Positions 1-64,000 of a DNA stretch of 64,000 nucleotides are shown in pieces. Each line of letters starts with the position of its first letter. Position 1 is the first letter of the stretch. Location: the NCBI GenBank assembly GCA_026125895.1, contig JAHCKG010000003.1, positions 1 to 64,000 of the forward strand, written 5' to 3'. This DNA is from Pseudolabrys sp. (GTDB lineage: Bacteria; Pseudomonadota; Alphaproteobacteria; Rhizobiales; Xanthobacteraceae). A program made the translations under genes and the position numbers. The notes under the pieces are model-generated. The model was not told the origin of the DNA. It did not search any database and saw only the letters and a list, made by a program, of their open reading frames with translations.

Positions 1-261
1 GTCGGCATGGGCGTGATGCCGCTGAACTTCGAGGAAGGCACGTCGTGGCAGTCGCTCGGCCTCAAGGGCGACGAGAAGGTCACGATCCGCGGCCTCGAGG
101 GCGACCTCAAGCCGCGCCAGAAGCTGACCGCCGAGATCACGATGGGCGACGGCAGCGTCAAGAAGGTGCCGCTGATCTGCCGCATCGACACGCTGGATGA
201 GCTCGAATACTTCCGCTCGGGCGGCATTCTGCAATACGTGCTGCGCCATCTGGCGGCGTAA
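1..261 (+). CDS. acnA: Aconitate hydratase, C-terminal fragment (5' end outside window)
   Basis: This is the last 86 codons of a reading frame that is open at the window edge and stops with TAA at 259-261. The translated end (GVMPLNFEEGTSWQSLGL, then a GDGSVKKVPL strand and the ending RSGGILQYVLRHLAA) is characteristic of the swivelling C-terminal domain of AcnA/IRP1-type aconitases, which interconvert citrate and isocitrate in the TCA cycle. The [4Fe-4S] cysteines lie upstream and cannot be checked. A hairpin terminator follows directly. The window also carries mdh, sucCDAB and lpd, so several TCA enzymes lie within about 23 kb. Confidence 0.93.
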   Translation, partial: VGMGVMPLNFEEGTSWQSLGLKGDEKVTIRGLEGDLKPRQKLTAEITMGDGSVKKVPLICRIDTLDELEYFRSGGILQYVLRHLAA

Positions 262-288
262 AATCCTTAACCCGCATCGGCTAAACGT

Positions 289-322
289 CACCCGCCCCTC
301 ACCGCGAAGTGAGTGGCGGGTG
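289..322 (+). terminator. Hairpin terminator of acnA
   Basis: A 14-base arm (289-302) pairs with 309-322 with a single mismatch around a 6-base loop. The downstream run ATTTACTTTTC is T-rich but interrupted. It sits 27 bases after the acnA stop, so it probably ends that transcript. Confidence 0.7.
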
Positions 323-395
323 ATTTACTTTTCACCCATATAATGGCCTCGGGTCCGACCGGGGGGTGGAACGCCCGGATCGTGGATTTTGTGCT

Positions 396-1169
396 ATGAA
401 TCTCCGCCGCCTCAGCCTGTCCCTCGCCGTTGTCTGCGCGTCGCTGGCCGTCACCGGTCCGCTGGCGGCCGGCGAACCGAAGGCCGTGGTCGAGCTGTTC
501 ACCAGCCAGGGGTGTTCGTCCTGTCCGCCGGCCGACAAGCTGCTCGGCTCGCTGGTGCATGATCCGTCCGTGATCGCGCTGAGCCTGCCCGTCGATTACT
601 GGGACTATCTCGGCTGGAAGGATACGCTGGCGCTGCACGGTCACGCCAAGCGTCAGCGCGCCTATTCGGTGGCGCGCGGCGACCGCGCCGTCTACACGCC
701 GCAGGCCGTGGTCAACGGCGTGGTGCACGCGCTCGGCAGCGACAAGAGCGCGATCGAGAAGGCCATCGCCGACAGCCGTGCGAGCGCCAAGCCGCTGACG
801 GTGCCGGTGTCGATCAAGGTGCAGGGCGACAAGGTCGTCGTCGATGTGCCGGCCGGCACGGTCGATGGCGCCGGCGCCGAGGTCTGGTTGTGCCCGGTCA
901 CCGGCAAGGTGCAGGTCACGGTCGGCCGCGGCGAGAACAGCGGCAAGGCGCTGACCTACTACAACGTTGTGCGGCGCTGGGTGAAACTCGGCACCTGGAC
1001 CGGCAAGGCCGAGAGCTTCAGCGTAGCGCTCAACGAGTTGCCGAACGCCAACCTTCCGCTCCAAGACATCGACCGGTTGGTCGTGATCGTTCAGGACGGC
1101 AGCAAGGACAAGCCCGGCCTCATGGTCGGCGCCGCGACCGTGGCGTTGAAGGACGGCCCGGCGCTCTGA
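396..1169 (+). CDS. DUF1223 family secreted thioredoxin-like protein
   Basis: The product is 257 residues. An N-terminal signal peptide (MNLRRLSLSL then a hydrophobic stretch ending near LAAGEPKA) implies export to the periplasm. The mature protein begins with a thioredoxin-like strand (VVELFTSQGC) followed by CSSCPP; Cys40 and Cys43 form a CxxC pair as in DUF1223 proteins. The family is common in alphaproteobacteria and has no firmly assigned reaction; a thiol redox role is inference from the CxxC. I chose ATG 396 over an upstream GTG at 366 because 396 places the basic n-region of the signal peptide at the start. It stands alone between two terminators. Confidence 0.85.
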   Translation: MNLRRLSLSLAVVCASLAVTGPLAAGEPKAVVELFTSQGCSSCPPADKLLGSLVHDPSVIALSLPVDYWDYLGWKDTLALHGHAKRQRAYSVARGDRAVYTPQAVVNGVVHALGSDKSAIEKAIADSRASAKPLTVPVSIKVQGDKVVVDVPAGTVDGAGAEVWLCPVTGKVQVTVGRGENSGKALTYYNVVRRWVKLGTWTGKAESFSVALNELPNANLPLQDIDRLVVIVQDGSKDKPGLMVGAATVALKDGPAL

Positions 1170-1182
1170 CGTCTCCCGTCAT

Positions 1183-1206
1183 GCTCCGCGGAAGCGGAGC
1201 TTTCTC
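1183..1206 (+). terminator. Terminator of DUF1223 gene
   Basis: GCTCCGC (1183-1189) pairs perfectly with GCGGAGC (1194-1200) around a GGAA tetraloop, followed by TTTCTC. It lies 13 bases after the stop codon. Confidence 0.65.
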
Positions 1207-1230
1207 GATCCGCACTGTCATTCCCCGCAC

Positions 1231-1262
1231 AAAAAAATCGGGCCGGCGTTGAGCCGGCCCGA
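1231..1262 (-). terminator. Strong intrinsic terminator on the minus strand
   Basis: TCGGGCCGGC (1238-1247) and GCCGGCCCGA (1253-1262) form a perfect 10-bp stem with a 5-base loop. Read on the minus strand, the stem is followed directly by seven Ts (1237-1231). No minus-strand protein gene ends here; the nearest one upstream on that strand stops at 2067, beyond DUF2794. The terminator therefore most likely serves a non-coding transcript. Confidence 0.85.
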
Positions 1263-1400
1263 AGGCATAGGGGATTGAATCGAACGCTACTCAACTTGAA
1301 CTCAGTCGGCCCGGTCCGAAGATCCCCGGGGGGCTGGGGGGCTGAGGATCCGGAGATCGAACCGGACCGGGCCTTGAGGCAACGCTCGATTTATCCCAAG
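1231..1400 (-). ncRNA. Candidate small structured RNA ending at the 1231-1262 terminator
   Basis: Reading the minus strand, nested complementary arms form one long rod. The outer pair is 1393-1397 with 1271-1275. Next, 1386-1391 pairs with 1278-1283 (6 bp perfect). An asymmetric open region follows. Then 1375-1378 pairs with 1301-1304, a perfect 11-bp stem joins 1363-1373 to 1308-1318, and 1346-1350 pairs with 1321-1325 at the tip. A perfect terminator with T7 follows. A closing stem, central bubble and long apical hairpin resemble the architecture of 6S RNA, but I do not see a sequence match I could defend, and alphaproteobacterial ssrS usually lies elsewhere. The 5' end is approximate and no clear promoter was found. 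Confidence 0.55.
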
Positions 1401-1595
1401 GGCTCATGACCGGCACTTGACCGAAATTGGGCGTTATTGTGGGAGGAATTGACGAGTTCGTGAAGGCGAACGGCCTGTTTCCCGCGGTTATCGGCGCCAT
1501 GTTGCTGGGATCAGCCTCGTGAATTCAGGGGCAAATCAGGGACTTGCCGTCGCCGCGCTGCGGCGCAATCATTGCCGCACAGGACAGGAGGCCGC

Positions 1596-1982
1596 ATGAC
1601 GTTCGGTTCCGGCGATAGCGACCAGCCGACAGGGAGCGGCGCCTTCGGGCGCGGCCCGGCCGCTCCCGCCAATTACCTCAACCAGGTCACGTTCAACCGC
1701 CGCGAACTCAATCGCATTCTCGACCTCTACGGCCGCATGGTCGCCGCCGGCGAATGGCGCGACTACGCCATCGACTTCCTCAAGGATCGTGCCGTGTTCT
1801 CGGTCTTCCGCCGCGCCTCGGAAGTGCCGTTGTACCGCATCGAGAAGAACCCGAAGCTGGCGCAGAAGCAGGGCGCCTACAGCGTCATCTCCGCGACCGG
1901 CCTCATCCTGCGCCGCGGTCCCGAACTCGACCGTGTGCTGCGCGTGCTCGACAAGCCGCAACTCGCTTTCGCGGCGGGCTGA
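1596..1982 (+). CDS. DUF2794 family protein
   Basis: A 128-residue protein without signal peptide or membrane segment. The conserved part starts near residue 30 with a QVTFNRRELNRILDLYGRMV segment, followed by AGEWRDYAIDFL and an ending that includes GAYSVISATGLILRRGPEL. This matches the small alphaproteobacterial family DUF2794, whose function is unknown. I chose ATG 1596 because AGGAG (1586-1590) sits five bases upstream; a TTG at 1572 is less likely. The gene faces the acetyltransferase at 2067 and a hairpin repeat lies between them. Confidence 0.85.
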   Translation: MTFGSGDSDQPTGSGAFGRGPAAPANYLNQVTFNRRELNRILDLYGRMVAAGEWRDYAIDFLKDRAVFSVFRRASEVPLYRIEKNPKLAQKQGAYSVISATGLILRRGPELDRVLRVLDKPQLAFAAG

Positions 1983-2012
1983 TCATCGCCTTCGCACATT
2001 CGGAGTTCTTGG

Positions 2013-2063
2013 CGTCCCGGTTCTGCGTCGCGTCATTTCATGCCGCGACGCGCCCGGGACAAG
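2013..2063. repeat. Palindromic intergenic repeat (short copy of the 13326 type)
   Basis: CGTCCCGG at the left and CCGGGACAAG at the right flank an inner GCGTCGCG/CGCGACGC stem, giving an almost continuous 15-bp hairpin. Both ends match those of the longer element at 13326-13449. It lies between convergent genes and may also act as a terminator. Confidence 0.7.
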
Positions 2064-2066
2064 TGC

Positions 2067-2588
2067 CTATGGCGCCGCCGTGTCGCCCTTGCCGAGCGGC
2101 AACTGCATCTGCACGGTGTCGAGCCAGCGGCCGAACTTGTAGCCCACCGCCTTGAACACGCCGGCGTCGCGGAAGCCGCAGGATCTGTGCAGCCCGATCG
2201 AGCCGGCCTGCGCCGAATCGCCGATCACCGCCATCATCTGCCGGAAGCCGGCCTGTGCGGCGAGGCGAATCAGCTCCTGCATCAGCGCCTTGCCGATGCC
2301 GCGCTTGTGCATCGCCGGGTCGATGTAGATCGAATCCTCGACGGTGAAACGATAGGCCGGGCGCTCGCGGAACGGTCCGGCATAGGCGTAGCCGGCGACT
2401 TTGCCGTCGATCTCGGCGACGATGTAGGGGAACGGTCCGCTGCGCAGTTTCTCGTAGCGGCGCAGCATTTCCGCTTCGCCCGGTGGCTCGAGCTCGAAGG
2501 TCGCGGTGCCTGTTTCGACCGCGTGCGCGTAGATGCGGGCGATCGCCGGGATATCGGCGGGCGTGGTCGGGCGGATCGACAGGGTCAT
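2067..2588 (-). CDS. GNAT N-acetyltransferase, phosphinothricin acetyltransferase-like
   Basis: A 173-residue single-domain GNAT enzyme using acetyl-CoA. The start SIRPTTPADIPAIARIYAHA, then TFELEPP, the EDSIYIDPAMHKRGIGKALM segment (acetyl-CoA pyrophosphate loop R-G-I-G-K-A) and the SIGLHRSCGFRDAGVF segment follow the order of the Pat/Bar/YncA branch. These enzymes acetylate small amines such as phosphinothricin or methionine sulfone; the actual substrate here cannot be read from sequence. It is monocistronic and convergent with DUF2794. Confidence 0.88.
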   Translation of the reverse strand: MTLSIRPTTPADIPAIARIYAHAVETGTATFELEPPGEAEMLRRYEKLRSGPFPYIVAEIDGKVAGYAYAGPFRERPAYRFTVEDSIYIDPAMHKRGIGKALMQELIRLAAQAGFRQMMAVIGDSAQAGSIGLHRSCGFRDAGVFKAVGYKFGRWLDTVQMQLPLGKGDTAAP

Positions 2589-2713
2589 GGGACTGGCTTC
2601 TTGGGAACAACGTGGCCGGATGGATCATGGGAAGCGATATCAGTCATCAAAGAATATCGCTGGATCGAACGGCGTCCAGTCGCGTCCAATAGGGTGCCCC
2701 CGGGAGAAAATGC

Positions 2714-3349
2714 ATGCTCACGCTCTACTACGCCACCGACACCTGCGCGCTGGCTTCGCATATCGCGCTCAAGGATGCCGGCGCCGGCTATCGCCTGCAC
2801 CGCATCGATTTCGCCAGGGCGCAGCAGCGCTCCGACGACTATCTGGCGCTCAATCCGAAGGGCCGCGTGCCGGCCTTGGCGACGCCCGAGGGCATCCTCA
2901 CCGAGACGCCGGCCATCCTCGCCTATATCGCGCAGGCCTATCCGCAGGCCGGCCTGGCGCCGGCGGATCCGTTCCGCTTCGCCAAGGTGCAGGAGTTCAA
3001 CTCCTATCTGTGCTCGACGCTGCACGTCGCGCACGCCCACCGCATGCGCGGCTATCGCTGGGCCGACGACGAAGCGGCGATCGAGGCGATGAAGCGCAAG
3101 GTGCCGCAGTCGGTGAGCGCCTGCTACGACTACGTCGAGAGCCAGATCGTCGGTCTGTGGGTGATGGGCGGCGAATACACGATTGCCGATGCCTACCTGT
3201 TCACGGTGGCGCAATGGCTCGAAGGCGACGGCGTCGATCCGGCGCGCTATCCCAAGGTCGTGGCGCACCGCGCCCGCATGGCGGCGCGGCCCAACGTGGC
3301 GGCCGCGATCGCGGAAGAGTTCGCGCTCAAGGCAGAAAAGTCGGCATGA
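2714..3349 (+). CDS. Glutathione S-transferase family protein
   Basis: A 211-residue cytosolic protein with an N-terminal thioredoxin-like domain (about 1-80) and an all-helical C-terminal domain. The start LTLYYATDTCALASHIAL places Cys11 where beta-class bacterial GSTs have their catalytic cysteine, and NPKGRVPAL provides the cis-proline loop that binds glutathione. GGEYTIADAYLF is the usual C-terminal motif with a buried Asp. It probably conjugates or reduces electrophiles with glutathione; the substrate is unknown. GGGAGA lies just upstream of ATG 2714. The gene ends at a shared bidirectional terminator. Confidence 0.88.
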   Translation: MLTLYYATDTCALASHIALKDAGAGYRLHRIDFARAQQRSDDYLALNPKGRVPALATPEGILTETPAILAYIAQAYPQAGLAPADPFRFAKVQEFNSYLCSTLHVAHAHRMRGYRWADDEAAIEAMKRKVPQSVSACYDYVESQIVGLWVMGGEYTIADAYLFTVAQWLEGDGVDPARYPKVVAHRARMAARPNVAAAIAEEFALKAEKSA

Positions 3350-3353
3350 AAAA

Positions 3354-3380
3354 AACGCCCCGGCTTTGGGCCGGGGCGTT
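3354..3380. terminator. Bidirectional terminator between GST and Bax-inhibitor-1 genes
   Basis: AACGCCCCGGC (3354-3364) pairs perfectly with 3370-3380. On the minus strand the stem is followed by a run of Ts (complement of the A run at 3349-3355); on the plus strand by CGATTTG. It serves two convergent genes. Confidence 0.88.
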
Positions 3381-3419
3381 CGATTTGAGTACCTGGTTCC
3401 GTTCGTTAGTGGCGGCGCG

Positions 3420-4175
3420 TTAGCGCCGATCGCCTAAGAAGCGCAGCATGAACAGGAACAGGTTGATGAAGTCGAGGTAGAGCGTCAGCGCGCCCATGAC
3501 CGACTTGCGGCCGGCGATGGTGCCGTCATCGTTGACGTCGTACATCTCCTTGATCTTCTGGGTATCCCAGGCGGTGAGGCCGGCGAAGATCAGGACGCCG
3601 ATCGCCGAGATGGCGAAGTCGAGGCCCGAACTCTTGAGGAAGATGTTGACGATCATCGCCAGGATCAGGCCGAACAGGCCCATGATCAGGAACGAGCCGA
3701 TCGGCGACAGGTCACGCTGCGTGGTGTAGCCGTACAGGCTCAACGCGCCGAACGACGCCGCCGAGATGAAGAAGGTGCGGGCGATCGAAGCGTGGGTGTA
3801 GGTCAGGAACACCGACGACAGCATGACGCCGAGCAGCGCCGCGTAGACCATGAACAGGCCGAGCGCCGTTGCCGGCTGCATCGCGTGCACCCTGAAGCTC
3901 AGGAAGAACACGATGCCCAGCGTCGCGAGGAACAGTACGATCATGACGGGGCCGCCGTAGATCGTCTGGCCGAACGAGGTCAGCGCGAGCTGGCCGGCGC
4001 CGGTGGTCTGCACCGCGGCGTTGAAGGTCAACCAGCTGACGACGCCGGTCAGAGCGACGCCGGCCGCCATGTAGTTGTAAACGCGGAGCATGTAGGCGCG
4101 CAGGCCCGCATCGATCTCCGCGGTGCGCGTGGCGAAGCCGCCGCGGGCCGCTACGTTACGGTCGAAATCCGACAT
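3420..4175 (-). CDS. Bax inhibitor-1/YccA family membrane protein
   Basis: A 251-residue integral membrane protein with about seven hydrophobic segments starting near residue 30 (RVYNYMAAGVALTGVVSWLT) and ending with TLYLDFINLFLFMLRFLG. The order of segments, GLTAWDTQKIKEMY in the last third and the C-terminal LYLDFINLFL motif are typical of BI-1 (TMBIM/YccA) proteins, pH-sensitive calcium-leak channels or regulators of membrane proteases. I chose ATG 4175 (MSDFDRNVAARGG), preceded by AGAGGGA; a frame extending to 4325 carries an unlikely Arg/Ser-rich leader. It ends at the 3354-3380 terminator. Confidence 0.92.
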   Translation of the reverse strand: MSDFDRNVAARGGFATRTAEIDAGLRAYMLRVYNYMAAGVALTGVVSWLTFNAAVQTTGAGQLALTSFGQTIYGGPVMIVLFLATLGIVFFLSFRVHAMQPATALGLFMVYAALLGVMLSSVFLTYTHASIARTFFISAASFGALSLYGYTTQRDLSPIGSFLIMGLFGLILAMIVNIFLKSSGLDFAISAIGVLIFAGLTAWDTQKIKEMYDVNDDGTIAGRKSVMGALTLYLDFINLFLFMLRFLGDRR

Positions 4176-4376
4176 CGAAGTATCCCTCTCTATGTGCCGG
4201 CGATGGTCAGGTGACGGTGCCGGCTCACGTCTGGCGCTTTGGCTGTGGCCGCTGCGCTCGTGCCCCGAATGTAATCGCTGCGGAGGTTTCACGCCAGATA
4301 TGGCCGCACCAAGACGCCCCGACATTGCCGAATATTAACCTATCGGGAGAGGCCGGATTCTCACGCAAAAACAAGG

Positions 4377-4410
4377 ATTCGGCCGCCGGCGGCAACCGGC
4401 GCGGCCGAAT
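4377..4410 (-). terminator. Hairpin after the ABC permease gene
   Basis: ATTCGGCCG (4377-4385) pairs with CGGCCGAAT (4402-4410) around a GC-rich inner hairpin. On the minus strand it is followed by CCTTGTTTTTG. It lies 40 bases beyond the permease stop codon. Confidence 0.6.
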
Positions 4411-4450
4411 GTCGCTGGCAGACCAAGGCGTTAGCCTAGGGGGTGTTAGC

Positions 4451-6988
4451 CTAGAGATTGCGCAGCACCGGCGCCGGCTTCTGGCCCAGCGCCGAGAAGG
4501 TGCCGGCGAGCCCGAGCACGACCGTCACCAGCACCGCGGCGAGCGTCGCCGCCAGCGCCGATGCCGGCTGCCAGACGAAAGGCAGGTGCATCAGCTCGGT
4601 GACGATCAGCCAGCCGGCGGCCGTGCCGCTGAGCACGCCGAACACGGCGGTCGCCGCCGCGATCAGGAGGTACTCGATGGTGTAGGCGCCGACGAGTCGC
4701 AGCCTTGTTGCCCCCAGCGTCTTGAGGATGACGGCGTCGTAGACTCTGGTGTGATGGCCGGCGGCGAGCGCGCCGCCGAGCACCAAAGCCGCGACCAGCA
4801 GCGTCAGGCCGGAGGCGCCGCGGATCGCCAGCACCAGATTGCCGACCAGTTCACCGATGGCGTCGAGCGCGTCCTTGACGCGCACAGTGGTGATCATCGG
4901 GAAATCCTGGGCCAGCGAGCGGATGATGGCGTTCTCCTGCGCCGTGGATGACTTGCCGTCGGGGAAGGTCAAAGTCGCCAGCCGCGTATGCGGTGCGCCG
5001 TCGAACACATGCGGCGAATAGACGAGCACGAAGTTGATGCTCAGGCTCTGCCAATCGACGGTGCGCAGATTGGCGATGGTCGCGGTGATGTCGCGGCCGA
5101 GCACGTTGACGGTGATGCTGTCGCCGATCTTGAGGCCGAGGCCGTCGGCGATCTTCTTTTCGAACGACACCAGCGGCGGGCCGCGATAGTCCGGATCCCA
5201 CCATTTGCCTTCCGCGAGGCGCGATCCGTTCGGCACCACGCTCGAATAGGTGATGCCGCGGTCGCTTTGCAGCACCCAGGCGGCTTCTTCCGCCGGTTTC
5301 AGGTCCTGCGCCGACACCTTGCGTGCCGAGACGATGCGGCCGCGCAGCATCGGCACTTCGTCGAGCTTGGCGTCCGGCGCCTGTTTGGCGACGAAGGCGT
5401 CGAAGGCCGGCGCCTTGTCCGACGGGATATCGAGGAAATAGAAGGCCGGCGCCTTGGCGGGCAGTTCATTGGCGAACTGGTTGCGCAAATTGCCGTCGAT
5501 CTCGATGACGGTGACGAGCAGCGCGATGCCGAGACCGAGCGACAGCACGATGGTCGGCGTCAGCGCGCCGGGGCGATGAATGTTGGCGATCGCCATGCGC
5601 AATCCGGTCGAGCGCACGCGTGGCATGCGGCGGGCGATGGCCATGACCAGCGAGCCGACCAGGCGCAGCAGCACGAACACCGCGGCGGCGACGCCGACAT
5701 AGATCAGCGCGACACGGCGGTCATAGGCGAGCAGCACGGCGAGCGTGCCGAGCGCGGCCACTGCGAGTGCGGTGAGCGCGATGTAGCTGCGCCGGGGCCA
5801 TGTCGGCTGCGCCGCGACGACGTCGCGAAACAACGCGCCGACCGGCACGTCATGGGCGCGGCCGAGCGGCCACAGCGCGAAGGCCAGCGCCGTCAGCAGG
5901 CCATAGACCAGCGACAGAACGAGTTCGGGCACATGCACGGCCGGCACGATCGGCAGCGGAATGATCGAGCCGAAGGTCCACACCACGGCGAAAGGCAGGA
6001 TGGCGCCGAGGACGGCGCCGATGACGCCGCCGATCAGCGCCAGGATGACGACCTGCGTCAGGTAGATCGCGAAGACGCGGCGGCCGCTGGCGCCCAGCGC
6101 CTTGAGCGTGGCGATGGTGGCGCGGCGGCGGTCGAGATGGCTCTTCACCGCATTGCCGACGCCGACGCCGCCGACCAGCAGCGCGGTGAGGCCGACGATG
6201 GTGAGGAACTGCGTAAAGCGCTCGACATTGCGCTCGAGCTGCGGCGAGGCGTTGGTGCGGTTGCGGATTTCCCAGCCGGCTTCCGGCAGCTTGGCGCGGG
6301 CCTCCGCGGTGACGGCCTTGACGGCCTGTTCGCTGCCTTCGCCCGGCAGTTTAACCTGATAGCGCCAGCGCACCAGGCTGCCGGGCTGCAACAGGCCGGT
6401 GTCGCGTAGCGCTGCCTCGCTGATCATGAGGCGCGGGCCGAAGCCGAGGCCGACCGCGAGCTTGTCCGGTTCGTCGGTCAGCGAGGCGCGGATGACGAAG
6501 GCGGTGTTGCCGACGGTGAGGCGCGCGCCGGGCTTGATGTCGAGCCGCGCCAGCAGCGTCGGATCGGCGACCGCGCCGTAGACACCGTCGCGCTTGGCGA
6601 GCGCTTCATCGAGCGGGCCGGCGGGATCGAGCGTCGTCTTGCCGAACAGCGGATAGGCGCTATCGACGGCCTTGAGCTCAACCAGCGTCGCATCGCCGCT
6701 GTCGGTGCGCGACATGGCGCGCAGGCTGGCGGCCTGCGAGACCTCGCCTTTGCTTCTGAGGTAGGCGAGTTCGTCGGGCTTGGCCTCGCGCTGAATGAGC
6801 ACGAAGGACAGATCGCCGCCGAGGATGACGCGGCCTTCGCGCGCCAGGCCGTCATTGAGGCTGGCGGCGAGCGAACCGACGCCGGCAATCGACATGGCGC
6901 CGAGCGCGATGCAGGCGATGAAGACGTAGAAGCCGGCCAGCCCGCCGCGCATTTCGCGCAAAGCGTAGCGCAAGGGGAGCCAGTTCAT
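4451..6988 (-). CDS. ybbP: FtsX-like ABC transporter permease (YbbP/COG3127 type)
   Basis: An 845-residue inner-membrane protein with the double-FtsX layout: one TM helix near residue 20, a large periplasmic MacB-like domain (about 50-260), three TM helices, further central TM helices, a second periplasmic domain (about 490-690) and a final FtsX block ending near residue 845. This is the COG3127 architecture, predicted to work with a LolD-like ATPase on lipids or lipoproteins rather than as a classical pump. The ATPase gene lies just upstream on the same strand and tesA is divergent, the same trio as E. coli tesA-ybbA-ybbP. ATG 6988 (MNWLPLRYALREMRGG) has GAGG upstream and is preferred over ATG 7003. 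Confidence 0.9.
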   Translation of the reverse strand: MNWLPLRYALREMRGGLAGFYVFIACIALGAMSIAGVGSLAASLNDGLAREGRVILGGDLSFVLIQREAKPDELAYLRSKGEVSQAASLRAMSRTDSGDATLVELKAVDSAYPLFGKTTLDPAGPLDEALAKRDGVYGAVADPTLLARLDIKPGARLTVGNTAFVIRASLTDEPDKLAVGLGFGPRLMISEAALRDTGLLQPGSLVRWRYQVKLPGEGSEQAVKAVTAEARAKLPEAGWEIRNRTNASPQLERNVERFTQFLTIVGLTALLVGGVGVGNAVKSHLDRRRATIATLKALGASGRRVFAIYLTQVVILALIGGVIGAVLGAILPFAVVWTFGSIIPLPIVPAVHVPELVLSLVYGLLTALAFALWPLGRAHDVPVGALFRDVVAAQPTWPRRSYIALTALAVAALGTLAVLLAYDRRVALIYVGVAAAVFVLLRLVGSLVMAIARRMPRVRSTGLRMAIANIHRPGALTPTIVLSLGLGIALLVTVIEIDGNLRNQFANELPAKAPAFYFLDIPSDKAPAFDAFVAKQAPDAKLDEVPMLRGRIVSARKVSAQDLKPAEEAAWVLQSDRGITYSSVVPNGSRLAEGKWWDPDYRGPPLVSFEKKIADGLGLKIGDSITVNVLGRDITATIANLRTVDWQSLSINFVLVYSPHVFDGAPHTRLATLTFPDGKSSTAQENAIIRSLAQDFPMITTVRVKDALDAIGELVGNLVLAIRGASGLTLLVAALVLGGALAAGHHTRVYDAVILKTLGATRLRLVGAYTIEYLLIAAATAVFGVLSGTAAGWLIVTELMHLPFVWQPASALAATLAAVLVTVVLGLAGTFSALGQKPAPVLRNL

Positions 6989-7022
6989 GAAGCCGCGCCT
7001 CATCGCGAAGCCTCGCGATTAT

Positions 7023-7131
7023 CGTCCCCTCCCCCCTTGTGGGGGAGGGACAGGGAAGGGGGTAGGAGTCGGGTACGGACAACAACACCGACCCCCCACC
7101 CCAACCCTCCCCCACAAGGAGGGAGGGAGCA
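7023..7131. repeat. Inverted pair of CTCCCCC(n)GGGGGAG elements
   Basis: CCCTCCCCC-CTTG-TGGGGGAGGG forms a self-complementary hairpin at the left, and an inverted copy (ACCCTCCCCCACAAGGAGGG) closes the right. The two halves can also pair with each other over the intervening 50 bases. It separates the ABC ATPase stop from the permease start, so it lies inside the presumed transcript. Confidence 0.75.
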
Positions 7132-7172
7132 GGTCGAGTGTGCGGCCACCCAGCCGATCCGATGCGACTGCA

Positions 7173-7865
7173 TCATGCTCCTGCCTCGATATGCCCCGAG
7201 CGCAGCCGCACGACGCGGCCGCATTTCTGCGCCAGCGCCGGATCGTGGGTGACGAGTACCAAAGTCGCGCCGTGCTTTTCGTAGCCGGCGAACAGGAGAT
7301 CGACGATCTGCTTGCCGGTGTCCTCGTCGAGATTGCCGGTCGGCTCATCGGCGACCAGGATCGACGGGTTCGGCGCCAGCGCGCGGGCGACCGCGACGCG
7401 CTGCTGCTCGCCGCCGGACATCTGCGCCGGATAATGATGCAGGCGGTGGCCGAGGCCGACGAGCTCGAGTTCGGCGCGGGCGCGGTCCTGGGCATCGTCG
7501 ATGCCGGCGAGTTCGAGCGGCACGGCGACGTTCTCCAGCGCCGTCATCGTCGGGATCAGGTGGAACGACTGGAAGACGATGCCGATGTTGCGGCCGCGGA
7601 AGCGCGCCAATTCGTCCTCGCTGAGACCGCCGAGCTCTTCGCCGGCCACCGTGACCGTTCCGGTGTCGGCGCGCTCGAGGCCGGCCATGACCATGAGCAA
7701 CGTCGATTTGCCGGACCCGGACGGGCCGATGAGGCCAATGGCCTCGCCCCTGCCTATATTCAGGCCGATGTCCTTGAGGATATGAACGCGGGCAGCGTCG
7801 CTGCCGAGCGAGAGATTGAGGCCGGAGAGGGCAATCGCCGGTGCCGGCTCAGAAGGTGCTTTCAT
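7173..7865 (-). CDS. ybbA: ABC transporter ATP-binding protein (YbbA/LolD type)
   Basis: A 230-residue ATPase. Walker [10 protein letters not shown] (47-55), Q-loop FQSFHL, signature MSGGEQQRV, Walker [13 protein letters not shown] and a switch histidine in VLVTHDPAL are all intact. The PTGNLD form is typical of the MacB/LolD/FtsE group that drives FtsX-like permeases, which fits the permease 184 bp downstream. ATG 7865 is chosen: the frame is open further upstream but those residues would lie in the signal-peptide region of tesA on the other strand. The start shares CATG (7863-7866) with the tesA start. Confidence 0.92.
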
Positions 7866-8562
7866 GAATTTCTTTCCGAAACGATCGCCGTCATATGGGG
7901 AATTTCTCCGGCCAGTCCAGCAGGCTGCGGCGCTATTACTCATATTTGCCGGCATTTTAGGCCCGATTGCGGCTCTGGCCGCTGACAAACCGGTGAAGAT
8001 CGTCGTTCTCGGCGATTCCCTGAGCGCCGGCTACGGCCTCAATGTGCAGGATGCTTTTCCGAGCAAGCTGCAGGCGGCGCTCAAGGCCAAGGGCTACGCC
8101 ACGGAAATGATCAATGCCGGCGTGTCCGGCGATACCGCGACCGGCGGGCTCGAGCGCTTCGACTGGTCGGTGCCGCCCGATGCCGACGCGGTCATCCTCG
8201 AACTCGGCGCCAACGACGCGCTGCGCGGCGTCAGCCCCGATGTCACCCGCGCGGCGCTCGAGCAGATCCTCACCAAGATCGATGCGCGCAAGCTGCCGGT
8301 TCTGCTCGCCGGCATGAAGTCGCCGCCCAACATGGGGCCGGACTATGTGGCGAAGTTCGACGCCATGTATCCCGAACTGGCGAAGAAGCACGGCGCGATC
8401 TTCTATCCGTTCTTTCTCGATGGCGTTGCCGCCAACGGCCAGCTCAACCAGCGCGACGGCATGCATCCCAATCCGCAAGGGGTCGATGTCATCGTGAAGA
8501 ATATTCTGCCGCAGGTGGAAGAGTTGATTGCCAAGGCGAAGGCCACGGCCAAGGCCGGTTGA
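7864..8562 (+). CDS. tesA: GDSL arylesterase / lysophospholipase TesA
   Basis: A 232-residue SGNH hydrolase exported to the periplasm. A hydrophobic signal segment spans residues 21-40. Block I is VVLGDSLSAGYGL with nucleophile Ser52, block II GVSGDTATGG, block III LGANDALRG and block V DGMHPNPQG with the catalytic Asp/His, so all four SGNH landmarks are intact. TesA-type enzymes cleave thioesters, lysophospholipids and aryl esters. AAGG lies seven bases before ATG 7864. It is divergent from the YbbA/YbbP ABC genes with a two-base overlap of start codons, so each promoter must lie inside the other gene's 5' coding region. Confidence 0.93.
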   Translation: MNFFPKRSPSYGEFLRPVQQAAALLLIFAGILGPIAALAADKPVKIVVLGDSLSAGYGLNVQDAFPSKLQAALKAKGYATEMINAGVSGDTATGGLERFDWSVPPDADAVILELGANDALRGVSPDVTRAALEQILTKIDARKLPVLLAGMKSPPNMGPDYVAKFDAMYPELAKKHGAIFYPFFLDGVAANGQLNQRDGMHPNPQGVDVIVKNILPQVEELIAKAKATAKAG

Positions 8563-8571
8563 CACACACTC

Positions 8572-8649
8572 GTCATGGCCGGGCTTGTCCCGGCCATCCA
8601 CGTCTTGTTGAAGAAAGGCGTGGATGCCCGGCACAAGGCCGGGCATGAC
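8572..8649. repeat. Palindromic repeat, family R copy 1
   Basis: Starts GTCATGGCCGGGCTTGTCCC and ends with the near-inverse CGGCACAAGGCCGGGCATGAC. Arms of about 30 bases pair, each with its own small hairpin. Near-identical copies lie at 23290-23371 and 36043-36130. The bases next to its right end supply the ribosome binding site of thpR. Confidence 0.88.
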
Positions 8650-8662
8650 GGAGAGAGAAACC

Positions 8663-9202
8663 ATGCCCCGTCTCTTTACCGGCATCGAAATTCCCCCCGG
8701 CATCGCGCAGGCGCTGTCGATGTTGCGCGGCGGCCTGCACGGCGCGCGCTGGGTCGATGCCGAGAACTATCACATCACGCTGCGCTTTCTCGGCGACATC
8801 GACGACCGGCAGGCCCATGACGCGGCGTCGATCCTCGCCGACGTGCGGAAGCCCGTATTTGACCTGCATTTCGATGGCCTCGATGCCTTCGGCGGCCGCA
8901 AGCCGCGCGCGGTGTTTGCGTCGGTGGCGGCTGATGCGGCGCTCGCCGAGTTACAGGATGAGCACGAGCGGCTGATGCGGCGCATCGGTCTCGCGCCGGA
9001 GACGCGCAAGTTCACGCCGCATGTGACGCTGGCGCGGCTGCGCGGCACATCGAGCCTCGATGTCGCGGATTATCTCGCCGCGCGCGGCTATTTCCGCACC
9101 GCGCCGTTTCCGGTGACGCGCTTCGTGCTGTACTCCTCGCGCGCCTCGACTGGCGGCGGGCCCTATGTGGTGGAAGAAGATTACCCGCTGATCGGCGCCT
9201 AG
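8663..9202 (+). CDS. thpR: RNA 2',3'-cyclic phosphodiesterase (2'-5' RNA ligase family)
   Basis: A 179-residue protein of the 2H phosphoesterase superfamily. Two HxTx motifs are visible, HITL with His37 and HVTL with His120, and together they form the active site that opens 2',3'-cyclic phosphates on RNA (and in vitro joins 2'-5' tRNA halves). The start PRLFTGIEIPPGIAQAL and the end with PYVVEEDYPL are family-typical. ATG 8663 has GGAGAG upstream, provided by the edge of the preceding palindromic repeat. The 3' end lies in a perfect palindrome shared with the convergent gene. Confidence 0.92.
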   Translation: MPRLFTGIEIPPGIAQALSMLRGGLHGARWVDAENYHITLRFLGDIDDRQAHDAASILADVRKPVFDLHFDGLDAFGGRKPRAVFASVAADAALAELQDEHERLMRRIGLAPETRKFTPHVTLARLRGTSSLDVADYLAARGYFRTAPFPVTRFVLYSSRASTGGGPYVVEEDYPLIGA

Positions 9203-9212
9203 GCGCCGATCA
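9189..9212. terminator. Perfect 24-bp palindrome over the convergent stop codons
   Basis: TGATCGGCGCC and its exact complement meet at TA (9200-9201). The palindrome includes the last codons and TAG of thpR and ends with the TGA of the opposite gene. There is no T run, so its role as a terminator is inference from its position. Confidence 0.5.
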
Positions 9213-9785
9213 CGCCGCGTGGAACAGCCGCAATTGCGCGTCGAAAATGGCGCTGGTCATGTCCTGGGCGTCGGCCATCACTTCGCGGGCAATCGACAGC
9301 GGCGTGTAGCGCGGCGCTTTCACCTCGCCGACGACGCAGCCGAAATCGAATTTGAAATCCGCCTCGAACTTGCGCGCCAGTTGCTGCATGCGCCGGTTGG
9401 CGGCGAGGCAGTCCATGCGCAGCAAGCGGATGCCGCGATTGCGCGCCGACAGCAGGATACGCTCCAGGAGTGCGGTGCCGACGCCGTGGCTCTGCCAGTC
9501 CTTTTCGATCGAGAAGGCGGCCTCGGCCTCATGGCTGAACAGCGGCCCGAGCGGTCGCAGCTCGGCGGCGCCGCGCAACACGCCATCGACGACGAATCCA
9601 TACACGATGACGCCGAAGTCGCGGATGCTCTCGGCATGCCGCACGATGAATTCCTCGGAGACCGCGCCGGAGAAGCGGGTGGCACGGCTTTCGGCGTCGA
9701 GCCGCAGCAGGTGGTCACGGTAGGTTTCGGTTTCGGTCGGCCACAATTTGCGCAGCAGGCCGCCGCCAGGCAGGGGTTCGTTCAT
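9210..9785 (-). CDS. GNAT family N-acetyltransferase
   Basis: A 191-residue protein. The core has the GNAT strand AEAAFSIEKDWQSHGVGTAL, where QSHGVGTAL is the acetyl-CoA binding loop, followed by LLSARNRGIRLLRMDCLAAN and RMQQLARKFEADF. The N-terminal MNEPLPGGGLLRKLWPTE and the long C-terminal tail resemble acetyltransferases often fused to or regulated by other domains, but no second domain is present here. The substrate is unknown. ATG 9785 has GAGG nine bases upstream; an ATG at 9794 has its AGG directly abutting and is less likely. Confidence 0.8.
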   Translation of the reverse strand: MNEPLPGGGLLRKLWPTETETYRDHLLRLDAESRATRFSGAVSEEFIVRHAESIRDFGVIVYGFVVDGVLRGAAELRPLGPLFSHEAEAAFSIEKDWQSHGVGTALLERILLSARNRGIRLLRMDCLAANRRMQQLARKFEADFKFDFGCVVGEVKAPRYTPLSIAREVMADAQDMTSAIFDAQLRLFHAA

Positions 9786-10107
9786 TGCCGTCATCCTCAG
9801 TCAAAATCGTCAGTTGGCCCTGCCGCGCTCTCCCGACGCTTTTGTTGGCACACATATATTAATGCACTGCAGCAAAACTATGATTCAGGGCCCTGTAATC
9901 GGTGCCCACGATTGTCAAAAATGCATAACTAACAATGATTTGATGAAATAGCTGCGGTGCAGCATACCAAGGCACCGAAAAGCGTCTCGCGCTCTGCATG
10001 CGCCGGTATCAATGTCCTCTGGGCGGCCATTTACAGGGGCGCCCGTTGGCCTTAGCAGGATGCGGTATCGCCCTTACGCCCGCATCTCGCTCTTATCCCG
10101 CACATCC
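9786..10107. other. Divergent intergenic region with an AT-rich core
   Basis: This separates a minus-strand acetyltransferase from plus-strand zapE. The core 9840-9955 is clearly AT-richer than its surroundings (for example ACACATATATTAATGC and CATAACTAACAATGATTTG) and probably holds promoters for both genes. I could not assign a -35/-10 pair with confidence. No coding frame here looks real. Confidence 0.4.
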
Positions 10108-11280
10108 ATGCCTGAGACCTTTTCCCGCCGTTACGCGGCGCTGGTCGCCTCCGGAAAGATCGAGGCCGACCCGGCGCAGGCGGCGCTCGCCCGGCATTTC
10201 GCCGCGCTCGAGGAGCGTCTGGAAGAGCGGCTGCTGGCGCGCAAGTCGTCCTCGCTCGGCTGGCTGTTCGGCAAGAAGGCCAAGGTCGGGACTGTGAAGG
10301 GGCTCTACGTCCACGGCGAGGTCGGCCGCGGCAAGACCATGCTGATGGACCTGTTCTACGAGTCGAGCGCGGTCGAGAAGAAGACGCGCGCGCATTTCCA
10401 CGAATTCATGGCGGACGTGCACGAGCGCGTTCATCACTTCCGCCAGGCCATCAAGGATGGCGCGGTGCCGGACATGGATCCGATCCTGCATGCCGCCAAC
10501 GAGATCGCCGACACGACGCAGCTTCTCTGCTTCGACGAATTCCACGTCACCGACATCGCCGACGCGATGATCCTCGGCCGGCTGTTCACCAAATTGTTCG
10601 AGCGCGGCATCGTCATGGTGGCGACATCGAACCTGGCGCCGCGGGACCTCTACAAGGACGGGCTCAACCGCGCGCTGTTCGTGCCGTTTCTCAAGCTGCT
10701 GGAGAGCCAGTGCGAGGTGGTGCGGCTCGAGGCGCGCACCGATTTCCGGCTGGAAAAGCTTACCGGCGTCAATGCCTGGTACGTGCCGCCGGACGACAAG
10801 GCGCAAGCCGCGCTCGACAAGGCCTGGCACAATCTGGTCGGCCACGCGGAAGGCGCGCCGCACGAACTCGTGGTCAAGGGCCGCGTCGTCAAGGTGCCGA
10901 AGGCGGCCATGGGCGTCGCGCGTTTCGACTTCGACGATCTGTGCGCGCAGCCGCTCGGCGCTTCCGATTTCCTCAAGATCGCGCTGGAATTCCATACGCT
11001 GATCATCGACCGAATTCCGGTGATGGATCAGGCGCACCGCAACGAGGCCAAGCGCTTCATCATCCTCGTCGATACGCTGTACGACCATGCGGTGAAGCTG
11101 CTGGCCTCGGCCGAGGCCTCGCCCGAGCAGCTCTACACCGGCACCGAAGGCTACGAGGCCAACGAATTCAAGCGCACGGCGTCGCGGCTGTTCGAAATGC
11201 GCTCGCAGTCCTATCTCGGCCTGCCGCACGGCCCGCGCACCGCCGAGAACGTGGACATGGCGCGGATCATCGATACCTGA
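10108..11280 (+). CDS. zapE: Cell division protein ZapE (AFG1-like ATPase)
   Basis: A 390-residue AAA+-like ATPase. Walker A is GEVGRGKT (70-77), Walker B is LLCFDEFHV, followed by a sensor in VMVATSNLAPRDLYKDGL, the usual AFG1/LACE1/ZapE block. The family acts at the division ring in bacteria and on inner-membrane respiratory proteins in mitochondria. The length and ending MRSQSYLGLPHGP are typical. I start at ATG 10108 (MPETFSRRYAALVASG), the position used by homologues; the extra upstream residues look non-coding. In many relatives it sits directly before mdh, as it nearly does here. Confidence 0.9.
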   Translation: MPETFSRRYAALVASGKIEADPAQAALARHFAALEERLEERLLARKSSSLGWLFGKKAKVGTVKGLYVHGEVGRGKTMLMDLFYESSAVEKKTRAHFHEFMADVHERVHHFRQAIKDGAVPDMDPILHAANEIADTTQLLCFDEFHVTDIADAMILGRLFTKLFERGIVMVATSNLAPRDLYKDGLNRALFVPFLKLLESQCEVVRLEARTDFRLEKLTGVNAWYVPPDDKAQAALDKAWHNLVGHAEGAPHELVVKGRVVKVPKAAMGVARFDFDDLCAQPLGASDFLKIALEFHTLIIDRIPVMDQAHRNEAKRFIILVDTLYDHAVKLLASAEASPEQLYTGTEGYEANEFKRTASRLFEMRSQSYLGLPHGPRTAENVDMARIIDT

Positions 11281-11357
11281 CGCCGCCTGACCCGTTGCCA
11301 AGCCGCGGGCGAAGCGCAACATAATGAGCAGGGCGATCCGCAACCGAGGGCGTCGGC

Positions 11358-13321
<1,964 letters not shown>

Positions 13322-13325
13322 CACT

Positions 13326-13449
13326 CGTCCCGGACGCGGTGCGGCGCGTGAAGCGTTGCACCGCAGAGCCGGGACCGCGACTGGACCGAATGTGCAACGG
13401 TCCCGGTTTTGTAGCGCGTGACGATGTCTCGCGCTGCGCCCGGGACAAG
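13326..13449. repeat. Long palindromic repeat between mdh and sucC
   Basis: The element starts CGTCCCGGACGCGGTGC and ends CGCCCGGGACAAG, with inner inverted arms (GTTGCACCGCAGAGCCGGGACC and GTGCAACGGTCCCGG). It is a longer relative of the 2013-2063 element. It occupies almost the whole mdh-sucC gap and ends 21 bases before the sucC start. Confidence 0.75.
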
Positions 13450-13470
13450 GAAGAGAACCGAGGGCCGGGC

Positions 13471-14639
<1,169 letters not shown>

Positions 14640-14640
<1 letters not shown>

Positions 14641-15527
14641 TGTCCATCCTCATCGACAAGAACACCAAGGTCATTTGCCAGGGCTTCACCGGCAAGAACG
14701 GCACGTTCCACTCGGAACAGGCCATCAAGTACGGCACCAAGATGGTCGGCGGTACCTCGCCGGGCAAGGGTGGCTCGACGCATCTCGACCTGCCGGTGTT
14801 CGACACCGTCGCCGAAGCGCGTGACAAGACCGGGGCCGACGCCTCCGTGATCTACGTGCCGCCGCCGGGCGCCGGCGACGCGATCTGCGAAGCCATCCAG
14901 GCCGAGATCCCGCTGATCGTCTGCATCACCGAAGGCATTCCGGTGATGGACATGGTCAAGGTCAAGCGCGCGCTGTCGGGCTCGAAGTCGCGATTGATCG
15001 GGCCGAACTGCCCGGGCGTCATGACCGCGGGCGAGTGCAAGATCGGCATCATGCCGGGCAACATCTTCAAGCCGGGCTCGGTCGGCATCGTGTCGCGCTC
15101 CGGCACGCTGACCTATGAAGCGGTGTTCCAGACCTCGCGCGAAGGCCTCGGCCAGACCAGCGCCGTCGGCATTGGCGGCGATCCGGTCAAGGGCACCGAG
15201 TTCATCGACATGCTCGAGATGTTCCTCGCCGACCCCAAGACCACCTCGATCGTCATGATCGGCGAGATCGGCGGCTCGGCGGAAGAAGATGCGGCGCAAT
15301 TCCTCATCGACGAAGCCAAGCGCGGCCGCAAGAAGCCGATGGTCGGGTTCATCGCCGGCGTTACCGCGCCTCCGGGCCGCCGCATGGGCCACGCCGGCGC
15401 GATCATCTCGGGCGGCAAGGGCGATGCCAAGTCGAAGACCGCGGCTATGGAAGCCGCCGGAATTCGCGTGTCGCCGTCGCCGGCCCGCATCGGCAAGACG
15501 CTGGTGGAATTGCTGAAGAGCAAATAG
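14640..15527 (+). CDS. sucD: Succinyl-CoA synthetase alpha subunit
   Basis: A 295-residue protein with an N-terminal CoA-binding domain ([20 protein letters not shown]) and a C-terminal ligase domain that carries the phosphorylated active-site histidine in [15 protein letters not shown]. Length and motifs are complete. It pairs with SucC. It converges on the membrane glycosyltransferase-like gene that ends 19 bp beyond. Confidence 0.97.
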
Positions 15528-15545
15528 TCGTTCAGCAGGCCGCTT

Positions 15546-16796
15546 TCAGCCGGCCCAGTAGTACGAAGCAAGCGCCGCCAGGCTGATGCCGGCGGCGCTT
15601 GTCATTTGTAGCGGGGTCCAACGCGTCAGACGCATGGCCGGCGCGGCCGCGATCAACAACAGCGGCACGATGACGAAGACGTAGCGCGACGAGAACTGGT
15701 GCGTGATCTTGGCGTTCGACAGCAGGCCGAGCAGCGCGGCGGCGCCGGTCATGCGCGTGAGCCATTCGTCGCGGTGACGCCATAGATGCAGCGCGAAGCA
15801 GCCGATGAAAGCCAGCGCTGCGAACGACAGCAAATAGGCTGTGGCCCAGGCGATAAAGGTCAGGCTCCGCTCGCCGAACAGCGCACTCATGGTTGTCCGC
15901 AGGGGCACAAGGCCGCGGCCGAGCGCGACGGCGATCGGGAAAGCGGTGGCCGCGGCGACGACGGGCAGCCATGACCGGCGCAGCAACGGTGCGTAGATCG
16001 CCGGCGTCAGCAGCAGAACGATGATACCGGCATAGCCGGCGCCGCGGACGACATTATCCGGCGCCAAGCCCGAGCTGCTCCACGCAGTGCGCGGCGGCAC
16101 CAGGCCGCCCCACACGGCGAACACCGGCGTAACCATGACGACAGCGATGATTGCGACCAGCGCGACGCGCCACGTCTGATCGCGATCGGGCGCGCCGTCG
16201 TGCCAGCGAACCGCCAGCGCGAGACACGGCAGCAGAACGAGATAGTTCTGCCGGCCGAGGATGGCGGCGGCGAGCGTCAGGCCGCTTGCCGCGCACCACG
16301 CGATCGCGACCGATCGTGGGGCGGTGAATGCCTGCGTCAGCAGCGCGAGGCCCGCGATTGCGAAAAAGGCGGCCGTCATTTCGGTGAGCGCCATGCCGGC
16401 GGCGACGCCAACGGTTGGCAGCACGATCAATGTTGCGGCGGTGAGGGCCGGCTCTTGCGACGCCGGCCGCGTGAGGGCGAGGCAACGCCACAGCGATAGC
16501 GCGGTGGCGACGAGCAGCACGACGTTCACCAGCCGCAGCCAGGGGAAGGCCAAGCCGAAGAGGTCATTGATCCCGGCAAAGACGACCGTGAAGGTCGGTC
16601 CCGCGGCGCCGGGGAATTCTCGCAGGAATGTGAGCGAGAACCCGTCACGCTGGAAGAGCCGGACGGTGGCGACGAACCAAGCCTCGTCATAGATCGGGTG
16701 GGCAGGCGAGACGGCGACCAACGCAACCAAGGCGAACGGCACCGCAGCCGCGACGGACCAGGACGCCGATAGGGTGGCAGGTGGCACATGCCGCAT
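15546..16796 (-). CDS. Multi-pass membrane protein, GT-C (PMT/ArnT-like) glycosyltransferase candidate
   Basis: A 416-residue protein with about ten hydrophobic segments. An acidic motif in the first periplasmic loop (HPIYDEAWFVA, residues about 33-43) corresponds in position to the catalytic Asp-Glu of GT-C enzymes such as PMT and ArnT. The first loop continues with FPGAAGPTFT and NDLFGL, and a LGRQNYLVLLP segment follows mid-protein. GT-C enzymes transfer sugars from polyprenyl carriers to proteins or lipids on the outer face of the membrane; I cannot name donor or acceptor. It lies alone on the minus strand between sucD and sucA, which in relatives are usually adjacent on one strand. Confidence 0.65.
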   Translation of the reverse strand: MRHVPPATLSASWSVAAAVPFALVALVAVSPAHPIYDEAWFVATVRLFQRDGFSLTFLREFPGAAGPTFTVVFAGINDLFGLAFPWLRLVNVVLLVATALSLWRCLALTRPASQEPALTAATLIVLPTVGVAAGMALTEMTAAFFAIAGLALLTQAFTAPRSVAIAWCAASGLTLAAAILGRQNYLVLLPCLALAVRWHDGAPDRDQTWRVALVAIIAVVMVTPVFAVWGGLVPPRTAWSSSGLAPDNVVRGAGYAGIIVLLLTPAIYAPLLRRSWLPVVAAATAFPIAVALGRGLVPLRTTMSALFGERSLTFIAWATAYLLSFAALAFIGCFALHLWRHRDEWLTRMTGAAALLGLLSNAKITHQFSSRYVFVIVPLLLIAAAPAMRLTRWTPLQMTSAAGISLAALASYYWAG

Positions 16797-17130
16797 TGCG
16801 GGTTGTGGCCTCTGACTCGATGCAACCAGGAGCGTAGCAATCGGGAGGGGCGGAAGCGATGTCAGATCAGGACGTCCTAAGATCCAATCAGGTGAGCAAT
16901 GAAGTGAATCGATATTCAGTTCTATGCTTTTTTGGACTTAACTACGTCATAAATAGGTTTAAGAGTGAGCCGCATCGGCGGGGGTGCCCAAGAGCCCGCG
17001 TCGAGGCATCGCAAAGGCCGGATCCCGCCCGGTTGGGGTAGGAGCCGCGAATTTCGACGCTCACGCGCCAAAAAGCCATTTGCGCGGCCGCCGCGCCGCG
17101 CCGGAATTGAGCCGCTAGGACCTCGTCACC
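16797..17130. other. Intergenic region upstream of sucA
   Basis: A 334-bp divergent spacer between the membrane glycosyltransferase-like gene (minus) and sucA (plus). Bases 16885-16965 are AT-rich (for example TTTTTTGGACTTAACTACG and CATAAATAGGTTTAAGAG) and likely hold the sucA promoter; TTGGAC at 16932 could be its -35 but no well-spaced -10 is clear. No credible coding frame. Confidence 0.45.
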
Positions 17131-20088
17131 ATGTCTCGCCAAGACGCCAACGCCGCCTTCGCCCAAACCTCATTCCTCTATGGCGGCAACGCCGCCTACA
17201 TCGAAGACCTACAGGCCCGGTTCGAGAAGGATCCGAAGTCGGTCGATGCCGAGTGGCGAACCTTTTTTGAGGCCCTGAAGGACAACAGCGCCGACGTCGT
17301 TAAGTCGGCCGAAGGTGCGTCGTGGAAGAAGCCGAATTGGCCCACCCGGCCGAACGGCGATCTCGTCGCTGCACTCGACGGCCAGTGGGCCGAAACCGAA
17401 AAAAAGATCGGCGACAAGATCGCCAAGACCGCCCAAGCGAAGGGCGTCGAATTGTCGAATGCCGACGTGATGCAGGCGACGCGCGATTCGATTCACGCGC
17501 TGATGCTGATCCGCGCCTACCGCATGCGCGGCCACTTCCACGCCAAGCTCGATCCGCTCGCGATCCAGGAAGAGCCGAACGAGGAAGAGCTGCAGCCCGC
17601 GTCCTACGGCTTCACCGAAGCGGATCTGGACCGCAAGATCTTCCTCGACAACGTGCTCGGCCTCGAATTCGCGTCGATGCGCGAGATCGTCGCCATCCTG
17701 CGCCGCACCTACTGCCAGACGGTCGGCATCGAGTTCATGCACATCTCCAACGCCGCGCAGAAGGCGTGGATCCAGGAGCGCATCGAAGGCCGCGACAAGG
17801 AGATCCAGTTCACGCGCGAAGGCAAGCGCGCGATCCTCAACAAGCTGGTCGAAGCCGAGGGCTTCGAGAAGTTTCTCGACGTCAAGTACACGGGCACCAA
17901 GCGCTTCGGTCTCGACGGCGGTGAATCGCTGATCCCGGCGCTCGAGCAGATCATCAAGCGCGGCGGCAATCTCGGCGTGAAGGAGATCGTGCTCGGCATG
18001 CCGCATCGCGGTCGCCTCAACGTGCTCACGCAGGTGATGGGCAAGCCGCACCGCGTTCTGTTCCACGAATTCAAGGGCGGCTCGGCGACGCCGGACGACA
18101 TCGAAGGCTCCGGCGACGTGAAGTATCACCTCGGCGCGTCGGCCGATCGTGAGTTCGACAGCAACAAGGTGCATCTGTCGCTGACGCCGAACCCGTCGCA
18201 TCTGGAAATCGTCGATCCGGTGACGCTCGGCAAGGTGCGCGCCAAGCAGGACCAGCATCGCTGCCCGCCGGAAGATCGCACCGCTGTGCTGCCGCTGCTG
18301 ATGCATGGCGACGCGGCTTTCGCCGGTCAGGGCGTTGTGGCCGAATGCTTCGGCCTGTCGGGCCTCAAGGGCTATCGCACCGGCGGCTCGATCCATTTCA
18401 TCGTCAACAATCAGATCGGCTTCACGACCTATCCGCGCTATTCGCGCTCGTCGCCTTATCCGTCCGACGTCGCCAAGATGATCGAGGCGCTGATCCTGCA
18501 CGTCAACGGCGACGATCCGGAAGCCGTGGTGTTCGCGGCCAAGGTGGCGATCGAATACCGGATGCAGTTCCAGCAACCGGTCGTCATCGACATGTGGTGC
18601 TATCGCCGCTTCGGCCACAACGAAGGCGACGAACCGGCCTTCACCCAGCCGGTGATGTACAAAAAGATCCGCGGCCACAAGTCCACGCTGGAAATCTATT
18701 CGGAGAAGCTGGTCGCCGAGGGTGTCGTCACCGACGGTGAAATCGACAAGATGAAGGCCGACTGGCGCACGCGCCTCGACGCCGAATTCGAAGCCGGCAC
18801 GGCGTACAAGCCGAACAAGGCCGACTGGCTCGATGGCCGCTGGTCCGGCCTCAAGGCCGCGCAGGATGCCGAAGACCCGCGCAAGGGCAACACCGGCGTG
18901 CCGCTCGACGAACTGCGCGCCATCGGCAAGGCGATCACGACCGTGCCGAAGGACTTCAACGTCCACAAGACCGTGCAGCGCTTCCTCGACAACCGCGCCA
19001 AGGCGATCGACACCGGCGAGGGTATCGACTGGGCGACCGGCGAGGCGCTGGCCTTCTGCTCGTTGGTCAAGGAAGGCAACCCGGTGCGTCTGTCCGGCCA
19101 GGACTCCGAGCGTGGCACCTTCTCGCAGCGTCATTCGGTGTTGTTCGATCAGGACACCGAGAAGCGTTACGTGCCGTTCAACAATCTCGGCACCGGCCAG
19201 GCCAAGTATGAAGTGCTCAACTCCATGCTGTCGGAAGAAGCCGTGCTTGGCTTCGAATACGGCTATTCGACCGCCGAACCGAACACGCTGACCTTGTGGG
19301 AAGCGCAGTTCGGCGACTTCGCCAATGGCGCCCAGGTCGTATTCGACCAGTTCATCTCGTCGGCCGAGCGCAAGTGGCTGCGCATGTCGGGTCTCGTCTG
19401 CCTGCTGCCGCATGGCTACGAAGGCCAGGGACCGGAGCACTCGTCGGCCCGCCTCGAGCGCTATCTGCAAATGTGCGCCGAAGACAACATGCAGGTGGCG
19501 AACTGCACGACGCCGGCGAACTACTTCCACATCCTGCGCCGTCAGCTCAAGCGCGAGATCCGCAAGCCGCTGATCCTGATGACGCCGAAGTCGCTGCTGC
19601 GCCACAAGCGCGCGGTGTCGAAGCTCGCCGAATTCGATGCCGGCACCTCGTTCCACCGTCTGCTGTGGGACGACGCGCAGACCTTGTCCGGCGAGAAGAT
19701 CAAGCTCGTCGCCGACGACAAGATGCGCCGCGTCGTGCTGTGTTCGGGCAAGGTCTATTACGACCTCTACGATGAGCGCGAGAAGCGCGGCGTCGACGAC
19801 ATCTATCTGCTGCGCGTCGAACAGCTCTATCCGTTCCCGACCAAGGCGCTGGTTGCCGAACTGTCGCGCTTCAAGCAGGCCGAGATCGTCTGGTGCCAGG
19901 AAGAACCGCGCAACATGGGCGCCTGGTTCTTTGTCGACATCTACCTCGAGTGGGTGCTGAACCAGATCAACGCCAAGCACCGCCGCGCCCGCTACGCCGG
20001 ACGCCCGGCATCCGCTTCGACCGCGGTCGGCCAGATGTCGAAGCATCTCGCGCAGCTCAAGCAGTTCCTCGACGAGGCGCTGGGATAA
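17131..20088 (+). CDS. sucA: 2-Oxoglutarate dehydrogenase E1 component
   Basis: A 985-residue thiamine-diphosphate enzyme that decarboxylates 2-oxoglutarate and transfers the succinyl group to SucB. The start NAAFAQTSFLYGGNAAYIEDL is the peripheral E2-binding segment, HRGRLNVLTQVMGKP and GDAAFAGQGVVAE belong to the ThDP domain, followed by the pyrimidine domain (GFEYGYSTAEPNTL; PHGYEGQGPEHSSARLER) and the C-terminal domain ending HLAQLKQFLDEALG. It is full length. It is the first gene of the sucA-sucB-ORF-lpd cluster and is separated from sucB by a palindromic repeat. Confidence 0.97.
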   Translation: MSRQDANAAFAQTSFLYGGNAAYIEDLQARFEKDPKSVDAEWRTFFEALKDNSADVVKSAEGASWKKPNWPTRPNGDLVAALDGQWAETEKKIGDKIAKTAQAKGVELSNADVMQATRDSIHALMLIRAYRMRGHFHAKLDPLAIQEEPNEEELQPASYGFTEADLDRKIFLDNVLGLEFASMREIVAILRRTYCQTVGIEFMHISNAAQKAWIQERIEGRDKEIQFTREGKRAILNKLVEAEGFEKFLDVKYTGTKRFGLDGGESLIPALEQIIKRGGNLGVKEIVLGMPHRGRLNVLTQVMGKPHRVLFHEFKGGSATPDDIEGSGDVKYHLGASADREFDSNKVHLSLTPNPSHLEIVDPVTLGKVRAKQDQHRCPPEDRTAVLPLLMHGDAAFAGQGVVAECFGLSGLKGYRTGGSIHFIVNNQIGFTTYPRYSRSSPYPSDVAKMIEALILHVNGDDPEAVVFAAKVAIEYRMQFQQPVVIDMWCYRRFGHNEGDEPAFTQPVMYKKIRGHKSTLEIYSEKLVAEGVVTDGEIDKMKADWRTRLDAEFEAGTAYKPNKADWLDGRWSGLKAAQDAEDPRKGNTGVPLDELRAIGKAITTVPKDFNVHKTVQRFLDNRAKAIDTGEGIDWATGEALAFCSLVKEGNPVRLSGQDSERGTFSQRHSVLFDQDTEKRYVPFNNLGTGQAKYEVLNSMLSEEAVLGFEYGYSTAEPNTLTLWEAQFGDFANGAQVVFDQFISSAERKWLRMSGLVCLLPHGYEGQGPEHSSARLERYLQMCAEDNMQVANCTTPANYFHILRRQLKREIRKPLILMTPKSLLRHKRAVSKLAEFDAGTSFHRLLWDDAQTLSGEKIKLVADDKMRRVVLCSGKVYYDLYDEREKRGVDDIYLLRVEQLYPFPTKALVAELSRFKQAEIVWCQEEPRNMGAWFFVDIYLEWVLNQINAKHRRARYAGRPASASTAVGQMSKHLAQLKQFLDEALG

Positions 20089-20095
20089 TTTGACC

Positions 20096-20197
20096 CGTCA
20101 CCCTGAGGTGGCCGCCGCAGGCGGCCCTCGAAGGGCGACGGCCAATGCATCGGCTGTCATCCTTCGAGGCTCGCTTCGCTCGCACCTCAGGATGACG
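20096..20197. repeat. Palindromic repeat, family S copy 1 (sucA-sucB gap)
   Basis: Starts CGTCACCCTGAGGTGG and ends CGCACCTCAGGATGACG; the arms include CCTCGAAGGGCGACGG and CATCCTTCGAGG. Further copies lie at 38524, 39129 and 45401. It fills most of the 134-bp gap between two genes of one presumed operon. Confidence 0.88.
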
Positions 20198-20222
20198 ATC
20201 CAATTATGAGGATTCGAAGAAT

Positions 20223-21488
20223 ATGACTGACATCAAGGTGCCTACCCTGGGCGAATCGGTGACCGAAGCCACCGTCGGCAAATGGTTTAAGAAGCCGGGC
20301 GATCCCGTCGCCGTCGACGAGCCGCTGGTCGAACTCGAAACCGACAAGGTAACGCTGGAGGTGCCGGCACCCGCCGCCGGCGTGCTCGGCGACATCGCCG
20401 CCAAGGATGGCGACACCGTCGGCGTCGGCGCCATTCTCGGCTCGATCAAGGACGGCGCCGCCGCCAAGACCACCGCGACCGGTTCGGGCACCGGACGTCC
20501 TGATGTGAAATCGGCAGCGACGACGCCGATCAACGCTGCGGACGAAGAGCCGAAGCCGCGCGCTGCTGCGCCGGCTGCTCCCGCCGCCGCGACCAACACC
20601 GCGCAGGCGCCGTCGGTGCGCAAGATGGCCGCCGAGAGCGGCGTTGATCCCTCGACCGTCGCCGGCACCGGCCTGCGCGGCCAGGTGACCAAGGGCGACA
20701 TGATGGCGGCGATCGAGAAGGCCGCCGCGCAGCCGACTCCGGTTTCGGCGCCGGTGCAGATGCGGGCGCCGTCGGCCCCGGACGATGCCGCGCGCGAAGA
20801 GCGCGTGCGCATGACCAAGCTGCGCCAGACCATCGCGCGCCGCCTCAAGGACGCGCAGAACACCGCCGCCATGCTGACGACCTTCAACGAGGTCGACATG
20901 ACCACGGTGATGGCGCTGCGCAATCAGTACAAGGAAATGTTCGAGAAGAAGCACGGCGTGAAGCTCGGCTTCATGGGCTTCTTCGTGAAGGCCTGCATCG
21001 CGGCGCTCAAGGACATCCCGGCGGTCAACGCCGAGATCGACGGCACCGACCTCGTCTACAAGAACTACTATCACGTCGGCATCGCCGTCGGCACCGACAA
21101 GGGCCTCGTCGTGCCGGTGGTGCGCGATGCCGACATGCTGTCGCTCGCCGGCGTCGAGAAGAAGATCAACGACTTCGGCAAGCGCGCCCGTGACGGCCAG
21201 CTCAAGATCGACGAGATGCAAGGCGGCACCTTCACCATCACCAATGGCGGCGTCTATGGTTCGCTGATGTCGACGCCGATCCTCAACGCGCCGCAGTCCG
21301 GCATTCTCGGCATGCACAAGATCCAGGAGCGGCCGATGGTGGTCGGCGGCAAGATCGAGGTGCGGCCGATGATGTATCTGGCGCTGTCCTACGATCACCG
21401 CATCGTCGACGGCCGTGAGGCCGTGACGTTCCTGGTGCGCGTCAAGGACAACCTCGAGGATCCGGCGCGGCTCGTTCTCGACCTCTGA
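20223..21488 (+). CDS. sucB: Dihydrolipoyllysine succinyltransferase (E2 of 2-oxoglutarate dehydrogenase)
   Basis: A 421-residue E2. The lipoyl domain (1-75) carries the lipoylation lysine Lys42 in [12 protein letters not shown]; an Ala/Pro-rich linker follows; the E3/E1-binding domain is [20 protein letters not shown]; the catalytic domain (about 195-421) ends with [19 protein letters not shown], where the His-Asp motif transfers succinyl to CoA. One lipoyl domain is the normal count for SucB. The small gene 21496 and lpd follow closely. Confidence 0.97.
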
Positions 21489-21495
21489 GGTTCCG

Positions 21496-21744
21496 ATGCC
21501 TAACGGCAAACCCGGCGATCATCCGCTGACCGACATCGTCAAGCATCGCTTGCCGATGTTCGGCGACGAGATCGACGACAAGGTGCGTCGGCTTGACAGC
21601 ATGGCGTCGGACGAGTTGCGCAACGTGCTGGCCACCATCGTCTACTTCTGGCCGTGGGGCGACAAGGCGCCGGTCGATCCGCATGCGTTGTCGGCCATTC
21701 TCGACTCGCTCGAGCGCTATGCCGGCAAGCAGCCGGGCGCTTGA
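21496..21744 (+). CDS. Small conserved-looking protein between sucB and lpd, function unknown
   Basis: An 82-residue soluble acidic-to-neutral protein with no signal peptide. It starts only 7 bp after sucB and is 55 bp before lpd. The sequence contains LTDIVKHRLPMFGDEIDDKV, a predicted helix ELRNVLATIVYFWPWG and a second helix with SAILDSLERYAGK. Codon use is like its neighbours and the spacing implies co-transcription with sucB. I do not recognise a named family. A role in the 2-oxoglutarate dehydrogenase complex is possible from position only. Confidence 0.75.
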   Translation: MPNGKPGDHPLTDIVKHRLPMFGDEIDDKVRRLDSMASDELRNVLATIVYFWPWGDKAPVDPHALSAILDSLERYAGKQPGA

Positions 21745-21799
21745 CCCAGACACGATGCCGCGAACCTGTCGCGGCTACATTTGAGTAGGGACACCCATT

Positions 21800-23206
21800 A
21801 TGAGCAATTACGATCTTATCGTCATCGGTTCCGGCCCCGGCGGCTATGTCTGCGCGATTCGCGCTGCGCAGCTGGGCCTGAAGACCGCGGTCGTCGAGAA
21901 GGAAAAGACGCTGGGCGGCACCTGCCTCAACGTCGGCTGCATCCCGTCGAAGGCGCTGCTGCACGCCTCCGAATTGTTCGAGGAAGCCGGGCATTCCTTC
22001 GCCAAGATGGGCATCGGCGTTCCGGCGCCGAAGCTCGATCTCAAGACCATGCTCAAGTTCAAGCAGGACGCCATCGACGGCAACGTCAAGGGCGTCGACT
22101 TCCTTTTCAAGAAGAACAAGATCGACACGCATTACGGCTACGGCCGCATCGCCGTGCCGGGCAAGGTCGAGGTCAAGGCCGCCGACGGCAAGGTAACGAC
22201 GCTAGAGACAAAGTCGATCGTCATCGCCACCGGCTCCGACGTCGCCAAGCTGCGCGGCATCGACATCGACGAGAAGCGCATCGTATCCTCGACCGGCGCG
22301 CTGTCGCTGCCGGAAGTGCCGAAGAACCTGCTCGTGATCGGCGCCGGCGTCATCGGGCTCGAACTCGGCTCGGTCTGGCGCCGTCTCGGCGCCAAGGTCA
22401 CGGTGGTCGAATTCCTCGACGGCATCCTGCCCGGCATGGATGGCGAAGTGCGCAAGCAGTCGCAGCGCCTGCTGGAAAAACAGGGCATCACCTTCAAGCT
22501 GTCGTCCAAGGTCACCGCGGTCGATTCTTCGGGCAAGACCCTGAAGGCGACCGTCGAGCCGGCGAAAGGCGAGGGCAAGGCCGAGACCATCGAGGCCGAT
22601 GTCGTGCTCGTGTCCACCGGCCGCGTGCCGTACACCGAAGGCCTCGGCCTCAAGGAAATCGGCGTCAAGCTGGATGAGCGCGGCCGCGTCGTCACCGATC
22701 ATTACTTCGCCACCAGCGTGCCGGGCATCTGGGCGATCGGCGATGTCATCACCGGACCGATGCTGGCGCACAAGGCGGAAGACGAAGGCGTCGCGGTTGC
22801 CGAGATGTTGGTCGGCCAGGCCGGCCATGTGAACTACGACGTCATCCCGGCGGTCGTTTACACGATGCCGGAGATCGCCTCGGTCGGCAAAGGCGAGGAA
22901 GAGCTCAAGGCCGCCGGCGTCGCCTACAATGTCGGCAAGTTCCCGTTCACGGCGAACGGCCGCGCCAAGGCGAACCAGCAGACCGACGGCTTCGTCAAGG
23001 TCATCGCCGACGCTAAGACCGATCGCGTGCTCGGCGTGCATATCGTCGGCTCGGATGCCGGCAACATGATCGCCGAAGCGGCCGTGCTGATGGAATTCGG
23101 CGGCGCGGCCGAGGATCTCGCCCGCACCTGCCACGCGCACCCGACGCTGCCCGAGGCGGTGAAGGAAGCGGCCATGGCCGTCGCCAAGCGCTCGATTCAT
23201 ATGTGA
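21800..23206 (+). CDS. lpd: Dihydrolipoyl dehydrogenase (E3)
   Basis: A 468-residue FAD disulfide oxidoreductase that reoxidises the lipoyl group of SucB using NAD. The FAD site is [20 protein letters not shown], the redox disulfide Cys42/Cys47 is in [13 protein letters not shown], the NAD site is [17 protein letters not shown], the second FAD motif is GIWAIGDVI and the active-site His-Glu is in [13 protein letters not shown]. Complete and in the same direction as sucAB, so E1, E2 and E3 come from one locus. Confidence 0.97.
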
Positions 23207-23229
23207 GGCGATCGGCCTCATGGCGAGGA

Positions 23230-23246
23230 GCCGGGCGCAGCCCGGC
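23230..23246 (+). terminator. Possible terminator hairpin after lpd
   Basis: GCCGGGC-GCA-GCCCGGC forms a perfect 7-bp stem 23 bases past the lpd stop. There is no T run, so it is only a weak candidate for the end of the suc-lpd transcript. Confidence 0.35.
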
Positions 23247-23289
23247 GTCTCGAACCATGTGGCCGGCCCTCGCGGACTTTCAATATTTC

Positions 23290-23371
23290 GTCATGGCCGG
23301 GCTTGTCCCGGCCATCCACGTCTTTAGCTTTAGAAGAAGACGTGGATGCCCGGCATAAAGCCGGGCATGAC
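23290..23371. repeat. Palindromic repeat, family R copy 2
   Basis: Same ends and arms as the copy at 8572 (GTCATGGCCGGGCTTGTCCC ... AAGCCGGGCATGAC), with a TTTAGCTTTAGAAGA spacer. It ends ten bases before the start of the next gene, and the following GGAG serves as its ribosome binding site. Confidence 0.88.
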
Positions 23372-23380
23372 GGAGAGTTC

Positions 23381-23911
23381 ATGCGCCGCTGGCTCCGCCC
23401 TCTCTGGGTCGTCCTCGCCCTGCTGTTCCTTCTGGAAGCATGGCTGTGGGACCATCTGTCGCCGGTGGTGGCGCGGATCGTCGGCTTTATTCCCTGGGCG
23501 ACGTTCAAGCGATGGCTGGCGCAGGCGATCGAGCGGTTGCCGCCCTGGGCGACGCTGATCGTCTTCGTCGTCACGCTCGGCGTCGTGCTGCTGCCGCTGA
23601 AATTTGCCGAGGTGTATTTTCTCGCCACCGGGCAATGGCTCGGCGCCATCGCCGTGATCATCGCCGCCAAGCTGATCGGCGTCGGCGTCACCGCCTTCAT
23701 CTTCGACGCGACGCGCCACAAGCTGTTGCAGATGGCGTGGTTTCGCGCACTCTATGAGTGGCTGCTGCGCGTGCGCGCCTGGGCGCACGCGATCACCGAG
23801 CCGGTGCGCCTGCGGATGAAGGACATCGCCGCGCGGTTTACATCCGAGCGAGGCGGCATCTTGCGCTGGCTCAAGCGGCTGCGCCGCCGCGCCAATCGCC
23901 GCGCCGCCTGA
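23381..23911 (+). CDS. Hypothetical membrane protein
   Basis: A 176-residue protein. Three hydrophobic segments are visible: PLWVVLALLFLLEAWLW (7-23), WATLIVFVVTLGVVLLPLKF and WLGAIAVIIAAKLIGVGVTAF. The C-terminal tail is strongly basic (RWLKRLRRRANRRAA). I do not recognise a characterised family. ATG 23381 is supported by GGAG at 23372-23375, derived from the edge of the upstream repeat. It is convergent with the DUF4337 gene, whose stop lies 3 bp beyond. Confidence 0.75.
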   Translation: MRRWLRPLWVVLALLFLLEAWLWDHLSPVVARIVGFIPWATFKRWLAQAIERLPPWATLIVFVVTLGVVLLPLKFAEVYFLATGQWLGAIAVIIAAKLIGVGVTAFIFDATRHKLLQMAWFRALYEWLLRVRAWAHAITEPVRLRMKDIAARFTSERGGILRWLKRLRRRANRRAA

Positions 23912-23914
23912 GGG

Positions 23915-24532
23915 TCAGTGCGCGCCGCTGGCGTGCAGCAGGAAGTCGAGCGCGTGCGGCGCCCACAGACCGAAGGCACTGAAGATCAGGCCGACGAGGC
24001 CGACGAGGCCCGACAGCCAGCCGAGCACCACCATTCCGGTGATGACTTCGGCCGAGGCGAGCACGATGCCGATCTGGAACGCGGCCGAGCCGAGTTCGAA
24101 CTGGTGATAGCGAGCCAGCTGATTGTCGCGCTGGTGCTCGTAGCTCTCGGCCTGCTCGCGCAATTCCTTGCGGCCGTCCTTCTCCTTCGGGTCGGATTCG
24201 TAACGCGCGGCGGTCGCGCGCCAGGTTTCGATCTGTTTCTCCATCGCCGCCTTGATTTCCGGCTTCTCGATCGACGGCGCCAGCGCCGCGAGATTATCGG
24301 CGGCGGTGCGGATGTTGGTTTGCCGGATCGTCTTGGCCTGAAAGAAATTCCAGGTGTCGGACGCTTTGATGTTCAGCCCGATGCTCTCGGTCTGCGCGCC
24401 CTTGCCGAGCGTTTCGGTGAAGGCGAGAAACAACGCCAGCACTGAAATCAGCAACGCGATCTTTTTGTTGCCGCCGTGCGAGGCGTGTTCGGCGTGCTCG
24501 GCGTGTTCGAGGTTTTCGTGCGGTCCAGCCAT
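23915..24532 (-). CDS. DUF4337 family membrane protein
   Basis: A 205-residue protein. A His/Glu-rich N-terminus (residues 1-20) precedes a first TM helix (KKIALLISVLALFLAFTETL). A central helical region contains TWNFFQAKTIRQTNIRTAAD, the hallmark of DUF4337, and two C-terminal helices follow (FQIGIVLASAEVITGMVVLG and LVGLVGLIFSAFGLW). Function unknown. It lies downstream of xerC on the same strand, 81 bp away. Confidence 0.88.
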   Translation of the reverse strand: MAGPHENLEHAEHAEHASHGGNKKIALLISVLALFLAFTETLGKGAQTESIGLNIKASDTWNFFQAKTIRQTNIRTAADNLAALAPSIEKPEIKAAMEKQIETWRATAARYESDPKEKDGRKELREQAESYEHQRDNQLARYHQFELGSAAFQIGIVLASAEVITGMVVLGWLSGLVGLVGLIFSAFGLWAPHALDFLLHASGAH

Positions 24533-24613
24533 GGTCGTCCCCTGTGTGGCGGGCGGACGATGGGCGGAGTTGCGCAGGCGCGCAAGACCGCGGCGGCGTT
24601 GTCGACGATGATA

Positions 24614-25555
24614 TTACGACGACGCCCGCGGGTGGGCGCTGGCATAAACTTCCAATAAACGCGCGGTGTCGACGGCGGTATAAATCTGCGTCGTCGACAG
24701 CGAGGCGTGGCCGAGCAGTTCCTGGATCGAACGCAGGTCGCCGCCGCGGCCGAGCAGGTGCGTGGCGAAGGAATGGCGCAGCGCATGCGGCGTTGCGGTG
24801 TCCGGCAGGCCGAGCGCGCCGCGCAAGGTCGCCATCGCCAGTTGCACGATGCGCGGTGACAGCGGCCCGCCGCGCGCGCCGACGAAAAGAGGCCCGTCGG
24901 GCGGCAGGTCATAGGGGCACAGCGCGACGTAATCGGCGATCGCTTTCGTCACCTGCGGCAGCACCGGCACCATGCGCCTCTTGTTGCCCTTGCCGGTGAC
25001 GGTGATCGCGTCCTTGCCATTGGCGTCGCTGCGCTTGAGACCGAGCGCTTCGGAAATGCGCAGGCCGCAGCCATAGAGCAGCGCCAACACCGCGGCGTCG
25101 CGCGCCAGGATCCAGGTCTCGCGATCCTCGCCGGCGCGCAGGTCAATGTCGGTCATCTGTTTGGCGGCCGAAGCGGCCAGCGGCTTAGGCAGCGTGCGGG
25201 CGAGCTTCGGCGCGCGGATGGCTGAGAGGGCGCCGACCTTGCCCTTGCCGTTGCGCTCGAGGAACCGGGCGAAGGAGCGGGCGCCGGCGAGCGAGCGCAT
25301 CAGGGTGCGGTTGCCGGCGCCATCGGCGCGCCGCGAGGCCATGAAGGCGCGGACGTCGGCCGGGGTGATCTTTGCCAGGGTTTTGAGCGACGGTGGCCCG
25401 CCCAGATGCTCGGCCATAAACCGCAGGAACTGGCCGACATCGCGCTCATAGGCCTCCAGCGTCTTCGGCGACATGCGCCGTTCGGCGCCGAGATAGGCGC
25501 GCCAGCGGCCGATTTCGGTGGCGGTGTCGGGAGCAATGGTGAGCGGCAGTCCCAT
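24614..25555 (-). CDS. xerC: Site-specific tyrosine recombinase XerC
   Basis: A 313-residue recombinase. The N-terminal core-binding domain includes [20 protein letters not shown]. The catalytic domain has Arg in [12 protein letters not shown], Lys in [23 protein letters not shown] (His and second Arg), [11 protein letters not shown] with the His and the nucleophilic Tyr near residue 292. With XerD it resolves chromosome dimers at dif. It is divergent from priA with a 65-bp gap, an order seen in other Rhizobiales. Confidence 0.93.
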
Positions 25556-25620
25556 ATAGGGCAGAGTAGGAGCCCTTCCTTACGCTTCCTTAAACCCCCG
25601 GAATCGGGCAGGCCTGCCGC

Positions 25621-27798
25621 ATGAACGCCCGTGTCGTCGATGTTCTGGTGCCGGTGGCGCTCGACCAGGCCTATTCCTACCGGGTGCCGGCGGGAATGGA
25701 GCTGGCGGTCGGCGACGTCGTCGCCGTGCCGCTCGGCGCGCGCGGCGAGACCATGGGCGTGGTCTGGGCCGAAAACCCGAACCCGGCGCCCGGCCTGCAC
25801 AACCGCATGAAGGACGTGGCGGCCCGGATCGACGTGCCGCCGCTCAAGGATGAACTGCGCACCTTCGTCGACTGGGTCGCCGGCTACACGTTGTCGTCGC
25901 GCGGCATGGTGCTGCGCATGGCGCTGCGCATGGGCGACAATCTTGGGCCGGCGCGCGAGCGCGTCGGCGTGCGGCTCGTCGGGCCGCCGCCGCAGCGCAT
26001 GACGGTGGCGCGGCAACGCGTGCTGCGCGCGCTCGAGGACGGCATGGTGCGCGCCAAGGGCGACGCCGCGCGTGAGGCCGGCGTCTCCACTGGCGTCATC
26101 GACGGCCTGGTCGATGAGGGCACGCTGGAGACGGTGGTGCTGCCGCCGGAGAAAGTCTCGCGGCAACCCGATCCGGATTTCCGCAAGGCCGAGTTCTCGC
26201 TCGGCCAACTTGCCGCCGCCGATGCGCTGCGCACGACCGTCGATCAGGGCGGCTACACCGTGACTCTGGTCGATGGCGTCACCGGCTCGGGCAAGACCGA
26301 AGTCTATTTCGAGGCGGTGGCCGAAAACATCCGCAAGGGCCGGCAGACGCTGATCCTGATGCCGGAAATCGCGCTCACCGGCCAGTCGCTCGACCGCTTC
26401 ACGGCGCGCTTCGGCACCCGGCCGGCGGAATGGCATTCGCAATTGTCGCCGCGGCTGCGCGCGCGCACCTGGGCGGCGGTGGCCGAAGGCGAAGTCTCGG
26501 TCGTGGTTGGCGCGCGCTCGGCGCTGTTTCTGCCTTATGCCGATCTCGGCCTGATCATCGTCGATGAAGAGCACGAGCAGGCCTACAAGCAGGAAGATGG
26601 CGCACGCTACAACGCCCGCGACATGGCGGTGGTGCGTGGCTCGATCGCCAAAATCCCGATCGTGCTCGCCTCGGCGACGCCCTCGGTCGAATCCGAAGTC
26701 AATGCGCGCAAGGGCCGCTATCGCCGCTTGCATCTGCCGGAGCGTTTCGGCGGCGCGTCGCTGCCGCATGTCGAGGCCATCGACCTGACGCGCGAAGGGC
26801 CGCCGCGCGGCCGCTTCATCGCCCCGCGTTTGGCCGAAGCGGTGAAGGACACGCTGGAGCGCGGCGATCAGGCGCTGCTGTTTCTCAACCGCCGCGGCTA
26901 CGCACCGCTGACGTTATGCCGGGCCTGCGGCTTCCGCCTGCAATGCCCGAACTGCGACGCCTGGCTGGTCGATCATCGCTTTCGCAAGCGGCTGATCTGC
27001 CATCATTGCGGTTTCAACATGCCGGCGCCGGACGCCTGCCCGAACTGCCACGCCGCCGAGAGCTTCGCCGCGGTCGGCCCGGGTGTCGAACGGCTGGAGC
27101 AGGAGGCCGCCGACCTGTTTCCCGACAAGCGCATCCTCATTCTGTCGAGCGACCTCGTCGAATCGATGGAGCGGCTTCGGCAAGAGCTCGACGACGTCGC
27201 CGACGGCAAGTTCGACATCATCGTCGGCACGCAACTCGTCGCGAAGGGCCATCATTTTCCAAAGCTCAATCTGGTCGGCATCGTCGATGCGGATCTCGGC
27301 CTCGGTAACGGCGATCCGCGCGCCGCGGAGCGCACCTTCCAGTTGCTGCATCAGGTGGTCGGCCGCGCCGGGCGCGAGGACAATCGCGGCGTCGGCTTTT
27401 TGCAGACACATCAGCCGGAGCACCCGGTGATGAAAGCGCTGATTCTCGGCGACCGCGAGGCCTTCTACGAAAACGAGATCGCACTGCGCGAAGCGTCCGG
27501 CTATCCGCCTTTCGGCCGGCTCGCCGGCATCGTCGTCTCCGCCGACAACAAGCACGACGCCGAAGGCTATGCCAAAGCGCTGGCCAGGTCCGCGCCTCAC
27601 GATGAAGCTGTACGCGTGCTCGGGCCCGCCGAGGCGCCGATCGCCGTGGTGCGCGGCCGTCATCGCTACCGGCTTCTCGTCAAGGCGCCGCGCGAGTTTA
27701 ACCTGTCGGCTTACTTGCGCGACTGGATGGCCGTGGCGCCGAAGACGCGCGGCGGCATCAAGATGGACGTCGATGTCGATCCGATGAGTTTTTATTGA
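25621..27798 (+). CDS. priA: Primosomal protein N' (replication restart helicase PriA)
   Basis: A 725-residue 3'-5' helicase that reloads the replisome at stalled forks. The N-terminal DNA-binding domain starts ARVVDVLVPVALDQAYSYRV. Walker A is GVTGSGKTEVYF, the DEAH-like box is IIVDEEHEQAYKQEDGARY, and the zinc-binding insertion has eight cysteines from CRACGFRLQCPNC to ACPNCHA. The helicase C-terminal part carries GTQLVAKGHHFPKLNLVG. All elements are intact. It is convergent with the SulP transporter gene, only 3 bp apart. Confidence 0.96.
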   Translation: MNARVVDVLVPVALDQAYSYRVPAGMELAVGDVVAVPLGARGETMGVVWAENPNPAPGLHNRMKDVAARIDVPPLKDELRTFVDWVAGYTLSSRGMVLRMALRMGDNLGPARERVGVRLVGPPPQRMTVARQRVLRALEDGMVRAKGDAAREAGVSTGVIDGLVDEGTLETVVLPPEKVSRQPDPDFRKAEFSLGQLAAADALRTTVDQGGYTVTLVDGVTGSGKTEVYFEAVAENIRKGRQTLILMPEIALTGQSLDRFTARFGTRPAEWHSQLSPRLRARTWAAVAEGEVSVVVGARSALFLPYADLGLIIVDEEHEQAYKQEDGARYNARDMAVVRGSIAKIPIVLASATPSVESEVNARKGRYRRLHLPERFGGASLPHVEAIDLTREGPPRGRFIAPRLAEAVKDTLERGDQALLFLNRRGYAPLTLCRACGFRLQCPNCDAWLVDHRFRKRLICHHCGFNMPAPDACPNCHAAESFAAVGPGVERLEQEAADLFPDKRILILSSDLVESMERLRQELDDVADGKFDIIVGTQLVAKGHHFPKLNLVGIVDADLGLGNGDPRAAERTFQLLHQVVGRAGREDNRGVGFLQTHQPEHPVMKALILGDREAFYENEIALREASGYPPFGRLAGIVVSADNKHDAEGYAKALARSAPHDEAVRVLGPAEAPIAVVRGRHRYRLLVKAPREFNLSAYLRDWMAVAPKTRGGIKMDVDVDPMSFY

Positions 27799-27801
27799 TC
27801 G

Positions 27802-29475
27802 TTATGGCGCCTGCCGCGCTGCCACGACGCTGGCGGCATATTTCACCAGCGGCGGCTTCAGGCCGGAGGCGGTGAGTTCATGCCGCACGTTCTGCTTGGC
27901 GGCGGCAATGCTGATTTCGGTGCCAGCGCGGCTGAGCTTCCTGACGAAAGCGGCGAGCGAACGCGCCGCCGTGGTGTCGATCAGCGGCACATTGGAGAAG
28001 TCGAGGATCAGCAAGCGCGGCGTGCGGCCGATGCGTTCCAGCGCAGTCAGCACATGCGCGGTGGCGCCGAAGAAGAAGGCGCCGCTGATGCGGTAGACCA
28101 TGACGTCACGGCTCGCCGCCTCGTCGGCGTCGTATTTGGTGTGGTCGACGCTGTCGGCGATGTCCTCCAGGCCGCCGGCCTGCACGTCGACCGACTCGGC
28201 CATCCGGTGCAGGAACATCAACGCGCCCATCACGACGCCGACAGCGATGCCGGTCGTGAGATCGACGAAGATCGTCAGCAGGAAAGTCGCGAGCAGCACG
28301 GCGGCGTCGCCGCGCGAGGTGCGGATCAGCGACCAGAACTCTTCCTTCTCCGCCATGTTCCAGGCGACGATCATCAGCACGGCGCCGAGCGCGGCCAGCG
28401 GAATGTAGCCGACCAAGGGCGCGGCGATGGCAAGGAACAGCAGCAGATAGCCGCAATGGAAGATTCCGGAGATCGGGCCGCGCGCGCCGGAGCGCACATT
28501 GGTCGCGGTGCGCGCCACCGTGCCGGTGACGCAGATGCCGCCAAAGACGATTGACGCGATGCTGGCGACACCCTGCGCGCCGAGCTCGGCATTGGAGCGA
28601 TGGCGGCGGCCGCTCATGCCGTCGGCGACCACGGCGGACAGCAGCGATTCGATGGCGCAGAGCAGGGCAATGGTGAAGGCGTCGGGCAGCACCGCCTGAA
28701 GCTTCTCGATGCTGAACGGCGGCAGCGACGGCGCCGGCAGCGAGCGCGGCACCGCGCCGAAGCGCGAGGCGACGGTGGCGACGTCGAGATAGAAGGCAAA
28801 GCAGATCGCGCCGGCGATGATGATGGCGATGAGGAAGCCTGGCCAGCGCGGCCGGTAGCGGCGCAGCACCAGGATGATGGCGAGCGACAGGGCGGCAATG
28901 CCGAGCGTCTGCCAGCTGATGGTGGAGATGGCGGCGGCGATCGCCTCGAGCTTCGGCACCAGCGCCGAGGGTTCGTGGGCGATGTCGAGGCCGAGCACTT
29001 CGCGCACCTGGCTGGCGGCGATGATCACGGCGATGCCGGCGGTGAAGCCGACCGTCACCGGCATCGGAATGTATTTGATGTAGGTGCCGAGACGCAGCAG
29101 CGCGACCGCGATCAGGATCAGGCCGGCGACGATGGTGGCCAGCGCCAGGCCGTCATAGCCATGGCGCTCCACCACCAGAGCGACGAGGCCGATGAAGGCG
29201 CCGGCGGGTCCGCCGATCTGGAAGCGGCTGCCGCCGATCAGCGAGACGATGAAGCCGCCGGCAATGGCGGTGTAGAGGCCGCGCTCCGGCGACACGCCGG
29301 ACGCGATGGCGATGGCCATCGATAGCGGCAGCGCCACCACGGCGACCGTCAGGCCGGCGACAGCATCGGCGCGCAGGTCGCGCCAACCGTAGCCTTCGCG
29401 CAGGACCGTCACCAGTTTGGGCGTGAACAGTTCGATGAAGGTCGGCGACGGAACGGCGGAAGGCTGGCCGGACAT
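27802..29475 (-). CDS. SulP family anion transporter with STAS domain
   Basis: A 557-residue inner-membrane transporter. The N-terminal start WRDLRADAVAGLTVAVVALP and the signature ISPERGLYTAIAGG-like segment (SGVSPERGLYTAIAGGFIVS) begin a membrane domain of about 12-14 helices to residue 420. The C-terminal STAS domain holds GRTPRLLILDFSNVPLIDTT. SulP proteins carry sulfate, bicarbonate or dicarboxylates; the substrate cannot be decided here. The first of four minus-strand genes inserted between priA and atpH. Confidence 0.9.
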   Translation of the reverse strand: MSGQPSAVPSPTFIELFTPKLVTVLREGYGWRDLRADAVAGLTVAVVALPLSMAIAIASGVSPERGLYTAIAGGFIVSLIGGSRFQIGGPAGAFIGLVALVVERHGYDGLALATIVAGLILIAVALLRLGTYIKYIPMPVTVGFTAGIAVIIAASQVREVLGLDIAHEPSALVPKLEAIAAAISTISWQTLGIAALSLAIILVLRRYRPRWPGFLIAIIIAGAICFAFYLDVATVASRFGAVPRSLPAPSLPPFSIEKLQAVLPDAFTIALLCAIESLLSAVVADGMSGRRHRSNAELGAQGVASIASIVFGGICVTGTVARTATNVRSGARGPISGIFHCGYLLLFLAIAAPLVGYIPLAALGAVLMIVAWNMAEKEEFWSLIRTSRGDAAVLLATFLLTIFVDLTTGIAVGVVMGALMFLHRMAESVDVQAGGLEDIADSVDHTKYDADEAASRDVMVYRISGAFFFGATAHVLTALERIGRTPRLLILDFSNVPLIDTTAARSLAAFVRKLSRAGTEISIAAAKQNVRHELTASGLKPPLVKYAASVVAARQAP

Positions 29476-29569
29476 GGCATTCTCGGAAGGTGAAAGGGCT
29501 ACCTTCGCGTCCCGGACCCTGACACCGCAACTCCGTGATACCCCTTAGGTCGGCCGGCTCATTGGCGCG

Positions 29570-30481
29570 TCAATCCGGAGTCATCGGCGGCTTCACAGCC
29601 GGCCTCAGCAGCACGCTGGCGGCCGCGGCGAAGATCAGCGCAAAGCCGATGATGTCGGACGAGGTCGGCCGCTCGCCAAGGATCACGGCCGAACCGGTAA
29701 CGCCGATCACCGGCACCAGCAGGGCGCCGATCGAAGCGGTGACGGTCGAGACCTTGCCGTTGATCGACCACCACAGGAAATGCGCCAGGCCGACGCCGAA
29801 GATGGCGATATAGCCGAGCGCCAGCGCCGACTTCACGCTCACCGGGTGGGGATGCGGCACGCCCTCGAAGATCAGCATGCCGCTGGCGAGGAAGATGAAG
29901 CTGAACAGCAATTGCCAGAAGGCGTTGGCGAGCGGCGGCACCGTGACGCGCATCCACTTCATGTAGACGGTGCCGAAGGCCCAGCCGATGGCGGCGGCCA
30001 GCGAGTAGAAGACGAACACCGGCACGCCGTTGCTGAACAGCGGCCGGATCAGAATGGCGAGGCCGGCGACGCACAGCGCGAAGGCGACGATGCGCACGCG
30101 GTCGAGGCGCTCGCGCAGCAGCAGGACGCTGAACAAGGTCGCCCAGATCGGCATCGAATAGCTGATGACGACGGTGCGCGAGGTCGCGCCGTTGAGTTGC
30201 GCGTAAGCGCCGAGAATATGAAAGGCGGCGAGGTTGAAGAAGCTGCCGACCATGACATGGATGCGCTCGCGCTTCGGCACGTGCAGATCGGCGCCGGCGA
30301 GCCGGGCGGCGGTGAGCAGCGTGATCGTGCCGCCGGCGATGCCGACGGTGCGCAGCGTCCAGGGCTGGATGTCGTGCAGCGCGATCGCGGTGGCGATCCA
30401 CAGGAAGCCCCAGACGAAACCGAGCAGCACGACCAGCGCCCGCGCGCCGCTCACCGTATCGCCGGCTTTATCCTGCCCCAT
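29570..30481 (-). CDS. EamA (DMT superfamily) transporter
   Basis: A 303-residue protein with ten hydrophobic helices in two EamA repeats. Repeat 1 runs from VVLLGFVWGFLWIATAIALH to RIVAFALCVAGLAILI, repeat 2 from FVFYSLAAAIGWAFGTVYMK to IGFALIFAAAASVLL. ISYSMPIWATLFSVLLLRER is the typical end of helix 4 region. Members export amino acids or metabolites, or are uncharacterised. Substrate unknown. Flanked by SulP and the phytochrome gene, same strand, not clearly in one operon. Confidence 0.87.
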   Translation of the reverse strand: MGQDKAGDTVSGARALVVLLGFVWGFLWIATAIALHDIQPWTLRTVGIAGGTITLLTAARLAGADLHVPKRERIHVMVGSFFNLAAFHILGAYAQLNGATSRTVVISYSMPIWATLFSVLLLRERLDRVRIVAFALCVAGLAILIRPLFSNGVPVFVFYSLAAAIGWAFGTVYMKWMRVTVPPLANAFWQLLFSFIFLASGMLIFEGVPHPHPVSVKSALALGYIAIFGVGLAHFLWWSINGKVSTVTASIGALLVPVIGVTGSAVILGERPTSSDIIGFALIFAAAASVLLRPAVKPPMTPD

Positions 30482-30529
30482 GCCGCTGCCCCCGCTCCCT
30501 CGCGATCCGCGGCGGGCCGGAGAGGCGCG

Positions 30530-33061
30530 TTACACCTCGCGCTCGGTAACCGGCATGACCGTGACGATCGTCTCCGGCATATACGGCTTTTGCACGATCG
30601 GTGCATCCTTCAATTCGGGCGGCAGCGGTGCGCCTTCGCCATAGCCGGTGGCAAAGGCGAAGGGCACGTTGAGTTCGCGCAGCCGCATCGCCACCGGAAT
30701 GCTGTTCTCGGCACCAAGGTTGATGTCGAGCAGCGCGAAGTCGATCTTGTGCTTGGCGATGACGTTCATCGCCTCGGTGACGGAGCCGGCGAGTTCAATT
30801 CGCTTGGCGCCGAGGCGCGACATGATCTGTTCGGCATCCATGGCGATGACGAGATTGTCCTCGAGCACCAGCACGTTGCCGGAGAACATCGACTTCGTTT
30901 CCTTGGCCGGCTTCGCTTGCGCCTTGCGGTCGGTCGGCCGCACCCGCTTGACGAAACGGGCAGGGATCACCAGGCGCGCCCGCAGACCGAGCAGCTCGTA
31001 GTGGATCTCCGACTCGCCGGCGAGGTCGTAAGGGATCGAGCGCTCAATAATGGTGGTGCCGAAGCCGCGGCGCAACGGCGGCTGCACCGGCGGGCCGCCG
31101 CTTTCCTGCCAGGCGATGATCAGTTGGCCGCCGTCGCCGAGCTCCCAGGTGATGTTGACGACGCCGGTCGAGTCGCACAGCGCGCCGTATTTGGCGGAGT
31201 TGGTGACGAGTTCGTGCACGACCAGCGCCAGCGTCGAGAACGCTTCGGGCTCGAGCGCGACATCGGGGCCCTTGTCGATGACGCGCTGCGCCTTGCCGCC
31301 GAGATAGGCCGCGGTTTCTTCCTCGATCAGCGTGCGCACGCTGCCCGGACCCCAGTTGGTCTTGGTGATGAGATCGTGGGCGCGCGCCAAGGCCTCGATG
31401 CGGCCGCCGACCACGGAAGCAAATTCTTCGGCGGTCAGCGTCGAATGCTTGCCTTGCGTGATCAGGCCGCGGATCAGGCTGAGAATGTTGCGGACGCGAT
31501 GGTTGAGTTCGGCGATCAGCAGTTCCTGACGCTCCTGCGCCGATTTGCGCTCCTTTTCGGCGGCATCGGTCAGGCGGAAGATCACTTCGAGCAATGTCAC
31601 CCGCAGCGACGACGCGATACGCAGATCGGACTCGGTCCAGTGCGCCGACTGTCCGCGCACCACCTCGCGCCACAATTCGAAGCTCTTGCGCGGCGTCAGG
31701 CGGTCGCCCAGCGGACCGGCGGTGACCGGTTTGTTCGGATCGCCGGCCCAGTGCACCGAGCGCGCCACTTCGTTGCGGAAGAAGACGAGATAATCCGGCG
31801 TTGCGCGGGACACCGGAATGGCGAGTACACCGGCGGCGTTGTCGACCAGCGAGCCGGCATTGGGAATCGCCTTGCCGAGTTCGTTGGTGGCGAACACGTC
31901 TTGCAAACCCATGGTCTGGAAATGTCGGACCAGGCGTTCGAAATCGGCGACGCTCGGTGTCGAACCGCTGAGCGTCGCCTTGCCGTCGAGCCAGACGCCG
32001 ACGCCATCGCAGGAGATGATGTCACGTAGCGAACCGAGGAAGTTGCGCAAGGTCTCGGCACCCGGTTTGCCGGCGGCGAGCCCCGCCATCATCTCATTGT
32101 GCAGCAGGCGGGCACGGCTTTCGTATGCGACGTCGCGCTCGCGTTCGCGGCTTTCCAGCACCCAGGAAAACATCTGGCCGAACAGTTCGGCGGCGGTGCG
32201 GCGCTCGAACGAGATGCGGCGCGGCGAGTAATGGTGGCAGGCGAACAAGCCCCACAGCCGGCCCTCGTGCAGGATCGAGATCGACAGAGAGGCGCGCACG
32301 CCCATGTTGCGCAGGTATTCGATATGGATCGGCGACACCGCGCGCGTCACGCTCATCGACAGATCGAGCGGCACGCCGTCGATGATGTCCGGCTCGATCG
32401 GCGAAGCCTTGTCGTCGATGTCGGCGATGATGCGCAGCCAGTTGCGCATATAGAGAATGCGCGCCTGCTTCGGGATGTCGGAGGCCGGGTAATGCAGGCC
32501 GAGGAACGATTCCAGTTTGGCTTCCGCCGCCTCGGCGATGACGGCGCCGGCGCCGTCCGGATCGAAGCGATAGACCATGACGCGGTCGAAGCCGGTCAGC
32601 CATTTGATCTGCCGAGCCGCGGTCTGGCAGAAGGCGTCGAAATTATGCGTGTTGCGCAGGCGCGAGAGCATGCCGCGCACCACCTCGCCGGAATTGAGGC
32701 TGACATCGGCTTCGCTCGGCTCGCCCTCGACGATGAGGTGATCGCCGGAGCGATGCACCGCGAGATCGAACGGTCCGAGTTCGTCGCGAATGGTGACGGC
32801 GAACAGGCGCTCGACGGCGTCGGGTCCCTGCGCCAGCATCAGCCGGCTGCGGATCTGCGCCGTCGCCTCACGGCCGAGAATCGCCGCGAGCGGCCGGCTC
32901 TTCAGGTCCTTGCATTTGAGGTGTTCACCGGCGTTGGCCGAATGCGCCACCACCGTGAAGTCGGCCTTGGTGGCGAGCAGGAAGCCGAACGGCTGGATGC
33001 GGCCGGGAATGTGGATCGGCTCGCGGTCGCAACTGGTGAGATCGACGGTGGCGGTCGTCAT
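30530..33061 (-). CDS. bphP: Bacteriophytochrome: PAS-GAF-PHY-HWE histidine kinase with C-terminal receiver
   Basis: An 843-residue red/far-red sensor. SCDREPIHIPGRIQPFG provides Cys11, the biliverdin-binding cysteine. The GAF domain carries YPASDIP (191-197) and CHHYSPR (275-281) with the chromophore-contacting histidines; the PHY domain has the tongue PRKSF (458-462 region). The kinase belongs to the HWE type: LNHRVRN with His521, a HELVTNSAKYGAL N-box and NITWELGDGG. The last about 120 residues are a receiver domain (NVLVLEDNLVIAMDAEQI, LLDINLG), so it is a hybrid kinase. ATG 33061 follows the heme oxygenase stop by two bases; a frame extending to 33211 overlaps that gene and is rejected. 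Confidence 0.94.
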   Translation of the reverse strand: MTTATVDLTSCDREPIHIPGRIQPFGFLLATKADFTVVAHSANAGEHLKCKDLKSRPLAAILGREATAQIRSRLMLAQGPDAVERLFAVTIRDELGPFDLAVHRSGDHLIVEGEPSEADVSLNSGEVVRGMLSRLRNTHNFDAFCQTAARQIKWLTGFDRVMVYRFDPDGAGAVIAEAAEAKLESFLGLHYPASDIPKQARILYMRNWLRIIADIDDKASPIEPDIIDGVPLDLSMSVTRAVSPIHIEYLRNMGVRASLSISILHEGRLWGLFACHHYSPRRISFERRTAAELFGQMFSWVLESRERERDVAYESRARLLHNEMMAGLAAGKPGAETLRNFLGSLRDIISCDGVGVWLDGKATLSGSTPSVADFERLVRHFQTMGLQDVFATNELGKAIPNAGSLVDNAAGVLAIPVSRATPDYLVFFRNEVARSVHWAGDPNKPVTAGPLGDRLTPRKSFELWREVVRGQSAHWTESDLRIASSLRVTLLEVIFRLTDAAEKERKSAQERQELLIAELNHRVRNILSLIRGLITQGKHSTLTAEEFASVVGGRIEALARAHDLITKTNWGPGSVRTLIEEETAAYLGGKAQRVIDKGPDVALEPEAFSTLALVVHELVTNSAKYGALCDSTGVVNITWELGDGGQLIIAWQESGGPPVQPPLRRGFGTTIIERSIPYDLAGESEIHYELLGLRARLVIPARFVKRVRPTDRKAQAKPAKETKSMFSGNVLVLEDNLVIAMDAEQIMSRLGAKRIELAGSVTEAMNVIAKHKIDFALLDINLGAENSIPVAMRLRELNVPFAFATGYGEGAPLPPELKDAPIVQKPYMPETIVTVMPVTEREV

Positions 33062-33063
33062 GC

Positions 33064-33657
33064 TCAGGCGACCTCGGCGACCAGGACGGCGGCGTGGCGC
33101 TGCTGCGCGGTGAGGAAATGCGCGAAGGCCTGTCGCGCGCCGCGCACGGCCTCGTCGGCGCCAGCGGCGTCGGTGACGTGGGCTTCGAGCGTTTCGAGAA
33201 AGGTCGGCCACAGCGGCAGTCCGGCGCCGTGATGGAGGAAGCGGGTGTTGGCGCTAACCGCGGCGTCATCGCTCTCGGCGATCATGCGCGACAGATAGCG
33301 CGCGCCGAGCCGCGAGCCCTCCAGCACGTAGGCGACGCCGAGCATCGCCGGCACGGAAGGCGTGCCCATGACAATGTCGTGGAAGTCGGCGGCGCCGCCG
33401 AGAGCGGCGAGATCCGCGGCCAAGGCGCTGGCGCGGCGCCGGCGCGGCCAGTCCGGCAGGACGCGGCCGATATCGTGACGCGACAGCCAGTCCTCCAGCG
33501 GTTCCCAAACCGCCGCCTGGGCGGCCAGGAATTCCCTGTAATCGCTGCGCTTTTTCAGATCGAGCGCACCGAAGCCGCCGTCGAGAGCCGCGTGCAGATC
33601 GGCGGTGGCCTTCCGCAGGTGATGACGCACGGACATCGGCGCAGGCGGTACTGACAT
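33064..33657 (-). CDS. bphO: Biliverdin-producing heme oxygenase (BphO)
   Basis: A 197-residue protein. The start VRHHLRKATADLHAALD contains the proximal haem ligand histidine, and the distal helix motif YVLEGSRLGARYLSR matches bacterial BphO proteins. It opens haem to biliverdin, the chromophore needed by the phytochrome encoded two bases downstream, so the two genes form one operon. I chose ATG 33657 (MSVPPAPMSVRHHL); ATG 33636 is possible. The extended frame to 33750 adds Arg/Cys residues not seen in the family. Confidence 0.9.
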   Translation of the reverse strand: MSVPPAPMSVRHHLRKATADLHAALDGGFGALDLKKRSDYREFLAAQAAVWEPLEDWLSRHDIGRVLPDWPRRRRASALAADLAALGGAADFHDIVMGTPSVPAMLGVAYVLEGSRLGARYLSRMIAESDDAAVSANTRFLHHGAGLPLWPTFLETLEAHVTDAAGADEAVRGARQAFAHFLTAQQRHAAVLVAEVA

Positions 33658-36033
<2,376 letters not shown>

Positions 36034-36042
36034 GCGCTGGCC

Positions 36043-36130
36043 GTCATGGCCGGACTTGGTCCGGCCATCCACGCCTTGCGGCGTGGAAAAAAGCTAAGAC
36101 GTGGATGCCCGGCACAAGGCCGGGCATGAC
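36043..36130. repeat. Palindromic repeat, family R copy 3 (atpA-atpG gap)
   Basis: GTCATGGCCGGACTTGGTCC at the left and CGGCACAAGGCCGGGCATGAC at the right; the middle has a GCCTTGCGGCGTGG hairpin. It starts 9 bases after the atpA stop and lies within the F1 operon. Confidence 0.88.
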
Positions 36131-36161
36131 GAAGTAAGAAAGCCGAGAGAGCCGAAGAGAA

Positions 36162-37037
36162 ATGGCGTCACTCAAGGACATGCGCGTTCGCATCGCCGCG
36201 ACGAAGGCGACGCAGAAGATCACCAAGGCCATGCAGATGGTCGCGGCCTCGAAGCTGCGCCGCGCGCAGGCCGCGGCGGAAGCCGCGCGCCCCTACGCCG
36301 AACGCATGGACTTCGTGCTCGGCAACATCGCCGCCGGCATGGCCGGCGCCGACGGCGCGCCGAAACTGCTGGCCGGCACCGGTGCCGACAAGGTTCACCT
36401 GCTGATCGTCGCCACCGGCGAACGCGGCCTGGCCGGCGCATTCAACTCGTCGATCGTCCGCCTGGCGCGCGAGCACATCAACCGGCTCCAGTCCGAAGGC
36501 AAGCAGGTCAAGATCCTGACCGTCGGCAAGAAGGGCTACGAACAGCTGCGCCGCAACTACGAGAAGCTGATCGTCGACCGCATCGAGCTGCGCGGCGTGC
36601 GTACGCTCGGTTACGGCAACGCCTCGGGGATTGCCGAGAAGGTGACGGCGATGTTCGAGGCCGGCGAGTTCGACGTCGCGACCTTGTTCTACGCGCAGTT
36701 CAAGTCGGTGATCGCGCAGGTGCCGACGGCGCAGCAGATCATTCCGCCGAAGTTCGACGGCGAAAAGCCGGCGGCCGCCTCGGCCTCCTATGAATACGAG
36801 CCGGAGGAAGAGGAAATCCTCGGCGACCTGCTGCCGCGCTACGTGGCGACCCAGATTTTCCGCGCGCTGCTCGAGAACAACGCTTCGTTCTACGGCGCGC
36901 AGATGTCGGCGATGGACAACGCGACCCGCAACGCCGGCGACATGATCCGCAAGCAGACCATTACCTACAACCGCACGCGTCAAGCGATGATCACGAAAGA
37001 ACTCATCGAGATCATTTCCGGCGCCGAAGCGCTCTGA
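36162..37037 (+). CDS. atpG: F0F1 ATP synthase subunit gamma
   Basis: A 291-residue central rotor shaft. The N-terminal coiled-coil helix [20 protein letters not shown] with [15 protein letters not shown] and the C-terminal helix ending [22 protein letters not shown] are canonical, with [15 protein letters not shown] in the central domain. One copy per complex. The gap to atpD is 29 bp without a repeat. Confidence 0.97.
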
Positions 37038-37057
37038 CGCACACAGATCGAGAGTAA

Positions 37058-38503
<1,446 letters not shown>

Positions 38504-38523
38504 GTCTGACTCTGCTGCTGCGC

Positions 38524-38627
38524 CGTCACCCTGAGGTGCGAGCGCAGCGAGCCTCGAAGGGCGGCGGCGCGTCACTGGCGGCCGTCCATCTTCGAGGGCC
38601 GCCTTCGGCGGCCACCTCAGGATGACG
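38524..38627. repeat. Palindromic repeat, family S copy 2 (atpD-atpC gap)
   Basis: CGTCACCCTGAGGTGCGAGC at the left, GCCACCTCAGGATGACG at the right, with inner CCTCGAAGGGCGGCGG and CATCTTCGAGGGCCGCC arms. It fills most of the 141-bp gap and ends 17 bases before atpC. Confidence 0.88.
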
Positions 38628-38644
38628 GGTTGAGGTTTGCGCGA

Positions 38645-39052
38645 ATGGCTTTGCACTTTGAATTGGTTTCCCCTGAAAAGCTCGTCTTCTCCGGCGAGGT
38701 CACGCAGGTGGACGTGCCCGGCGCCGAAGGCGATTTCGGCGTGCTCGAAGGGCACGCGCCGCTGGTGACGACGTTACGCCCCGGCATCCTCACGGTGCAT
38801 GTCGGCGGCGCCGAGCAGAAGATCGTCGTGCTCGGCGGCTTCGCGGAAGTCTCGGACAAGGGCCTGACCATCCTCGCCGACACTGCCGACGCGGTGAAGG
38901 ACGTCGACCGCGCCGCGATCGCTGCGCGCATCGCCGAGATGGAGCAGCAGGCCGCCAAGATGGAGCAGGGCAGCACGCTCGACAAGCTCATCACCCGGCT
39001 CGATCACTTCAAGCAGGTCGATCGGCATCTGACCGGCACGGCGATGCATTAG
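38645..39052 (+). CDS. atpC: F0F1 ATP synthase subunit epsilon
   Basis: A 135-residue protein. The N-terminal beta-sandwich [20 protein letters not shown] with [20 protein letters not shown] is typical; the C-terminal helical part is [17 protein letters not shown]. It is the rotor-bound inhibitory subunit. ATG 38645 is chosen over a TTG at 38630 because it begins at the first beta strand. A strong terminator follows, so it is the last gene of the operon; the Fo genes are not in this window. Confidence 0.95.
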
Positions 39053-39074
39053 GCGTCGGCGAAAAGCAAAATTG

Positions 39075-39109
39075 AAAACGCCCGGCCTCGTGCCGGGCGT
39101 TTTGTTTTT
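39075..39109 (+). terminator. Strong terminator of the atpHAGDC operon
   Basis: AAAACGCCCGGC (39075-39086) pairs perfectly with GCCGGGCGTTTT (39092-39103) around CTCGT, followed by GTTTTT. It is 22 bases past atpC. Confidence 0.92.
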
Positions 39110-39128
39110 CAGGCTCACGAAGCCAATC

Positions 39129-39226
39129 CGTCATCCTGAGGTGCCCGCGCGTAGCGCGGGCCTCGAAGGATGGCGGCCCGGGCCGTCGCCCTTCGAGGCT
39201 CGCTACGCTCGCACCTCAGGGTGACG
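39129..39226. repeat. Palindromic repeat, family S copy 3
   Basis: CGTCATCCTGAGGTGCCCGC at the left, CGCACCTCAGGGTGACG at the right. It lies between the atpC terminator and the convergent DUF533 gene. Confidence 0.88.
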
Positions 39227-39243
39227 GATTGGGTGCCGGAGCT

Positions 39244-39993
39244 TTAAGCTGAAACCGCGCTCTGCCTCACCGGCTCCAGCGCGCCCTCGACGGTGGCGTG
39301 CAGATGCGCGACGAGCTTGTCGTCGAGCTTGAGCCGCGCCGCGAGCAGCGCCAGATAAGCGCGCTCCGACGGGTTGTCGACGTCGATCGCCAGCAGCGAC
39401 ACCGTGTAGATCTCCGCCGCTTCCTCCGGTGTGCGCGCGGCGCTCGCCACCGCATCGACATCGAGCGGCTTGCGCAGTTCGTCCATGACGAAGATCTTGT
39501 CCTCGGCGCCGACATTGAGCTTGTCCATCTGCGCGAAGATATTCGCCTGTTCAGTCGCGTCGATGTGACCGTCGGACTTTGCCGCCGCGATCATCGCGCG
39601 CAAAAGGTTGCGGCCGAGCGATTGCTGATCGGCTTCATGCGCGGGATTGAACGGCGTGTCGGCGGGCGGCGGCAGCAGCGGCGTCTGCGCCGCAGCGGCG
39701 GGGGTCGCCTGCTTGCCGGCCTGGTAGTTCTGATAGGCGCGATAAGCGAGCGCGCCGGCGACCGCCATGCCGCCATAGGTGAGCGCGTTACCGGCGAGCT
39801 TGCGGCCGCCTTTCGAGCCGAGCAGCAGTCCGGCGAGGCCGCCGGTCAGCGCGCCGCCGCCGAAGCCGCTGAGCGCATTGCCGGCCTGTTGCAAGAGATC
39901 GCCGCCGCCGGCGCTGCCGAACGGCGAGCCGCGGCCGCCCTGCGGATTCTGGCCCCCGATGAACTGATCAAGCAGGCTTTTGGCATCGAACAT
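39244..39993 (-). CDS. DUF533 / TerB-like protein (YebE family)
   Basis: A 249-residue protein. The N-terminal third is Gly-rich (SAGGGDLLQQAGNALSGFGG and GGLAGLLLGSKGGRKLAG) with a short hydrophobic stretch AGALAYRAYQNYQ; a Pro/Ala linker follows; the C-terminal half (about 125-245) is a helical TerB-like domain containing RAMIAAAKSDGHIDATEQAN, whose acidic DGHID motif could bind a metal. This layout matches DUF533/YebE. The function is unsettled; an envelope stress link is known for YebE in enterobacteria. Confidence 0.85.
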   Translation of the reverse strand: MFDAKSLLDQFIGGQNPQGGRGSPFGSAGGGDLLQQAGNALSGFGGGALTGGLAGLLLGSKGGRKLAGNALTYGGMAVAGALAYRAYQNYQAGKQATPAAAAQTPLLPPPADTPFNPAHEADQQSLGRNLLRAMIAAAKSDGHIDATEQANIFAQMDKLNVGAEDKIFVMDELRKPLDVDAVASAARTPEEAAEIYTVSLLAIDVDNPSERAYLALLAARLKLDDKLVAHLHATVEGALEPVRQSAVSA

Positions 39994-40096
39994 CGTCTCA
40001 TCCCTCGTTGGCTTCGAGGAGACGAGTTAGGGAGGGATGATGGCGTTCAAAAGGTGGAACCCGTGCGGCGGAATGTCCTGCGGCATTCCGGTCGCT

Positions 40097-40609
40097 TCAC
40101 GCATAGTGCGCGAAGGCTTTCACCACCTGCTCGTAGCTGGCGCGTTTGAACGGCACCACCAGATCGGGCAGCGCCTTCATCTCGACCCAGCGCCAGTCGA
40201 TGAACTCCGGCTTGTGCTGGCCGCCGCCCGGATGCGCGACGTCGATCTCGCGATCGTCGCCGGTGAAGCGCAGCGCATACCATTTCTGCTTCTGGCCGCG
40301 ATAACGGCCCTGCCAGGCCTCGCCGACGATGTCGCGCGGAATGTCGTAGGCGATCCACTCGGCGATCTCGCCGAGCTTCTCGACCGACGTCATGTTTGTT
40401 TCTTCATACAGTTCGCGGAGCGCGCCGGTGTAGGGGTCCTCGCCCTCGTCGATGCCGCCTTGCGGCATCTGCCAGACATGGGTGGCGTCCACATGCTCGG
40501 GCCCGCCCTTGCGGCGGCCGACGAAGACGAGGCCGGCGCGGTTGAGCACCATAATGCCGGCGCAGGGGCGGTAGGGAAGGGCTTCGTAATTCAGCACGGT
40601 GTCGGACAT
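40097..40609 (-). CDS. rppH: RNA pyrophosphohydrolase RppH
   Basis: A 170-residue Nudix hydrolase that removes pyrophosphate from 5' ends of mRNA and triggers decay. The Nudix box runs [20 protein letters not shown] with the metal-binding Glu residues intact; [21 protein letters not shown] and [12 protein letters not shown] are the usual N-terminal motifs of RppH. It lies downstream of the divergent polysaccharide deacetylase and ctpA on the same strand, a common rhizobial order. Confidence 0.93.
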
Positions 40610-40661
40610 TCCGGCTATATGACGCCTGCGAGCCGCGGCCGCAAGCTGCGCCCGTCGAAGG

Positions 40662-41960
40662 TCAGGATTGTTTTGTCTTGGCCATCGCCAGCGTCACCGG
40701 CACCAGCACGAAGCCGCGGTCCTCGACCTTCTTCATCCACTCGCCGATGCGGGTGACGGTGCCGGGCTGCGCGGTCGCGAGCCCGATGGCCGCGCCGCTT
40801 TCGCGTGCGACAATCTCGAGCCGGGCCAGCGCGCGGTCGATCTCGACCGGCGTCGGCACCGCATCGACGACGAGATCGGCCTTGGCGTAGGGCATATTCT
40901 TGCCGGCGGCGAGCGAGCCGGCGACGCTGCGGTTCGAGGCGCCGCCATCGACGAACAGCAGTCCGCGCTTGGCGGCCTCATCGATCACCGGCGACATCGC
41001 CGGTTCGGTGGCAAGGAAGCGCGCACCCATGTAACTGACAATACCGACATAACCTTGTATCCGGCTCATCAGCCAGTGCAGGCGGTCGATATTCTGTTCC
41101 GGCGTCAGCGAGGTGAGCAGCGTCTGCGGGCCGGGATCGTTGTTCGGATAATCGAACGGCTCCATCGGCGTCTGCAGCAGCAGTTCGTGGCCTTCGTCAC
41201 GCGCGCGCTCGGCGAGCCGCGCGACATCGACGGCGTAAGGCGCGACCGCGAAGGTGACCGACGGCGGCAGCGTGAAGGCATCGGCGGTGCCGGAAGCACT
41301 GATGCCGACACCGCTGACGACGATGGCGATGCGCGGGCGATCCTTCAAATTGACCGGCAGCGCCTTGACCTGCGCATAGACCGCGAGCGGCTTGGCGCCG
41401 TTCGGGCCGATTTTCGGAATCATGCCGTAGCGCGTCTTTTCCAGCAGCTTCGAGGCATCGTTCTCGACCGGCAGATTCATCGCCGACGGCTTCTTGTCGG
41501 CGCCCGCTGGCGCCGCGGGCAGCGGCTCACGGGCCGCCGGCCTCGCTTTGTCGTCCGGCGTTGCCCTGGCCATCGCCTTGTCGGCGTCGCTGCCGGTGCC
41601 GGGAATGACGACTTCCTGGGTCTTGCCGCTCGAGCCGTCGATGATGTTGACGGTGCGCGCGCCGTCCGGGATCTTGGCGACGGTGCCGGTCGCGGCGGCT
41701 TGTCCCGCGGGGCCGTCGCGGCGGGCGTGCTCGCGGCCATCGCCTTGGGCGCCCTCATCACCAGTACCGGACGGTTTGGTCGCGACCACCGCCATGGGCT
41801 CGCCGCCGAGCGGGTTGTTGCCGATCATCGCCCAGCCGACCACGACGAGCCCGCTCAGCGCCAGCAGGCCCGCCAAAATCTGGGGCGCGGCGACGGGCAG
41901 CTTGAACCGGCTCTTCGGTTTGTTCTGGCCCAGCGGGGCGTTCAGGTCATCCGGTTGCAC
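40662..41960 (-). CDS. Divergent polysaccharide deacetylase family protein
   Basis: A 432-residue protein. One TM helix near residues 28-46 ([20 protein letters not shown]) anchors it to the inner membrane; a low-complexity Gly/Ala/Asp linker follows. The C-terminal domain (about 205-430) starts [20 protein letters not shown] and includes [33 protein letters not shown], and [17 protein letters not shown], the divergent deacetylase (YibQ-like) pattern. It probably acts on cell-wall glycans in the periplasm; activity is inferred. GTG 41960 is supported by AGGGA six bases upstream. Confidence 0.88.
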
Positions 41961-42049
41961 GGCAATCCCTGCGAATCATCGGCGGAGTCTATCACGCGGC
42001 GAATCGGGCAATTCTTAACCCCGGGGGCGCGGCGGCCCCAAAACGCATC

Positions 42050-42071
42050 GGGGCGGCCCGAAGGCCGCCCC
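42050..42071 (-). terminator. Hairpin downstream of ctpA
   Basis: GGGGCGGCC and GGCCGCCCC form a perfect 9-bp stem with a CGAA/TTCG loop. On the minus strand it is followed by GATGCGTTTTGG, so it may end or attenuate the envC-ctpA transcript. Confidence 0.55.
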
Positions 42072-42096
42072 AAAAGGTATCCGTTAGCGTCGGTCC

Positions 42097-43434
42097 TCAG
42101 TTCGGAACCGCCGCCTTGGCGCTCGGCGGGAAGGCCGAGTTCTTGACGGTGCCGCGCAGCAGCTCCTGCGCCATGTGCAGCGCCTTGTCGTCCTTCTCGT
42201 CCGGCGGCACGTAGGCCTGCGAACCGGTCTGCTCTTTGCCGGGATCGCCGGTGAGGTGGCCGCGCAGCGAGGCTTCGCCCTTGCTGTCGGCGCGGTTCTT
42301 GAGGTCGTCCGGCACGTCCTGCAGCACCTCGATATCCGGGGTGATGCCCTTGGCCTGGATCGAGCGGCCCGACGGCGTGTAGTAGCGTGCCGTGGTCAGG
42401 CGCAGCGCGCCGTTGCCCGAGCCGAGCGGGATGATGGTCTGCACCGAGCCCTTGCCGAACGAGCGCGAGCCGAGAACGGTGACGCGCTTGTGGTCCTGCA
42501 ACGCGCCGGCGACGATTTCCGAGGCCGAGGCCGAGCCGCCGTTGATCAGCACGATCACCGGCTTGTGGTCGGTGAGATCGCCGCCGCGGGCGTTGAAGCG
42601 CTGGGTTTCCTCGGCGTTGCGGCCGCGCGTCGAGACGATCTCGCCCTTGTCGAGGAACGCGTCCGACACCGAGATCGCCTGATCGAGCAGGCCGCCCGGG
42701 TTGTTGCGCAAGTCGAGGATGTAACCCTTGAGCTTGTCGCCCGCGACCTTGGCCTTGATGTCGGCGACCGCCTTCTTCAGTCCGTCGGTGGTCTGCTCGT
42801 TGAACTGCGTCATGCGGATGTAGCCGATGTCGTCGCCATCGACCTTCGACTTGACGGCGCGCACGCGGATGATGTCGCGCGTCAGCGTCAGCTCGACCGG
42901 CTTGGCCGAACCCTTGCGCATGATCGTCAGCCGGATCTTGGTGTTGACCGGACCGCGCATCTTCTCGACCGCCTGGTTGAGCGTGAGGCCCTGCACCTGG
43001 TCGTCGTCGAGCTTGGTGATGAGATCGTTGGCGAGCACGCCGGCCTTCGAGGCGGGGGTGTCGTCGATCGGCGACACGACCTTGATCAGGCCGTCTTCCA
43101 TCGTCACTTCGATGCCGAGGCCGCCGAACTCGCCGCGCGTCTGCACCTGCATGTCGCGGAAGCTCTTGGCGTCCATGTAGCTCGAATGCGGATCGAGGCC
43201 GGCGAGCATGCCGTTGATCGCGGTTTCGATCAGCTTCTGGTCGTCCGGCTTCTCGACATAGTCGGCGCGCACGCGCTCGAAGACATCGCCGAAAAGGTTG
43301 AGCTGCTTGTAGGTATCGGCGACCGCCGCCTTGGCGCTCGATCCCAGAAAGATCGTCCGCGGCTGCACGGCGACCAGCGTCAAGGCCGCGCCGGCGGCTG
43401 CACCAAGAAGAATCAGGGAAGTCTTGCGCATCAT
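42097..43434 (-). CDS. ctpA: Carboxyl-terminal processing protease (S41 family)
   Basis: A 445-residue periplasmic protease. A signal segment ILLGAAAGAALTLVAVQP is followed by the N-terminal helical part, a PDZ domain (GLGIEVTMEDGLIKVVSPID ... GVLANDLITKLDD), and the S41 core: LDLRNNPGGLLDQAI, GGSASASEIVAGAL with the nucleophilic Ser, and SRSFGKGSVQT with the catalytic Lys. CtpA trims envelope proteins, including peptidoglycan hydrolases. The start ATG 43434 overlaps the TGA of the EnvC-type gene by four bases (ATGA), so the two are translationally coupled. Confidence 0.94.
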   Translation of the reverse strand: MMRKTSLILLGAAAGAALTLVAVQPRTIFLGSSAKAAVADTYKQLNLFGDVFERVRADYVEKPDDQKLIETAINGMLAGLDPHSSYMDAKSFRDMQVQTRGEFGGLGIEVTMEDGLIKVVSPIDDTPASKAGVLANDLITKLDDDQVQGLTLNQAVEKMRGPVNTKIRLTIMRKGSAKPVELTLTRDIIRVRAVKSKVDGDDIGYIRMTQFNEQTTDGLKKAVADIKAKVAGDKLKGYILDLRNNPGGLLDQAISVSDAFLDKGEIVSTRGRNAEETQRFNARGGDLTDHKPVIVLINGGSASASEIVAGALQDHKRVTVLGSRSFGKGSVQTIIPLGSGNGALRLTTARYYTPSGRSIQAKGITPDIEVLQDVPDDLKNRADSKGEASLRGHLTGDPGKEQTGSQAYVPPDEKDDKALHMAQELLRGTVKNSAFPPSAKAAVPN

Positions 43435-44762
43435 CCGCGAACCTTTTCGCCTTCGCCAGCTACCCACCATGGGCCTGGATCAACGGGAGTCCCGTCTTTT
43501 CTGAACTCGATATAAAGCACCGGTTGGCTGGAGCCTGACGCCAGAATTGCGGCAATATGAGAGCCAGTTCCCATGGTCGCCACGGGTTCCCCCGCCAGCA
43601 CAAACTGCCCCAAATCAACTGATATCCGATCCATTCCGGCGAGCAAGACATGATATCCGCCGCCGACATTAAGGATCAATAGTTGGCCGTAGGACCGGAA
43701 GGGGCCGGCATAGACCACCCAGCCGTCGGCCGGGGCGGTCACCTGGGCACCGGCCCGGGTCGCCACGGTCAGGCCCTTCTCGGTTCCTCCGGTACCGTCG
43801 GGAGCGCCGAAATTGCGCAATTTCACGCCATTCACGGGCATCGGTACCCGGCCGCGCAGCGAAGCGAAGGCGGCGGCGGGGGCAAGGCGCCCCGGATCGC
43901 GGAAAGCGGACAAGGCCGGCCGTTTGTCGGTACGCCCGGCGTCGCGGGCGTCCCGCACAGCCGGGTCGAGTGACTGCTCGAGCTTGGCTATCAAATCTTT
44001 GAGATCGCCGGCCTGGCGGGCGAGCTCGGCGGCCTTGGCCTGTTCGGCGGCCAGCGCCTGCTCGCGTTCGGCCTGCTGTTTCTGCCGCTCCTCGACCAGG
44101 GCCGACATGCGGGCGCGGTCGGTATCGAGCGCGGAGATGTCCGCTTTGAGCTTGTCGCGTTCGGCGACGATGGATTTGCGGACATTGATCAGTTCGCTGA
44201 GATCGCCGGCAAGCTCCGTCACCTTGGCCCGCATGTCCGGCAGCACCGCTCCCAGCACCATCGCGGTCCGCACCGCGATGAGCGCATCCTCGGGGCTGGC
44301 GATCAGCGCCGGCGGCGGCCGCCGGCCGATGCGTTGCAGCGCCGCCAGCACCTCGCCGATCTCGGCGCGGCGGCTGTCGATCGAACGGCGGATGGCGGTC
44401 TCCCGCGCATCGAGCGGCTCGAGGCGCTGCTGCGTCGCCTCGATCTTGGCCTCGGTGGCGCGGGTGCGCGCTGCGGTATCGATGAGGTCCTGCGCCAGCT
44501 TGCGCCGGTCGGCGCCGATCTGTTCGAGGTCGCGCTTGATCGCGGCCTCGGCTTCATTGGAGCGCTGCTGCCGATCGCGTGTCGCCTCGAGTTCCTTGTC
44601 GTGAACCTTGAGCTGATCGAGGATCTGCGCCTTTTCCGGAGAGACGGGCGCCGGCGGCGCGGGCGGCTGCGTTTGCGCCAGCGCCGGGCCGCCGATGAGC
44701 AGCGCGCAAGCGAGAGCCGCCGCCCGGAAGCGGCGCGAATCGGAGGCGCTGCGAGAAGCCAT
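43431..44762 (-). CDS. EnvC-type murein hydrolase activator with degenerate LytM domain
   Basis: A 443-residue exported protein. A signal peptide (AAALACALLIGGPALAQ) precedes two long coiled-coil stretches (about 35-155 and 185-280), then a LytM/M23 domain in the last 130 residues. The domain keeps the fold motifs GAQVTAPADGWVVYAGPFRS and SYGQLLILN, but the zinc ligands of active M23 peptidases are absent: HxGxD is replaced by KGLTV and the HLHFE-like end by VLYIEFR. This is the EnvC pattern, a non-catalytic activator of amidases. The pair of ATGs at 44765/44762 is preceded by GGGGGA; 44762 gives the better spacing. Confidence 0.88.
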   Translation of the reverse strand: MASRSASDSRRFRAAALACALLIGGPALAQTQPPAPPAPVSPEKAQILDQLKVHDKELEATRDRQQRSNEAEAAIKRDLEQIGADRRKLAQDLIDTAARTRATEAKIEATQQRLEPLDARETAIRRSIDSRRAEIGEVLAALQRIGRRPPPALIASPEDALIAVRTAMVLGAVLPDMRAKVTELAGDLSELINVRKSIVAERDKLKADISALDTDRARMSALVEERQKQQAEREQALAAEQAKAAELARQAGDLKDLIAKLEQSLDPAVRDARDAGRTDKRPALSAFRDPGRLAPAAAFASLRGRVPMPVNGVKLRNFGAPDGTGGTEKGLTVATRAGAQVTAPADGWVVYAGPFRSYGQLLILNVGGGYHVLLAGMDRISVDLGQFVLAGEPVATMGTGSHIAAILASGSSQPVLYIEFRKDGTPVDPGPWWVAGEGEKVRG

Positions 44763-44855
44763 CATTCCCCCAACGTTACGCCGCGATGTCTTGCCGGCAA
44801 GTTCATTCGGCGGTCCTTGTGATCGGCGTTTGGGACGAAATCGAGGAGGTTCTTT

Positions 44856-44884
44856 TGATCCCTCCCCTGGAAGGGGAGGGATCA
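44856..44884. repeat. Perfect hairpin between rlmH and the EnvC-type gene
   Basis: TGATCCCTCCCC and GGGGAGGGATCA pair over 12 bp around TGGAA. There is no T run on the minus strand, so termination is doubtful; the sequence resembles a half of the element at 7023. Confidence 0.6.
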
Positions 44885-44890
44885 AGCAAG

Positions 44891-45370
44891 CTACGCCCGG
44901 TGATACGGATGTCCCGATAAAATCGTCGTGGCGCGGTAGAGCTGCTCGAGCAGCATGACGCGCACCATCTGGTGCGGCCAGGTCGCCTTGCCGAACGACA
45001 GGCGAAGCTGCGCCTTGTCGCGCAAGGAGGCGGCGAGGCCGTCGGCGCCGCCGATCATGAACACCGCCGCCGGCGCATTGTTGGCGCGCCAGGTGGCGAG
45101 CTCTGTGGCAAAAGCCTCGCTGCCGAGCGCGTCGCCCTTCTCGTCGAGCAGCGCCACGGCGGCGCCCGGCGGAATGATGTTGGCGAGCGCGATCGATTCC
45201 TCGAGCATGCGCTTCATCGCTTCGTCGGCTTTGCTCTCGCGGATCTCGACGACCTCGACCGCCTTCCAGCCAAGCGCGCGGCCGGCCTGGTTCGCCCGCT
45301 TGAGATAGCGCTCGGCGAGTTCGGCTTCGGGGCCTTTCATGCGGCCGATGGCGGCGACGATGATGCGCAT
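44891..45370 (-). CDS. rlmH: 23S rRNA (pseudouridine1915-N3)-methyltransferase RlmH
   Basis: A 159-residue SPOUT methyltransferase that methylates pseudouridine 1915 in helix 69 of 23S rRNA in assembled ribosomes. VALLDEKGDALGSEAFA, VFMIGGADGL and the C-terminal trefoil-knot end KATWPHQMVRVMLLEQLYRA with HPYHRA are diagnostic. Same strand and usual neighbour of rsfS and nadD. Confidence 0.96.
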   Translation of the reverse strand: MRIIVAAIGRMKGPEAELAERYLKRANQAGRALGWKAVEVVEIRESKADEAMKRMLEESIALANIIPPGAAVALLDEKGDALGSEAFATELATWRANNAPAAVFMIGGADGLAASLRDKAQLRLSFGKATWPHQMVRVMLLEQLYRATTILSGHPYHRA

Positions 45371-45400
45371 GGTGAAGAGTTTAAGCCGTCAGCATCGATC

Positions 45401-45523
45401 CGTCATCCTGAGGTGCGAGCCCGCAGGGCGAGCCTCGAAGGATGCACGGCCAAATTGCGGCGAGGTCCGGGCCGTCGTCCTTCGAGGCTCGGCTGCTGCG
45501 CAGCCTCGCACCTCAGGATGACG
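45401..45523. repeat. Palindromic repeat, family S copy 4 (rlmH-rsfS gap)
   Basis: CGTCATCCTGAGGTGCGAGC at the left, GCACCTCAGGATGACG at the right; inner arms CCTCGAAGGATG and CGTCCTTCGAGGC. It occupies most of the 165-bp gap between two genes read in the same direction. Confidence 0.88.
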
Positions 45524-45535
45524 GGTCTTGTACCC

Positions 45536-46096
45536 TCACGCGCTCCACATCTTCTCGATGGCGTAGAAGGCGCGGACCTCCGGGCGGAACACATGCACCA
45601 GCACGCTGCCGGTATCGATCACCACCCAGTCGCCTTGGCGCAAACCTTCGACCGCGATGCCGGTCATGCCGGCGGCCTTGAGATCCTTGACGACGCGATC
45701 GGCGATCGAGGCCAGATGCACGTTGGAGCGGCCGGTGGTCACAACCATGGTGTCGCCGATCGACGACTTGTCGGACAGATCGATCACGACCGTGTCTTCC
45801 GCCTTCATCTCCTCGAGGCTGTGGCGGATGATCTTGAGCCACTTGCTTTCGGGCGGTTTGGCTTTGGCTGCCGGCTTCGGCGCAGAGGCCGGCTTGTTGA
45901 CCGGCTTGGTGCTGGCCTTGACGCTCGCTTTGGCCAGCGCGCGCGGGCTCACTTTGTTGCCGGATTTGCTCCCGGACTTGTTGCCGGACGAGGCGCCGGC
46001 TTTGGCTTTCTTGGACGAAGCGGCTTTCTTGCTGCCCCCTTTGGCGGCGCCTGCGCGCTTGCCGGCGGACGAACGCGATGTCGTTCGGGATGTCAC
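45536..46096 (-). CDS. rsfS: Ribosome silencing factor RsfS with basic N-terminal extension
   Basis: A 186-residue protein. The RsfS domain (about 84-186) begins SKWLKIIRHSLEEMKAEDTV, has VIDLSDKSSIGDTMVVTTGR and ends GDWVVIDTGSVLVHVFRPEV. RsfS binds uL14 on the 50S subunit and blocks subunit joining under starvation. Residues 1-83 are a low-complexity Lys/Ser/Ala-rich extension (GGSKKAASSKKAKAG and ASVKASTKPVNKPASAP) resembling histone H1 tails; most RsfS proteins lack it. The start is GTG 46096; no ATG occurs in frame before the domain, so the extension could be shorter if another GTG/TTG is used. Confidence 0.9.
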   Translation of the reverse strand: MTSRTTSRSSAGKRAGAAKGGSKKAASSKKAKAGASSGNKSGSKSGNKVSPRALAKASVKASTKPVNKPASAPKPAAKAKPPESKWLKIIRHSLEEMKAEDTVVIDLSDKSSIGDTMVVTTGRSNVHLASIADRVVKDLKAAGMTGIAVEGLRQGDWVVIDTGSVLVHVFRPEVRAFYAIEKMWSA

Positions 46097-46171
46097 GGTC
46101 TTTGCCAGGGGAGCTTGGTCCTTTTGCCCGATTGGTCTTGAAGCCGCATGCTCGGCGTCGCGGCAGGATAG

Positions 46172-47047
46172 CTATTTCGCGCCTTTGCGGGAAGCCTTGC
46201 CGCGTTTCGATACCGGCACGGCCTTGCGCGCTTTCGCCTTGCCGGCGGTCTTGCGTACCGAAGCGCCGCGGCGCGCCGCGGCTTTCTTCTTCGTGGCAGT
46301 CTTGCTGCGCGACTTCTTCTGGCCGCTGGCCTGGCGCGTCGCCGGTTTCGCCGCCGGTTTGGGCGCCTCGGCCGAAGCCGCCGGAGCCGGTTGCGCCGGG
46401 GCGGCCTTCGACTTCTCGCGCAGCGCCCGCAACGCGGTGGAGGACAGCACCGATTTCAATCCGTGCAGATAAGTCCAGACCGGCGGCCGGCGGCCCGGCA
46501 GCGATGCCGCCGCTTCCTCGGGGATGCGGAACCGCCACAGCGCCTGCGCGGCGGTGCTGTTGGACGCGTAAAGGCTCGGCCCCGGACGGTCCACGACCAC
46601 GATGGGAATGAGCTCGGCGATGGGGCGCCATTTCTGCCAGCGATGGAAGTGGCGCAGATTGTCGGCGCCCATGATCCAGACGAATTGCACGCCGGGGCAG
46701 CGCGCGTGCAGCCATTCGATGGTGTCGTAAGTGTAGCGCGTGTTGATGACGGCCTCGAGGCCGGTGACGTCGATGCGCGGATGATTGGCAAGCCGGCGCG
46801 CCGCCGCCATGCGCTCGGCGAGCGGCGCCAGATGGCTGGTGTTCTTGAGCGGATTGCCGGGCGTCACCAGCCACCAGACGCGGTCGAGCTTGAGGCGCTT
46901 CATCGCCAGCAGGCAGGCATCGAGATGGGCGCGGTGCGGCGGATCGAAGGAGCCGCCGAACAGGCCGATGCGCATGCCGGGAGCATGCGGCGGGATGATC
47001 CGTTCGATGGAGGGCAGACGCGTTGGCGCAGGCGGCGGTGACGTCAC
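46172..47047 (-). CDS. nadD: Nicotinate-nucleotide adenylyltransferase with basic C-terminal tail
   Basis: A 291-residue enzyme of NAD synthesis that adenylates nicotinate mononucleotide. The nucleotidyltransferase motif is [26 protein letters not shown] and the SSTALR equivalent of the ISSTxIR motif are present. The catalytic domain ends near residue 210. Residues 211-291 are a Lys/Ala/Arg-rich tail ([19 protein letters not shown] and [20 protein letters not shown]) not needed by the family. The start at GTG 47047, four bases after the proA stop, is possible; ATG 46975 at MRIGLFGG is the alternative. Confidence 0.9.
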
Positions 47048-47051
47048 GATG

Positions 47052-48353
47052 TCACGGCCGCGTCTGACCGGTGCCGCGGATGCGGTACTTGAACGTCGTC
47101 AGCTGCTCGGCGCCGACGGGCCCGCGCGCATGCATGCGGCCGGTGGCGATGCCGATCTCGGCGCCGAAGCCGAACTCGCCGCCGTCGGCGAACTGCGTCG
47201 AGGCGTTGTGCAGCACGATCGCGGAATCGACCTGCGCCAAGAATTTGTCGGCGGCGGCCTGATCGGCGGTGACGATGGCGTCGGTGTGGTGCGAACCGTT
47301 GCGCTCGATGTGTTCGATGGCGGCATCGACGCCGTCGACGACGCCGGCGGTGATGATGGCGTCGAGATATTCGGTCTTCCAGTCGTCGGCGCTCGCGGCT
47401 TTGACGCGCTTGTCGGCGGCCTGCACGGCAGCATCGCCGCGCACTTCGCAGCCGGCTTCGATCAGCATGTCGATCAGCGGCTTGAGCAAAGTCGAGGCGG
47501 CGGCGCGATCGACCAGCAAGGTCTCGGCGGCGCCGCAGACGCCGGTGCGGCGCATCTTGGCATTGAGCACGATGTCTTTGGCCATCTGCGGATCGGCGGC
47601 CTTGTCGACATAGACGTGGTTGACGCCTTCCAGATGCGCGAACACCGGCACGCGCGCCTCCGCCTGGACGCGGGCGACGAGGCCCTTGCCGCCGCGCGGC
47701 ACGATGACGTCGATGTTGTTGTCGAGGCCGGTGAGCATCAGGCCGACCGCGGCGCGGTCGCGCGTCGGTACGAGCTGGATCGCGGCTTCCGGCAGATTGG
47801 CGTCGCGCAGGCCCTTGGTCAGGCAGGCGTGAATGGCTCTACTCGACTCCGTCGAGTCGGAGCCGCCGCGCAGGATCGCGGCGTTGCCGGCCTTGAGGCA
47901 GAGCGCGCCGGCGTCGGCGGTGACGTTGGGGCGGCTCTCGTAGATGATGCCGACGACGCCGAGCGGCTCGCGCACGCGTTCGATCAGCATGCCGTTCGGC
48001 CGCGTCCAGGAGTCGATCACGGCGCCGACCGGGTCGGGCAGGTCGCGCACCGTCTCGATGCCGGCGGCGATGCCCTCGATGTTCTTGTCGGTGAGCTTGA
48101 GGCGGTCGAGCATCGCCCCGGTCATGCCGGCGCCGCGCGCCTCGGCAATGTCGGCGGCGTTGGCGGTCAGGATATCGGCCTTGGCGGCGCGGATGGCGGC
48201 GGCCATGGCGGTCAGCGCGCGGTTCTTCTGCTCGGCCGGGGCGAGCGCCAGCGCCCGCGCCGCAGCCCGCGCGTTGCGGCCGAGGTCGGCCATGGTCTCG
48301 ATCAGGCCGGCGGCATCGCCGGTCCCGTCTATCGCTTTCAAAGGCGCCGTCAT
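47052..48353 (-). CDS. proA: Gamma-glutamyl phosphate reductase
   Basis: A 433-residue NADPH-dependent enzyme, second step of proline synthesis. The substrate motif [20 protein letters not shown] and [15 protein letters not shown] match ProA; the catalytic Cys is in [16 protein letters not shown]. The end [19 protein letters not shown] is usual. It lies between nadD and, further along the same strand, proB. Confidence 0.96.
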
Positions 48354-48621
48354 CGTCAGAAAACCCGGATGTTTGTCCCGTACCCAGCTACCCCAACGGC
48401 CCGTCCGGAGGCCGGGGAAGCTTTCCTACCACGTCAAGTTCGGCACGGCGAGATGGCCCCGGGCCCCGGAATAGCCGGTCTGCACCTGGGGATAACGAGG
48501 ATAACCGCCGCCGTCGTGCAACCCGACAAGGCGCCTACATATTGGTACGCCAGGGTGCATTAACCAACCGCGCAGGGCTTTTTTGGACGGTTTCCGGGGC
48601 CGGGCGCGCATGGAGGGTTCC

Positions 48622-48837
48622 ATGGCGTACAATCTAAGCCGTCTTCCCACGCGTTTTCCCGTCGGCACGAAGTTCGTGATCGAGGGCCGTCCCGGCCGCG
48701 AAGGCCAGCCGCAGGTCTTTACCCGGTTCATCGAATTCCCGGACGGCACGCGGCTCAAGCTGCCGAAGCGGCCCGCGCCGCAGAAGTCGGCCCCGGCCGG
48801 CCGGAGGGCGCGGCTCAAGCGCGGGCGCAAGCACTAG
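48622..48837 (+). CDS. Small basic protein, function unknown
   Basis: A 71-residue protein on the opposite strand to its neighbours. It begins MAYNLSRLPTRFPVGTKFVI and ends in a strongly basic tail (RRARLKRGRKH); the middle has VFTRFIEFPDGTRLKLP. GGAGGG five bases before ATG 48622 is a strong ribosome binding site, and a hairpin follows the stop, both supporting a real gene. It lies between proA and proB. I know no named domain for it. Confidence 0.7.
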   Translation: MAYNLSRLPTRFPVGTKFVIEGRPGREGQPQVFTRFIEFPDGTRLKLPKRPAPQKSAPAGRRARLKRGRKH

Positions 48838-48862
48838 CGGGCAGTCGGCGCGGCAAAACAGA

Positions 48863-48887
48863 AACCCCGGCCGCCAGGGCCGGGGTT
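48863..48887 (+). terminator. Hairpin after the small basic protein gene
   Basis: AACCCCGGCC and GGCCGGGGTT form a perfect 10-bp stem around GCCAG. The plus side has TTAATG after it; the minus side has TTTCTGTTTT, so it could serve proB transcription as well. Confidence 0.65.
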
Positions 48888-49096
48888 AATGGGCGATCGT
48901 GCAATCGCCTTGTCGCGTCAGATTGTCGTCGCTTGTGGTCAGGAGGGAGTCGAAGGCTCGTCACCCGACCGTCGTCGTCCTTCACACCAGATCAGCACCA
49001 GACTCGAACCAGATGGCGTGCTCGTCGCGCGTCGTGCCGGAACAACGGCCGAGGCGCGCGAGAGTTTCCTCACGAGTTCGTTAGAAGACTTAACGG

Positions 49097-50239
49097 TTAT
49101 AAACCGCCGCCCATCACCAGGTCGTCGCGGTGCACGATCTCGGTGCGGCCGGTGAAGCCGAGGATCAGCAGCACGTCGGCCGAGGAGCGGCCGATGATCT
49201 TCTCGGCGTCGGCGAAGTCGTAGGCGACGAGGCCGCGGCCGACTTCGGCGCCGTCGGGCCCGCGCAGGATCACGGCATCGCCGCGGCCGAAATCGCCTTC
49301 GATCTTCTTCACGCCGGCGGGCAGCAGGCTCTTGCCGGTGCGCAGCGCCTTCACCGCGCCGGCGTCGATATGCAGCGCGCCGCGCGGCTCGAGCGAGCCG
49401 GCGATCCATTTCTTGCGCGACGTCACCGGATTGGCCGGCGTCAGGAACCACGTGCACGGCCCGCCATCGGCGATGGCTTTCAGAGGATGCATGACGCGGC
49501 CGGAGGCGATGACCATGTGCACGCCGGCGGTGGTCGCGATCTTGCCGGCCTCGATCTTGGTGACCATGCCGCCGCGCGACAGTTCGGAGCCCGACGCGCC
49601 GGCCATGCTTTCGATCTCGGCGGTGATGCGCGGCACGACGGGAATGAGCCTGGCGTCGTTGCCCGGCTGCGGCGGCTTGTCGTAGAGGCCGTCGATATCC
49701 GACAGCAGCACCAGCAGATCGGCCGAGACCATGGTGGCGACGCGCGCGGCGAGGCGGTCGTTGTCGCCGTAGCGGATTTCGGATGTCGCGACGGTGTCGT
49801 TCTCGTTGATCACCGGCACGGCGCGCCATTCGAGCAGCTTGTCGATGGTCTCGCGCGCGTTGAGATAGCGGCGGCGCTCCTCGGTGTCGGTGAGCGTCAG
49901 CAGGATCTGCCCCGCGGTGATGCCGTGCGCGCCGAGCGTCTCCGCCCAGGACCGCGCCAGCGCGATCTGGCCGATGGCGGCGGCGGCCTGCGCTTCCTCG
50001 AGCCGCAGCGCGCCGCGCGGCAATTTCAGCGAGGCGCGCGCCGAGGCGATGGCGCCGGACGACACCACAAGCACGTCGCGCTTGCCTTCGTGAAGGCTGG
50101 CGATGTCATCGACCAGCGAGGCGAGCCACGCGCGCTTCAATTCCCCCGCGGCGGAATCGACGAGCAGCGACGAGCCGACCTTGACGACGATGCGCCGGAA
50201 CGAGGTGAGGGTGGGCGTGGGCGACGGAGCGGGTGACAT
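49097..50239 (-). CDS. proB: Glutamate 5-kinase
   Basis: A 380-residue kinase for the first step of proline synthesis. The amino acid kinase domain begins [17 protein letters not shown], and contains [20 protein letters not shown] and [21 protein letters not shown]-terminal PUA domain follows (from about 285, with [20 protein letters not shown]). ATG 50239 is preferred over a TTG three codons upstream. In many Rhizobiales obgE directly precedes proB; here obgE lies 10 kb away. Confidence 0.95.
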
Positions 50240-50313
50240 GGCGGCCAAAGGGGTGGCGATGGCGCGCTCTCTAGCACGCCATCCCGCGTCCCGTCATGCG
50301 CCGCGGCGGGCGG

Positions 50314-51549
50314 TTACGAGCCGCCTTTGGAGCTGTCCCGCAGCTTGCCGACGGCATCCGGCGCGACCGGCGGGGCGGCATTGCCCCAGCTGTTGCGGAT
50401 GTAAGTGAGCACGTCTGCCACCTGCTGGTCGGTCAGCCGCCAGGCCAGCGACGGCATGGCCGGCGTGGTCGGCTGCGCATCGGTGGCGGCGCCCTGGCTG
50501 CCGGCCAGCACGACATGGATCAGGCTGGTGGGGTCGCCCTGCTGCACGACGCTGTTGCCGGCAAGCTTCGGGAACAGGTTGATCTGGCCGCTGCCGTCGC
50601 CGTTGTGGCAGGCCGAGCAGTTGACCGCATAAATCTTGGCGCCGGTCTGCATCGCCGGGCTGTCCTTGGCGACCGGCGCCGGGCCCTTGCCCTCGCCGCC
50701 GGGCAGATCCTTGAGATAGGCGGCGATGGCCTTGAGATCGGCATCGTTCATCTTCGAGGTCGAGTTCTCGATCACCTCGCGCATCGGTCCCGAGCCGACG
50801 CTGCCACGGCCGATGCCGGTCTTGAGATAAGCGACGATCTCGTCGGCGCTCCACTGGCCGACGCCGTCATGCAGATTGCCGGTGATGTTCGGCGCGAACC
50901 AGCCTTGCAGCACGGTGCCGGTCATGGCGCCCTTGTCGGCGCCGAGCGCCGACTTCGGCGCGTGACAGACGCTGCAATGGCCGGCGCCCTCGACGAGATA
51001 GGCGCCGCGATTCCACTGGTCGGACTTCTTCGGATCGGCCTTGAACTCGCCCGGCGTGAAGTTCAGCCAGTTCCAGCCGGCCATCAGCAGGCGGATATTG
51101 AACGGGAACGGTAACTGGTTGGAATGCACCTCGTTGCTGACCGGCTCGACGGTCTGGAAGTAGGCCCACAGCGCGGCGACGTCGCTGTCGGTCATCTTGG
51201 TATAGGCGGTGTAGGGCATCGCCGGATAAAGCCGCTCGCCGCCATGACCGATGCCTTGCTTCAGAGCGCGGCGGAAATCCTCTTCCGACCAGGCGCCGAT
51301 ACCGGTCTCGCGGTCGGGCGTGATGTTCGGCGCGACCAATGTGCCGAACGGCGTCTGCAACGCCACGCCGCCGGCATAGGGCTTGCCGTCCGGCGCGGTG
51401 TGGCAGCCGGCGCAATCGCCGAGCACGGCCTGATAGCGGCCGCCCTGGATCTGATCGAACGGCTGCTCGACGGCGCGCCCCACGCCGGTGCTGATGACGA
51501 GTGCGGCCAGTGCCGCGACGATACGTGTCCGCGAGATGGTTGCGCTCAT
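50314..51549 (-). CDS. Triheme cytochrome c subunit of a membrane-associated dehydrogenase
   Basis: A 411-residue exported cytochrome. A signal peptide (RIVAALAALVISTGVGRA) is followed by three haem motifs: CAGCH (46-50), CSVCH (192-196) and CSACH (311-315), each in its own class I cytochrome domain. Triheme cytochromes of this length are the electron-accepting subunits of gluconate, fructose, sorbitol and alcohol dehydrogenases and pass electrons to ubiquinone or oxidases. The start ATG overlaps the TGA of the GMC oxidoreductase gene (ATGA), showing that the two belong to one enzyme. Confidence 0.93.
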   Translation of the reverse strand: MSATISRTRIVAALAALVISTGVGRAVEQPFDQIQGGRYQAVLGDCAGCHTAPDGKPYAGGVALQTPFGTLVAPNITPDRETGIGAWSEEDFRRALKQGIGHGGERLYPAMPYTAYTKMTDSDVAALWAYFQTVEPVSNEVHSNQLPFPFNIRLLMAGWNWLNFTPGEFKADPKKSDQWNRGAYLVEGAGHCSVCHAPKSALGADKGAMTGTVLQGWFAPNITGNLHDGVGQWSADEIVAYLKTGIGRGSVGSGPMREVIENSTSKMNDADLKAIAAYLKDLPGGEGKGPAPVAKDSPAMQTGAKIYAVNCSACHNGDGSGQINLFPKLAGNSVVQQGDPTSLIHVVLAGSQGAATDAQPTTPAMPSLAWRLTDQQVADVLTYIRNSWGNAAPPVAPDAVGKLRDSSKGGS

Positions 51550-53312
51550 GCCTGCACCAAAGGCGCGCCGGGATTGCGCAGATACTGATTACGGATGGCA
51601 TCGGCGGCATGGAAGGCGAGCGCGCCGACGGTGCCGGTCGGGTTCTTGCCGGCGTTCTGCTGGAAGGCGGAAGCGCCGATGACGAAGACGTTCGGCACGT
51701 CCCAGCTCTGCAGATATTTGTTGACGGCGCTGGTCTTCGGATTGGCGCCCATGGTGGCGCCGCCGGTGTTGTGCGTCGATTGATAGGGCACCGAATTCCA
51801 CGACTTGTTGCGCTTGCCGGACACGTATTTTTTCGGGTTGAGCGCCTTGGCGATTTCTTCCATGCGGTCGGACACCCAGTGCGACATGCGGATGTCGTTG
51901 TCCGGGAAATCGAATGTCATCCGCATCAACGGGCGGCCGAAACGATCCTTGTAGGTCGGGTCGAGGTCGAGGTAGTTGCCGCGCGCGGCATAGCTCGAGC
52001 CCTGCGAGGAGAAGGCGAAGGACTTCAGGTAATTGTCCTTGGTCGCTTTCTTCCACTCGCTGCCCCAGCGCGGCGTGCCGGGCGGCACCGGCCGGAAGCC
52101 GATCGGGCGGCCATTGGTCGGGATGCAGTTGATCCCGGCGCCGCCGACGAAATCGACGGAACCGTGATCGAAGTGATCGCCGTTGAAGTCATCGACCGTC
52201 TGGCCGCAGGCGCCGGCGGCGATGAACGGATTGAAGTTCTTGTCGTCGAAGAACAGCTGCATGCCGGCATTGGTCTGGTAGCAGTAGTTGCGGCCGACCG
52301 TGCCTTCGCCGGTTTGCGGATCGTAGATCTTGCCGATGTTCGACAGCATCATCAGCCGCGCATTGTGCAGGCCGTAAGCGCAGAGCAGCACCATCTCGGC
52401 CGGCTGCTCCCATTCGACGCCCGAGGAGTCCACGTAAGTGACGCTCTTGGCCATCTTGCCGGAGGGATCGAGATTGACCTGCATGACTTCGCTGTTGCAG
52501 CGCGCCTCGAAATTCGATTTGCGCATCAGCACCGGCAGGATCGTCGTCTGCGCGCTCGATTTGGAGTAATTGGCGCAGCCGAAGCGCTCGCAGAAGCCGC
52601 AATAGGTGCACTCGCCCATGCCGATGCCGAGCGGGTTGACGTAAGGCTTCGACAGGTTGGCCGACGGCGTCGGGAACGGGTGCAAACCGAGCGACTTGGC
52701 GGCCTGCGCGAACAAGGTCGGCGCATAGGTCATCTTCATCGGCGGCAGCGGGTATTCGCGCTTGCGCGCGCCTTCGAACGGATTGCCGCCGTCCTGGATA
52801 TTGCCGCCGAGGTTGCCGGCCTTGCCGGAGATGCCGCAGAGATACTCGAACCGGTCGTAGGCGCTTTCCATCTCGTCATAGGTGACGCCCCAGTCCTCGA
52901 CCTGGAGATCGGCGATGCGCCCGGCGCCGTAACGCTCGGTGAGGTGGGTCTTGAGCTGGAAGTCGGCCGGATCGAAGCGCCAGGTATGGCCGTTCCAGTG
53001 CACGCCGGCGCCGCCGACGCCGGTGCCGGGCAGGAACGAGCCGAAGTCACGCATCGGCAGCGCCGTTTCCGAGACGTTGTTGCGCATCGTCAAGGTCTCC
53101 TGCACCGGCTGCAGGAAGAGGTCGCGGCGCACGGCGTAGCGCAGTTCGTCCGGCATGTAGCCGATGTTGAAATCGGTGGCGGTGTCGCGCCACGGGCCGC
53201 GTTCGATGGCGACAACGTCGAGGCCGGCCTCGGTGAGTTCATGGGCGAGAATCGCGCCGGTCCAGCCGAAGCCGACGATCACCACATCCTTGCGGGGGAG
53301 TTTGCGCGCCAT
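51546..53312 (-). CDS. GMC family FAD-dependent dehydrogenase (gluconate/sorbitol dehydrogenase-like large subunit)
   Basis: A 588-residue flavoprotein. The FAD-binding motif VVIVGFGWTGAILAHEL is near the N-terminus; GTGVGGAGVHWNGHTWRFDP is the second FAD loop; CTYCGFCERFGCAN is a Cys-rich stretch often seen in gluconate 2-dehydrogenase large subunits; the C-terminal catalytic region has STHNTGGATMG and NPTGTVGALAFH, giving the active His and Asn. There is no own signal peptide; export is presumed with the Tat-bearing subunit 3. The sugar or alcohol substrate cannot be told. Confidence 0.92.
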   Translation of the reverse strand: MARKLPRKDVVIVGFGWTGAILAHELTEAGLDVVAIERGPWRDTATDFNIGYMPDELRYAVRRDLFLQPVQETLTMRNNVSETALPMRDFGSFLPGTGVGGAGVHWNGHTWRFDPADFQLKTHLTERYGAGRIADLQVEDWGVTYDEMESAYDRFEYLCGISGKAGNLGGNIQDGGNPFEGARKREYPLPPMKMTYAPTLFAQAAKSLGLHPFPTPSANLSKPYVNPLGIGMGECTYCGFCERFGCANYSKSSAQTTILPVLMRKSNFEARCNSEVMQVNLDPSGKMAKSVTYVDSSGVEWEQPAEMVLLCAYGLHNARLMMLSNIGKIYDPQTGEGTVGRNYCYQTNAGMQLFFDDKNFNPFIAAGACGQTVDDFNGDHFDHGSVDFVGGAGINCIPTNGRPIGFRPVPPGTPRWGSEWKKATKDNYLKSFAFSSQGSSYAARGNYLDLDPTYKDRFGRPLMRMTFDFPDNDIRMSHWVSDRMEEIAKALNPKKYVSGKRNKSWNSVPYQSTHNTGGATMGANPKTSAVNKYLQSWDVPNVFVIGASAFQQNAGKNPTGTVGALAFHAADAIRNQYLRNPGAPLVQA

Positions 53313-53316
53313 TGTC

Positions 53317-54066
53317 TTAACCCTTGTGCGACCAGTCCGCGGAGCCGGTGATCGACACCGGGCCGTTCGGATAAGGCTGATTGTGCTTGCTGACGTGATC
53401 GCGGTAGTCGTAACGCGCGCCCGGGAAGCCGATCATCTTCCACGACACCATGTCGCGATTGCCGCCATAGATCGGATCGGCGAAGAAGCCTTCCATGGTG
53501 TTCTGCAACATCAGATTGAAGAACACCTTGCCGTCGATCTCGCCGAGATCGACCTTGCCGGCTTCGAGGTCCTTCAAGAATTGATCCTGCTCACCGGCGC
53601 TCAATTGCGCGAAGCCGCGGTTGTTCATGGTCTTGCGCAGGTGTTCGTCGATGGCGCTGAGCGCCGCGCGATAGCGCATCGCCGGCGTCGCCTCGCCCTG
53701 ATAGCCCTGCGTCGCCGTGCCGTGCAGGAACGGCGCTTTCATGTACAGCCGGCTTGCCGCGCCATAGGAACCGGCGAGTTGCCGGTCGATATAGGCGGCG
53801 CAGCCGGCATCCTTGCCGCCGACGCTCAGTTCGTCGGCCGGGATCAGACGATCGACGATGGCTTCGATGGTGCGCGCTTCATCGGGCTTGAAGAAGAACC
53901 AGCCGGCGAGCGACGGTTGCGGTGGATCGCCGGCGAACGGATGCCAAGGCAATTTGCCGGAGATCGATTGCGCGTAGGTCTGCGAGGCGACCGTGACGAA
54001 GGTGAACGCGGCGGCTGAAGTGAGAAACCGGCGACGCGTCGGCGTCGGGCGATCGAAATCGGACAT
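53317..54066 (-). CDS. Gluconate 2-dehydrogenase subunit 3-like protein with Tat signal
   Basis: A 249-residue protein. TRRRFLTSAAAF near the N-terminus is a twin-arginine signal, so the folded complex with the GMC subunit is likely exported by Tat. The body has EARTIEAIVDRLIPADELS, typical of the gluconate dehydrogenase subunit 3 family, and ends with NTMEGFFADPIYGGNRDMVS followed by GFPGARYDY. It is first in the operon (subunit 3, GMC, cytochrome) with gaps of 4 bp and an overlap. ATG 54066 or ATG 54081 could be the start; neither has a clear ribosome binding site. Confidence 0.88.
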   Translation of the reverse strand: MSDFDRPTPTRRRFLTSAAAFTFVTVASQTYAQSISGKLPWHPFAGDPPQPSLAGWFFFKPDEARTIEAIVDRLIPADELSVGGKDAGCAAYIDRQLAGSYGAASRLYMKAPFLHGTATQGYQGEATPAMRYRAALSAIDEHLRKTMNNRGFAQLSAGEQDQFLKDLEAGKVDLGEIDGKVFFNLMLQNTMEGFFADPIYGGNRDMVSWKMIGFPGARYDYRDHVSKHNQPYPNGPVSITGSADWSHKG

Positions 54067-54328
54067 TTGAATGACACGCATTATAAAATGATGGTGTTCC
54101 GCTGATAGGAGCGTGGCCGCATTGCGTCAATTCGAGAGCTCGCAACGCAGCCATCCGGTTGCGCCTTAGTGGAACGGAAACCTTTGTGCGCCGTTGGCGA
54201 CTCAAGCGTGTTGTGTCGAAGCGGTCGCGAGCCCGACGCATGTTATGTGCTCCGGCCGACGTTGCGCTATCAAGCGGCGTGAGCGTTAGCGGCAGCACGA
54301 CGATTCGATTCAAACGTCGTGCACTCGT

Positions 54329-54405
54329 TATGTATCGCATGGGTCATGCATCGCATGGGGCGCTCGAGCGGCGCTCACAGGTGGCGCTCACATGTGGCGC
54401 TCCCA
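54329..54405. repeat. Short imperfect tandem repeats
   Basis: TATGTATCGCATGGG is followed by CATGCATCGCATGGGG, then GGCGCTC recurs four times (units close to TGGCGCTCACAG and TGGCGCTCACATG). The steps of 12-13 bases are near a helical turn, so protein binding sites are conceivable. Confidence 0.55.
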
Positions 54406-54515
54406 TGGATCGTCCATCAGTTGCAAGCGTGACGATGCCGCGCGCAGGAACCGTGCGCGAATGCCGGGTTCCCGCCACATTCTGAAAAAAAATCGCCGCA
54501 AAAGCGTCAATCTAC

Positions 54516-54527
54516 CCCGCATGCGGG
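54516..54527. promoter_or_regulatory. Perfect 12-bp dyad upstream of BA14K-like gene
   Basis: CCCGCATGCGGG is fully self-complementary and lies 71 bases before ATG 54599, just upstream of a TTATAT (54552-54557) that could be a -10. It may be an operator; this is inference from symmetry and position. Confidence 0.35.
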
Positions 54528-54598
54528 TATTTCATGTATGAGTGCAACGCCTTATATTCGGCAGCGAGAATGTGGCCTTGGGCCGGTAACGGGCGCTG

Positions 54599-55210
54599 AT
54601 GACGTTTTTTGTCTACTTCATCGTCTTGCTGATCACGGTCGGCAGCGTGATCTTCGGCGCCGACTGGATGCAGGCGCCGATGTCGCCCATGCCGGCGAGC
54701 AAATATGAGTTGCATGCGGCCAAGCCACCGCCGCCGCCCGTGCAGCAGGTCGCCAAAGCCGACACCAAGAGTGAAGCGAAGGTCGAAACCCAGGCCGAAG
54801 CGAACAAGCCTGCGGCCAAGCCCGCTGAAACCGCCGGCGCGGCAACAGCGGCAACAGCGGCAACGCCGGCACCTGCGGCACCCGATGTTGCGGCACTGCC
54901 CGCGCCGATCGTTGCGGAAGAATCCTCGCAGGTTGCGGCGGCCGAGCCGCCCAAATGCGATATCGCCGCGTGCGAGCGCGCCTATCGTACCTTCACCGCA
55001 TCCGATTGCACCTATCAGCCGAGCGGCGAGGTTCCGCGCCGCCTGTGCACCAAGGGCACGCCGCCGGCCGCGGCGAGCGCGGCGCGCCCGGAAGCGCGCG
55101 CCCAGGCGACGTGCAACATCGCCGCGTGTTCCGACGCCTACATTTCGTTCAACGCGTCGGACTGCACTTATCAGCCCTCCGACGGGCCGCGGCGTCTCTG
55201 CACGAAATAG
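54599..55210 (+). CDS. Membrane-anchored protein with two BA14K-like four-Cys domains
   Basis: A 203-residue protein. A hydrophobic N-terminus (FFVYFIVLLITVGSVIFG) is a signal or anchor; residues 40-118 are a Pro/Ala/Lys/Glu-rich linker; two domains follow, with Cys120/125/137/150 and Cys172/177/189/201. The repeat is CNIAACSDAYISFNASDCTY followed by QPSDGPRRLC. The core AYxSFxASDxTYQPxxGPRR-x-C matches the end of the Brucella 14-kDa antigen BA14K, but Asn is changed to Cys and one Cys is added, giving a C-x4-C-x11-C-x11/12-C pattern. BA14K proteins are envelope or lectin-like proteins; function here is unknown. Confidence 0.8.
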   Translation: MTFFVYFIVLLITVGSVIFGADWMQAPMSPMPASKYELHAAKPPPPPVQQVAKADTKSEAKVETQAEANKPAAKPAETAGAATAATAATPAPAAPDVAALPAPIVAEESSQVAAAEPPKCDIAACERAYRTFTASDCTYQPSGEVPRRLCTKGTPPAAASAARPEARAQATCNIAACSDAYISFNASDCTYQPSDGPRRLCTK

Positions 55211-55290
55211 CGGCGGAACTTCACGCGTCATTTGAGGAACAAGCGCGCCGCAAGCGGCGTTTTCCTCCGACCGCCGCGGAGGAGATCGTC

Positions 55291-56127
55291 ATGCCTTTCA
55301 TCGCCTATTTTTTCGTGATCGTCCTCACCGCGGCGACGGCGGCCGTCAGCCTCGACTATCTCACCGCGCCCGAGCTCCCGGCGGGCAAGCAGGACACCGC
55401 GAAGATTGCCGCCAATACGCCGGGCAAAAATGCGATCCGCCAGATTCCGCTCGGCAAGTCATCGCGCGAAACCACGGCGCAAGCGTCCAACGACGACAAC
55501 GACAAGAGCCTGACGCCGGTCTATCCGGCCGCGCCGGGCAAGAATTTGCCGCCGCCGGATGCGGCTGCCGACAAGACGGCTGACGCAAAGCCGGCCGAGC
55601 AGCCAGCGAACGACAATACCAAGCCGCCGGCGGCGACCCAGACGGCGAGCGCGGCCCCGGTCGCGCAAACGCCGGCGAATGAATCTGCAACGACCCCGCC
55701 CGCCCAGCCGGTCTCGACCCAGGCGTTGGTGCCGACGCCGGCCGGCGCCTGCGCCATCGAGGCCTGCGCCAGCGCCTATCGCTCGTTCCGCGCCTCGGAC
55801 TGCACCTATCAGCCTTACGGCGGGCCGCGCAAAATGTGCGAGCTGACGTCGGATGGCGCGCGGCAGGCGTCCAATGCGCCGAGCGCGCAGGATACACTTC
55901 GCGGCAATCGCGGTGCAATGCGCGGCACCAATGTGAGCGTCGGCCGCACGGGCGGTGACGACCTCGACGACGTCGTGCGCGCGGTGCGGCGTCTGCCCGG
56001 CCCGCAGGCGGACTACCGGGCGGACTACGACGACGAGGACGGCTTCTACGACCGCGGCCGCGTCGTCGTGATCCAGCGTGAAGGCGCGCGGCCGTACGGG
56101 CCGCGCTACATCTACGAAGCGCGCTGA
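55291..56127 (+). CDS. Membrane-anchored protein with one BA14K-like four-Cys domain
   Basis: A 278-residue paralogue of the preceding product with the same layout. N-terminal hydrophobic segment FIAYFFVIVLTAATAAVSL, linker rich in Pro, Ala, Thr and Asn (30-150), then Cys154/159/171/183 in CAIEACASAYRSFRASDCTY plus QPYGGPRKMC. The C-terminal 90 residues are polar, with GDDLDDVVRAVRRLPGPQAD and a Tyr/Asp/Arg-rich end (GRVVVIQREGARPYGPRYIY). GGAGGAGATC before ATG 55291 is a good ribosome binding site. The 80-bp gap and direction suggest co-transcription with 54599. Confidence 0.78.
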   Translation: MPFIAYFFVIVLTAATAAVSLDYLTAPELPAGKQDTAKIAANTPGKNAIRQIPLGKSSRETTAQASNDDNDKSLTPVYPAAPGKNLPPPDAAADKTADAKPAEQPANDNTKPPAATQTASAAPVAQTPANESATTPPAQPVSTQALVPTPAGACAIEACASAYRSFRASDCTYQPYGGPRKMCELTSDGARQASNAPSAQDTLRGNRGAMRGTNVSVGRTGGDDLDDVVRAVRRLPGPQADYRADYDDEDGFYDRGRVVVIQREGARPYGPRYIYEAR

Positions 56128-56133
56128 GGCCGC

Positions 56134-57210
56134 TTACATGCCGCGAGCCGGCGCGGTGTCCAGCAGTTCCGCCAGCGGTTTGGCGTAAAGCTTGGCCATG
56201 CTGCCGGTGGTGCCATGGCCGCGCGTGTCGGCGCTGGCGGGGATCAGATAGACCTTGCCATTCTTCACCCGCTTCATCGCCGCATCGAGAATGCCGGTCT
56301 CGGGCGGATTGCGCTCGTCGTCGGATGAGTTGATGACGAGCACCTGCGCCTCGATCTTCTCCAGATCCTTCGACGCGTCGTAATCCGCCGACGAGCCCCA
56401 TTGATAGAGGAAGTCGTTGGCGTCGGCCTTCATCGGCGCGGCCAGCGCCTTGTCGACGAATTCATCGGCCTTGGCGTTGGTCGGCGCGATCTTCTGATAG
56501 TGCAGCGAGCCGCCATTGGTGCCGATGCCGAAGAACACGTTAGCGATCTTGAGCATCGGCGGCTGCTCGGTGTAATCGCCGTTCTTGTAGGCCGGATCGG
56601 CCTTGATGGTCTCCAGCAGCATGCGCCGCATCATCCAGTTGCGCGAGGCCATCGGCGTCGGCTGCGAGGCCATCGGCGCGGCGGCGTCCATGTAATCGGG
56701 ATACTTGGATGACCACATCCAGGTCTGCATGCCGCCCATCGAATTGCCGATGACCAGACGCAGATGCTTGATGCCGAGGCCGTCCTTAATCAGCAGATGC
56801 TGCGCCGTGACCATGTCGTCGTAATTGTATTTCGGGAATTTGGCGCGCAGGCCGTCGGACGGTTTCGTCGATTGGCCGGCGCCGATCGCGTCGGGAATGA
56901 TGATGTAATATTTGGTGGCGTCGAGCGGCTGGCCGGGACCGAACAGCGCGCCGGCAAAGCCTGCGCCGAGCATGCTCTGCGCCGAACCGCCGGTGCCGTG
57001 CAGCACCAGCACCGGCTTGCCCTTGGGGTCGCCGACCGTGGTGTAATGCAGCTTCAGCTCCTTCATCACCTCGCCGGTGTGAAATTTGAAATCCTTGGCG
57101 ATCCATTCGCCTTGTTGCGGGGTGGGATAATCGGCCGCCGACGCAGGCATGACCGCAAACGTCAACGCGGCCGTCATGGCGAACGCCACCGCGGCTTTCA
57201 CGAGCTTCAT
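56134..57210 (-). CDS. Secreted alpha/beta hydrolase, homoserine acetyltransferase-like fold
   Basis: A 358-residue protein. A signal peptide (AAVAFAMTAALTFAVMPASA) directs export, unlike cytosolic MetX. The fold markers are VLVLHGTGGSAQSM, GAGQSTKPSDGLRAKFPKYN, the nucleophile elbow GNSMGGMQTW with Ser157, an Asp in INSSDDERNPPETG and the His in DTRGHGTTG. The GNSMGGMQ form is that of the MetX-like acyltransferase/hydrolase branch, but periplasmic location argues against methionine synthesis. A role as esterase is inferred. GGAGGAGACC precedes ATG 57210. Confidence 0.85.
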   Translation of the reverse strand: MKLVKAAVAFAMTAALTFAVMPASAADYPTPQQGEWIAKDFKFHTGEVMKELKLHYTTVGDPKGKPVLVLHGTGGSAQSMLGAGFAGALFGPGQPLDATKYYIIIPDAIGAGQSTKPSDGLRAKFPKYNYDDMVTAQHLLIKDGLGIKHLRLVIGNSMGGMQTWMWSSKYPDYMDAAAPMASQPTPMASRNWMMRRMLLETIKADPAYKNGDYTEQPPMLKIANVFFGIGTNGGSLHYQKIAPTNAKADEFVDKALAAPMKADANDFLYQWGSSADYDASKDLEKIEAQVLVINSSDDERNPPETGILDAAMKRVKNGKVYLIPASADTRGHGTTGSMAKLYAKPLAELLDTAPARGM

Positions 57211-57312
57211 GGTCTCCTCCCGAATTGTTCATTCGCCGCGCACTGCCGGCGCGGGCAACCGCAAGCCTAGCGCAGCGCCGGGCGGGCCGGGAGGTGGCTC
57301 GCGCAGACGTGA

Positions 57313-57341
57313 AAACGGCCCACCTGAGGAGTGGGCCGTTT
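57313..57341 (-). terminator. Terminator of the lytic transglycosylase gene
   Basis: AAACGGCCCAC (57313-57323) pairs perfectly with GTGGGCCGTTT (57331-57341). Read on the minus strand the stem is followed by TTTTCACG. It is 25 bases past the transglycosylase stop. Confidence 0.8.
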
Positions 57342-57365
57342 GATTGTCGGGCCTGTCGAGAGGGA

Positions 57366-58604
57366 TCAGCGCTGCGCGATCTTCTCGCGCTTCGGCGCGT
57401 CCTTGCGCGGTTCGGGCTTCGGCTCCGATTTCGTCTCGGCCTTGAGGTCCGCTTTGGCGGCCGGCTTGACCGTCAGGCGCACTTCCTCGCGCGCATGAGG
57501 CTTGTCCTTGTTCTTGCCCGTGTCCTTGCCCTGGTCCTTGCCGGCGCCGAGCGCGACGCGGCCGTTCTTCTTGCTCTGCGGTTCGGCGGCGACGATCTTG
57601 AGGTCGAGCGCCTTCTTCTCGGCCGCCGGCTTCTTGTCGTCAGCCTTGTCGTGGGCTTTGTCTTGCGCCTTGTCGTGAGCTTTGTCTTGAGCTTTGTCTT
57701 GGCCCTTGTCGGCGACCTTGACGCTGGCGCGCAGCGGCGAGGGCGTCGGCAGCGGCAACGCATCCGGCCCATTGGCGGCGAGCAGGCCGGCGACGCGCTG
57801 GCACGGCGCTTCCTGCGGCACCTTCTGCGCCGGATGGCGGGCGCTCGAGGCGCTCCATTTCTCGACCGGATTGCCGGTGATGGTTTTCACGTAGCCCTGC
57901 GTCTCGTCGGGCAGCTTGCTCTTGCCCTTGGCGGCGAGCCAGTCGGCGACGCGCTTGGGCCCGGCGTTGTAAGCCGCGGCGGCGAGCCCGAGATTGCCGA
58001 ACTGGCGAATAAGGTTGCCGAGCATCCGTGCCGAGGCCGGAATGGCCTGCAGCGGATCGTAGGGATTATCGACGCCCATGTCGTCGGCGGTCCCCGGCAT
58101 GAACTGGGCGATGCCTTGCGCGCCGGCGGCGCTGACCACTTCCGGACGGAAACGGCTTTCCTGGAACAGCAGGCGAATGAAGAACGGCGCCGGCACGTCG
58201 TTGCGCTCGGCGGCCATCGCCAGCGCCTGGCAGACTTCTTCTTCCGAGCGATCGACCACGGGTTTCGGCACCGGCGGCAGCGGCACGCCGATCGGGATGC
58301 CGTTATTGATCACCTTGCCGGACGGCACGGGAAATTCGGCGGCGAGGCCTGGCACCAGGCTCGCGATCTCGTCGGCCGTCGGCGGCGCGACATCCGCGCG
58401 CGGAATATCGATCACCGCCTGCGCGGTCTCTTCGTGCGTGATGCCGACATCGCCGGTGTCGAGCGAAGCCAGTTTGACCGGCGCCGGCTCGCTGGCGATG
58501 TGACGCTTGCTGGTGAATTCCTCGAGCGTCAGCCCCGTGTCGGAACTGGTGGCGCCCGACCACGTTACGAGGCAAATGCACGCTGGCAGAAACAGCTGCC
58601 GCAT
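57366..58604 (-). CDS. Lytic transglycosylase with repetitive Lys-rich tail
   Basis: A 412-residue exported protein. A short hydrophobic N-terminus (FLPACICLVTWSG) may be a signal or lipoprotein-type leader. The SLT domain (about 120-245) has the catalytic Glu149 in FFIRLLFQESRFRPEVVS, then AAGAQGIAQFMPGTA and AAAAYNAGPKRVADWL. It cleaves peptidoglycan glycan strands. From residue 290 on the protein is low complexity; residues 299-324 consist of DKxQ/DKAH four-residue repeats, followed by Lys/Ala/Pro-rich sequence to the end, which may bind wall polymers. Ends at its own terminator. Confidence 0.9.
   Translation of the reverse strand: MRQLFLPACICLVTWSGATSSDTGLTLEEFTSKRHIASEPAPVKLASLDTGDVGITHEETAQAVIDIPRADVAPPTADEIASLVPGLAAEFPVPSGKVINNGIPIGVPLPPVPKPVVDRSEEEVCQALAMAAERNDVPAPFFIRLLFQESRFRPEVVSAAGAQGIAQFMPGTADDMGVDNPYDPLQAIPASARMLGNLIRQFGNLGLAAAAYNAGPKRVADWLAAKGKSKLPDETQGYVKTITGNPVEKWSASSARHPAQKVPQEAPCQRVAGLLAANGPDALPLPTPSPLRASVKVADKGQDKAQDKAHDKAQDKAHDKADDKKPAAEKKALDLKIVAAEPQSKKNGRVALGAGKDQGKDTGKNKDKPHAREEVRLTVKPAAKADLKAETKSEPKPEPRKDAPKREKIAQR
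57633..57710. repeat. Minisatellite coding for DKAQ/DKAH repeats
   Basis: Tandem 12-base units (CTTGTCGTGAGC, TTTGTCTTGAGC and close variants, plus-strand reading) encode six DKxx units inside the transglycosylase tail. The near-identity of units suggests recent slippage and possible length variation. Confidence 0.75.
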
Positions 58605-58706
58605 GTCGGCTCTTCTCCAATCGTCTCACGGCGACAGGGCCACGCTTGGCCCGAAAGTGTCGCAGTGCGTGCTTTCATTCTGAAAGAACGGGAATTACCC
58701 ACCGAT

Positions 58707-58725
58707 GCCGCGCTTAATGCGCGGC
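58707..58725. other. Hairpin upstream of the transglycosylase gene
   Basis: GCCGCGC and GCGCGGC pair over 7 bp around TTAAT, extended by a bulged CGAT/ATCG. It lies in the 265-bp gap 58605-58869, which holds no coding frame I trust. Confidence 0.5.
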
Positions 58726-58773
58726 GATCGCGACGATAGTTGGATGCGGCCAAGTTTGAAATATGGCAAAGGC

Positions 58774-58843
58774 TGCCGCGCCTTTGCCGCAGTTCCTTCG
58801 GAACCGTTGATGACCGGTAACGAATGCCGGTTAAGGCGCGGCA
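58774..58843. other. Multi-branch palindromic element (possible structured RNA)
   Basis: TGCCGCGCCTT (58774-58784) pairs perfectly with AAGGCGCGGCA (58833-58843). Inside lie two independent hairpins, GTTCC-TTC-GGAAC (58792-58804) and ACCGG...CCGGT (58813-58831), giving a three-way junction. An alternative hairpin GGCAAAGG (58765-58772) with CCTTTGCC (58781-58788) would compete with the outer stem. It lies just past the end of the alcohol dehydrogenase gene on the minus strand. Transcription strand and function are unknown. Confidence 0.5.
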
Positions 58844-58869
58844 ACACCTGCCGCCACACCGCCAAAACC

Positions 58870-59982
58870 TCAATAAACAACGACGCTGCGTATCGATTTA
58901 CCCTCGTGCATCAGCTCGAAGGCGTCGTTGATCTTGTCCAGCGGCATCGTATGCGTGATCAGATCGTCGATGTTTATTTTACCGTCCATATACCAGTCGA
59001 CGATCTTGGGTACGTCGGTGCGGCCGCGGGCGCCGCCGAAGGCCGTGCCTTTCCAGACCCGGCCGGTGACGAGCTGGAACGGCCGCGTCGCGATTTCCTG
59101 GCCGGCGCCGGCGACGCCGATGATGATCGATTCGCCCCAGCCGCGATGGCAGCATTCCAGCGCCTGGCGCATCACGTTCACATTGCCGATGCATTCGAAG
59201 GAGAAGTCGGCGCCGCCGCCGGTGAGATCGACGATGGCCTGCACGACCTTGTCGCGGCCGACTTCGTCCGGGTTGATGAAGTGCGTCATGCCGAATTTCT
59301 TCGCCATGGCGACGCGCTCGGGATTGAGATCGTTGCCGATGATCTTGTCGGCGCCGACCATGCGTGCGCCCTGCACGACATTGAGGCCGATGCCGCCTAA
59401 GCCGAACACAGCGACATTGGCGCCGGGCCACACCTTGGCGGTGTTGATGACGGCGCCGATGCCGGTGGTCACGCCGCAGCCGATGTAGCAGATCTTGTCG
59501 AAGGGCGCGTCCTCACGCACTTTCGCCAGTGCGATCTCCGGCAGTACCGTGTAGTTGGCGAAGGTCGAGCAGCCCATGTAGTGAAACACCGGCTCGGCGT
59601 CGCACTTGAAGCGCGACGTGCCGTCCGGCATCAGGCCCTTGCCTTGCGTCGCTCTGATCGCGGTGCAGAGGTTCGAGCGCTGCGACAGGCAGGTTTTGCA
59701 CTGCCGGCATTCCGGCGTGTACAGCGGGATGACGTGGTCGCCGGCTTTGAGCGACGTGACGCCTTCGCCGACCTCGCGCACGATGCCGGCGCCCTCATGG
59801 CCGAGGATGGCGGGGAACAGGCCCTCCGGATCCGCGCCCGACAAAGTGTAGTAGTCGGTGTGGCAGACGCCGGTCGCCTTGATCTCGACCAGCACTTCGC
59901 CGGCGCGCGGCCCTTCGATATCGATGGTCTCGATGGTGAGCGGGGCGCCTGCTTTCCAGGCCACGGCAGCGCGGGTTTTCAT
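58870..59982 (-). CDS. adhC: Class III alcohol dehydrogenase / S-(hydroxymethyl)glutathione dehydrogenase
   Basis: A 370-residue zinc MDR enzyme. Catalytic zinc ligands are Cys40 (GVCHTD), His62-Glu63 (GHEGAG) and Cys169 (IGCGVTTG); the structural zinc site has Cys92, 95, 98 and 106 (ECRQCKTC...NLC). The NAD fold motif is [29 protein letters not shown] and FANYTVLPE are class III features. It oxidises the formaldehyde-glutathione adduct, linking to detoxification of C1 compounds. GAGGAG precedes ATG 59982. No S-formylglutathione hydrolase gene is adjacent. Confidence 0.92.
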
Positions 59983-60043
59983 GGGAGGCTCCTCGTAAAC
60001 GATTACGAGGCCTTCTAGCAGCCGCGTGGCATTGACTCAAACA

Positions 60044-60136
60044 CCGCTCATCCCCGCGAAAGCGGGGATCCAGGAGCGCCAAGCTCAAGCTATAGTTTGC
60101 GGCTCACTGGATTCCCGCTTTCGCGGGAATGAGCGG
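60044..60136. repeat. Palindromic repeat, family T
   Basis: CCGCTCATCCCCGCGAAAGC at the left and GCTTTCGCGGGAATGAGCGG at the right, each containing its own CCCGCTTTCGCGGG-type hairpin. It lies between obgE and the alcohol dehydrogenase gene. Confidence 0.85.
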
Positions 60137-60164
60137 AGTATGACGCACCGTCGGCGTGCAAACT

Positions 60165-62267
<2,103 letters not shown>

Positions 62268-62273
62268 CCCGCG

Positions 62274-62660
62274 TCAGGTGACGATGGCGTCCGCCTCGAT
62301 CTCGACCAGCCAGCCGGGATCGATCGCCTGCACGATCTGGATCATGGTCGAGGCCGGGCGGATGTCGCGGAAGAATTCGCCATGGGCGCGGCCGGCGTCC
62401 TGCCAGTTCGTCATCTCCTTGAGAAAGATGCGGGTGCGGATGACGTGTTCGCGCGTGCCGCCGGCTTGTCTGATCGCGGTCTCGATGATCTCGAGGCAGC
62501 GCAAGGTCTGGCCGTAGAGATCGCCGGGGCAGGCGACGCCGCCGCCCGGCGCGATCGGCGCCGTGCCGGACACGGCGATATGCGGGCCGACGCGCACCGC
62601 GCGGGAGAAGCCGATTTGCGTTTCGAAGATGGCGCCGGAGGAAATGAGCGTGCGTTGCAT
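62274..62660 (-). CDS. Rid family protein lacking the canonical arginine
   Basis: A 128-residue YjgF/YER057c/UK114 (Rid) protein. The fold is recognisable from GFSRAVRVGPHIAVSGTAPI, GDLYGQTLRCLEIIETAIRQ and DIRPASTMIQIVQAIDPGWL, ending VEIEADAIV. RidA proper has Arg in PARSxV and deaminates 2-aminoacrylate; here the matching stretch reads RPASTMI, so the catalytic Arg appears to be missing. It therefore belongs to another Rid subgroup and may not be an imine deaminase. Same strand as the PaiB-like gene, 45 bp downstream of it. Confidence 0.85.
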   Translation of the reverse strand: MQRTLISSGAIFETQIGFSRAVRVGPHIAVSGTAPIAPGGGVACPGDLYGQTLRCLEIIETAIRQAGGTREHVIRTRIFLKEMTNWQDAGRAHGEFFRDIRPASTMIQIVQAIDPGWLVEIEADAIVT

Positions 62661-62705
62661 GGATGGTTCCTTAGATTGAGGTTGGCCTTGCCATGAGCGG
62701 GAGTT

Positions 62706-63347
62706 TTAATTGGGAGCCTTCCCCCGCGCCGCGACTTCCGCCGCCATCGCATCGGCGTTGCCGCCGAGGCCGCGCAGACCCGCGGCGACGCCGGCCTGAT
62801 CCACCGCCGGGCGGTTCTGGCTGACCTTCCATTTGCCGTCGATCCGCGCGATCGGGATCTCGAGACCGACGATGCCTTTGACCTGCGCGGCGATGAACGT
62901 CTCCGGCGCATCGGAAACGTGCCACGGCGCCGCGCGCGGGCTTTCCTGGTGTCGCGTCAGATCGTCGATCTGCTGGCGGAGCCATGCAGCATCGTCGATG
63001 ACGCGCGGCGCGCCGGTAGCCTGCACGGTGATGTAATTCCAGGTCGGCACGACCTTGCCCGTCTCCTGTTTGGTCGCATAGAGCGACGGACTGATGTAGT
63101 GCTGCGGTCCCTGGAAAACGACGAGACATTCGCTGACGGCCGCAAGCTCCTGCGCCTGCGGATTGGCGCGGGCAAGATGCGCACGCAACGTGCCGCGTTC
63201 GGACATCGTGGCGTCGATCAGGAACGGCACGTTGTTCGCCTGCAACCCGCCCGGTCCTGCCGTGATCAGCAGGCCGAGCGGATGGCTTTCGATGAGCGCG
63301 TGCAGGGCCTCGAGCCGTTCTTCGCGGAAGTGCGGAGGCTGGTACAT
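62706..63347 (-). CDS. FMN-binding negative transcriptional regulator-like protein (PaiB family)
   Basis: A 213-residue protein with a split-barrel flavin fold. The start MYQPPHFREERLEALHALIE, NNVPFLIDATMSERGTLRAH, LVVFQGPQHYISPSLYATK and VVPTWNYITVQATGAPRV are the PaiB pattern in order. PaiB was described as a repressor of sporulation and protease genes in Bacillus; in proteobacteria a flavin-related role in metabolism or detoxification is more likely. Function is inferred by family only. Confidence 0.9.
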   Translation of the reverse strand: MYQPPHFREERLEALHALIESHPLGLLITAGPGGLQANNVPFLIDATMSERGTLRAHLARANPQAQELAAVSECLVVFQGPQHYISPSLYATKQETGKVVPTWNYITVQATGAPRVIDDAAWLRQQIDDLTRHQESPRAAPWHVSDAPETFIAAQVKGIVGLEIPIARIDGKWKVSQNRPAVDQAGVAAGLRGLGGNADAMAAEVAARGKAPN

Positions 63348-63368
63348 GTCATGTCTCCATCCACCGCC

Positions 63369-63968
63369 TTACGACACCCGCTTGAACGCGGCCCAGCCCT
63401 TGAGCGCGGACCAGATGCGCTGCTCGAGCCGGAAGCGATCGATCGGCGCCGACGACTTGATCGAGTGGATCCGGTACAGGCCGACGCCGGTCCACTGGAA
63501 GCCACACTTCTCCAGCACGCGCCGCGACGCCGGGTTGGTCACCCGCGCACCGGCATGCAAGGCGTCGTAGCCGAGATCGGTGAAGGCGTAGTCGATGAGC
63601 GCGTGCACCGCCTCGGTGGCGTAGCCCTTGCCCCAGTGCTCGGCGCCGAGCCAGTAGCCGATTTCCGGCGCGCCATCCTGCTGCGCGATGCTGCACGCGC
63701 CGATCACCGCCTTGTCGCGCAGCGTGATCATATAGACCTGCTCGCCGCCGGGCTTGTTCGCGCCGGCAATGAAATTCTCGGCATCCGTCAAACGGTACGG
63801 ATGCGGAATACGCGCGGTGTTTTCGGCAATGCGACGGTCTGCTGCGAGCATCGATACCGTTTTAGCGTCCGCGAGACGCGGCGCGCGCATCGTCAGCCGC
63901 TCGGTCTCGAGGACGGGGATACTCGCTTCGCGGAAGGTTCCGCTCGGTATTTCTTCCAGCAGGGTCAT
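63369..63968 (-). CDS. GNAT N-acetyltransferase, RimJ/RimL type
   Basis: A 199-residue acetyltransferase. ETERLTMRAPRLADAKTVSM is the usual RimJ-like start, EIGYWLGAEHWGKGYATEAV holds the acetyl-CoA loop (WGKGYATEA), and ARVTNPASRRVLEKCGFQW the C-terminal motif. Members acetylate ribosomal protein N-termini or small molecules; the target here is unknown. In relatives a GNAT gene of this kind sits near rpmA and obgE, consistent with its place upstream of obgE on the same strand. The gene is complete; the rest of the window (63969-64000) is upstream DNA. Confidence 0.9.
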   Translation of the reverse strand: MTLLEEIPSGTFREASIPVLETERLTMRAPRLADAKTVSMLAADRRIAENTARIPHPYRLTDAENFIAGANKPGGEQVYMITLRDKAVIGACSIAQQDGAPEIGYWLGAEHWGKGYATEAVHALIDYAFTDLGYDALHAGARVTNPASRRVLEKCGFQWTGVGLYRIHSIKSSAPIDRFRLEQRIWSALKGWAAFKRVS

Positions 63969-64000
63969 GGCTCGGGCTCCTTTGGCGAACCCAGGCCAGC

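Follow-up and report, generated by a model that had tools for sequence, protein, structure and literature searches.

Three small RNAs are the closest described counterparts of the element treated here, namely BjrC174, PmaR and CC3664, which databases and the literature regard as distinct RNAs of limited lineages and which Rfam lists as three families (RF02355, RF02497 and RF01530) without a clan. BjrC174 has been described as an abundant sRNA of B. japonicum, and of the validated starts for which no promoter motif was mapped, its own had the strongest promoter activity (PMC4842269). PmaR, formerly C10 and represented in Rfam by Atu_C10 (RF02497), comes from Agrobacterium tumefaciens, where it regulates murB, cheD, ampC and other mRNAs in a loop-dependent manner; by the authors' account the loop engages target mRNAs in vivo and in vitro, and after exchange of CCCA58–61 for UUUU the targets tested were no longer regulated (PMC6234868). 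Its level peaks in stationary phase and minimal medium; in the latter there is more of the RNA at pH 5.5 than at neutral pH, and under virulence-mimicking conditions there is less (PMC6234868). According to Borgmann et al. it occurs only in Agrobacterium and in a single Rhizobium strain (PMC6234868), a statement repeated in a review (PMC7308464). Two sRNAs from Caulobacter have to be mentioned as well. GsrN resembles our element in its C-rich loop and, as predicted for ours, in pairing with a G-rich tract, in its case in the katG leader, but it is SigT-dependent and outside C. crescentus it typically lies near general stress response genes and not near DUF2794 (PMC5869019); ChvR is an sRNA activated by ChvGI (PMC9731502). 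A literature search with most subscription papers outside its scope found no paper that joins BjrC174, CC3664/Atu_C10, PmaR, ChvI and DUF2794; the co-mentions retrieved with the term 'pmar' concerned the plasmid pMAR2xT7 and were discarded.

The window, i.e. the whole stretch of 64,000 nucleotides from Pseudolabrys sp. that was analysed, carries the following features near its start (coordinates are those of the window):

396–1169, plus strand: DUF1223 (PF06764) gene, the convergent neighbour (Pfam, 217.9 bits)
1231–1384, minus strand: predicted sRNA transcript of about 154 nt, from a start at about 1384 to the T-run (3' end from the terminator, 5' end by inference)
1238–1262, minus strand: intrinsic terminator stem-loop with T7 at 1231–1237 (computed; pairing kept in relatives)
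1308–1373, minus strand: conserved rod with a 12-bp basal stem, a 9-bp upper stem and a C-rich loop (fold, model match, covariation)
1330–1349, minus strand: single-stranded loop of 20 nt, AUCCUCAGCCCCCCAGCCCC, presumed to pair with targets (fold, alignments)
1335–1338, minus strand: CCCA, the counterpart of PmaR nt 58–61 (position and PmaR numbering)
1391–1396, minus strand: putative -10-like element GGATAA (placed relative to the repeats as in PmaR)
1408–1432, minus strand: three GYC direct repeats 11 bp apart, a candidate ChvI operator (pattern and published consensus)
1596–1982, plus strand: DUF2794 (PF10984) gene, the divergent neighbour (Pfam, 139.8 bits)

The plus-strand fragment at 1–261 has no Pfam match and was named by sight as what we take to be the end of an aconitase-like gene. 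An earlier note, made from the sequence alone, had proposed an undescribed small RNA on the minus strand near this gene, which it called acnA, and had suggested a search with cmscan. This search gave a full-length match to RF02355 (BjrC174) at 1234–1464 on the minus strand (model positions 1–201, 64.1 bits, gathering score 45), the only match above gathering score within the 64-kb window. The note was thus right about a small RNA in this place and on this strand, but wrong in taking it for an undescribed one. Nothing essential differs between it and BjrC174, and we regard it as almost certainly a real sRNA gene of this known, little-studied family. The match to RF02355 begins some 80 nt ahead of the predicted start and seems to take in promoter DNA. 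When 100 genomes of the GTDB family, presumably Xanthobacteraceae, were sampled, 86 had RF02355 at E ≤ 0.001 (83 above cut-off), and the loci fetched with it carry DUF2794 in 51/51 and DUF1223 in 47/51 cases. Three weaker matches were found: AbcR/suhB (RF00519) with 23.1 bits on 1224–1289, the terminator part, below its gathering score of 41; CC3664 (RF01530) with 19.5 bits, below 60; and Atu_C10 (RF02497) with 20.8 bits, also below 60, so the window is not filed under RF02497. The weak matches of Atu_C10 and CC3664 lie on the loop and suggested a relation of both to the window element.

The terminator of the earlier note is as it was described, with 10 pairs between 1238–1247 and 1253–1262 followed by T7 on the minus strand, and among the reading frames of at least 50 aa no minus-strand gene ends at it; two short minus-strand frames of 69 aa (1291–1500) and 67 aa (1091–1294) overlap the element. 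The note had nested five sets of complementary arms into one rod, of which the three that were checked (1271–1275/1393–1397, 1278–1283/1386–1391 and 1308–1318/1363–1373) are perfect complements. Folding of 1225–1400 on the minus strand gave a minimum free energy of -91 kcal/mol, whereas shuffled sequences averaged -63.2 (z -6.76, none of 200 shuffles as low), and the rod at 1308–1373 matches our covariance model with 78.2 bits, the window sequence belonging to the training set of this model. The 11-bp stem 1308–1318/1363–1373 is perfect as claimed but not apical, as it forms part of the base of the conserved rod; above it the fold places the 9-bp stem 1350–1358/1321–1329 and the C-rich loop. 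This loop, absent from the earlier note, forms the tip of the rod and is the most conserved part of the element: it contains AGCCCCC(C)AGCCCC, and no stretch of the alignments with so little or no variation is longer than AGCCCCC...AGCCCC. At 1270–1279 on the minus strand, between rod and terminator, lies a further C-rich single-stranded patch, UUCAAUCCCC, which recurs in similar form in many loci of Xanthobacteraceae and might serve as a second site of pairing.

Covariation in the DUF1223–DUF2794 gap, which the earlier note had named as a check, was indeed found. RNAalifold on the MAFFT alignment of the 50 loci keeps the rod and the terminator, with double-sided changes in 17 of 24 consensus pairs, and standard pairs fill 497/512 of the cells with letters in the 11-bp stem and 409/458 in the terminator. 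The outer closing stem with the open middle, which the note had made part of its rod, is not conserved and pairs in 132/229 and 89/266 cells of the same loci; its 5' arm overlaps the likely -10 element. A further alignment of 30 sequences with other orders included (A6) has 95.4% of cells paired and changes on both sides in 16/17 pairs, 0/500 shuffles being as high on all five measures and slid partners dropping to 20–56%, figures which lean towards the covariance model because A6 was fitted to it. Alignment A5 was discarded because it contained antisense matches.

In order to compare the element with PmaR we collected the loci with the Atu_C10 core pattern in named genomes, which gave 26 loci from Agrobacterium, Rhizobium and Rhizobiales. 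DUF2794 is divergent from the C-rich loop in all 26 and DUF1223 lies beyond in 24, the exceptions being L152 (loop pattern at 7973–7993 of 8000) and L160 (loop pattern at 223–243). The window shares this PmaR locus, as its element sits beside a divergent DUF2794 gene with DUF1223 on the other side. When the loop G is set as nt 62, the published PmaR nucleotides 47, 58–61, 62, 81 and 19 are reproduced in 6/6 sequences and nt 18 in 5/6. PmaR and the window element thus agree in locus, direction, the rod with its C-rich loop, the CCCA-G core and the phased GYC repeats upstream, and both have a spoon shape in which CCCA precedes the loop G in a single-stranded C-rich loop; they differ in the loop flank, GACCCUUUA in PmaR versus UCCUC in the window. 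As the published numbering fits the extracted Agrobacterium sequences, we inferred the 5' end at about 1384 by matching the PmaR promoter geometry. DUF2794 itself keeps its divergent orientation to the sRNA in most loci tested. Its predicted fold (AlphaFold, pLDDT 85.7) has no PDB match at E ≤ 0.001, and the idea of DUF2794 as an RNA-binding partner of the sRNA was dropped with this result, despite the good model.

When the window is anchored on the PmaR start, the -35 region falls in a block upstream of the rod, GCCCAATTTCGGTCAAG, that contains G-Y-C three times at 11-bp steps. In the window the triplets are GCC (1432–1430), GTC (1421–1419) and GTC (1410–1408), only the first being GCC. Five of the six outer GYC letters are invariant in the alignment of 50 sequences; the exception is the first letter of the second triplet, a G in at least 90%. 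The pattern GYC-N8-GYC-N8-GYC is found in 45/51 Xanthobacteraceae loci, 29/46 loci of other families of the order, 14/22 of other orders and 24/26 Agrobacterium-type loci, whereas other spacings (3–7 and 9–15) reach at most 6, 1, 1 and 0 in the same four groups. This amounts to 112 of 145 loci, many of which are close relatives, against 0.34% in shuffles and a background of 11/1162 tiles in the window; the remaining 33 loci have no such triple. The exact GCC-N8-GCC occurs upstream in 32/51, 30/46, 14/22 and 0/26 loci of these groups. Furthermore, of 17 copies whose fetched flank shows no DUF2794, 12 retain the triple, and therefore it goes with the RNA gene; in L112, one of these 17, a DUF2794 gene is nevertheless present at a distance of about 1.5 kb. 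By eye, two loci (L214 and L270) show a ladder of four GYC triplets at 11-bp steps. A pattern scan of 1–3500 found no sigma-70 site and no EcfG motif was seen by eye. A CATAAT-like block at about 1436–1441 had been considered as the -10 element and was dropped because by the PmaR numbering transcription would begin some 50 nt farther downstream. In Xanthobacteraceae such a block follows an imperfect dyad TnACG-N4-CGTnA upstream of the GYC repeats (1450–1463 on the minus strand of the window), which might be part of the divergent DUF2794 promoter or act as a second operator.

Which regulator might read these repeats? The source genome encodes a ChvG-like kinase with the sensor domains PF13755/PF13756, for which ChvG is the best NCBIfam match (466.8 bits, below the cut-off of 740) and which adjoins an OmpR-type regulator and an HPr kinase domain. 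From this position and its general likeness the regulator is presumably ChvI; no NCBIfam ChvI model was among the 25 matches listed for it. The reported ChvI consensus of S. meliloti is N-GCC-N8-GCC, after Ratib 2018, and that of Caulobacter differs (TTGC-N3-GCAA) (PMC9731502). The window repeat GCC-N8-GTC-N8-GTC at 1432–1408 is alike in spacing and differs in two triplets. We favour, with some reserve, that the sRNA is transcribed under the envelope-stress response regulator ChvI. There is an appreciable if lesser chance that the same sRNA answers to another OmpR-type regulator or to an unknown activator reading the 11-bp GYC repeats, as OmpR-family regulators generally use direct repeats with a period of about one helical turn (PMC9275681), the BjrC174 promoter was strong although no known motif was mapped in it, and the 300 bases upstream of the chvI-like gene of the source genome contain neither a GYC triple nor GCC-N8-GCC. 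Against this stand the agreement of GCC-N8-GCC with the S. meliloti ChvI consensus (PMC9731502), the acid response of PmaR, which fits ChvI, and the reported site of CenR, TGA-N8-TGA and not GCC (PMC9275681). The fall of PmaR under virulence-mimicking conditions does not obviously fit activation by acid alone. ChvG-ChvI activation has been linked to beta-lactam resistance in A. tumefaciens in the title of PMC9731437, in the main text of which a term search returned no PmaR, sRNA or ampC.

To follow the element beyond Xanthobacteraceae we examined DUF2794 loci of other families and orders, where a rod with a C-rich tip often lies antisense to and upstream of DUF2794; many DUF2794 loci of the class have no C-rich rod beside the gene. 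The bare C-rich pattern gave 66 matches in 135 class genomes against 62 for the reversed control (summed by eye), and therefore the motif alone proves nothing and only place and rod do. A covariance model (R1) built from 21 Xanthobacteraceae sequences and one other (L053), without Agrobacterium, was run on 58 loci of 224 kb in total and matched 23 times at E ≤ 1, mostly at places first located by synteny or the C-rich pattern. Extra matches were one in L171 (E 0.54), an antisense one in L062 (E 0.82) and a tandem second copy in L068. R1 recovered 9 of the 10 Agrobacterium-type loci supplied at the expected place (E 0.0037–0.056 in 224 kb), the missed one, L152, ending 7 bases past the loop pattern, and in a further test a model built without Agrobacterium found the element in place in 4/4. 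No R1 match was obtained in L061, L065, L066, L079 and L132 despite C-rich-tip hairpins there; L066 and L079 are doubtful and were left out of the support, and the genome of L066 has its better copy of the element on another contig (L145). A second model, R2, built from A6, found the rod at E ≤ 0.05 in 96/150 genomes of the order and 19/279 of the class, counts that include the genome of the window and some training genomes and in which the filters lose weak matches. The matches in the order fall in 41 family labels (counted by eye). Neighbour information plays no part in R2, yet of 54 matched loci tested 38 have a divergent DUF2794 gene at most 1.5 kb away (25/29 in the order, 13/25 in the class), some order loci being from the window's family and several class loci copies in the same genomes; in further loci of the order the figure is 16/20. 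Genomes of one family (label f91) carry several copies (L217, L218, L221 and L230), with two in tandem beside DUF2794 (1240–1301 and 1047–1109 of L068) and others elsewhere. The Rfam models themselves were too narrow for this wider sample: Atu_C10 matched 0/150 genomes, with no control match either, and CC3664 matched 0/289, while the control Caulobacter vibrioides was matched.

CC3664 is connected by one locus. In genome G307 (L073) its model gave a full-length match below threshold (30.1 bits, E 0.44 in that scan, gathering score 60), which sits exactly at the DUF2794 site and has CCUGAACAGCCCCCCCAGCCCC as loop region, and through this match CC3664 would join the family. The Rfam thresholds place the window outside both RF02497 and RF01530; what we propose is common descent and like function. 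BjrC174, PmaR and CC3664 are probably one sRNA family, a merger that rests on synteny, shape, loop and promoter and not on the Rfam models, because Atu_C10 and CC3664 are below gathering score. PmaR is then probably the local form of an old gene, in contradiction to its published restriction. It is unlikely that the three are unrelated and settled independently in a favourable intergenic region, with convergent C-rich loops. The low scores of the loci with one another's Rfam models, the restricted range given by Borgmann et al. (PMC6234868) and the occurrence of C-rich loops in other sRNAs such as GsrN (PMC5869019) would agree with such an independent origin, but most loci of all groups have the same neighbour and orientation, a similar rod base (the G-rich CCCGG), the loop core and the GYC-phased promoter, the models lacking Agrobacterium locate the sRNA in 9/10 and 4/4 cases, and the R2 matches spread over the family labels of the order. 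Going one step further, we lean only slightly towards the view that BjrC174, PmaR and CC3664 are one ancient alphaproteobacterial sRNA that provides the ChvG-ChvI envelope-stress response with its conserved RNA arm.

Taken together, the reading we consider likely is that of a PmaR-like base-pairing sRNA of the BjrC174 family whose transcription is probably under ChvI. ChvI or a like regulator, bound to the three phased GYC repeats over the -35 region, would turn on minus-strand transcription from about 1384, which would end at the terminator at 1231–1262. A stiff hairpin would hold up the C-rich loop, and this loop could pair with G-rich stretches of several mRNAs and thereby alter their stability or translation. 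The pairing step has been demonstrated for PmaR only, the apparent ortholog in Agrobacterium (PMC6234868), and by analogy to it a trans-acting, base-pairing mode of action is very likely here. In 20 genomes the 11-mer complement of the loop, GGGGGCTGGGG, was matched 37 times and its reversed control 76 times (summed by eye), and no shared target was seen. This rarity of GGGGGCTGGGG in related genomes, where part of the matches is the RNA gene itself, may reflect avoidance of strong off-target pairing, although the control differs in dinucleotides.

The earlier note had also seen a 6S-like shape. Given the rod shape and a C-rich loop that hardly varies, a protein with a preference for C might bind to it, and the element might accordingly be a 6S-like RNA or a decoy for RNA polymerase, Rho or another C-binding protein that does not pair with mRNAs. 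This is very doubtful, as among the cmscan hits with E ≤ 10 there is no 6S RNA (RF00013) at 1000–1700, the 6S RNA of the source genome is located on another contig (G000:C30:35756–35909, 82.2 bits), and the PmaR loop, by its authors' account, engages mRNAs in vivo and in vitro (PMC6234868). Chance hairpins instead of a gene are hardly conceivable, for although GC-rich genomes often have long hairpins near DUF2794, this reading is already refuted by the covariation, and the Rfam match, the promoter repeats and the synteny speak against it as well.

In summary, the element itself is an ordinary finding, a member of a known Rfam family; new are the probable merger of three families, the contradiction to a published restriction and the proposal of a testable regulator. 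If the three are one gene, targets, structure probing and expression data from one model would carry over to the other two, and if they are one ancient ChvI-linked sRNA, PmaR would therefore be no recent invention of Agrobacterium. If ChvI drives the sRNA, ChvG-ChvI would gain a widespread sRNA arm beside ChvR of Caulobacter, and the published phenotypes of ChvI and PmaR (cell wall, motility and beta-lactam tolerance) would gain a direct, testable link. PmaR could then tie ChvI to the cell-wall and beta-lactam phenotypes post-transcriptionally.
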